The notes under the pieces were generated by a model. It searched no databases. It was not told where the DNA came from and saw only the letters and a program-made list of their open reading frames with translations. A stretch of DNA of 41,923 nt from Betaproteobacteria bacterium (GTDB taxonomy: Bacteria > Pseudomonadota > Gammaproteobacteria > Burkholderiales > UBA3065): contig RFMI01000060.1 in NCBI GenBank assembly GCA_009927815.1, positions 1-41,923 on the forward strand, written 5' to 3'. Every line of letters starts with the position of its first letter. The stretch's first letter is position 1. Below, piece by piece: positions 1-41,923 of this stretch. A program made the translations under genes and the position numbers.

Positions 1-28
1 GGTCGTCCTCGACCAGCAGGATCCTCAC
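1..28 (-). CDS. Response regulator, N-terminal fragment cut by the window edge
   Basis: Only the first nine codons lie in the window. Reading the minus strand from a GTG at 28, the peptide is M-R-I-L-L-V-E-D-D. This is the usual first beta strand and acidic pair of a receiver (REC) domain, typical of OmpR-family regulators. The GTG overlaps the stop codon of the upstream DUF2237 gene in a GTGA junction, so the two are probably translationally coupled. The output domain is outside the window, so the subfamily cannot be stated. The identification rests on this short motif alone. Confidence 0.55.
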
Positions 29-420
29 CCGGCAGGCGGCACCAGCGCGTGCCGTCGCAGGTCGTCGAGGCTGAGGTAGGCCAGCGCCGAAAAATGAGTG
101 GCCTCAAGGACCACGGGTGGCGCGACACCGGCGGCCAATGCCTCTTTCCAGCGCGCTGCGCACAAGCACCAGCGGTCACCGGGTTTGAGACCGGGGAAGC
201 CAAAGTGCGGCGCCGGCGTGATCAGGTCGTTGCCCTGGCTCAGCGAGAACTGCAGGAATTCGTCGGTCACTTCGGCGCACACCACGTGCAGGCCGACGTC
301 TCCCGGGCCGGTGCGACAGCAGCCGTCACGAAAAAAACCAGTGACTGGCTGGACGCTGCACGGCTGAAGTTCGCCTCCCAGCACATTGCGGGCGGTCATG
401 GACGCAGTGGAGTCGGTCAT
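25..420 (-). CDS. DUF2237 family protein
   Basis: A 131-residue protein of the DUF2237 family, whose biochemical role is not established. The family's features are all visible: the start N-V-L-G-G, a Cys-rich G-F-F-R-D-G-C-C segment, the central F-G-F-P-G-L-K-P-G-D-R-W-C-L-C block, and A-P-P-V-V-L-E-A-T-H near the C-terminus. The conserved cysteines suggest metal or redox chemistry, which is inference. The ATG at 420 is taken as the start; an in-frame ATG at 399 directly before the conserved core is the alternative. It is divergent from dnaE across about 100 bases and overlaps the response regulator that follows. The longer open frame upstream of 420 runs into the dnaE start region and lacks family similarity. 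Confidence 0.85.
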   Translation of the reverse strand: MTDSTASMTARNVLGGELQPCSVQPVTGFFRDGCCRTGPGDVGLHVVCAEVTDEFLQFSLSQGNDLITPAPHFGFPGLKPGDRWCLCAARWKEALAAGVAPPVVLEATHFSALAYLSLDDLRRHALVPPAG

Positions 421-519
421 CTCGGTGGGGTGGTGGTCGGAGTAAACTGGGCAAACCCAAATGTGGTCTGCACGACGATGATACCGCCAGTGCGACGCAG
501 CCAACTGCAGCGATTCGAT

Positions 520-3500
520 ATGCCCGCACCGCGTTTTGTCCACCTGCGACTGCACAGCGAGTACTCCGTCAGCGACGGCGTCACCCGCATCGACGACGCC
601 ATCGACGCGGCGCACGCCGATGGCCAGCCCGCGCTGGCACTCACCGACTTGGGCAATCTGTTCGGACTGGTCAAGTTCTACAAACAGGCGCGGGCCCGCG
701 GCATCAAGCCGATCTGCGGCGCAGACTTCTGGCTAGCCAGCGACTCCGACACCGAACCGTCACGCCTGCTACTGCTGGTGCGCGACCACGGTGGCTATCT
801 GGCGCTGTGCCGACTGATGACGCGGGCCTACCGCGAGGGACTCGAGCGCGGCCGCGCGACGCTGCGCCGCGAGTGGTTCGACAACGAAGATTGCAGTGGC
901 CTGATCCTGCTCTGCGGCGCCCGCCACGGCGAGATCGGGCGGGCGCTACTGGGCGGCAACAGCGATGCCGCCGAGGCGCTGGCGCGCGAGTGGTCGGCGC
1001 GCTTCCCCGGCGCCTGCTATCTCGAGGTCCAACGCGACGGCTCGGCCGACGCCGAGTCGCACACCCGGGCGACCGCGCGCTTGGCGAGTCGGCTGCGCTT
1101 ACCTTTGGTGGCCACCCATCCGGTGCAGTTTCTACGCCCCGACGACTTCAAAGCCCATGAAGCACGGGTCTGCATCGCCGAGGGCCACGTGTTGTCGGAC
1201 CGCAAACGGCCGCGCAAATACAGCCCCGAGCAGTACTTCATGGGTCAAGACGAGATGGCCTCGCGCTTTGCCGACTTGCCCCAAGCACTGGAAAACGCCG
1301 TCGTCATTGCGCGGCGCTGCAATCTGCAACTGACGCTGGGCAAGTCGAAGCTGCCACTGTTCCCGACACCCGAGGGGGTGACGCTGGACCAGTTTCTCGT
1401 CGATGAGTCGCGCGCCGGTCTGAACCAGCGCTTGCTGCAGCTCTACCCCAACAGCGCCGAGCGCGAACGAGAGCGCGCACGGTATGAGGCGCGGCTCGAC
1501 TTCGAGTGCCAGACCATCGTGCAGATGGGCTTCCCAGGCTACTTCCTGATCGTCGCCGACTTTATCGGCTGGGCCAAACGCAACGGCGTGCCGGTCGGGC
1601 CGGGGCGCGGCTCCGGCGCTGGCTCGCTGGTCGCCTACAGCCTGGGCATCACCGACCTCGACCCGCTGCGCTACGACCTGCTGTTCGAGCGCTTCCTGAA
1701 CCCGGAGCGGGTGTCCATGCCCGACTTCGACATCGATTTTTGCCAAGAGGGCCGCGACCGCGTCATCGACTACGTGCGCGGCAAATACGGCGACGCATCG
1801 GTGTCGCAAATCGCCACCTTCGGCACGATGGCGGCGCGCGCAGTGCTGCGCGACGTCGGGCGGGTGCTCGAGTGGGGCTACAACCGTACCGACGAGCTGG
1901 TCAAGCTGGTGCCCAACCCGCCGGGCAAGGCGGTGACGCTCAAGCGCCGCACCGACCCGGACGACAAGCAGACGCTCTACGCCCGCGAAGAGGCTCCGGA
2001 ACTCGAGGCGCGCGAGGCGCGGGACGAGGAGACCGCCGAGCTGCTGGCGCTTGCCGAGCAGCTGGAAGGCACCATCCGCAATGTCGGCATGCACGCCGGC
2101 GGCGTGCTGATTGCGCCGGGCAAGCTCACTGATTTCTGCCCGCTCTACCTCGCCGAGGGCGGCGCGCCGGTGTCGCAGTTCGACAAGGACGACGTCGAGG
2201 CCGCCGGTCTGGTCAAGTTTGACTTCCTCGGCCTGACCACGCTGACCATCCTTGCCGCGGCAGAAAAATTCACGCGCGCCCTGCCGCCAGAGCAGGGCGG
2301 CAACCCAGCTTTCGAGCTCGGCGCCCTGCCGCTGGACGACCGTGCCACCTTCGAGTTGCTGGCCAGCGCCAACACCACGGCTGTGTTCCAGCTCGAATCG
2401 CGGGGCATGAAGGACATGCTCAAGCGCGCCAAACCCGATCGCTTCGAGGACATCATCGCGCTGGTGGCGCTCTACCGCCCCGGGCCGATGGACCTGATCC
2501 CCGACTTCATCGAGCGCAAGCATGGCAAGCAACGCGTCGAATACCTCGACGAGCGGCTCAAGCCGATCCTCGGTGAGACCTACGGCATCATGGTTTACCA
2601 GGAACAGGTGATGCAGATTGCGCAGGTGATCGGCGGCTACTCACTGGGTGCCGCCGACCTGCTGCGCCGGGCGATGGGCAAGAAGAAGCCCGAGGAGATG
2701 GCCGCGCACCGCGTCACCTTCACCGAGGGCGCCGCCAAGAACGGCGTGTCAGAGCAGCGCGCGACCCAGCTGTTCGACTTGATGGAGCGCTTTGCCGGTT
2801 ACGGCTTCAACAAATCGCACGCCGCCGCCTACGCCTTGGTGGCCTACCAGACCGCTTACATGAAGGCGCACCACGCCGCCGCGTTTGCCGCCGCCAACAT
2901 GAGTTCGGCGCTGGACGATACTGACAAGCTGCGGGTGTTTTTCGAGGACGCGCGGGTCAACGGCATCACCATCCTGCCACCCGACGTGAACGCCTCCGAC
3001 TACCGCTTCGTGCCGGTGGACGCGCGCTCGGTCCGCTATGGTCTGGGCGGCATCAAGGGCGCTGGCGAGGGCGCCATCCAAAGCCTGATCTCCGCGCGGC
3101 AGACCGGTGGCGCCTTCACCAGCCTGTTCGATTTTTGCGCCCGCGTCGACCGCCGACTGGCCAACCGCAAGACCTGGAGGCGCTGATTCGCGGTGGCGCT
3201 TTCGACGCGCTGCACGCCGACCGCGCGGCGATGCTGGCGTCGGTCGGACTGGCCATGGAGGCCGCCGAGCAGGCCGCCGCCAACGTCAACCAGGTGAGCC
3301 TGTTCGGCGACGACGAGCCGATGGCCGCGGTGAGCCATGCACTGGTCGACTGTCCGCCCTGGAGTGACGAAGAGCGCCTGAGTGCCGAAAAAGCGGTACT
3401 GGGTTTTTACCTGTCGGGGCACCCCTTCGACGCGGCCTGGCCGCGCCTGCAGGGCTTCGTCAAGACGCGCCTGAAAGACCTGCAAGCGGCTCGCGAAACG

Positions 3501-4037
3501 CAAGTTCTGGCCGGAATCGTGGTCGGCTTCAAGGTGGTGATGGGCGCGCGGGGGCGGCGTGGCATCGTGCAACTCGACGACAACACCGCGGTGGTGGAGG
3601 TGACGGTGTTCGGCGAGACCCTGGACGCCAGCCAAGGCCACTTGCTCGACGAGCGTCTGGTGGTGATCGAGGGCCGCGCCAGCCACGATGAGTACTCCGA
3701 CAGCACTCGCGTGGTCGCCGACGCCGTGTTCGACCTCGACGCTGCGCGCAGCCGTTTTGCCCGTCGCGTCACCTTGCGCATGAACGGCGGCTCTGACCTC
3801 GACCGGCTACGCGGCCTGCTGCAACCGCACACCAGCGGCAGCACAGCCATCCGCATCGACTATCGCAACCACGAGGCGACCGCGCAGATCGAACTTGGCG
3901 AGGACTGGCGGGTGCGCTTGTCGCCCGGACTGCTGGGCGCGCTCACCGAGTGGCTGAGTGCCGAGAACATCGGCATCGAATACGGCGTGCCAGAGGGCGG
4001 TGGCGGTGGTGCAGGGCGACGGCGCCCGCGCCATTAA
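520..4037 (+). CDS. dnaE: DNA polymerase III subunit alpha (interrupted by a one-base frameshift)
   Basis: Catalytic subunit of the replicative DNA polymerase. The ATG at 520 begins M-P-A-P-R-F-V-H-L-R, the usual start of the N-terminal PHP domain. The catalytic P-D-F-D-I-D-F motif lies near codons 401-407, where the DnaE aspartates are expected, and G-P-G-R-G-S-G-A-G-S precedes it. The first frame ends at a TGA at 3184. Homology continues one frame over from about 3174 (L-E-A-L-I-R-G-G-A-F-D) to TAA at 4035. Restoring one C in the CC at 3173-3174 gives a continuous product of about 1172 residues, normal for the family. The second part carries the clamp-binding-like Q-V-S-L-F-G and the OB-fold region. 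Since dnaE is essential and the rest is intact, a sequencing or assembly error is more likely than a real mutation. The long open frame before 520 is not part of the protein. Confidence 0.95.
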
Positions 4038-4052
4038 GGGCTGCGTGCCGCT

Positions 4053-4080
4053 TTGCCCCACCCCTGCGCTGGTCTAGAAT
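4053..4080 (+). promoter_or_regulatory. Candidate sigma-70 promoter for the cofactor operon
   Basis: In the 85-base gap between dnaE and the flavoprotein gene, TTGCCC (4053-4058) and TAGAAT (4075-4080) are separated by 16 bases. They resemble -35 and -10 elements about 40 bases before the start codon at 4123. The match is partial, especially at -35. It is the only plausible promoter seen before the four overlapping genes that follow. Confidence 0.4.
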
Positions 4081-4122
4081 CGGCGACCCTGCTGACCGGA
4101 ACCGCTGCGCGGCGAGTGCTTC

Positions 4123-4749
4123 ATGCAAGACGTCAAACCCCGCCTGGCCTGGGGCATCACCGGATCCGGGCATTTCCTCAAAGAATCACTCGACATCGCG
4201 CTGTCGCTGCCGCATTGCGACCTGTTCCTGAGTCGCGCCGCCGAGGAGATCCTGCCGATGTACGGCATCAGCCTCAACGGCCTCAAGGACCGCGCGCGTG
4301 TCTATCGCGACACGACCGCCAGCTCAGTGCCGGTGGGTCTGTTCTACTACGGCCATTACCACACGGTGGTGATCGCCCCGGCCACCAGCAACACCGTCGC
4401 CAAATGTGCGCTGGGTTTGTCCGACAGCCTGATCAGCAACCTGTTTGCGCAGGCCGGCAAGACGCGCGTACCGATCTACCTCTATGCCTGCGACACCGAG
4501 CCCGAGATGGATACCGAGGCCCCCAAGGACTGGGTCAAGGTCTACCCGCGCCCGATCGACCTCGAATACACCCGTCGCGTTGGCGAAATGGACGGCGTGA
4601 CCGTGCTGCACTCGGTCGAAGCGCTGCAGATCGCGGTTGAGCAGCGTCTGCGGGTAGCACCCACGCCGACACTCGGCGATGTCCACCGCGACCTCGACAC
4701 CCTCATCGGTGAGGGTCGTGGTGAAGGCGGCGGAGACGGCCGCCGCTGA
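4123..4749 (+). CDS. Flavoprotein of the DmrB/AfpA type (dihydromethanopterin reductase-like)
   Basis: A 208-residue protein of the flavoprotein (PF02441-type) family. Visible features are the N-terminal W-G-I-T-G-S-G-H-F-L FMN-binding loop and the segment A-P-A-T-S-N-T-V-A-K followed by S-L-I-S-N-L. Archaeal and bacterial homologues include DmrB, which reduces dihydromethanopterin to tetrahydromethanopterin, and the AfpA proteins of methylotroph clusters. The downstream partners are pterin and furan cofactor genes, which supports reduction or biosynthesis of a methanopterin-type cofactor as its role. That specific activity is inferred from context. The C-terminal 30 residues are Gly/Arg-rich and not conserved. 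Its TGA shares one base with the ATG of the next gene, so they are probably one operon. Confidence 0.85.
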   Translation: MQDVKPRLAWGITGSGHFLKESLDIALSLPHCDLFLSRAAEEILPMYGISLNGLKDRARVYRDTTASSVPVGLFYYGHYHTVVIAPATSNTVAKCALGLSDSLISNLFAQAGKTRVPIYLYACDTEPEMDTEAPKDWVKVYPRPIDLEYTRRVGEMDGVTVLHSVEALQIAVEQRLRVAPTPTLGDVHRDLDTLIGEGRGEGGGDGRR

Positions 4750-6200
4750 TGAGCGAGCACATCCTCTTTCTCACCGGCAAATTGGCCCAAAAGAGCCTGC
4801 ATCAGGTCCTCGAGGGCATGGCGCCGACGGGCTTCGACTACACCGTGCACGACATCGGCATCTCGGTGGCGGGGCTGATGACCACCGAGATGATTCTGCG
4901 CCGGCTGGACAACGCCATGGGCGCGACGCGTATGGTGCTACCGGGTCGCTGCCGTGGCGAACTGGCGCCGCTGGCGGCCAAGTACGGCATCCCGGTCGAA
5001 CGCGGCCCGGACGACCTCAAAGATATGCCGCAGTTCTTCGGCCGCGCCGCGACCCGACCCGATCTGTCGCAACAACGCGTGCTGATCTTTGGCGAGATCG
5101 TCGAGGCGGCGCAGGTGAGCGTGGCGCGCATCGTCGAGCGTGCGACCTACTACCGCGACTGCGGCGCCGACGTCATCGATCTGGGCTTTCTGCCGGGCGA
5201 GCGCTTCGAGCATCTGGAAGAAGCGATCACCGAGCTCAAGCGCATGGGCCTGCGTGTCAGTGTGGACTCGCTTGCGCCGGAAGACCTCATCCGCGGCGGG
5301 CGCGCCGGCGCCGACTACCTGCTGTCGCTGCACGAGGGCACCCTGCATGTGGTCGACGAAGTGGCCAGCACGCCGATTCTGGTCGGCCAGCCAGCGCAGG
5401 ACATGGCCAGCCTGGAGCGCGCCATGGAGGCGATAGACAAACGTGGTCGGGCGATGCTCTGCGACCCCATCCTCGAGCCGATCCACTTTGGTTTCACCGA
5501 GTCGATCGTGCGCTACCGCGACTTCCGCGCCAAATACCCGGACGTTCCGATGATGATGGGCGTCGGCAATCTCACCGAACTCACCGACGCTGATACTGCC
5601 GGCATTAACGCCCTGCTGTTCGGCATCATCTCCGAACTGCGCGTCGACGCCGTCCTGGCGACCGAGGTGAGCCCACACGCGCGCAGTGCAATTCGCGAGG
5701 CTGACCATGCGCGGCGCATCATGTTCTGGTCGGGCGAACGCAACCGCCTGCCCAAGGATGTCGATGACAGCCTGATGAACCTGCACGAGCGCCGCCCCTT
5801 CCCCTACACCCCGGACGAGATCGGCGAGTTCGCGGCGGCGGTGAAGGACGCCAATTACCGCATCCAAGTGTCGGAAGCCGGCGTGCACCTCTACAACCGC
5901 GACGGTCTGCTCACCGAGGGCGACCCCTACGACTTCTTCCCAAAACTGCGCGAGGCGCTGGGCGGTGACGCTGGTCATGCGTTTTATCTGGGCGTCGAGC
6001 TGGCGCGCGCCCACATGGCGTGGAAGCTCGGCAAGCGCTACGACCAGGATGAGGACCTGAAGTGGGGCGCGGCGCTGCCACCAGTGGTCGAGGACCTCAC
6101 CCACCAGAAAGCCATGGGCGCGACCATGCCGCTGCGACGGCAGAACAAAGGTCGCACCCAGCCGGTCAGCAATCCTGATGCGGAGGCTGAGGGTGAGTAA
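4749..6200 (+). CDS. Dihydropteroate synthase-like protein (DUF6513 plus TIM barrel)
   Basis: A 483-residue protein. The N-terminal ~100 residues match the DUF6513 type, with H-I-L-F-L-T-G-K-L-A and V-H-D-I-G-I-S-V-A-G-L. A pterin-binding TIM barrel related to dihydropteroate synthase follows, with D-V-I-D-L-G-F-L-P-G-E and M-M-M-G-V-G-N-L-T-E. Such proteins are shared by methanogens and methylotrophic bacteria and belong to the tetrahydromethanopterin gene set. They are distinct from the folate enzyme FolP. The likely role is joining the pterin to the arylamine part of the cofactor, inferred from the family. The start codon overlaps the preceding stop by one base, and its last codons overlap the next gene. 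Confidence 0.88.
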   Translation: MSEHILFLTGKLAQKSLHQVLEGMAPTGFDYTVHDIGISVAGLMTTEMILRRLDNAMGATRMVLPGRCRGELAPLAAKYGIPVERGPDDLKDMPQFFGRAATRPDLSQQRVLIFGEIVEAAQVSVARIVERATYYRDCGADVIDLGFLPGERFEHLEEAITELKRMGLRVSVDSLAPEDLIRGGRAGADYLLSLHEGTLHVVDEVASTPILVGQPAQDMASLERAMEAIDKRGRAMLCDPILEPIHFGFTESIVRYRDFRAKYPDVPMMMGVGNLTELTDADTAGINALLFGIISELRVDAVLATEVSPHARSAIREADHARRIMFWSGERNRLPKDVDDSLMNLHERRPFPYTPDEIGEFAAAVKDANYRIQVSEAGVHLYNRDGLLTEGDPYDFFPKLREALGGDAGHAFYLGVELARAHMAWKLGKRYDQDEDLKWGAALPPVVEDLTHQKAMGATMPLRRQNKGRTQPVSNPDAEAEGE

Positions 6201-6777
6201 TCACTTCATCCGCGAGGTCATCGTCACCACGCAGTCGCCCGAGGGTCTGCCGCACATCGCGCCGATGGGCGTCTGGGAGGAGGATGGCCTGGTGACGCTG
6301 GCGCCGTTCCGCCCTTCGCGCACGCTCGACAACGTCCTCGCGCGCAGCGTGGCGGTGGTCAACGCCTGTGACGACGTCCGCATCTTCGCCGGATGCCTGA
6401 CTGGGCGCCACGACTGGCCGCTGATCGCGGGCGAGACGCGCGGCACGCTGCGCTTGCGGGACGCGGTGAGCCATCAGGAGCTGCAACTGGAGCGGGTCGA
6501 TGAGGACGAGCAACGCCCCAAGTTGCGCTGCCGCGTCATGCGCGAAGAAGCACATCGCCCCTTCCTCGGCTTCAACCGGGCGCGCGCCGCGGTGCTCGAG
6601 TGCGCCATCTTGGCCAGCCGCCTGCACATGCTCCCCGCCGACAAGATTCGCGCCGAGCTTCTCTACCTGACGATTGCAATCCAGAAGACCGCCGGCCCGA
6701 CCGAACGCGAAGCTTGGGGTTGGCTGCTGGAGAAGATCGAAGCGCATCTGGCGGATGCGGAGACCGCACCGCGATGA
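6193..6777 (+). CDS. DUF447 family protein, cofactor cluster
   Basis: A protein of about 194 residues of the DUF447 family, which has a split-barrel flavin-reductase-like fold. H-I-A-P-M-G-V-W and the following P-F-R-P-S-R-T-L-D-N segment are characteristic. The family is found in methanogens and in methylotrophs with tetrahydromethanopterin; its reaction is not established. The start chosen is GTG at 6193, because GGAGG at 6182-6186 sits six bases before it. An in-frame ATG at 6178 has no ribosome binding site and would overlap the upstream gene further. The stop overlaps the ATG of mfnB in an ATGA junction. Confidence 0.82.
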   Translation: MSNHFIREVIVTTQSPEGLPHIAPMGVWEEDGLVTLAPFRPSRTLDNVLARSVAVVNACDDVRIFAGCLTGRHDWPLIAGETRGTLRLRDAVSHQELQLERVDEDEQRPKLRCRVMREEAHRPFLGFNRARAAVLECAILASRLHMLPADKIRAELLYLTIAIQKTAGPTEREAWGWLLEKIEAHLADAETAPR

Positions 6778-7460
6778 CCCGCCTGCTGATCAGCGTGAGT
6801 ACGGCCGCCGAAGCGTGTCTGGCGCTCGCAGCCGGCGCCGACATCGTCGATGGCAAGGATGCGGCCGCTGGACCCCTGGCTGCCCTGCCCGACGTCACCC
6901 TGCGCGACATCGTCGCGGCGGTGGCGGGGCGAGTACCCGTCTCAGCCACGATCGGCGACTGGCCGGCCGAGCCCGAGGTGCTGTTACAGGCCGCCGAGCG
7001 CGTCGCCGCCGCCGGCGTCGATTGGGTCAAAGTGGGGTTCTATCCGGGTGGCGACTGGGACGCTTGCCGTGCAGCGCTGGCGCCCTTGGCCCAACGCACG
7101 CCCTTGATTGCCCTGCTGCTGGCCGACCGCACGCCCAATCCGACTGAGCAGCTCGCGGCCTTTGCGGCAGCAGGTTTCCGGGGCGTGATGCTTGACACCG
7201 CCAGCAAGGACGGGCGCCGCCTGACCGACCACAGTTCAATCGGTAGTTTGTCCGGCTTTGTCGCGGAAGCGCGCAAGCACCATCTGCAATGCGGTCTTGC
7301 CGGGTCTTTGCGGCAGACCGACCTCGCCGATCTCTTACCACTGGGCGCCGACGTATTGGGCTTTCGCGGTGCCGCCTGCCACGACGGGCATCGCGCTCAA
7401 GCCCTGTGCGCCGACCGCGTGACTGCGCTGGCCGACGCCTTGCAAGTCAGCGTCTTTTAG
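6774..7460 (+). CDS. mfnB: (5-formylfuran-3-yl)methyl phosphate synthase, MfnB
   Basis: A 228-residue TIM-barrel enzyme (DUF556) that makes the furan precursor of methanofuran or methylofuran from two glyceraldehyde-3-phosphate molecules. The family's catalytic residues appear at the expected spacing: Lys28 in D-I-V-D-G-K-D, Lys86 in V-K-V-G-F-Y, and Asp141/Lys145 in M-L-D-T-A-S-K-D-G. The segment after Lys28 reads A-A-A-G-P-L-A-A, where most relatives have G-x-L-G-A, a mild departure. The start ATG at 6774 overlaps the DUF447 stop. Its stop overlaps that of the convergent chemoreceptor by four bases. Together with the three genes before it, this implies a formaldehyde-oxidation pathway using archaeal-type C1 cofactors. 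Confidence 0.92.
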
Positions 7461-8656
7461 CTGGCTGCGACTGCCGCGCCGTCGATCTGGAAGCGCTCGA
7501 CCAAGGTCTTCATTTGATCCGCAGTGGTCCGCAGCTGATTGCTCGATGCAGCAATCTGATGCGCCCCTTGCGCCGTGTCATTGGCGACGTCACGCACCCG
7601 TTCGATGGCTGTAGCAACGTTGGCGACCACCTCGTTCTGCGCTGCCGAAGACTCGACGATCAAGCGGTTCATGTCGTTGATGGTGGCGATCGCATTCACG
7701 ATGCGCGACAGCGAATCACCGGCACCGGCCGCGTGCTGCACGCTCTCGTGGGTGCGCAACTGACCCGCCTCCATCACCTGCGCAGCGTTGGCCGCGACGG
7801 CTTGCAAGCGCTCGATCATCGCCTGGATCTCTTGCGTTGACTGCTGCGTGCGTGAGGCCAAGGTCCGCACCTCGTCTGCCACCACGGCAAAGCCACGACC
7901 GTGGTCACCCGCACGCGCGGCCTCGATGGCCGCGTTGAGCGCCAGCAGATTGGTCTGCTCGGCCACGCCCTTGATGACGTCCACCACCCGACCGATCTGC
8001 TCGCTATCGACGCGCAGCCCGTTGATGACTTCTGCCGTGCGACTCACCTCGGTGGCCAGCAGATCGATCGCCTCGATCGCCTTGAGCACCACCGCCTTGC
8101 TGGCGTCGGCCTCTTGATTGGCGTCGGCGGCAGCGGTCGCCGCAGCGTTGGCGTGGTCAGCGACCTGGCTCATGTGCTGGGTCATCAGGTCGATCGACAT
8201 CGCCATGCCGTGGGTATCGTCGTGCTGGCGGGTGACGTTGCTGCCGCCACGCTCAGTCACTTCAGCCAACTCCGAGGCAGCGTCGGACAGCGAACCGGCT
8301 GCGATGCGGATATCGCTGACGATGCTGACCACCGACTTGCGAACGATGTTGACTTCGTGCGCCATCCAGGCGAACTCATCCTTGCCGGACAGGGCCAGTT
8401 TGCGATCGAATCGGCCACCCGCCATCTGTTGCAGGGCTGTGGCGAGCCGGAATGCGCGATCGCCAGCTCGTCGGCCCAGCACCGTTGCGAACACCAGCGA
8501 CAGAATTAGCCCAACTGCGAGCAGGGCCACCGAGATCGATTGCAGCACCGAATCACCGCTGAACACAAACACCACCGCCACGATCGCCAGCATCGGCAAC
8601 GACGCCACCAAGGCTACCAACTGCATCTGCACCCTGAGGTTGAGGTTCTCGAACAT
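7457..8656 (-). CDS. Methyl-accepting chemotaxis protein without a periplasmic sensor domain
   Basis: A 399-residue chemoreceptor. Two hydrophobic segments (about residues 12-33 and 39-58) are separated by only a few residues, so there is no periplasmic ligand domain. A HAMP-like linker and a full MCP signalling domain follow. Its hairpin tip contains [19 protein letters not shown], the contact site for CheA and CheW. The start is ATG at 8656, preceded by AGGAG with a five-base gap; an in-frame GTG at 8659 is less well placed. It likely senses a membrane or cytoplasmic cue, which is inference. It converges on mfnB and is divergent from the CobW gene. Confidence 0.92.
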
Positions 8657-8706
8657 CACATCTCCTGTCTGAATCGCCGTGTATGGGGGCGAGGTGTATG
8701 TCTAGC

Positions 8707-8748
8707 GTGGGTATTATCGTCAAATATGATTACAACGCGCATACCCAC
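8707..8748. repeat. Inverted repeat spanning the CobW-family start codon
   Basis: GTGGGTAT (8707-8714) and ATACCCAC (8741-8748) form perfect 8-base inverted arms separated by 26 bases. The ATG at 8726 lies in the interval. In RNA this could form a long-loop hairpin over the start; in DNA it could be an operator for the divergent pair. It may be chance. Confidence 0.3.
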
Positions 8749-9775
8749 CGTTCTCTTGACCGGATTTCTCGGCGCCGGGAAAACCACTTGGCTCAATCGG
8801 CTGCTGCGCGAACCCGGCTTTGCCAACACGGCAGTGGTCATCAACGAACTCGGGGCGGTCGGTATCGACCACCACTTGGTGCGAGAGGCGTCGGACACGG
8901 TCACGGTGCTGGAGAACGGCTGCCTGTGCTGCGTCATGAACGGCGAGTTGATCGACACCCTGCGTGACCTCTACCTCAAGCGCGTCCGCATGGAGGTCCC
9001 GGAGTTCGACCGCGTGCTGATCGAGACCACCGGGCTGGCCGACCCCGCCCCAGTGGTCGGCGTGCTATCCCGCGACGCCTTCCTCGACACCTATTACCGC
9101 TTCGACGGCGTGTTGACACTGGTGGACGCGCTTGCTGGCGAGACGACGCTCGACGCGCACTTCGAGGCGGTCAAACAGGTGGCGATGGCCGATGTGGTCG
9201 GCTTGAGCAAGCGCGACCTGGCCGATCCCGTGGCGCAAGACAACCTTGCGCAACGCATCGCGCAGATCAACCCCGGCGTCGCACTCGCCGATGCTCGCAG
9301 CGAGTCTCCCGCCAACTTGATCGCGCACGTGCAGCGTCGCCCCGGCGTCGGCAGCGACGCGCGGCGCTGGCTGGCGGCGGGTCGCTTCGCCGCGGTCAAG
9401 GGCATCGGCGGAGTGGCGCCGCCGCCCGCACCTGAGGGTGGCCGCCACGATGGCCGTGTGCAGTCGTTCTGCGTCACCTTCGATGAGCCGGTCCAGCGCG
9501 ACAACCTTCGCGCTGCGTTGGAGATGCTGTGCGCTTTCCGCGGCGAGCACCTGCTCCGCGTGAAGGGCATCGTCAACGCCATCGGCCACGACACACCGCT
9601 GGTGGTGCACGCGGTGCAGCACACGCTCTACCCGATCGAGACGCTCGAGGCATGGCCCGACGACGACCGTCGTACCCGGCTCGTGTTCATCGAGCGCGAC
9701 CTCGATGGCGAATTCATCCGCAAGACGCTGGAGAACTTCGTGCAGGCGGGCGACGGGGTGTTCGGCAGACAGTAG
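8726..9775 (+). CDS. CobW/COG0523-family GTP-binding protein
   Basis: A 349-residue G3E GTPase of the CobW/YjiA/ZigA group, presumed metal chaperones. Visible are the P-loop G-F-L-G-A-G-K-T (13-20), the metal-binding G-C-L-C-C (65-69), the switch-like E-T-T-G-L-A-D-P, and S-K-R-D in place of N-K-x-D, a common variant in this family. A CobW C-terminal domain follows after a Pro/Gly linker. The linker lacks the long His tract some relatives use to hold metal. ATG at 8726 places the P-loop at the usual distance from the N-terminus; there is no good Shine-Dalgarno sequence. No cobalamin gene is adjacent, so a zinc or other metal role is as likely as cobalt. Confidence 0.9.
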   Translation: MITTRIPTVLLTGFLGAGKTTWLNRLLREPGFANTAVVINELGAVGIDHHLVREASDTVTVLENGCLCCVMNGELIDTLRDLYLKRVRMEVPEFDRVLIETTGLADPAPVVGVLSRDAFLDTYYRFDGVLTLVDALAGETTLDAHFEAVKQVAMADVVGLSKRDLADPVAQDNLAQRIAQINPGVALADARSESPANLIAHVQRRPGVGSDARRWLAAGRFAAVKGIGGVAPPPAPEGGRHDGRVQSFCVTFDEPVQRDNLRAALEMLCAFRGEHLLRVKGIVNAIGHDTPLVVHAVQHTLYPIETLEAWPDDDRRTRLVFIERDLDGEFIRKTLENFVQAGDGVFGRQ

Positions 9776-9832
9776 TGCCGTCGGGGTCCGAGTTGGAACG
9801 GGCAGCGCCAGGCCGGCAGTGGGTTGCCGCCG

Positions 9833-10897
9833 CTACCGCACCACAGCGGCGAGTTCGCCCTTCTCGTAGCGCTGGAACATGCTCTCAAGCGACAGTGGCT
9901 TAAGCTTGCTTGCCTGTCCAGCCGCACCAAACGCTTCGTAGCGGGCAATGCAGATGTCGCGCATGGCGGCGGTCGCCTTGGCCAGATACTTGCGCGGATC
10001 GAATTCCTTGCGGTCCTGGTTGAAGAACTGCCGGATCGCGCCGGTGCTGGCCATGCGCAAGTCGGTATCAATGTTGACCTTGCGCACGCCGTGTTTGATG
10101 CCCTCGACGATCTCGTCCACCGGCACCCCATAGGTCTGGCCCATGTCGCCGCCGTTGTCGTTGATGATCTTGAGCCACTCCTGCGGCACCGAACTCGAGC
10201 CGTGCATCACCAAATGCGTGTTGGGGATGCGCGCGTGGATCGCCTTGATGCGTTCGATGGCCAGAATATCCCCGGTCGGCGGACGGGTGAACTTGTAGGC
10301 GCCGTGCGACGTGCCGATGGCGATGGCGAGCGCATCGACCTGCGTCGCTGCAACAAAGTGGGCGGCCTCTTCCGGATCGGTGAGCAGCTGCGAATGGTCG
10401 AGCACACCTTCCGCGCCGACGCCGTCTTCCTCACCGGCAGTACCGGTCTCGAGCGAGCCGAGGCAGCCCAACTCACCCTCGACCGAGACGCCACACGCGT
10501 GCGCCATGGCGACCACCTCGCGCGTCACGCGGACGTTGTAGTCGTAATCGGTCGGCGTCTTGCCGTCGGTGCCAAGGCTGCCGTCCATCATCACGCTGGA
10601 GAAGCCGAGCTGGATCGAGCGCTGGCAGATGGCCGGGCTGGTGCCGTGGTCCTGGTGCATGCACACCGGGATGTGCGGGAACTCCTCGATGGCGGCGAGG
10701 ATGAGGTGGCGCAAGAACGGCGCACCCGCGTACTTACGAGCGCCAGCCGAGGCCTGCACGATCACTGGCGCGTCAGTTTTGTGTGCCGCCTCCATGATGG
10801 CGCGCATCTGCTCGAGGTTGTTGACGTTGAAGGCCGGCACGCCGTAGCCGTATTCGGCGGCGTGGTCGAGCATCTGGCGGAGAGAGATGAGCGCCAT
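9833..10897 (-). CDS. fba: Class II fructose-bisphosphate aldolase
   Basis: A 354-residue zinc-dependent aldolase interconverting fructose-1,6-bisphosphate with dihydroxyacetone phosphate and glyceraldehyde-3-phosphate. It also forms sedoheptulose bisphosphate in Calvin-cycle settings. Asp83-His84 in M-H-Q-D-H-G-T supply the catalytic acid and a zinc ligand, and G-S-S-S-V-P-Q-E-W and V-N-I-D-T-D-L-R are phosphate-binding segments. Its length and sequence fit the Calvin-cycle subtype. ATG at 10897 has AGGA about nine bases upstream. It is the last gene of the tkt-gap-pgk-pyk-fba series, 11 bases after pyk. It converges on the CobW gene over 57 bases with no strong terminator. Confidence 0.95.
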
Positions 10898-10908
10898 GAA
10901 CGTGTGTC

Positions 10909-12342
10909 CTACCGAATACGGATGATTTTGAGGGTGTTGGTGCCGCCCGGCTGGCCAATCGGCTCACCAATGGTGATGGCCACCAGATCGCCCGCTGCGA
11001 CCACATCGAGGCGCTTGAGCTCTTCACCGGCGCGCTCCAGCACCACCTCGGGGTCGGTCGATGCCTCCTCGAAACGGATCGGGTAGACCCCGCGGAACAG
11101 CGAGGCACGACGCCGGGTCTCGACGCTGGGCGACAGCGCGTAGATCGGGATGTCGAGATTGAAGCGCGACATCCACAGCGCGGTGGTGCCGGATTCGGTC
11201 AGCGCGGCAATCGCCCGCAGCGGGTAATGCGCCGCGATGAACACCGCCGCCAGCGCGATCGACTGCTCGACCGAGCTGAAATCCTTGCCCTCGAAGTCTT
11301 TTTCCGGGACGAACTCAGCGACCTTCTCGGCCTCGATGCACACGCGATTCATGGCCGAGATGGTCTCGACCGGATATTTGCCGACAGCGCTCTCAGCCGA
11401 CAGCATCACGCCGTCCGTGCCGTCGAGCACGGCATTGGCGACGTCGGACACCTCGGCGCGGGTTGGCATCGGGCTGTCGATCATCGACTCCATCATCTGC
11501 GTCGCGGTGATGATCAGTTTGCGCTTGGCCCGCGCCATCTTGATCATGCGCTTCTGCAAACCAGGCACCGCCGCGTCGCCCATCTCCACCGCCAGGTCGC
11601 CCCGCGCCACCATGATGCCGTCAGACGCGTCGAGGATCTCCTCCAGTGCATCGATGGCCTCGGCGCGTTCGATCTTAGCGATGATGCGCGCATCCCAACC
11701 GGTCTGGCGCAGCAGGGCGCGCGCCTGGTCGATGTCGGCGCCGCTGCGGGGAAAACTCACCGCCACGTAGTCGGCCTTGATCGCGGCGACCGTCTTGATG
11801 TCCTCGCGGTCTTTGTCGGTCAGTGCCGGCGCCGACAAGCCGCCACCCAAGCGGTTAACGCCCTTGTTGTTGGACAGAACGCCGCCCTGCACCACCGTGC
11901 AGAAGATCTCCGGACCCTTGACCTCGTTCACGGTCATGGTGATGAAACCATCGGCCAGCAGCAGGGTGTCGCCCGGGCCGACGTCTCCGGTCAATTCCTT
12001 GTAGTCGAGGCCGACGCGCGTCTGATCCCCCATCTCACAGGCCGCATCCAAGATGAAGCGGTCACCGGGCGCCAGGCTCACTTTGCCTTCGGCGAATTTG
12101 CCAATGCGAATCTTTGGCCCTTGCAGATCGGCCAGCACACCCACGGCACGCTTGCGCTCGCGGGCCAGTGCGCGCACCCGCTCGGCCACCTCGGCATGGT
12201 CGGAACCCTTGCCGTGGGAAAAATTGAGGCGCACCAGATCGAGACCGGCGTCCATCATCCGCCCGAGGACGGCGTCGGAGCTGCTCGCCGGGCCCAAGGT
12301 GGCGACGATTTTGGTCTTGCGGAGAATGAACGGTGTCTGCAT
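10909..12342 (-). CDS. pyk: Pyruvate kinase
   Basis: A 477-residue pyruvate kinase converting phosphoenolpyruvate and ADP to pyruvate and ATP. It has the N-terminal [10 protein letters not shown], the R-L-N-F-S-H-G motif, and the active-site stretch [11 protein letters not shown] followed by [11 protein letters not shown]. The C-terminal allosteric domain is complete. ATG at 12342 is preceded by AGGA with a five-base gap. It sits 11 bases after pgk and 11 before fba, so is almost certainly cotranscribed. Confidence 0.96.
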
Positions 12343-12353
12343 GGGAGTCCTGA

Positions 12354-13541
12354 CTAGGCCTGCGCAGCGCGCTCGGCAAGAATGGCCACTGCCGGCAGGG
12401 TCTTGCCCTCGAGGAACTCGAGGAAGGCCCCGCCGCCCGTGGAAATGTAGGAGATGTCTGTTTCAAGATCGTATTTGGCGATCGCCGCCAAGGTGTCGCC
12501 ACCGCCGGCGATGCTAAACGCGTGACTGGCGGCTATGGCGCGACCGACTGCCTCGGTGCCAGCCGCGAACGCGTCGAACTCAAACACGCCAACCGGGCCG
12601 TTCCAGACCACGGTGCCGGCCTTGGCGATGATGTCGGCGTAGGCACGGGCGGTGTCCGGGCCGATATCGAAGATGAGGTCATCGGCGGCAACGTCGGCCA
12701 CCGCCTTGACCACGCCCGGCTCGTCGGCGGCAAAGCGCTTGCCGACCACCACATCGGTGGGCAGCGGAATATCGCCACCGCGTGACTTCGCCGCGCTCAT
12801 CAGACGGCTCGCGGCGTCGAGCAGATCGTCTTCGCACAGCGATTGGCCGATCGGGTAGCCGGCCGCCTTCAAGAAGGTATTGGCGATGCCACCACCAACG
12901 ATCAGCTGATCGACGGTGCCGGCCAGCGACTCGAGGATGGTGAGTTTGGTCGAGACCTTGCTCCCGGCCACCACCGCCAACAGCGGTCGCGCGGGCTGCT
13001 GCAGGGCGCGGCCCAGCGCGTCCAACTCCGCGGCCAGCAGTGGCCCAGCGCACGCGACTGGCGCGAACTTGGCGACGCCGTGGGTGGTCGCTTCGGCGCG
13101 GTGAGCGGTGCCAAACGCATCATTCACGTAGACGTCGCACAGCGCAGCCATCTGTCGCGCCAGCTCATCGCTGTTCTTCTTCTCGCCGCGGTTCAGGCGA
13201 CAGTTCTCCAGCAAAACGACCTCGCCAGCCGCCACCTGCACCCCATCGAGCCAGTTGGCGACCAGCCGCACCGGCTTGCCGAGCAGCTCAGCCATGCGCG
13301 CGGCAACCGGCGCCAACGAATCTTCAGGCTTGAACTCGCCCTCGGTCGGGCGGCCGAGGTGGCTCGTCACCATCACCGCGGCGCCTGCTTCGAGCGCCAA
13401 GCGCACCGCCGGCATCGAGGCGCGGATGCGCGTGTCGTCAGTGATGGCGCCGGTGGCGTCCTGCGGCACGTTGAGGTCGGCGCGGATGAACACCCGCCGT
13501 CCAGCCAGTGGAACCTCGCTCATGCGCAGGAAACGGCTCAC
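12354..13541 (-). CDS. pgk: Phosphoglycerate kinase
   Basis: A phosphoglycerate kinase of about 395 residues with the R-A-D-L-N-V-P substrate segment, S-H-L-G-R-P, the nucleotide-binding G-G-A-F-L-E-F-L, and S-I-A-G-G-G-D-T near the end. GTG at 13541 is chosen because it gives [14 protein letters not shown], aligning with betaproteobacterial starts of the type M-x-V-L-x-M-T-D-L-x-L-A-G. Alternatives are ATG at 13523, or GTG at 13556, which overlaps the gap stop as GTGA. None has an excellent ribosome binding site. Position directly after gap supports the operon. Confidence 0.94.
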
Positions 13542-13552
13542 CGCAGCGACGC

Positions 13553-14563
13553 TCACTTGGCCTGCATCAGCGCGACAGTGGTGTCGAGCATGCGGTTGGA
13601 GAAGCCCCACTCGTTGTCGTACCACGCCAGCACCTTCACCAACCGGCCGTTGACCTTGGTCTGAGTGGCGTCGAAGGTGCTCGAGGCGGGGTTGTGGTTA
13701 AAGTCGGACGACACCAGCGGCAGCGTGTTGTACCCGAGCACGCCCTTGAGCTCACCCTCGCTGGCAGCCTTCATGATGGCGTTGACTTCGTCAGTGCTGG
13801 TGTCGCGCGCGGCGGTAAAAGTGAGGTCGACCACCGACACATTGATGGTCGGTACGCGAATCGCAAAGCCGTCGAGCTTGCCGTTGAGCTCTGGCAGCAC
13901 CAGACCGACGGCCTGCGCTGCGCCAGTCTTGGTCGGGATCATGTTGTGTGCGGCGGCGCGGGCGCGGTAGAGGTCGGAGTGGTAGACGTCGGACAGCACC
14001 TGGTCGTTGGTGTAGGCATGCACGGTGGTCATCAGGCCGTTGACGATGCCGATCTCGCGGTGCAACGGCGCGGCGACCGGCGCCAAACAGTTGGTGGTGC
14101 AACTGGCGTTGGAGATGACGGTGTGGCTGGCGCGCAGGGTATCGTGGTTGACGCCGTAGACGATGGTCGCATCGGCCTCGTTCTTGTCGGCCGGTGCCGA
14201 GATGATGACCTTGCGGGCGCCGGCGTCGATGTGCGGCTGGCACTTGGCTTTGGTGCGGAAGATGCCGGTGCACTCCAGCACCACGTCGATGCCCAAGTCG
14301 CCCCACGGCAGCTTCGCCGGGTCGCGCTCGGCGTAGCAGGCGATGCGGTCACCGTTGACAATGATCGCGCCATCGGCTGCGGCCACCGTGCCGGGGAAAC
14401 GACCGTGTGCGGTGTCGTATTGGGTCAAATGGGCGTTGATCGCAGCGTCGCCGAGGTCATTGATGGCGACGATCTGCACATCCTTGCGGCCCGATTCGTA
14501 AAGGGCCCGCAACACATTGCGGCCGATGCGGCCGTAGCCGTTGATTGCGACGCGAATCGCCAT
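13553..14563 (-). CDS. gap: Type I glyceraldehyde-3-phosphate dehydrogenase
   Basis: A 336-residue GAPDH with the Rossmann G-Y-G-R-I-G-R (9-15) and catalytic Cys155 in S-N-A-S-C-T-T-N-C. Asp36, at the end of the second beta strand, favours NAD over NADP. ATG at 14563 follows AAGGA with a nine-base gap. It lies five bases after the tkt stop. In this operon it can serve glycolysis, gluconeogenesis or a Calvin cycle; no RuBisCO or phosphoribulokinase is in view, so CO2 fixation is not shown. Confidence 0.96.
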
Positions 14564-14568
14564 GACTG

Positions 14569-16580
14569 TCAGTCCTTTTGCTTGAGATGCGAAGTGAGCA
14601 GCGTGCGCGCGGCGGCGACCACATTGTCCACAGTGAAGCCGAAGTGCTTGAACAAGGCGCCAGCGGGTGCCGACTCGCCGAAGGTGTCGAGTCCGACCAC
14701 GGCGCCGTCGAGGCCAACGTACTTACGCCAACCGTCGGTGACACCGGCTTCGATGGCCACGCGCGGCACGCCTGCCGGGAGCACCTCGTTGCGCCACGCC
14801 GGTGACTGGCGATCGAACACATTGGTCGCCGGCATCGACACGACGCGCGCGCCGACACCGCTCTGCGCCAGCGCCTCACGCGCCTTCAACGCCAGTTCCA
14901 CCTCGGAGCCAGTGGCGATCAGCACCACGTCCAGCTTGCCAATGGCGCTCTCAGCCAGCACATAACCGCCCTTGCGGATGTGCGCGGGGTCGATGCCACC
15001 CGACACGAAAGGCAGGTTCTGCCGGCTGAACACCAGACTGCTCGGCCCGTCTTTGCGCTCCACTGCGGCCACCCACGCCACCGCCGACTCCAAGGTGTCA
15101 CATGGCCGCCAGACGTCCATGCGCGGAATGAGGCGCAGGCTCGCCAAATGCTCCACCGGCTGGTGGGTCGGACCATCTTCGCCCAAGCCGATCGAATCAT
15201 GTGTGTAGACGAAGATGACGCGCTGCTTCATCAGCGCCGCCATGCGCAGCGCATTGCGGGCGTAGTCGGAGAACACCAGGAAGGTGCCGCCGAACGGGAT
15301 CAAGCCGCCGTGCAGCGCCATGCCGTTCATCGCCGCGCTCATGCCGAATTCGCGAACACCCCAATTGACGTGACTACCGGTCGCGGCGTGGCGCCACGCG
15401 GTGCAAGCTGGCCAGTTGGTCAGATTCGACCCGGTGAGATCAGCCGAGCCGCCGACGAACTCGGGCAGCGCCGGGGCCAGCCCGGTGATGGCCAGTTGCG
15501 AGGCCTTGCGGGTGGCGACCGTCTGCGCCTGTTCGCGCGTCTTGGCGTACAGGGTCGCGACGGTGTCGGCCCAATTGGCCGGGAGGTCGCCCTTAACCCG
15601 GCGGGTGAATTCAGCGGCCAGTCCCGCATGGGACTGGCTGTAGGCGGCGAAGCGCGCGTCCCAGTCGGACTGCAACGCGGCGCCGGCAGCGCGGCGGTCC
15701 CAGTCGGCATAGATGTCGGCAGGGATCTCGAACGGGCCGTGGGTCCAGCCGAGCGCGGCGCGGGTCGCGGCGATCTCGTCGGCACCGAGCGGCGCACCGT
15801 GAACGTCGTGGCTGCCGGCCTTGTTGGGGAGCCCTTGCCGATGACGGTGCGGCAACAGATCAGCGTCGGCTTGGCGGTCTCGGCGCGCGCGGCCTTCAAG
15901 GCCTGTTCGATCGCGTCGCCGTCGTGGCCATCGACGCCGCGGATCACCTGCCAGCCGTAGGCCTCGAAGCGAGCCGGCGTGTCGTCGCCGAACCAGTGCT
16001 CGACGTGCCCGTCGATCGAGATGCCGTTGTCGTCATAGAAGACGACGAGCTTGCCGAGCCCGAGCGTGCCGGCCAGCGAGCAAGCCTCGTGGCTGACGCC
16101 CTCCATCAAGCAGCCGTCGCCAGCGAACACGTAGGTGTGATGGTCAACCACCGTATGGCCCGGCCGGTTGAACTCCTCGGCCAGGCGCTTTTCGGCCATC
16201 GCCATGCCCACCGCATTGGCCAAGCCCTGACCCAGCGGTCCGGTGGTGGTCTCGATGCCCGGCGCATAACCGTGCTCGGGGTGGCCAGGCGTCTTGGAGT
16301 GAAGCTGGCGGAACTGCTTGAGGTCGTCGATCGAGAGCGCGTAGCCAGTCAGATGCAGTAGCGCGTACAGCAGCATCGAGCCGTGGCCGTTGGACAGCAC
16401 GAAGCGGTCACGGTCGGCCCAGTGCGGGTCGGCCGGATTGTGTTTGAGATGACGGCGCCAGAGGACTTCGGCGATGTCGGCCATGCCCATCGGGGCGCCC
16501 GGATGTCCGGAGTTGGCCTGCTGTACGGCGTCCATGGCCAGGACGCGAATGGCGTTACTAAGTGTGGAGGTGGTCGCCAT
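14569..16580 (-). CDS. tkt: Transketolase (interrupted by a one-base frameshift)
   Basis: Thiamine-diphosphate enzyme moving two-carbon units between sugar phosphates. The first part, from ATG 16580, has S-G-H-P-G-A-P-M-G (His26 region), the thiamine-binding G-D-G-C-L-M-E-G and R-T-V-I-G-K-G-S-P. After that the frame drifts into Pro/Arg-rich nonsense. Homology resumes one frame over ([14 protein letters not shown]) and continues through the pyrimidine-binding and C-terminal domains to TGA at 14569. The break lies at the GGGG run 15826-15829 (CCCC on the coding strand). One extra base would restore a product of about 670 residues, the normal length. A homopolymer sequencing error is likely. 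It is first of the five clustered carbon-metabolism genes, after the phosphatase gene. Confidence 0.94.
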
Positions 16581-16667
16581 GAAGACTCGATGAGGCCCGG
16601 GCGGGCGCAGTAAAGCGCGCGATTATCGCCGAGGGGAGCGGTTCGGACAAGGCTGGGCCAGCACGCC

Positions 16668-17495
16668 TCAAGCGAGTCTGTCGGACACCGGGCCGACCAC
16701 ACTTTCGATCCAGCTCGCCCAGGGCTCGAACAACTCGGGCGTGGTCGCTGCGATGGCCGAACGCTCCCACAGCCGACAGGTCCAGAAATCGTCCTGCTCC
16801 AGGGTGGCGCAGCGGCCGCCGGCCTCCTCCAAAATCAGGGCACCGGCCGCGTAATCCCACAACTTCTGGCCACCATGCACGTACACGCTAAAGCGTCCCG
16901 CGGCGGTGTAGCACCATTCGAGGCTGCTCGCGCCGAGATTGCGCTGCGAGCCGTAGGGCGGGCGACTGGCCAACGCCAGCCCAAGAGCGCGTGGCAGGCG
17001 CTTGAGATCGATGTTTGCAGTGGCGTCGGCCAGATCGGGGGGCGGCAGGCGGATTGGCAAGCGCTTGCCATTGAGCCAGGCACCGGCATCGCGAGCGGCG
17101 TAGAACATCTCATCGGCGACCGGATCGTAGACCACGCCATACTCGCTGCGACCCTCACGCATAAACGCCACCGAGACGGCAAAAAACGGCAGTCCGAAGA
17201 CGAAGTTGGTGGTGCCATCGATCGGATCAACACACCAGACGCCGTGGGTGCCACGGTCCCACGCGTCCTGCTGCTCGGCGGCGCTCATCTCCTCGCCCAG
17301 CAGGGGAGCGTCGGCGATCTCCGCCAGTTCGCGTGACAGTGCCAACTGCGCCGCAACATCGGCAGCCGTCAGCCAACTGCCATCGCCCTTGTGGTCGTGC
17401 GTCACCTGCAGGTAGCGTGGCATGATCTCGGTGTGCGCGACGCGGCGTACGGCATCGATCAGACGGGCGAGGTCAGCGGGGCATTCGGCGTGCAT
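16668..17495 (-). CDS. Inositol monophosphatase family protein
   Basis: A 275-residue Mg/Li-sensitive-type phosphatase. The metal-binding residues are in G-E-E (67-69) and D-P-I-D-G-T-T-N-F (90-98), with W-D-Y-A-A-G-A-L-I-L-E-E-A-G-G near residue 215. ATG at 17495 is used because the conserved domain begins about ten residues later; the open frame extends upstream without similarity. The family includes inositol phosphatases, CysQ-like and some fructose-bisphosphatases. Being upstream of tkt in the same direction (87-base gap) makes a sugar-bisphosphate substrate attractive, but this is inference. It is divergent from rsmE. Confidence 0.88.
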   Translation of the reverse strand: MHAECPADLARLIDAVRRVAHTEIMPRYLQVTHDHKGDGSWLTAADVAAQLALSRELAEIADAPLLGEEMSAAEQQDAWDRGTHGVWCVDPIDGTTNFVFGLPFFAVSVAFMREGRSEYGVVYDPVADEMFYAARDAGAWLNGKRLPIRLPPPDLADATANIDLKRLPRALGLALASRPPYGSQRNLGASSLEWCYTAAGRFSVYVHGGQKLWDYAAGALILEEAGGRCATLEQDDFWTCRLWERSAIAATTPELFEPWASWIESVVGPVSDRLA

Positions 17496-17599
17496 GGACA
17501 GTCGGCTCCCAGTCGTTCCGGCGAATTGCTGCAGTGCATGATAACCGCCCCAGGCCCCGTCGGTCACACCCGCAACGCCCTCTTTCCGAGTCTGTCTTC

Positions 17600-18364
17600 A
17601 TGGCCACCCCCGCCAAATCCGCCAGCACCCCGCAAGCCCACTGCTGGGTCGATGCCACCCTCGCGCCCGGCGCTCGTGTCGAGTTGCCGCCCGAACTGGC
17701 GCACCACCTTGGCCGGGTGCTGCGTCTGCAAGACGGCGACTCGGTGACGCTGTTCGACGGCCGGGATCCCGTGTGGCTGGCCACGGTGCGGTTCGGCGGC
17801 AAACACACGGCTTGGGCAGACGTGCTGCAACTGCTCCCCGAACAGCGCGAATCGCCGCTGCAAGTCACGCTCGGGCAAGGCTTGTCCACCGGCGACCGTA
17901 TGGACATGACCATCCAGAAATCGGTGGAATTGGGCGTCGCTGCCATCGCTCCGCTGGCAACGGCTCGAGCGGTACTCAAACTCGCCGACGAGCGAGCGGA
18001 GAAGCGCCGTCAACATTGGCAACGCGTAGCGATCGCCGCCTGCGAGCAATCGAAGCGCCAGCGGGTGCCCTCGGTGTGGGCAGTCGAGGGGCTCGAGCAC
18101 TGGCTTGCCGGGCTACCGGCTAATGCACCGAAGTGGTTCCTCTGCGCGCATCAAGGTCAACGCATCGCCGACCTACCGCGCCCAGCCGCTGGCAGCATGG
18201 GCTACCTGCTGGCTGGCCCGGAAGGCGGGTTCACCGAACGCGAACGGGCGTCGATCGTCGCTGCCGGATTTGCTCCGGTACGGCTCGGACCGCGGGTACT
18301 CCGCACCGAAACCGCAGCCATGGCCGCGCTGGCAGCCATGCAGACGCTGTGGGGCGACTTCTAG
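17600..18364 (+). CDS. rsmE: 16S rRNA (uracil1498-N3)-methyltransferase
   Basis: A 254-residue SPOUT methyltransferase that modifies U1498 of 16S rRNA. The N-terminal PUA-like part contains H-H-L-G-R-V-L-R-L. The C-terminal trefoil-knot SAM site shows L-L-A-G-P-E-G-G-F-T and L-G-P-R-V-L-R-T-E-T-A. ATG at 17600 is the start; the upstream in-frame extension is unconserved. Its TAG overlaps the stop of the convergent ntrX by three bases. Confidence 0.93.
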   Translation: MATPAKSASTPQAHCWVDATLAPGARVELPPELAHHLGRVLRLQDGDSVTLFDGRDPVWLATVRFGGKHTAWADVLQLLPEQRESPLQVTLGQGLSTGDRMDMTIQKSVELGVAAIAPLATARAVLKLADERAEKRRQHWQRVAIAACEQSKRQRVPSVWAVEGLEHWLAGLPANAPKWFLCAHQGQRIADLPRPAAGSMGYLLAGPEGGFTERERASIVAAGFAPVRLGPRVLRTETAAMAALAAMQTLWGDF

Positions 18365-19593
18365 CTGCCGCCGTTGCCGCGAATGCCGAGCTGCTTGAGC
18401 CGGCGGTACAGGTGGGTGCGCTCCAAGCCGACGTGCTCTGCCAGCGCTGACACCCGTCCGCCGAGGCGCTGTAAGTGGTGCTCGAAATAGGCTCGCTCGA
18501 ACGCGTCCCGCGCCTCGCGCAAGGGCGCGTCAAACCAACCGCCGCGACCGCCTCCGACCCCCGCGGGCACGGCTCCGGACGCAGGCAGCTGCAGCCAATC
18601 CACAGCCGCCTCGCCGAGCAGCGCCACGCGCTCCAGCCATGCGCGCAATTCGACGAAATCGCCCAGGAATCCCGATCGGCCGATGGCATCACGGGCCTCC
18701 GCCGACAAACGCAACCGGCCATCGGTGAGGCTGGCGAACAGGCACTCGGCGACTTCGGCAACGTCGTGCTCTGCGTGGAGCAAGGCCGGCACATCGACCC
18801 GGCCCGGCGCCAATGGCGCAAACACCGCGGCGTCGAGCCGCCCGTCCGCCAGCAAGCGCGCCGGGTCTGCTGTCGATGCCACCACCAGCCGCAGACTGGC
18901 CTGAGTCCGCCGATTGCTGACAATCAACAGCCCGCGGCCTTCCAGTTTGGAGAGCGCCGCGAGGTCGGGGATCCACAGGGTTCCGCCGCTGGCGCGGTCC
19001 ACCAGATCGGACGGCGAATCGGCAAGTTGCGACTGCCGTTCCAGCGCCAGCCACGGGGCTTGCGGCCGTCTCAGCAGGGGCTGGAACACGTCAAATGCTG
19101 CCCCCGGCGGCCCCACCAGCAGCAGGGGCTGGCCGCGAGCCAGCAAGGCCTCCACCTGAGCGCGGGCGCGCTCAAAGGCAGGTGACACCGTCGCCAGCGC
19201 CGACAGCAGATCATTACCAGCCACCACGGTTCCGGCCAATTGCCGCTGCACGGTCTCGAGGAGTCGCGACAAGGACACCGGCTTCTCTAGGAACTCGGCG
19301 GCACCGATGCGAGTGGCCTCCACTGCGGTATCGATGGTGGCATGCCCCGACATCATCACCACCGGCATGTCGAGCAAGCCGTTGCGCTGCCATTCCTTGA
19401 GCAGGGTGACGCCATCGGTGTCGGGCATCCAAATGTCGAGCAGCACCAGGTCCGGTCGCTCTGCAGCGCGCGCAGCCCGCGCGGCAGTGGCGTTCTCGGC
19501 GAGGGTGACGCGGTAACCCTCGTCGCCAAGAATATCGGCCAGCAGTTCGCGGATGCCTGACTCGTCGTCGACCACCAGAATGTGCCGGCTCAT
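18361..19593 (-). CDS. ntrX: NtrX-family response regulator with a degenerate AAA+ domain
   Basis: A 410-residue regulator. The receiver domain has D9-D10, the phosphoacceptor D53 in L-L-D-I-W-M-P, and the E-K-P lysine. The C-terminal Fis-type helix-turn-helix reads A-E-H-V-G-L-E-R-T-H-L-Y-R-R-L. The middle domain sits where an NtrC-type ATPase belongs but is eroded. The Walker A position reads G-P-P-G-A-A-F-D with no Lys, the Walker B position reads T-L-W-I-P-D-L, and no G-A-F-T-G-A sigma-54 contact loop is seen. It therefore probably binds DNA without activating sigma-54 by ATP hydrolysis. Its ATG overlaps the ntrY stop (ATGA), so it pairs with that kinase. Confidence 0.88.
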   Translation of the reverse strand: MSRHILVVDDESGIRELLADILGDEGYRVTLAENATAARAARAAERPDLVLLDIWMPDTDGVTLLKEWQRNGLLDMPVVMMSGHATIDTAVEATRIGAAEFLEKPVSLSRLLETVQRQLAGTVVAGNDLLSALATVSPAFERARAQVEALLARGQPLLLVGPPGAAFDVFQPLLRRPQAPWLALERQSQLADSPSDLVDRASGGTLWIPDLAALSKLEGRGLLIVSNRRTQASLRLVVASTADPARLLADGRLDAAVFAPLAPGRVDVPALLHAEHDVAEVAECLFASLTDGRLRLSAEARDAIGRSGFLGDFVELRAWLERVALLGEAAVDWLQLPASGAVPAGVGGGRGGWFDAPLREARDAFERAYFEHHLQRLGGRVSALAEHVGLERTHLYRRLKQLGIRGNGGS

Positions 19594-21728
19594 GTCTCAG
19601 CTCCCACCGGCAGCGTGATCGTCACCCGTGCGCCATGCGGCTCGATGTTTCCGATCTCCACGGAGCCACCGTGCGCCTCGACCACCTTCCGGACAATCGC
19701 CAGTCCGAGCCCGGTACCGCGCTCCTTGGTGGTGGTGTACGGCTCGAAAGCACGCGTCATCAGTGCTTCGGGAAAGCCGCTGCCATTGTCGGTGACACAC
19801 AGCTCGATGCCCTCTGTCGCTGGCTGCAGGCTCACGCTCAGGCGCGGCTGGGTCTGACCCTCCAGCGCATCTTTGGCATTGGTCAACACATTGTGGAACA
19901 CCTGTCGCAATTGCGTCGGGTGGCCCGCCACAGCGGGCAAGCCAGTGGCGATGCGGCGCTCGAGCATGGGTTCGAGGTCGCCGTAGAGGCCCAGCACCTC
20001 GTCGAGGAGGGCTGCCAGGTCGACGGCGACCAGCGGCTGCGCGCTCACCGGACGGGCAAAGTCGGCGAAATCGCGCACCATGTCCTTCATTGCGTCCACC
20101 TGGTTGACGATGGTACGGGTGGCACGATGCAGCACCGCCGCATCGTCGGCCGACAGGCGGTCGGTCAGCTTGTGCTCAAGTCGCTCGGCCGAGAGGCGAA
20201 TGGGCGTCAGCGGATTCTTGATCTCGTGCGCCAATCGCCTTGCCACCTCAGCCCAAGCCATGTCGCGCTGCGCCTGGACGACGTCCGTGATGTCGTCGAA
20301 CACCACCACGTGGCCGCCGCCCGCGGCATCGTCGAGGCGACTGCCGCGCAGCAGCAACACGCGCTCCCCCTGACGCCCGGGCAGGCGATGCTCCAGCACC
20401 CAGTGGTCGCCACGATCGCGCAGCTGCCCGCACAGGGCGGCCCCCAGCACCGCCAAGGGCGAGTGATCGGGCGCGGCGAGCAAGGCCGCCAGTTCGCCGG
20501 TGGTGGCCTCACCAAGGCCCAGCCGTTCGACGGCCAGCGGGTTGTTGGAGCGCAGGCGCAGCGACCGGTCGAACACCAGAACGCCAGACGAGAGGTTCTC
20601 GAGCAAGCCCTGCAAGTGCGCATTCGCCGCCGCCAGCGCCGACTGCTGGTCAATCAGGCTGGCGCGAGCCTCCCGCAGTTGCTGGGTCATGCCATTGAAC
20701 GAGCCGGCCAGTTGCCCCATCTCGTCGCGACTGTGGGCCTTGAGCTGCACCGAGAGGTCGCCGCCGGCCACGGCCGCGGTGCCACGCCCGAGTTGCGCCA
20801 GCGGCGCACTCAAGCGATCGGCGAGAACAATCGCCACCGCCAACGCGATCAGGGCAGCCAATAGCAGAGTCAGAGTCAAAGACAGGAAAAACAGCTGTTT
20901 GAGTCCGCCTCGCGCCAGGGTCAGCGACTGATACTCGCTCCAGCCGGTCTCCACCTTGTCGGCGTCGGCGGCGATCTCGGCCGGAACCGGTTGCAACAGC
21001 TCCAGGATGCGCGGCTCGGCGCCCGGTCGCGATGGCGTCACCCAGTGCACGCTGCGCAGCATCAAACCGCCGCCATCGGTTGCCTCGACCGCGCTGAACT
21101 GCCGCTGCGCTCGCAGGGTCGCCAACAAAGGTGTCACCGGTAACTTGGGGCCAAGCTGCTGAATGCCGCCACCAACCACCATCAGCACTCCGCCGCGCGC
21201 ATCGAACAGCGCCGCCTCCCGGATGCCGCTGCGCTCGACAACATCGCTGAGCTGCGCGTAATGCTGCGTCGGCGGCAAATCGGCGAGTTCGAGAGCGACA
21301 GTCGCCCCACGCCGGTGCAGATCCCCCTGCAATTTGTCGATGGCTCCACGCCCAAGTGAAAGACCGCCGTCGATCGCATGCTCGATGCGCACATCGAACC
21401 AGCTGTCGATACTGCCTTTGAGAAAGTAGACCGACACGCCGTACACCACTGCGCCAGGCAACACCGCCATCAGCGTGAAGAGCAGAACCATCCGGGACAT
21501 CAGGCGGCTACCGAACACACCCGCGCGCAACCGCTGCCGCATCCCGCGCAATTGCCACAGAACCAGCCCTGCCACCACCACCAAGAGCAAGGCGTTAAAG
21601 CTCAACAGCCACGGCAGACCGGCCGACAGAGCCCCAGTGTTGCGGGTCGCTGCAAGCAAGACCGCCAGTGACGCCACGCCGGCCAGTATCGCTGCACCGA
21701 TCAGGCGAACCTCGAGGGAGTGCCTCAC
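19590..21728 (-). CDS. ntrY: NtrY-type sensor histidine kinase
   Basis: A membrane histidine kinase of about 712 residues. It has several N-terminal transmembrane segments, a long extracytoplasmic region, another membrane helix, then HAMP, PAS and kinase domains. The phosphoacceptor lies in R-R-L-A-H-E-I-K-N-P-L-T-P-I, the NtrY signature. The ATP-binding N box is H-N-V-L-T-N-A-K-D-A-L, and G boxes are D-N-G-S-G-F-P and G-T-G-L-G-L-A-I. GTG at 21728 is preferred: it overlaps the upstream stop as GTGA and has GGGAG eight bases before it. An ATG at 21743 is the alternative. In relatives NtrYX responds to nitrogen status or redox/oxygen. Confidence 0.92.
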   Translation of the reverse strand: MRHSLEVRLIGAAILAGVASLAVLLAATRNTGALSAGLPWLLSFNALLLVVVAGLVLWQLRGMRQRLRAGVFGSRLMSRMVLLFTLMAVLPGAVVYGVSVYFLKGSIDSWFDVRIEHAIDGGLSLGRGAIDKLQGDLHRRGATVALELADLPPTQHYAQLSDVVERSGIREAALFDARGGVLMVVGGGIQQLGPKLPVTPLLATLRAQRQFSAVEATDGGGLMLRSVHWVTPSRPGAEPRILELLQPVPAEIAADADKVETGWSEYQSLTLARGGLKQLFFLSLTLTLLLAALIALAVAIVLADRLSAPLAQLGRGTAAVAGGDLSVQLKAHSRDEMGQLAGSFNGMTQQLREARASLIDQQSALAAANAHLQGLLENLSSGVLVFDRSLRLRSNNPLAVERLGLGEATTGELAALLAAPDHSPLAVLGAALCGQLRDRGDHWVLEHRLPGRQGERVLLLRGSRLDDAAGGGHVVVFDDITDVVQAQRDMAWAEVARRLAHEIKNPLTPIRLSAERLEHKLTDRLSADDAAVLHRATRTIVNQVDAMKDMVRDFADFARPVSAQPLVAVDLAALLDEVLGLYGDLEPMLERRIATGLPAVAGHPTQLRQVFHNVLTNAKDALEGQTQPRLSVSLQPATEGIELCVTDNGSGFPEALMTRAFEPYTTTKERGTGLGLAIVRKVVEAHGGSVEIGNIEPHGARVTITLPVGAET

Positions 21729-22360
21729 GCGCCGAACTCCCATTCGTGGTCGGTATCGGTGGACCAATCGCCGCCGAACAGGTTGATCTGAAATGGCTTT
21801 GGCAAGCGGCCGCGGTCAAGCCTCAGCTCTAAGCGGGCGCGGTAGCGCTGCTCTGGCTTCAAACGCGCAGGATCAGCGACGACCCAACCGCGCACGCTGC
21901 CAATGCTGCGCAGGGCTTCGCCCAAGGTGGCATAACCGAGGCCCAAGCCGCCCCCGGAGACGCGGTATTGCCGGGTCAAAGCGTGGTAAGACAAGCGGTA
22001 CTCGCGATGCGCGTCCACCAGCTCCGCGTCGAGCCAGTACCAGCGGGGTTTCGATACGGTCAGGCGTAGCGTGAAATAGAGGGGCAAGCCCCGCTGCAAG
22101 GCTTGTTCCAGCGTCGGATTGAGTTGCAGGTCGAGGTCGGCGTCGAGCTCCCAGCCGGAATCGTCGCGGCGGATCAGCGGCGGCGCGGGGGCGATCGCGC
22201 CGTTGGACGACAGCGCCACCGAGGCTGGCGACGGGGTGGTCACCGGCGCTGGATCCGCTAGGACAGGACTGGCGACGCACGCCACCACAGCAGCCAGCAG
22301 AATCCCGCGAGCGGACCACCGTCTAGCGGCGTTTGTCGAAAGCGGCGTAGAAGAAGCCAT
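21725..22360 (-). CDS. DUF4390 domain-containing exported protein
   Basis: A protein of about 211 residues with a clear signal peptide: an Arg-containing start, a hydrophobic stretch (I-L-L-A-A-V-V-A-C-V-A) and likely cleavage after V-L-A. The mature part matches the DUF4390 type, with L-P-L-Y-F-T-L-R-L and Y-R-L-S-Y-H-A-L-T-R-Q-Y. The family has no assigned function but is regularly found directly before ntrY in betaproteobacteria, so it may assist that sensor in the periplasm; this is inference from position. ATG at 22360 overlaps the end of rsmB by 38 bases and no better in-frame start is present. Confidence 0.85.
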   Translation of the reverse strand: MASSTPLSTNAARRWSARGILLAAVVACVASPVLADPAPVTTPSPASVALSSNGAIAPAPPLIRRDDSGWELDADLDLQLNPTLEQALQRGLPLYFTLRLTVSKPRWYWLDAELVDAHREYRLSYHALTRQYRVSGGGLGLGYATLGEALRSIGSVRGWVVADPARLKPEQRYRARLELRLDRGRLPKPFQINLFGGDWSTDTDHEWEFGA

Positions 22361-23582
22361 CGTGATCGGCCGACGGCAAAGCCTGACCCTCCACCAGCGC
22401 CGGATGATCGAGCGCGACCACAACCGCATCGGCGTGGCGTTCGGCAAAGGACTGCGCCTGCAGCCGGTTCTCCCCGGGAAAGATCGAACAGGTGACCATC
22501 AGCAATCTACCACCCGGCGCCAACAGCGGCCACAGCGCATCGAGGATGCGCCGCTGCTGCGCAGCGAAGCCCTCAATGTCCTCGTGGCGCCGCAGTCGCT
22601 TGATGTCGGGATGCCGGCGCACCACACCGGAACCACTGCAGGGCAAGTCGGCGAGGATGCGGTCGAACGATCGACCATCCCACCAGGTGTCGGTTTGGGC
22701 GACATCGGCACAGCGGGTGGGCACCGTCACCCCCAAACGGTTGAACGTGTCGCGGGCGCGGTGCAAGCGCTTCTCGTCGAGCTCCACGGCCAGCAGGTCA
22801 ACGTCGGACCGCTCGGCGATGTGCGCCGCCTTGCCCCCCGGAGCAGCACACGCATCCAGCACGCGCAGGCCCGGACGCAGGTCGAGCAGGTCGGCCGACC
22901 ACTGCGCCGCCCAGTCTTGCACCGAAACCAGGCCATCGATAAAGCCTGGCAGCGCATCGACCGCCATCGGCGTCGGCAACAACACAGCTTCGCCGCCCAA
23001 GTGTCGCGCCGGAATGCCGGCGTCATCGAGCCAGGCCAGATAGTCGGCCACGGCAATGCGACGGGCGTTGACCCGCAGCGTGAAGGGCGGATGCGTGTTG
23101 CCGGCCGCCATCGCCGGCTCCGCTGCATCACCCCAAGCGGTGGTCAACGTCTCCACCCACCATGCCGGATACGACAGTCGCGAGCCCAAGCCAGCGTCGG
23201 CAGCCACCTCAAGCTCGGCGCGCTGACGCAAGGCATTGCGCAACACCGCGTTGACGAAACCCTTACGACTGGGCGGCGCCGCCTCCACGAGTAAATTGAC
23301 CACCGTGTGCGCTGGCAATCGGCCGTAGAACAGGCGGTAGAGGCCGACTTGCAGCAGGGCCCGAAGCGCGGACGCAGTGCCGGGCTGGGTCAGCAAGCGG
23401 TCGAGCATGGTATCGAGCCGCACCTGCCAGCGCAGCGTGCCATAGACCGCATCCTGGATCGCCGCGCGCTGCCCGGCGCTCAGGCCATGGCTTGCCAGCG
23501 CCGGCGGCAAGGCGTCGTTGAGCGAAGCACCCTCGCTCACCGCCGCGACAGTGGCCGCGGCGATGCGGCTGACCTCAGGCAC
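22323..23582 (-). CDS. rsmB: 16S rRNA (cytosine967-C5)-methyltransferase
   Basis: A 419-residue RNA m5C methyltransferase. A NusB-like N-terminal domain (about 1-130) precedes the catalytic domain. That domain has the SAM-binding D-A-C-A-A-P-G-G-K (243-251), Cys315 in L-P-C-S-G-S-G-V and Cys365 in V-T-C-S-I-F-P-G-E-N, the two family cysteines. The start is GTG at 23582 (M-P-E-V-S-R-I-A), with GGAG about ten bases upstream. It follows htpX closely and leads into the DUF4390 gene. Confidence 0.95.
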   Translation of the reverse strand: MPEVSRIAAATVAAVSEGASLNDALPPALASHGLSAGQRAAIQDAVYGTLRWQVRLDTMLDRLLTQPGTASALRALLQVGLYRLFYGRLPAHTVVNLLVEAAPPSRKGFVNAVLRNALRQRAELEVAADAGLGSRLSYPAWWVETLTTAWGDAAEPAMAAGNTHPPFTLRVNARRIAVADYLAWLDDAGIPARHLGGEAVLLPTPMAVDALPGFIDGLVSVQDWAAQWSADLLDLRPGLRVLDACAAPGGKAAHIAERSDVDLLAVELDEKRLHRARDTFNRLGVTVPTRCADVAQTDTWWDGRSFDRILADLPCSGSGVVRRHPDIKRLRRHEDIEGFAAQQRRILDALWPLLAPGGRLLMVTCSIFPGENRLQAQSFAERHADAVVVALDHPALVEGQALPSADHDGFFYAAFDKRR

Positions 23583-23588
23583 CCGGGT

Positions 23589-24434
23589 TCAGCTCCGCGC
23601 CATGGCTAGAAGCCGTGCGACGCGATCTTCGGTGGCCGGATGGGTGCGAAACAGACCGGCCATGCCGTCACCCGACAGCGGGTTGATGATCATCATTTGC
23701 GCCGTCTCCGGATGCTGCTCTGCGGCGTCCAGCGGGGTGCCACGGGCATAGGCCTCGATCTTCTGCAGGGCACTGGCCAAGGCTTCCGGATCGCCGGAGA
23801 TCTCGGCGCCACCCGCATCGGCGCCGAACTCGCGGGCGCGACTGATGGCCATCTGGATCAACATGGCGGCCAATGGCGCCAGAATCATCACCGCGATCGC
23901 CACCACCGGGTTGGGGCGGTTCTCGTCGCGGCCGCCCGTGAAGAACAGGCCGAAGTTGGCAATCATCGAGATGGCACCGGCCACGGTTGCCGAGAGCGTC
24001 GATATGAGCGTGTCGCGGTGCTTCACATGCGCCAGCTCGTGCGCCATCACGCCACGCAGCTCGCGCTCCGACAGGATCTGCATGATGCCGGTGGTGGCCG
24101 CCACGGCGGCATGCTCAGGGTCGCGGCCGGTGGCAAAGGCGTTGGGCTGCGCCTCGTCGATGATGTAAACACGCGGCATCGGCAGCTCGGCGCGCTGCGC
24201 CAGTTCCGCCACCATGCGATGGAAACGCGGCTCGCTGCGCGCGTCCACCTCGCGAGCGTTATACATGCGCAGCACAATCTGATCGGAATTCCAGTACGCG
24301 AACAGATTCATCGCGCCGCCAATCAGCAGCGCGAGCAACATGCCCTGTGCCCCGCCCAGCGCCGCACCGACGGCACCGAACAGCGCGACGATGGCGGCCA
24401 TCAGCAGGCCGGTCTTCATCCAGTTTCCAAACAT
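23589..24434 (-). CDS. htpX: HtpX-family membrane zinc metalloprotease
   Basis: A 281-residue M48-family protease acting on damaged inner-membrane proteins. Two N-terminal membrane helices are followed by the zinc site H-E-L-A-H (132-136), two further hydrophobic segments and the third ligand Glu in [11 protein letters not shown] at 24434 has GAGGA five bases upstream; an in-frame GTG at 24446 lies within that element's leader and is less likely. The gene lies between fmt and rsmB, as in many betaproteobacteria. Confidence 0.93.
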
Positions 24435-24541
24435 CGATGTCCTCACTTGAAAGCCGCGGCCAGCGGCGGTGGCATCTTAGATGCACGCGGTCGCGAACAA
24501 TTCAACCGCGGCGACCGTGAAATCTGCGGTCCGAGAGACCT

Positions 24542-25477
24542 TTACTCGAACCGGTCCCCCACCTGCAACCCGAGCCCCTGACAAAACGCCCGTGCCGGAC
24601 CACGCCGCTGACCTGGCCGCTGCAGCTCGCCCAGCATCACGCTGCCCTGCCCAGTGGCCACACACAACGCCTCACCACTGATGGCCAAGATTTCACCCGG
24701 AACACCGCCATTGAGCGGCCCCAGCGACGATTGCCAGACCTTGACGCGCTCGAGCCCCATACCGTGACGACCGACCTCACTCCACGCGCCGGGAATCGGG
24801 TTAAAGGCGCGCACCTGCCGATCGACCGCCGCGGCAGACGCGGTCCAGTCGATGCGCGCCTCGGCCTTGTCGATCTTGGCGGCGTAGGTCACGCCCTCAG
24901 CCGGTTGCGACTCGGCCAGCCACGGCCCGGACTCCGCCAGCACCGCACAGATCGCCTCACCGCCGAGACGCGCCAACCGCTCGTGCAGGCTGTCGGTGGT
25001 CTCGTCCGGCGCGATCGGCGTCGTCACGCGACGCACCACCGGACCGGTGTCGAGCCCGACGTCCATTTGCATGATGCAGACGCCAGTCTCGGCGTCGCCG
25101 GCCAGAATCGCCCGTTGCAGAGGCGCCGCGCCGCGCCAGCGCGGCAGCAGGGAAGCATGAATGTTGAGACAGCCCCAGCGCGGCAGCGCCAAGGCCTCGG
25201 GCGGCAGAATCAATCCATACGCCACCACCACCAGAACGTCGAGCGCCGCGTCGGCGAGCGTCGCGCGCGCCTCGGCGGTTTTCAGCGTCTCCGGCTGCGC
25301 CACTGCGAGACCCTGCGCCAAAGCCAGCGTCTTGACCGCGCTGGGCTGAGGTGCGAGCCCGCGGCCCGCGGGCCGGTCGGGTTGGGTCAGCACCAACTGC
25401 GGACGGTGTCCGGCATCGAGCAGAGCCTGCAGCGCCCGCGCCGCGAAATCCGGCGTGCCGGCAAAGCCAACGCGCAT
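24542..25477 (-). CDS. fmt: Methionyl-tRNA formyltransferase
   Basis: A 311-residue enzyme that formylates initiator Met-tRNA using 10-formyltetrahydrofolate. It contains N-I-H-A-S-L-L-P-R-W-R-G (105-116), with the active-site Asn and His, and M-D-V-G-L-D-T-G-P (138-146), with the catalytic Asp. The C-terminal OB-like domain is complete. Its ATG shares one base with the def stop (TGATG), giving the classic def-fmt pair. Confidence 0.96.
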   Translation of the reverse strand: MRVGFAGTPDFAARALQALLDAGHRPQLVLTQPDRPAGRGLAPQPSAVKTLALAQGLAVAQPETLKTAEARATLADAALDVLVVVAYGLILPPEALALPRWGCLNIHASLLPRWRGAAPLQRAILAGDAETGVCIMQMDVGLDTGPVVRRVTTPIAPDETTDSLHERLARLGGEAICAVLAESGPWLAESQPAEGVTYAAKIDKAEARIDWTASAAAVDRQVRAFNPIPGAWSEVGRHGMGLERVKVWQSSLGPLNGGVPGEILAISGEALCVATGQGSVMLGELQRPGQRRGPARAFCQGLGLQVGDRFE

Positions 25478-25980
25478 CAGGAGGCAGTCCGCTTACGTTT
25501 GCGCAATTTTTGCACCGCCCGGTTGCGTTTGAGCGGCGACAGGTATTCGACGAAAACCTTGCCCATTAGGTGGTCCATCTCGTGCTGGATGCACACCGCC
25601 AGCAGGCCAGTGGCTTCCAGCGTGAACAGCATGCCGTTGCGGTCGAGCGCCTCCACCACCACGTGTTCGGCGCGCATGACCTCTTCGTAGATGCCGGGCA
25701 CCGACAGACAACCCTCCTCGAAGACCTGCTCACCGTTGGCCTGTTTGATCACCGGGTTAATCAGCGTCAGGAGTTGGTCGTGACTTTCGGACACGTCAAT
25801 CACGATGATGCGCTTGTGTACGTCGCACTGGGTCGCAGCCAAGCCGATGCCGGGCGCGGCATACATGGTCTCCGCCATATCACCGATGAGCGCGCGGATG
25901 CTTTCGTCTACGGTAGCCACCGGTGCGGCGATCTTGTGCAGCCGCGGATCGGGGTACTCAAGAATGTCGAGAATCGCCAT
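25477..25980 (-). CDS. def: Peptide deformylase
   Basis: A 167-residue metallo-deformylase that removes the N-formyl group from nascent proteins. All three motifs are present: G-I-G-L-A-A-T-Q (44-51), E-G-C-L-S (89-93, metal-binding Cys) and H-E-M-D-H (133-137). ATG at 25980 gives the canonical M-A-I-L-x-I-L-x-Y-P-D start; open sequence upstream lies in the divergent dprA and is not coding here. Only 15 bases separate it from dprA. Confidence 0.97.
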
Positions 25981-25995
25981 GCAGCAATTATACGG

Positions 25996-27146
25996 ATGCC
26001 GGCCATGAGCGCCGCGCCCGGCGTGTTTTCCGGCGCAGCCCGCGCGACGGCGGACGACCGCGACGACTGGCTGCAACTGGCGCTGCGACCGCGCGTCCAC
26101 GCGGCGCGTCTGCGACCGGCGCTGCTCCAGTTCGACGGCCCGCGCGGCTTGCTGCGTAGCGAGCCTGACGCCTGGCGGGCCGTAGGCGGCAGCGCCCTGG
26201 TGGACGCACTCCAGGAGGCGCCGCACCCGGCTCAACTCGACGCCGCGCGCGACTGGTTGGCAAGAGCGGACGCGCACCTCATCCCACTCGGTGATGCGGC
26301 GTACCCGGCGCTGCTGGCGACGCTGCCGAATCCGCCATTGGTGCTGTTCGCGCAAGGACAAGCCGCGCTGCTGCAGGGTCCGGCAGTGGCGGTGGTCGGA
26401 AGCCGCAACCCAACCCCAGCCGGAGCCGAAAATGCGCGCGCCTTTGCCGGCGCGCTGGCGGCTGCCGGCATCACGGTGGTCAGCGGACTGGCGCGCGGCA
26501 TCGATGGCACGGCCCACGCGGCAGCGCTGCCACATCCGGGCTCGACCGTGGCTGTGCTTGGGGTGGGGCCGGACATCAGCTACCCCAAGGCGCACCGTGG
26601 CCTGCAAGCGCCATCGCCGAGGGCGGCTGCGTACTCAGCGAATACCCGCCGGGAATGGCAGCGCAGCGCTACAGCTTTCCGCGCCGCAACCGCATCATCG
26701 CCGGACTCTCGCTCGGCTGCCTGGTGGTGGAGGCGGCGGTGCACAGCGGGTCGCTCATCACCGCCCGCGAAGCGGTGGATGCCGGCCGCGAGGTATTCGC
26801 CATTCCCGGCTCGATCCACTCCCCACAATCGCGCGGCTGCCACCGGCTGATCCGCCAAGGTGCGGTGCTGGTCGAGACGCTCGACGACATCCTCTCGGCA
26901 CTGCCTTTGGCGCCCGTGCTAGCGTGCCAAACATCGACCGTGATCGACACGCAGACGCCAGCCCGTCCCGATCACAACGACCACCCGCTGCTACGGGCGC
27001 TGGGCGACGCCCCGACGGCACTTGACCTGGTGATCGAACGCAGCGGGCTCGACGTGGCGAATGCCATGGCCGAGCTGACCGCGCTGGAACTCGACGGGCG
27101 GGTGGCGCGCTGCACAGATGGACGTTATCAGCGCCTGTGGCTGTGA
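25996..27146 (+). CDS. dprA: DNA-processing protein DprA (interrupted by a one-base frameshift)
   Basis: Protein that loads RecA on incoming single-stranded DNA during transformation. The first part has [11 protein letters not shown] and [12 protein letters not shown] of the Rossmann core. The frame fails just after Y-P-K-A-H-R-G-L-Q, and homology resumes one frame over with A-I-A-E-G-G, then [12 protein letters not shown]. It ends in a winged-helix domain ([12 protein letters not shown]). One base is missing near 26605-26612; restoring it gives about 383 residues, a normal length. This is either an assembly error or a recent knockout. ATG 25996 or 26005 could be the start. Confidence 0.9.
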
Positions 27147-27151
27147 GCCGC

Positions 27152-28195
27152 TCAAGCCACCGGGGCCAGCTCGGACAGCGGCCAGCGCGGACGCACCGCC
27201 ATACCACTGGCATCGCTGCGGGCGGCCGATACGCGCAAGGCTCCGGCCAACGCGATCATTGCGCCGTTATCGGTGCAGAACTGCAGCTCAGGGAAATACA
27301 CCTCGACCCCGCGCCGTTCGGCCTCGGCGCCCAGACGCGCCCGCAAACGACGGTTGGCGCCCACGCCACCGGCCACCACCAGTCGCTGCGCACCGCAGTG
27401 CGCCACAGCGGCCAGCGATTTCGCAACCAGAACGTCAGCCACAGCGTCTTCAAAGGCGCGGGCGAGGTCAGCGCGCGCCTGCCTCGCGTCGGCAGCGTCA
27501 CCCTCAGGCAACTTCGCGACCGCGGTGACCACAGCGGTCTTCAGCCCAGAAAAACTCATGTCGAAATCGCCACTGTCGAGCATCGGCCGCGGCAGGCGAA
27601 CCACATCCGGTCGCCCCTCGGCCGCCAGAGCCGCGACCGCCGGCCCACCCGGATAACCCAATCCGAGCAACTTGGCGGTCTTGTCAAAGGCCTCGCCAGC
27701 CGCATCGTCGAGCGACTCCCCGAGCAGCTCGTAGCGGCCGAGACCCGCCACCCGCATCAGTTGGCTGTGCCCCCCCGACACCAGCAGTGCGACAAACGGA
27801 AACGCGGGTGGCCGCTCACACAACAGCGGCGACAACAAATGCCCCTCGAGGTGGTGCACACCAATCAATGGTTTGTTCAGGCTGATCGCAAGCCCCTGCG
27901 CGAAGCTCGCGCCCACGAGGAGCGCTCCCGCCAGCCCCGGCCCTTGTGTGTAGGCGATGGCGTCGAGCTCACTGGCGGCCATTCCGGCTTCAGCCAGTAC
28001 CTGTCGCGCCAGTGGCACCACCCGCCGAATGTGGTCGCGAGAGGCCAGCTCCGGCACCACGCCGCCGTACTCGGCGTGCATCGCGGCTTGGGTGTGCAGC
28101 GCGTGCGCCAGCAAGCCGTGTTCCGTATGGTAAATGGCGATGCCTGTCTCGTCGCACGAGGTTTCGATGCCCAGAACGCAGGCAGTCGCCGCCAT
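27152..28195 (-). CDS. tsaD: tRNA N6-adenosine threonylcarbamoyltransferase, TsaD
   Basis: A 347-residue enzyme that transfers the threonylcarbamoyl group to A37 of ANN-decoding tRNAs. It shows G-I-E-T-S-C-D-E-T at the N-terminus, the metal-binding H-L-E-G-H (115-119), L-V-S-G-G-H-S and a final C-T-D-N-G-A-M. ATG at 28195 gives the standard start length; sequence beyond it belongs to the rpsU promoter region. It is divergent from rpsU, the usual arrangement, and convergent with dprA across five bases. Confidence 0.96.
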
Positions 28196-28242
28196 GGAGT
28201 TGATTTGGGCGGAGTTCAATCGAGTCGTCCCGCAGAAAAGGG

Positions 28243-28270
28243 TTTGCAAGTTACGCGCCGCGGGTATAAT
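28243..28270 (+). promoter_or_regulatory. Promoter of the rpsU-yqeY-dnaG-rpoD operon
   Basis: A perfect -10 TATAAT lies at 28265-28270. A TTTGCA (28243-28248, 16-base spacer) or TTGCAA (28244-28249, 15-base spacer) serves as -35. It is about 52 bases before the rpsU ATG, in the divergent gap with tsaD, and is the clearest sigma-70 promoter in the window. Confidence 0.65.
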
Positions 28271-28286
28271 CGCGGGCTTTTCAGCT

Positions 28287-28305
28287 GGTCTGCACGTCGC
28301 AGACC
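28287..28305 (+). promoter_or_regulatory. Hairpin in the rpsU 5' leader
   Basis: GGTCTGC (28287-28293) and GCAGACC (28299-28305) are perfect complements around a five-base loop. The stem ends eight bases before the GGAG ribosome binding site at 28314-28317, so it could influence rpsU translation or mRNA stability. There is no U tract, so it is not a simple terminator. Confidence 0.45.
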
Positions 28306-28322
28306 CACACCCCGGAGTGTAA

Positions 28323-28535
28323 ATGCCTAGCGTACGAGTCCGTGAAAACGAAGCTTTCGAAGTGGCGATGCGTCGCTTCAAGCGCACCATCGAAAAGACC
28401 GGTCTGCTGACCGAGCTGCGCGCCCGCGAGTTCTATGAAAAGCCGACCGCAGAGCGCAAGCGCAAGCTGGCTGCTGCCGTGAAGCGCCACTACAAGCGCA
28501 TCCGCAGCCAAATGCTGCCGAAAAAGCTCTACTAA
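28323..28535 (+). CDS. rpsU: 30S ribosomal protein bS21
   Basis: A 70-residue basic protein beginning [10 protein letters not shown] and ending M-L-P-K-K-L-Y, typical bS21. It helps 30S subunits select mRNA. GGAG lies five bases before the ATG. It is the first gene of the macromolecular-synthesis operon that links translation, priming and transcription initiation. Confidence 0.97.
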
Positions 28536-28540
28536 GACTG

Positions 28541-28987
28541 ATGTCCCTCAAGACGCAGATCGCCGAAGACATGAAATCGGCGATGCGCGCTAAGGATGCG
28601 CCCCGTTTGGCGGCCATCCGGTTGTTGATGGCGGGTGTCAAGCAGCGTGAGGTCGACGAGCGAATCGAACTCGATGACGCCGCGATCACCGCAGTGGTCG
28701 AGAAGCAAATCAAGCAGCGCCGCGACGCCATCACCCAGTACGAGGCCGGTGGCCGGCCCGAGTTGGCCGATGCGGAGCGCTTCGAGATCGAAGTGTTACA
28801 GGCTTATCTGCCCGAACCGCTCAGTGCTGACGCCGTCGCCGCCATCATTCGTCAAGCCATTGCCGACACGGGTGCCGCTGGCGCCAAGGACATGGGCAAG
28901 GTGATGGCCGCGGTCAAACCGCAGATTGCCGGCCGCGCCGACATGGGCGCTGTTTCGGCGCAGATCAAGGGCGCGCTGGGTTCATAA
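28541..28987 (+). CDS. GatB/YqeY domain-containing protein
   Basis: A 148-residue YqeY-type protein. It has the helical M-K-x-A-M-R-A-K-D start with L-x-A-I-R-L-L, and the tail domain with D-M-G-K-V-M-A-A-V-K. It resembles the tRNA-binding tail of the GatB amidotransferase subunit but stands alone; its function is not settled. It lies five bases after rpsU and before dnaG, its common position in betaproteobacteria. Confidence 0.92.
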   Translation: MSLKTQIAEDMKSAMRAKDAPRLAAIRLLMAGVKQREVDERIELDDAAITAVVEKQIKQRRDAITQYEAGGRPELADAERFEIEVLQAYLPEPLSADAVAAIIRQAIADTGAAGAKDMGKVMAAVKPQIAGRADMGAVSAQIKGALGS

Positions 28988-29032
28988 TCATCGCTCCGAG
29001 CCGCATCGCAGCGGCGCCGAACCGGACGCGCG

Positions 29033-30778
29033 ATGATTCCCCAGTCATTCATTGACGACCTGCTCACCCGCCTCGACATCGTCGACGTGGTGGGCAAGCG
29101 CATCCAGCTCAAACGCGCCGGCGCCAATCACACCGCCTGCTGCCCCTTCCACGACGAACGCTCACCGTCGTTCACGGTAAGCCCGAGCAAGCAGTTCTAC
29201 CATTGCTTTGGCTGCGGGGCCCACGGCACTGCCATTCGGTTTGTGATGGAGTACGAGAGCTTGGGCTTCGTCGAAGCCATCGAGAGCTTGGCCGGCACCC
29301 TCGGCCTTGAAGTGCCGAATGAGCGGGGCGGAACCCCGGAGCCCGCACGCACCCGCGCCGAGACACTGCGCCCCCTGCTTGACGCCGCTGCCAGCTTCTA
29401 CCGACTGCAACTAAAAAACAGTCCGCGTGCCATCGACTACCTCAAACGTCGCGGACTGACCGGACCCGTCGCGCGCGACTTTGGCCTGGGCTATGCGCCG
29501 GACGGCTGGGACGCCCTGTCAGGCGTGTTCCCGGATTACCGTAGCAACGACGCGCTGGTCGAGTGCGGCTTGGTGATCGCCGGCGACACCGGCAAGCGTC
29601 ACGACCGCTTCCGCGATCGCATCATGTTTCCAATCAGTGACAGCGCCGGCCGTCTGATCGGCTTTGGTGGCCGCATCCTCGACCGCGGCGAGCCAAAATA
29701 CCTTAATAGCCCGGAGACGCCCCTCTTCAACAAAGGCCGCGAGTTGTTCGGATTGTGGCCGGCACGCACCGCCATGAAGAAGGACAACCGCGCCATCGTG
29801 GTCGAAGGCTATATGGATGTGGTCGCGCTGGCGCAGCACGGGATCGCCAACGCGGTCGCCACACTGGGCACCGCCACCACGCCCGCACACGTGCAGAAAC
29901 TGTTGCGCTCAGTCGACGAGGTCGTCTTCTGCTTTGACGGCGACGCTGCCGGGCAACGCGCCGCCTGGCGGGCGCTGGAAAACAGCCTCGGCGTGCTGCG
30001 CGACGACGTGCGGCTAAAGTTTTTGTTTTTGCCACAGGGCGAAGACCCCGACTCCTTCGTGCGCAGCGTGGGGGCCGAAGGGTTCCGAGCGGCGCTGACA
30101 CGCTCGCTCTCGCTGGCGGATTTCTTGATTCAGGAGTTGCAGGCTCAAGCCCAAGGCGACTCGGTCGAGTCGCGCGCGCAGTTGGTGCACCGCGCCGAAC
30201 CGCTGTTGCGGCAAATCGAAGCTCCAGCCCTCGCTTTGCTGCTGCGCAAACGCGTCGCCGAAGTCGCGGGGCTGTCGACCGGTGAGGTCAACCAACTGAT
30301 CAGTGCCGCACCCGTGCGGCGCGACACCCGCCAGGCCGACGCACCCACCAACCAGCGTCAGCCCGCCGGCCTTCTGGAAGCCTTGTTGCTGGCGCGACTG
30401 CTGCGAGCGCCGCAATTCGCCGGTGCAGTAAACCTCTCTACATTGCCGCCCGCTTCCGCCAGCGACCCGACCGGAACCGCGCTGCGATTCGTGCTCGACA
30501 CTCTGACGCAGTGGCCCACCCTGTCAGCCGACACGCTGGCTGAGCGCCTCCGTGAGACGCCACACTTCGACGCCTGTCGCAAGGCGGTACGACTGATCCG
30601 CGACCTGCCCGATGACATCGATTTTGGCGCCGAGATCGCCGACCTCGCCCGTCGCGCGAGCCTGACACCTGCGCCCAGCAGTGGCGACCTCGCGGCCATG
30701 AGCGAAGCCGAGCGCGCCGCCTGGCTGGCCGGTCTGCGGCAGCGCAAAGGGGTGGCCCCAGACAACACGCCGACGTGA
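29033..30778 (+). CDS. dnaG: DNA primase
   Basis: A 581-residue primase that makes RNA primers at the replication fork. The N-terminal CHC2 zinc finger has C37, H40, C58 and C61 (C-P-F-H then Y-H-C-F-G-C-G). The TOPRIM core shows V-V-E-G-Y-M-D-V and D-G-D-A-A-G-Q. The C-terminal ~150 residues form the divergent helicase-binding domain. ATG at 29033 gives M-I-P-Q-S-F-I-D-D-L, the family start. Confidence 0.96.
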   Translation: MIPQSFIDDLLTRLDIVDVVGKRIQLKRAGANHTACCPFHDERSPSFTVSPSKQFYHCFGCGAHGTAIRFVMEYESLGFVEAIESLAGTLGLEVPNERGGTPEPARTRAETLRPLLDAAASFYRLQLKNSPRAIDYLKRRGLTGPVARDFGLGYAPDGWDALSGVFPDYRSNDALVECGLVIAGDTGKRHDRFRDRIMFPISDSAGRLIGFGGRILDRGEPKYLNSPETPLFNKGRELFGLWPARTAMKKDNRAIVVEGYMDVVALAQHGIANAVATLGTATTPAHVQKLLRSVDEVVFCFDGDAAGQRAAWRALENSLGVLRDDVRLKFLFLPQGEDPDSFVRSVGAEGFRAALTRSLSLADFLIQELQAQAQGDSVESRAQLVHRAEPLLRQIEAPALALLLRKRVAEVAGLSTGEVNQLISAAPVRRDTRQADAPTNQRQPAGLLEALLLARLLRAPQFAGAVNLSTLPPASASDPTGTALRFVLDTLTQWPTLSADTLAERLRETPHFDACRKAVRLIRDLPDDIDFGAEIADLARRASLTPAPSSGDLAAMSEAERAAWLAGLRQRKGVAPDNTPT

Positions 30779-30792
30779 GCAAAAGACCCTGA

Positions 30793-30798
30793 TATAAT
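30793..30798 (+). promoter_or_regulatory. TATAAT element before rpoD
   Basis: A perfect TATAAT sits 15 bases after the dnaG stop and overlaps an ATG at 30797. No convincing -35 is seen (30770-30775 reads CCGACG). If active it would allow rpoD expression separate from rpsU-dnaG, and transcription would start downstream of ATG 30797. Confidence 0.4.
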
Positions 30799-30826
30799 GA
30801 AGGGTTCGCTGATTAATGGCTCTGCA

Positions 30827-32743
<1,917 letters not shown>

Positions 32744-32761
32744 GCCGGGTCTCGACCGCCT

Positions 32762-32790
32762 CGGCCGGCACCCGCGCCGGCCGCCCCTTT
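32762..32790 (+). terminator. Hairpin after rpoD, possible terminator
   Basis: CGGCCGGC (32762-32769) and GCCGGCCG (32776-32783) form an 8-base GC stem with a six-base loop, followed by CCCCTTTC. The stem is strong but the U tract is short, so termination may be partial. It may also be a processing site before the tRNA that begins two bases later. Confidence 0.5.
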
Positions 32791-32791
32791 C

Positions 32792-32870
<79 letters not shown>

Positions 32871-32882
32871 AATCAGTGCGCT

Positions 32883-34367
32883 TTAAAACCGCTTGAACGA
32901 AGATTCATCGACAGAATCTCGCTCCATTCGATCGGAATCATAAGAGCGCCGCGGTGCCACTGATTTGGCCCGGGTCAACGAGCGCGCTGCAACCTGCGCA
33001 CCCTGCGGAAGGAAGAAACTGGCCAAGCCTTGCAGCCTCACAGCCTGCTCATGCAGTTCTTCTGCGGTCTGCGACAGCTCCTCTGAAGACGAAGCGCTTG
33101 AACCACTCGAACGCGAAACCTCCTGCACCGAATTGGCGATCTGGGACAGACCCACCGACTGCTCTCGCGAAGCTGCCGCAATTTCCTGCACCAAATCAGC
33201 GGTTTTGCGGCTGGCTGGCACCATCTTGTCCAGCAGCCCGCCGGCTGTCTCCGCCATCTCCACGCTGGTCGCAGCCATATCGCCAATCTCCTGGGCCGCG
33301 ACGCGCGACCGCTCGGCGAGTTTGCGCACCTCGGCGGCAACAACGGCAAACCCCTTGCCGTGATCACCGGCTCGCGCCGCTTCGATCGCAGCGTTCAAAG
33401 CGAGCAGGTTGGTCTGATAGGCGATGTCGTCGATGATGCCGATCTTGTCAGCAATTTGGCGCATGGCAATGACGGTCTCCTTGACCGCTCGCCCACCCTC
33501 TTCGGCATCCACCGACGAGCTGCTGGCGATACCGTCGGTGACCCGCGCATTCTCGGCGTTCTGGGCAACAGTCGAGGTTATCTCCTCGACCGCCGAGCTG
33601 GTCCGTTCAACAACCATGGCCTGTTCAGCAGCCGTCTCACTCAAGGATTGCGCCGAGGCGGTGAGCTGATCGGAGGCCGAAGCGACGGCATCGGTCGCAA
33701 AGTGCAGCTCCCGCACATTGCGCGAGATCTTTCGATAAACAAAAAACACGAGCAAAAGACCCGCCCCCAGCGCGACCGCAAACACGGTGGTCAAAACGAT
33801 ATGCGTCTCAGTGATTTGATCGGCGGCGGAGGCTTCGTCTTGGGCATTGCGCTTTGCGAGGTACTCGACAACCGTATCGATCCGCTTACGCTGAGATTCG
33901 TAGGCCGTGGAGACTTCAGCCATCGCGGTCTGGACGGCAATCGGATCTGCGGCTGCTATAGCAGGGATCAGTTTGTCAAACGCGGCGGAATAGAAGGCCT
34001 GCCCATCGGCGTAGGAGAGCCGCAAAAAATCCTGCTGCAGTTCGGGTTCCAAGCCTTGAGTGGTCCAATATTTGTGTCGATCTTCAAACTCATTGCGCAG
34101 CTTGGTTAACCGTTGAACGAGTTCGGAGCGCTCTTTTTCTTCCGCATTGCTCAGCTGCAGGACAACTAGATAGGACTCGACAACGTATTCGGGAGGGGGC
34201 AGGACATCCGCGACCAGATCCTTGCCCTGGACGATGCGCTGGTACAGCGGGCCATTGACCTGAAGATTCTGCAAGGCAGACCACGTGGTGGCCGCGTACA
34301 CAATCAACCCGCCGGCAAAGGCGACGACAATCAGCGAGATCCATCCACGCAAAGAAAAATTGAACAC
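32883..34367 (-). CDS. Methyl-accepting chemotaxis protein with helical periplasmic domain
   Basis: A chemoreceptor of about 494 residues. One membrane helix follows the start ([12 protein letters not shown]). A helical periplasmic domain of about 160 residues comes next, with [11 protein letters not shown] and R-H-K-Y-W. A second membrane helix then leads to the signalling domain with its [15 protein letters not shown] tip. Little HAMP sequence is evident. GTG at 34367 is preferred because it places the first helix near the N-terminus and follows GGGGGAG closely. GTG at 34427 would add 20 residues without a ribosome binding site. The ligand is unknown. The gene is transcribed toward the tRNA. 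Confidence 0.9.
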
Positions 34368-34565
34368 TTGCTCCCCCAATTGAAGTTCGACGACTTGATG
34401 CGCTGCAAACTTTCGCCGGCCGAACACCGCTTAGTCAAGTGAAGAATCTCGGTGGCGCCGAGCCCCGGAGCCCAAACTTAGACTCGAACCGAATTGCGGC
34501 TAACGTCATCACAAATCAACGGCTCAGGCGTACACTTTCTCTGACACCCCGCCGAGACGACATGA

Positions 34566-34811
34566 ATGAACACGTACATCTGGCTATTTTTGCTCTTTGG
34601 CGCCTGCTTCGGGACGCTAAGCTTTACCCACCGCCATCTCTTCAGTGAGGGGCCGCAAACCGCTGCAAGCAGCGCACCAACGACGCTGGGCAGTCGGCTG
34701 TTCTGGGTGATGGTCTGCACCTTCCTCTGGCCGATCATGCTACTGACCGGACTTAACTCGGCCTTGATCCTCGCCAAGCGCAAATCCAGCCAATCGAGCA
34801 GCGCGCGCTAA
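34566..34811 (+). CDS. Small two-helix membrane protein of unknown function
   Basis: An 81-residue protein, family not recognised. Two hydrophobic segments are visible: about residues 4-20 (I-W-L-F-L-L-F-G-A-C-F) and 44-68 (L-F-W-V-M-V-C-T-F-L-W-P-I-M-L-L). They are joined by a polar Ser/Thr-rich loop, and a basic tail K-R-K follows. Codon use is GC-rich at third positions, like its neighbours. It is divergent from the chemoreceptor and convergent with cydB. No strong ribosome binding site is seen, so the start is tentative. An overlapping ATG at 34562 opens a shorter, less plausible frame. Confidence 0.6.
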   Translation: MNTYIWLFLLFGACFGTLSFTHRHLFSEGPQTAASSAPTTLGSRLFWVMVCTFLWPIMLLTGLNSALILAKRKSSQSSSAR

Positions 34812-34852
34812 CAAACGAAGCCTTACGGGGCCACACAATCGTGGCATCCGAC

Positions 34853-35860
34853 TCAAGACTCCTCGAGGTGCGTCGTTTTGCCGCGAAAAATGCGGTACGA
34901 GAACGCGCTGTAGAGCACGATCGGCGGCAGCACAATCGCCACCCCGAGCAAAATCATGCGCAGCGTCTCGTCGGTCGCAGCAGCATCCCACAGCGTCACA
35001 CGGTCAATCACCAGATACGGGAAAGCGCTGTAGGCAAGCCCTGCCCCGGACACCAGAAACAGGCCGACAGTCACGGCCAGCGGCACCCACGCGCGGCTGT
35101 CATCGCGAACCGGATCGAACTCGTTTAACCAGCGCGACAGCCACAACACGCCAGCGGCCACCAACAGTGGCACGACCAGCATCAGTGATGACATCTGCAG
35201 GCTGAACCACCGTTCAAAGATGCGCGGGCTGACCAATGGCGTGGCGATCGAGACCAGCGCGATGCCGCCGGCAGTCAGCCAGAGCGCTTTGCGTCCCCAT
35301 GCCGCGGCGCGGCGCTGCAATTCGCCTTCGGTCTTGATCAGCAACCAGCCGGCGCCGAGCAGCATATATCCCGCCACCAAACAGGGCGCCACCAGACAAG
35401 CGAACAGGATCGCGGGGAGGTCGTCTCGGAAGGCCGCCACAAAGTGTCCGAGCATGAAGCCCTGCGCCAACGCAGCAGTAGCCGACCCGACGACGAACAG
35501 GGTGTTCCAAGCTTCGAGATGCTCGGGTGGCGATTTGACCCGCAACTCGAAGGCAGTGCCGCGCAAAATCAGGCCGACCAGCATCACCAGTACCGGCAGA
35601 TAGAGCTCGCGCAAGATGATGCCGTGCGCCAGCGGAAACGCCACCAGCAGGATGCCGGCGCCCAGCACCAGCCAAGTCTCGTTGGCGTCCCAGAACGGCG
35701 CGATGGCATTGACCATCTCGTCACGCTCGCGGCCACCGGCACGGGATAGCAGAACGCCGACGCCAAGGTCATAACCATCCAGCAACACATAGGCCATGAT
35801 GGCCACGCCCATCAGTCCGCCGAACAGCAGGACCAGCGTCTCGTGATCAAGTGCGTCCAT
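34853..35860 (-). CDS. cydB: Cytochrome bd-type (CIO-like) quinol oxidase subunit II
   Basis: A 335-residue, roughly nine-helix membrane protein. It has the CydB signature D-G-Y-D-L-G-V-G near the N-terminus and N-A-I-A-P-F-W-D-A-N-E-T-W-L after it. Its length fits the short cyanide-insensitive-oxidase type rather than the ~380-residue E. coli type. It pairs with CydA seven bases upstream to form a terminal quinol oxidase for low oxygen or stress. No cydX- or cydDC-like gene is visible beside it. Confidence 0.93.
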   Translation of the reverse strand: MDALDHETLVLLFGGLMGVAIMAYVLLDGYDLGVGVLLSRAGGRERDEMVNAIAPFWDANETWLVLGAGILLVAFPLAHGIILRELYLPVLVMLVGLILRGTAFELRVKSPPEHLEAWNTLFVVGSATAALAQGFMLGHFVAAFRDDLPAILFACLVAPCLVAGYMLLGAGWLLIKTEGELQRRAAAWGRKALWLTAGGIALVSIATPLVSPRIFERWFSLQMSSLMLVVPLLVAAGVLWLSRWLNEFDPVRDDSRAWVPLAVTVGLFLVSGAGLAYSAFPYLVIDRVTLWDAAATDETLRMILLGVAIVLPPIVLYSAFSYRIFRGKTTHLEES

Positions 35861-35867
35861 GGCCGGC

Positions 35868-37211
35868 TCAGGCCGCGACCGGGTGCGCAGCGCCGGCGCT
35901 CACCGTGTAGCCGTGATGACCACCGCCGCTGCGCGCCATGTAGAACAGCGTGGCGATGTAGATCACCAGTAGCACGGCGTAGAGCGCCAAATAGGTGAGC
36001 AGCGAGCCGCCCACCGTCACGGCGGGCAAGGTCGACACCGCGTCGGCCGTGCGCAGTACACCGGTGACGAGGAAGGGCTGCCGGCCGATCTCGGTCACGT
36101 ACCAACCGGCCAAGGTCGGCACCCAACCAAGAAAGGTCGCCGGCACCAGAACGCGCAGCAGCCACTGCGGCAACTCACCTCGGCGCCGCAGGAACCACAC
36201 CGCCGCCCACGACAGCGCAAGCATCAGCATGCCGCTGCCGACCATCACGCGGAACCCCCAGAACACTGGCAGCACCGGTGGGTGCGCATTCTCGAACTCG
36301 TTGAGGCCCTTGATTTCGCCATTAAGGTCGTGGGTGACGATGAGGCTGGCGAGATTCGGTACCGGCACCTCGAAGTGGTTGGTACGCTGGGCCTCGTCGG
36401 GGATGGCGAACAACAGCATCGGCACACCCTTCTCGGTCTGCCAGAGGCCTTCCATCGCGGCGAGTTTGGCCGGCTGGTGCTCATGCGTGTTGAGGCCGTG
36501 CGCGTCTCCCGCAAGGATCTGCAGCGGCATGGCAAGCGCTGCCATAGTCGCGCCGAGCTTGAGCGAGCGTCGCACGTCTTCGCCGGTGTGGCCCTGCAGC
36601 AGCCGGTAAGCCGACACCCCCATGACGAAGAACGCAGCCGTGAGCAGGCTCGCCAGGAGCATGTGCACGGTGCGGTACGGCATGGACGGGTTAAAGATGA
36701 TTGCCAGCCAGTCAGTGGCCACCACCTTGCCATCGACGAGCTCAAAACCGGCCGGCGTGTGCATCCACGAATTCAGCACAAGGATCCAGAACAGGCTGAG
36801 CGTGGTACCGCCAGCCACCAGCCAAACAGACAAGCGGTAGACCGCTGGCGACACGCGACTCTGGCCCCAAAGCATGATGCCGAGGAAAGTGGCTTCGAGG
36901 AAAAACGCTGAAAGCACCTCGTAGGAGAGCAGCGGACCGGCCACCGCGCCGACGGTCTGCATGAAGCCCGGCCAGTTGGTGCCGAACTGGAAAGACATGG
37001 TCACACCGCTGACCACCCCGAAAGCAAATGTCAGCGCAAAAGCCTTGACCCAGAAGCGGTAGGAATCGTCCCAGACGCCCCCGCCCTCGCGATCGGCCAT
37101 CTGACGGATATAGACCAAGAACCACGCCAAACCGATGGAGACGGTCGGAAAGATGACGTGGAACGAAATGTTTGCCGCGAACTGGATGCGCGACAGGATG
37201 GTTGCGTCCAC
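35868..37211 (-). CDS. cydA: Cytochrome bd-type (CIO-like) ubiquinol oxidase subunit I
   Basis: A 447-residue haem-bearing subunit. Likely haem ligands are His18 (I-S-F-H), His183 (T-V-H-M) and Met323 (F-R-V-M-V). The conserved acids Glu98 and Glu106 are present, as is the quinol-site G-D-A-H-G. G-W-Y-V-T-E-I-G-R-Q-P is near the end. There is no long Q-loop insertion, which fits the CIO/short-Q-loop group. GTG at 37211 has GGAG five bases upstream. It is cotranscribed with cydB. Confidence 0.94.
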   Translation of the reverse strand: MDATILSRIQFAANISFHVIFPTVSIGLAWFLVYIRQMADREGGGVWDDSYRFWVKAFALTFAFGVVSGVTMSFQFGTNWPGFMQTVGAVAGPLLSYEVLSAFFLEATFLGIMLWGQSRVSPAVYRLSVWLVAGGTTLSLFWILVLNSWMHTPAGFELVDGKVVATDWLAIIFNPSMPYRTVHMLLASLLTAAFFVMGVSAYRLLQGHTGEDVRRSLKLGATMAALAMPLQILAGDAHGLNTHEHQPAKLAAMEGLWQTEKGVPMLLFAIPDEAQRTNHFEVPVPNLASLIVTHDLNGEIKGLNEFENAHPPVLPVFWGFRVMVGSGMLMLALSWAAVWFLRRRGELPQWLLRVLVPATFLGWVPTLAGWYVTEIGRQPFLVTGVLRTADAVSTLPAVTVGGSLLTYLALYAVLLVIYIATLFYMARSGGGHHGYTVSAGAAHPVAA

Positions 37212-37223
37212 GGCTGCTCCAAC

Positions 37224-37237
37224 TTGATCAGAATTAG
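37224..37237. promoter_or_regulatory. FNR/Anr-like half-conserved site before cydA
   Basis: TTGAT-CAGA-ATTAG has one perfect half-site of the FNR consensus TTGAT-N4-ATCAA; the other half matches at three of five positions. It lies 13-26 bases before the cydA start codon, within the 108-base gap. Oxygen control of a bd oxidase would be sensible, but the site is weak. Confidence 0.3.
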
Positions 37238-37319
37238 CCGCAATCTAGACTCAAACGGCAGATTGCGCCACCGCATCCTCTGTCACAAAACCGCCCCGCG
37301 GCGCGCCCGGCACACCGGC

Positions 37320-38579
37320 CTAAGTCGGCCCTTTCTGCACTGGCTGGCCTTCGGCATCGAGCGGCTTGATGCCGAGAATTAGCGGCACCCCGGCGCGTTT
37401 GGCGACGCCTTGAATCTGCCGCACCATGGTCTCGGACAAGACCAGGCCCGCCGCTAGCAGCAAAACCCCCTTCTGGTTCTTCCAGTCACGCGCCAAAATC
37501 ATGTTGCCCCGAAGTTCCGACGCATCCAGCTCGACCAGATCGGTCTCGTCCGACGGGATCGTGATCGCCGCGCTCTCGAAAGCCTCGACAACCCGGCCCG
37601 GGAAGCGCCCTCCGATCTGCTCCTTTAATGCAGCTATCGCCGCCGTTGGCGTCGCCTTTTCGCCGATCCGGCGCCCCATCACTTTATCGAGATAGAACTT
37701 GGTTGCCGCGAGAATCGAGGCTCCCAACGGAATGGCATCGCCCACCAAGCCATCGGGAAAGCCGAGGCCGTCAACCCGTTCGTGCTGATGGCGGATGTAC
37801 ACCGAAGCAGTGGCCAGCTCCTCGATCGGCACCAGAATCAACTCGGCATTTAGCGGATGCTGCTTGTACAGCTTCAACTCGTCCTGAGTCATCGAGGGCT
37901 GCGGCTTATCCAGTAGATCGTCCGGGAAACCGATCTTGCCAATCTCGTGCAACAGGCCAGCGTGGTAGACCTCCTCCTGCTCGGCGTCGCTCATGCCCAG
38001 GGCCGACGCCACTTTCATGCCTACCAAGGCCGTACGCCGGCAATACCCGGCAAGACGGCCATTACGCTGCTCGATGATCGACGACATCATCCGAATCGAC
38101 GCCTCGAAATTCCCGCGCAGGCGTCGGTTTGCATCGGCCAGCTTGGCATTCGCGTCATTTAGCTTGGCGTTGGCCTGCTGCAGCTGTTCAACGTTGACCA
38201 GCTGTAGATGCGTGCGGACCCGGGCGAACAACACTGGCGGGCTAACCGGCTTGGTCACATAGTCGACCGCGCCAACCTCAAAACCCTGGGTCTCGTTGAC
38301 CGCATCGGTCAGCGCAGTGACGAAAATGACCGGGATGTCGACGGTGCGGGGCTCCTGCTTGAGCATGCGGCAGGTGTCGAATCCGCCCATATTGGGCATC
38401 ATCACGTCGCAAAGAATGAGGTCCGGAGCGTGCTGCTTGGCGATGTCAAACGCCTGCATGCCGTCCTTGGCGAACAACAGCCGGTAGTGATCCTTGAGAA
38501 TCTCGCGGAGGATAGCCAGGTTGGTGCTCTCGTCGTCGACCAGCAATAAGGTCGGGCGGTCTGTGGTGGACGTGGTCAT
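37320..38579 (-). CDS. Response regulator with degenerate HD-GYP domain
   Basis: A 419-residue protein. An N-terminal receiver domain carries phosphoacceptor D58 and K110. A coiled-coil-like linker with repeated A-N-A-K-L/N-D-A-N follows (about 132-153). The HD-GYP-type domain (about 160-330) is altered at key sites: H211-E212 replaces His-Asp, Q265-H266 replaces His-His, G273-F274-P275 replaces GYP, and no His is seen at the usual first-helix position. It may hydrolyse cyclic di-GMP poorly or only bind it; this is inference. A short C-terminal domain (L-R-G-N-M-I-L-A-R-D) is common in this group. It lies six bases after the hybrid kinase and probably receives its phosphate. Confidence 0.88.
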   Translation of the reverse strand: MTTSTTDRPTLLLVDDESTNLAILREILKDHYRLLFAKDGMQAFDIAKQHAPDLILCDVMMPNMGGFDTCRMLKQEPRTVDIPVIFVTALTDAVNETQGFEVGAVDYVTKPVSPPVLFARVRTHLQLVNVEQLQQANAKLNDANAKLADANRRLRGNFEASIRMMSSIIEQRNGRLAGYCRRTALVGMKVASALGMSDAEQEEVYHAGLLHEIGKIGFPDDLLDKPQPSMTQDELKLYKQHPLNAELILVPIEELATASVYIRHQHERVDGLGFPDGLVGDAIPLGASILAATKFYLDKVMGRRIGEKATPTAAIAALKEQIGGRFPGRVVEAFESAAITIPSDETDLVELDASELRGNMILARDWKNQKGVLLLAAGLVLSETMVRQIQGVAKRAGVPLILGIKPLDAEGQPVQKGPT

Positions 38580-38585
38580 CGGATG

Positions 38586-41500
38586 TCAGGCCTGAGCGGG
38601 TTGCTGAAGGACCTCAAGCGCTTGCAGAGCTGCTTCGAAGTCAAAGGAATCGAGTGCCGTCTGGATCGCGCCGAAAGTTCGCGGGTCACAGACCGCGCTC
38701 AGCTCCACGAGCAATGACTCGTCGATCTCAAAGTTTCGGAGGGTCGCCGCCACCCGTCCGACCAGCTCGGCCATGGCCGCCTCGTCGATTTCGCCCCGAG
38801 GCGCCTCGACCGGCAATCGCGTGGTCGCGCTGGCGGCCACCAGGCTGTCGATGATTTCGACTTCGCTGGCGATCGTGGCGAGGGCCGCCAAGTAAGCATC
38901 GGCATCGATTACGGCGGCCTCAAGTTCTGCCGCCCGCGCCACTGCGGCGATTTTGGGCAGAGAGAGATTGCCCGACGCCCCCCTGAATCGGTGCATGACC
39001 TGTTTGACCCGCTCGCCATCGGGCTTGGGCTCGTTGCGCAACGTCACCAACAGGGGCTTGGTCTCGACCACAAAGGTGCGTATCGCGCGCACCAACGCTG
39101 CCTCACTGCCCCAGCGCTCGATGCCGCTGCTCCAGTCGATGCTGTCTCGGGCGATCGGCACTGCTGTCGGCGGCGCCGCTTCCGCGACACGCTTGTGCGG
39201 CTGCAGTGCCGCAGCTGGCGAACCGGCGCCGCCAACCAGCCGCGTCATCTCGGCCTTGAGCAAGGCCATGTCGAGCGGCTTCATGATGAAACCGTCCATG
39301 CCAGCGTCGACCGCAACGAACCGAAGCTCAGCATCGACATCGGCGGTCAACGCGATGATCGGCACGCGCGGCGACCCGCGCTCATTTTCGATCTTGCGGA
39401 TCTCGCGGGTGGCCTCGAGACCGGTCAGCACCGGCATCTGGATGTCCATCAGGACCAGATCGAAGACCCCTTCGGCATACCGATCAACCGCCAATTGGCC
39501 GTTTTCTGCGGTCACCAGCTGATGGCCGGCACGGCCGAGCACGTTGACCAGCAAATCGATGTTGACCGGTGCGTCATCCGCCACGAGGATGCGCAACGGA
39601 CGCAGATCCCGGCCTCGATACGAGCCCGCTCAAGCGGCTCGTTGCCCGCCCTGAGTGGCAAGATCACCCTGAACTCGCTACCCCGGCCGACTTCGCTGCT
39701 GACCTCGATGCGCCCCTCCATCAGGGACACCAACTGCCGCACGATGGTGGTGCCCAAGCCAGTTCCGCCGTATCTGCGGGTGATCGATCCATCGGCCTGC
39801 GAGAACGGCTCGAAGATCTGCTCGATGCGGTCGGCGGGAATGCCGATGCCGGTGTCGCGCACCGAAATCATCACCATCCCGTCGCTTGCACGACCGACGC
39901 GCAGCGACACCGAGCCACGTTCGGTGAACTTGATGGCATTGCTCATCAGGTTGACGACGATCTGCCGGATGCGCTCGGGGTCACCCGTGAAAAAACGATT
40001 CAGGCCATCCTCGTACACAAACTCGAGACCGATGTTTTTCTTGCGCGACAGCACGAGCATGGTCTCGTGGCAGTGCTCACAGACGGCGTGCAAGGAAAAG
40101 TCGACTTGCTCGATTTGCATGCTGCCGTGCTCCATCTTCGACGCATCGAGGATGTCGTTGAGCAGGTGCAGCAGCGAACGCGCCGAAGTCCCGACCGTGT
40201 CGAGGTAGTGCAATTGCTTGTCGCTGAGCGACTCTTGCCCCAGCAGGTCGGTGAAGCCGATGATGGCGTTCATCGGCGTACGGATCTCGTGACTCATGTT
40301 GGCGAGGAACATGGTCTTGGCTTGCGTGGCCTCCTCAGCCCGGGTCACCGCGTCCTTCAGCGCTTGGTTGAGGGTGTGTCGCTCGGTCAGGTCCACCGCA
40401 AACTTGATGACCTTGTAGATGCGCCCTTCGGGATCAGCAACCGGCGTGTAGGACGCCTTTAAGAACAGGCAGCGGCCGCTCTTGGCGACCCGCTCGACTT
40501 CGGCCAACTGCGCCTCACCACGCCGCAGCGAAGCCCAGAGGGCCAAATACTGGGCCTGATCGAAGGACTGCGGGTCGATCAGCGTGGTGTGGTGCTGGCC
40601 GATCAAGTCATCGGGGACGTATTCGAGAATCGCCGCCATCTGCGGACTGACGTCCAAAACGCGGCCCTTGAGGTCGAACTCGATTACTGGGACCGAGCGT
40701 TTGATGGCCGTCACCACCCCAGCGAACTCGGCGTTGCGCTTCTTTCTCTTCGGTCACATCGGCGGCGAATTTGACGATCTTGACCGGCCGACCTTCGAGG
40801 TCGAACACCGGGTTATACGACGCTTGCAGCCATATCTCGCGACCCAGGCTGTCGATCCGCTTGAACTCGCCGGTCTTGAACCGTCCCTGCGCCAGTTCGC
40901 GCCAAAACTGGGCATAGGCCGGCGAACGAACGTAGGACTCCTCGCAGAACATCAAGTGATGTCGCCCCTGCACCTGATCGAGCGAGTAGCTCATGATGCG
41001 CAGGAAGTTTTCGTTGGCGTGGAGCACGCGTCCTTGCAAATCGAACTCCACCACGCCCTGCGACAGCTCAAGCGCGCGGATCTTGGCTTCGAAGTCGGCA
41101 TTGCGCAGTTTGATCGGCGTGACGTCGCTCGCGAACTTGACCACCTTGATGGTGTTGCCGTCTGCGTCGAACACCGGGTTGTACGTGGCCTGTAGCCAGA
41201 CCGATCTGCCGTCCTTGCGATAGCGCTTGTACTCGCCAGCGCTGAATTCGCCACGCCCGAGTCGCGCCCAGAACTCCCGATAGGCCGACGATGCCACCAA
41301 CTCAGCGTCACAAAACATCGAGTGATGCCGGCCGACCACCTCATCGCGTGGATATCCGACCGCGCGCAGAAAGTTGTCGTTGGCGGAGAGGATGGTGCCG
41401 TCCGGCAAAAATTCGATCACGCCTTGGGACAGGTCGAGGGCTCGCAACTTGGCCTCGAACTCGGCAGTGCGCATTTTTTCGGCGGTGATGTCGGTGGCAA

Positions 41501-41909
41501 ACTTCACCACGCTCAACACCTTGCCACTCTCGTCGAACACTGGGTTGTACGACGCTTGGATCCAGATGGTGCGGCCGTCTTTGGCAAGCCGGGCAAACTC
41601 GCCGGCGTGGAACTCGCCCGAACTGAGTCGCTGCCAAAACTCGCGGTATTCCTCAGACGCAACGTAATCGGGCTTGCACAGCAGGCTGTGCGGTTGGCCG
41701 GCGATCTCCTCGGGCTCGTAGCCGACCCATTGGCAAAAGTTGGCATTGGCCGACAGCACCCGGCCGGATAGGTCGAGACGCACCACGCCCTGCACCCGGT
41801 CGATGGCGTTCATCAACGCCTGCATGTCGACGTTGCTCAGGACCTGCATGGTGGCTGGAGCCGAGTGGTTCAAAGGATCGTCTAGTCGCTCAAAGACCGA
41901 TTTTGACAT
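38586..41909 (-). CDS. PAS-rich hybrid histidine kinase with REC and Hpt (two frameshifts)
   Basis: Read as one gene of about 1107 residues, it has four PAS domains, HisKA (His near 540 in M-S-H-E-I-R-T-P), HATPase (G-T-G-L-G), a receiver (Asp near 822 in L-M-D-I-Q-M-P) and a C-terminal Hpt (His near 973 in M-H-R-F-R-G-A-S-G-N). No membrane segment is seen, so it is probably cytosolic. The frame is broken twice. An extra base in the TTT at 40743-40745 separates PAS3 from PAS4. A missing base near 39611 separates the HATPase from the receiver. The outer parts share one frame, and each repair gives unbroken homology (E-E-K-K-R-N-A-E-F; E-A-R-D-L-R-P-L-R-I-L). Alternatively there could be three proteins, but the overlaps and a TTG start for the receiver make that unlikely. 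Confidence 0.85.
40725..41822 (-). repeat. Three tandem PAS-coding repeats, period 366 bases
   Basis: Three successive units of 122 codons encode related PAS domains. The anchor GGTTRTACG recurs at 40811, 41177 and 41543 on the plus strand, exactly 366 bases apart. At protein level each unit has N-x-N-F, H-H/P-H-x-x-x-C, Y-N-P-V-F-D and V-K-F-A-x-D-V/I-T. The fourth PAS (about 40350-40717) is more divergent. The pattern indicates duplication within the gene. Confidence 0.85.
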
Positions 41910-41923
41910 CGTACAACGGCCCC

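Follow-up and report, generated by a model that had tools for sequence, protein, structure and literature searches.

The four-gene operon at positions 4123-7460 (+) is very probably the biosynthetic part of an intact tetrahydromethanopterin (H4MPT) and methylofuran pathway. The window, i.e., the whole stretch of 41,923 nucleotides analysed, is the entire contig C52 of a 1.76 Mb draft genome that is 94% complete. The original prediction was that the operon implies a set of genes for H4MPT and methylofuran synthesis, and the rest of that set is indeed encoded in the same genome. A search for fae, mtdB, mch, fhcABCD and mptG elsewhere in the genome, which had been proposed as a check, retrieved all of them (fhcC only in part).

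Organization and conservation of the operon

The operon consists of four intact open reading frames on the same strand, in the order DmrB/AfpA, DHPS-like, DUF447 and MfnB.

4053-4080, + strand: sigma-70-like promoter match, TTGCCC-16-TAGAAT
4123-4749, + strand: gene 1, dmrB/afpA (ATG 4123, TGA 4747-4749), FMN flavoprotein, predicted dihydromethanopterin reductase
4749-6200, + strand: gene 2, DHPS-like, DUF6513 plus TIM barrel (ATG 4749, TAA 6198-6200)
6193-6777, + strand: gene 3, DUF447 (GTG 6193, TGA 6775-6777), predicted FMN-binding split-barrel reductase
6774-7460, + strand: gene 4, mfnB (ATG 6774, TAG 7458-7460), (5-formylfuran-3-yl)methyl phosphate synthase

Genes 1 and 2 overlap by 1 base, genes 2 and 3 by 8 bases, and genes 3 and 4 by 4 bases; coordinates, order and overlaps all match the earlier description of four genes overlapping by 1-8 bases. 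For the DUF447 gene, GTG 6193 is the preferred start: a GGAGG motif lies at 6180-6184, and the proteins of two relatives (L008 and L009) align from this codon. The ATG at 6178 upstream is a possible alternative. The promoter-like sequence is the sole match upstream of the operon and a weak one, since the scan gave 1 match against 0.4 expected by chance.

The same block is found in the relatives L008-L010, again after dnaE and before mcp (a chemotaxis gene)/cobW/fba, and the DHPS-like protein is about 92% identical in them; the L010 sequence stops inside mfnB. Because the same block occupies the same place in these relatives, it is a conserved operon and not a chance arrangement. The relatives of the genome bear betaproteobacterial names, in line with the proposed betaproteobacterial host.

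Judged by its gene order, the block is a further member of the known proteobacterial "archaeal-like" C1 island afpA-orf20-orf19-orf22. That its families are common to methanogens and C1-oxidising bacteria, as was pointed out for this DNA, had already been published (PMC5020050, PMC3615186, PMC8141765). Methylosinus trichosporium OB3b has five islands, one of which reads orf19-orf20-afpA-orf21-orf22 (PMC3615186); Orf22 is a homologue of MfnB and Orf21 of MfnE (PMC8141765). Genomes such as G362 have the order mfnB-mfnE-dmrB-DHPS-like-DUF447, and comparison of such an order with that of the published island suggests that the DHPS-like gene corresponds to orf20 and the DUF447 gene to orf19. The OB3b island and the present block thus have the same families, keep afpA, the DHPS-like gene and the DUF447 gene contiguous, and belong to sets that are split into islands. 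In contrast to OB3b, orf21 (mfnE) is in a second island here, mfnB directly follows the DUF447 gene, and the block stands after dnaE.

The DmrB/AfpA flavoprotein and MfnB

The product of gene 1 matches the Flavoprotein family (PF02441, E 2.7e-18) and also the archaeal models TIGR02700 and TIGR02699, at 92-97 bits, below their cut-offs. Its closest solved relative is PDB 3wis/4mwg, "putative dihydromethanopterin reductase (AfpA)" (E 7.5e-60, 174 residues aligned), and its TGSGH and APATSN motifs are kept in 10 sequences. Both PDB entries are DmrB of Burkholderia xenovorans (PMC6193120). Earlier work cited in PMC6193120 showed that AfpA can rescue a dmrA mutant. Gene 1 is accordingly predicted to encode DmrB/AfpA, the enzyme of the last step of H4MPT synthesis; it belongs to the sequence family of 3wis and 4mwg.

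Gene 4 is assigned with a wide margin to PF04476 (4HFCP_synth; E 5e-64, 216.6 bits against a cut-off of 22.4) and matches MJ1099 of Methanocaldococcus (PDB 4rc1; E 2e-24). Lys28 and Lys145 align with Lys27 and Lys155 of MJ1099 and are invariant in 27 sequences; Lys155 is named as catalytic in PMC11365854. The gene 4 product is therefore a predicted MfnB, which would take the first furan step of methylofuran synthesis. It has the family and the catalytic Lys155 position in common with Methanocaldococcus MfnB (PDB 4rc1/4u9p), but it belongs to the bacterial branch, and by context its product would be used for methylofuran and not methanofuran. The MfnB reaction itself is established for the archaeal homologue.

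The rest of the pathway in the genome

The catalytic genes had been said to be absent from the window. Indeed, a genome-wide search found three Fae matches, two in tandem on C69 and one on C93, and none on C52. Contig C69 (48.6 kb) carries a second island in the order mfnE, mfnF-pabB, a MyfA/MfnD-like ATP-grasp ligase gene, an antisense HisA-like gene (orf17), two copies of fae, a CitG-like gene, an MptN-like ligase gene, mch, another ATP-grasp gene, mtdB and mptG. Divergent from mptG are fhcB, fhcA, fhcD and the start of fhcC. Glutamate ligases are part of the gene set on this contig, and the gene order agrees with that of many other families. The contig ends after the first 111 codons of fhcC, hence its score below the cut-off of its model, and fhcB is slightly under its own (303 against 328 bits). 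Contigs C41 and C24 encode two members of the methanol/ethanol family of PQQ dehydrogenases (784 and 701 bits, cut-off 480), both with a W-D-x-D motif, which we take to mark the lanthanide (XoxF) type; the genome would thus have two XoxF-type methanol dehydrogenases.

The view that the set is split around the chromosome holds in that the catalytic genes are on other contigs. The split is not peculiar to this genome, since two islands are common in the class: in most class genomes fetched, the DHPS-like-DUF447-mfnB block stands apart from the large island, and in G121, G142, G055 and G420 the two are together.

Could the operon be a non-working remnant, or serve another use? In the draft, the reading frame is broken in dnaE, which adjoins the operon, and in the second island's CitG-like gene. 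However, dnaE is essential, so that sequence errors are the likely cause, and the four genes themselves are intact and conserved in relatives. As all catalytic genes are present, the remnant reading was rejected as highly improbable.

The DHPS-like protein

Gene 2 encodes a protein with a DUF6513 part (PF20123, E 1.1e-38) that matches the archaeal DHPS-like model TIGR00284 (E 4.3e-55) with 187 bits, below its cut-off of 257 bits. It misses the threshold of Pterin_bind (PF00809; 14.1 bits, cut-off 25.5), and a search of its sequence against the PDB gave 0 matches. In its structural model, residues 106-333 match solved DHPS structures with Z up to 20.0 (1eye; 206 residues aligned, 3.2 A), and among the best matches listed in both structure searches all are DHPS or DHPS-family chains. 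The mean pLDDT is 66.7, with fair confidence over most of the barrel and low confidence in the C-terminal third.

The protein has the TIM-barrel fold and the GAD-ID-G and S-x-D-S/T motifs in common with FolP (dihydropteroate synthase), from which it differs by the extra N-terminal DUF6513 part and a conserved C-terminal region. A profile comparison with FolP aligned only 63 columns. By eye, the catalytic Lys of DHPS would correspond to Asn274 and R-x-H to T305-x-V307, two positions that lie beyond the end of the profile alignment; both Asn274 and T305-x-V307 are invariant in 33 sequences. FolP has a separate gene on contig C112 and the one DHFR gene is separate as well, so that folate synthesis can proceed independently. 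From the fold, the context and the separate FolP, the natural reading is that the DHPS-like protein would join the pterin to ribofuranosylaminobenzene phosphate. A common fold does not by itself establish the reaction of this protein.

Distribution of DUF447

Two partly overlapping samples were used, 185 evenly drawn genomes of the class and 249 of the phylum. In the class, fae is found in 26/185 genomes, and DUF447 (over cut-off) and DUF6513 in 25/185 each. The latter are the same 25 genomes, all with fae, and the one fae-bearing genome without them (G070) is a 78%-complete draft. The co-occurrence gives a Fisher p of about 5e-30, which overstates independence because kinship is uncorrected. 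In the phylum sample, 12 of 249 genomes have DUF447, and 12/12 of those carry a strong canonical fae; the further fae matches are two divergent ones (163-171 bits) and one that is noise. Outside these samples, DUF447 is present in four control archaea.

The DHPS-like gene adjoins the DUF447 gene in 21/25 class genomes and in 11/11 other DUF447 genomes, and dmrB, where present, is directly upstream of the DHPS-like gene (13/13). DmrB itself is found in only 7 of the 25 DUF447 genomes of the class, being absent from 18/25 and from 5/11 of the others. In the rest, a profile search for DmrB brought up nothing but weak matches, which lie in frames about 400 residues long and are as expected for CoaBC. 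The DmrB-less loci were searched for a shared upstream gene that takes the place of dmrB, and none was found. DHFR is single in nearly all 25 genomes: G121 and G174 have a second match over cut-off, two more have sub-threshold extras, and G164 (87% complete) has no DHFR match. Earlier work reported that some Proteobacteria lack Afp and that Methylobacterium has DmrA in its place (PMC5020050).

Possible functions of DUF447

The product of gene 3 is over the cut-offs for DUF447 (PF04289, E 2.9e-24; PF20766, E 2.6e-16) and has three solved relatives by sequence. Its model (pLDDT 76.8) matches over the whole length the FMN-bound structures 2iml, 2nr4 and 2ptf as well as 3b5m (Z 15-21.5), and the next structural matches are NAD(P)H:flavin reductases. 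These solved proteins, namely MM1853 (2nr4) and MTH_863 (2ptf) plus one protein each of Archaeoglobus (2iml) and Rhodopirellula (3b5m), have the Pfam family and fold of gene 3. Three of the four are titled FMN- or riboflavin-phosphate-bound, and none of those PDB titles names a reaction. We infer that DUF447 would be a reductase that depends on FMN and acts in the pterin branch. A literature search for DUF447 in the H4MPT pathway found nothing on topic; the literature consulted assigns no role to DUF447 or to the DHPS-like protein, in agreement with the statement that both still lack firm ones.

A furan-branch enzyme tied to mfnB was considered and disfavoured. The duf447-mfnB pair holds in 25/25 class genomes but is broken in 8/11 of the other genomes, in all 11 of which the DHPS-like-DUF447 pair holds. 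To our knowledge, Sulfolobus and Haloferax, archaea with DUF447, are not methanofuran makers, which also argues against this idea.

Two further roles would link DUF447 to the final reduction. In one, DUF447 would be an NAD(P)H:FMN reductase that hands reduced FMN to DmrB, the two forming a two-component dihydromethanopterin reductase. The fold neighbours do include flavin reductases of two-component systems, and the genes are in one operon here. However, the DmrB-less genomes keep DUF447, mostly beside the DHPS-like gene; these 23 genomes weaken the case for an exclusive partner of DmrB, and we regard this role as unlikely. In the other, DUF447 would itself be the dihydromethanopterin reductase in lineages without DmrA and DmrB. 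Among the 18 DmrB-less class genomes, an extra DHFR piece is found only in G174. About 17 genomes of the class that carry DUF447 and fae therefore lack an AfpA/DmrB match as well as a second DHFR, and DUF447, an FMN protein of reductase fold, is always present. Yet 13 genomes retain it alongside DmrB, which would make it redundant there, and the last step could also be carried out by the one DHFR or by an unrelated enzyme. This role seems equally improbable.

Methanopterin contains 1-(4-aminophenyl)-1-deoxy-D-ribitol, according to the title of White (2011) as cited in PMC3261824. The precursor has a ribofuranosyl ring in place of the deoxyribitol, so a reduction is needed between them. We know of no gene for this step, and a literature search for its flavin requirement found nothing. 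In our view, ring opening is the likeliest among the possible DUF447 reductions, and we tentatively propose that DUF447 (Orf19) may be the FMN-dependent reductase that acts on the product of the DHPS-like protein and opens its ribofuranosyl ring to 1-deoxyribitol. The FMN cofactor, the place beside the gene of the preceding step and the presence independent of DmrB fit this role. For the four control archaea with DUF447, RFAP synthase homologues have been reported, in the genus Sulfolobus as well as in M. acetivorans and M. jannaschii (PMC6787355) and, with about 30% identity, in Haloferax (PMC8305020); this counts in favour of the operon's overall role in the pathway. Haloferax is also reported not to use methanopterin (PMC8305020), and its DUF447 counts against that overall role.

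Proposed pathway and implications

In the proposed scheme, MfnB would make the furan precursor of methylofuran, and MptG of the second island would use p-aminobenzoate, provided by way of PabB, to form ribofuranosylaminobenzene phosphate. This compound would be joined to an activated dihydropterin by the DHPS-like protein. DUF447, as an FMN protein with the fold of flavin reductases, would carry out a pterin-branch reduction, and DmrB would perform the last reduction to H4MPT. Formaldehyde made by XoxF would then be oxidised to formate by Fae, MtdB, Mch and Fhc. We infer the reactions of the DHPS-like protein and DUF447, as well as the running of the pathway.

By its gene content, the 1.76 Mb draft genome holds the full gene set for a lanthanide-type methanol dehydrogenase and H4MPT/methylofuran-dependent formaldehyde oxidation. 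Two long-standing gaps are narrowed to candidate proteins: the DHPS-like protein may be the enzyme that joins the pterin, and DUF447 may be a reductase of the pterin branch. The count of about 17 genomes puts a size on the gap noted in PMC5020050: in most sampled fae-bearing families of the class, neither known type of dihydromethanopterin reductase can be recognised. If true, the ring-opening role would explain why DUF447 adjoins the DHPS-like gene and is kept in nearly every sampled fae-bearing proteobacterium, whatever its final reductase.

Genomes without a recognised dihydromethanopterin reductase

AfpA/DmrB, the predicted dihydromethanopterin reductase, was not found by profile search in 18 sampled genomes that carry fae, DUF447 and the DHPS-like gene (G008, G011, G028, G039, G044, G066, G085, G091, G096, G119, G120, G131, G133, G136, G140, G164, G174 and G180). 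A second DHFR is also missing from nearly all of them.

Pathway genes on other contigs

On contig C69 of the same draft genome, which holds the second island of pathway genes, one frame of 815 residues (L004:12615-15062) codes for both MfnF and PabB. These are two separate matches in most other genomes, and a single spanning match occurs also in G085 and G120. A fusion of an arylamine-supply enzyme to a furan-branch enzyme is possible. In the same island, a CitG-like gene (L004:18209-19077) is read as two overlapping frames, each of which matches a different half of the PF01874 family profile; the split may reflect a frameshift or a sequence error. A third, divergent Fae homologue adjoins polA on contig C93 (L007:186-737), and comparable divergent copies were found again in many sampled genomes.

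The dnaE-linked operon and its relatives

Upstream of the operon, dnaE is split at 3120-3200 into two frames, 49-3186 and 3135-4037. Compared with it, dnaE is a single unbroken frame in three relatives carrying the same operon (L008-L010), and the break is probably an error of the draft sequence. One of these relatives, L008 (CAMDGF010000002.1), bears the title Klebsiella pneumoniae, which appears to be a mislabelling, as its dnaE is 86% and its DHPS-like gene 92% identical to those of the betaproteobacterial genome described here. In the sampled genome G084, an insertion of fhcA and fhcB separates the DHPS-like gene from DUF447 (L047:7166-12677), so that biosynthetic and catalytic genes are joined there in one run.
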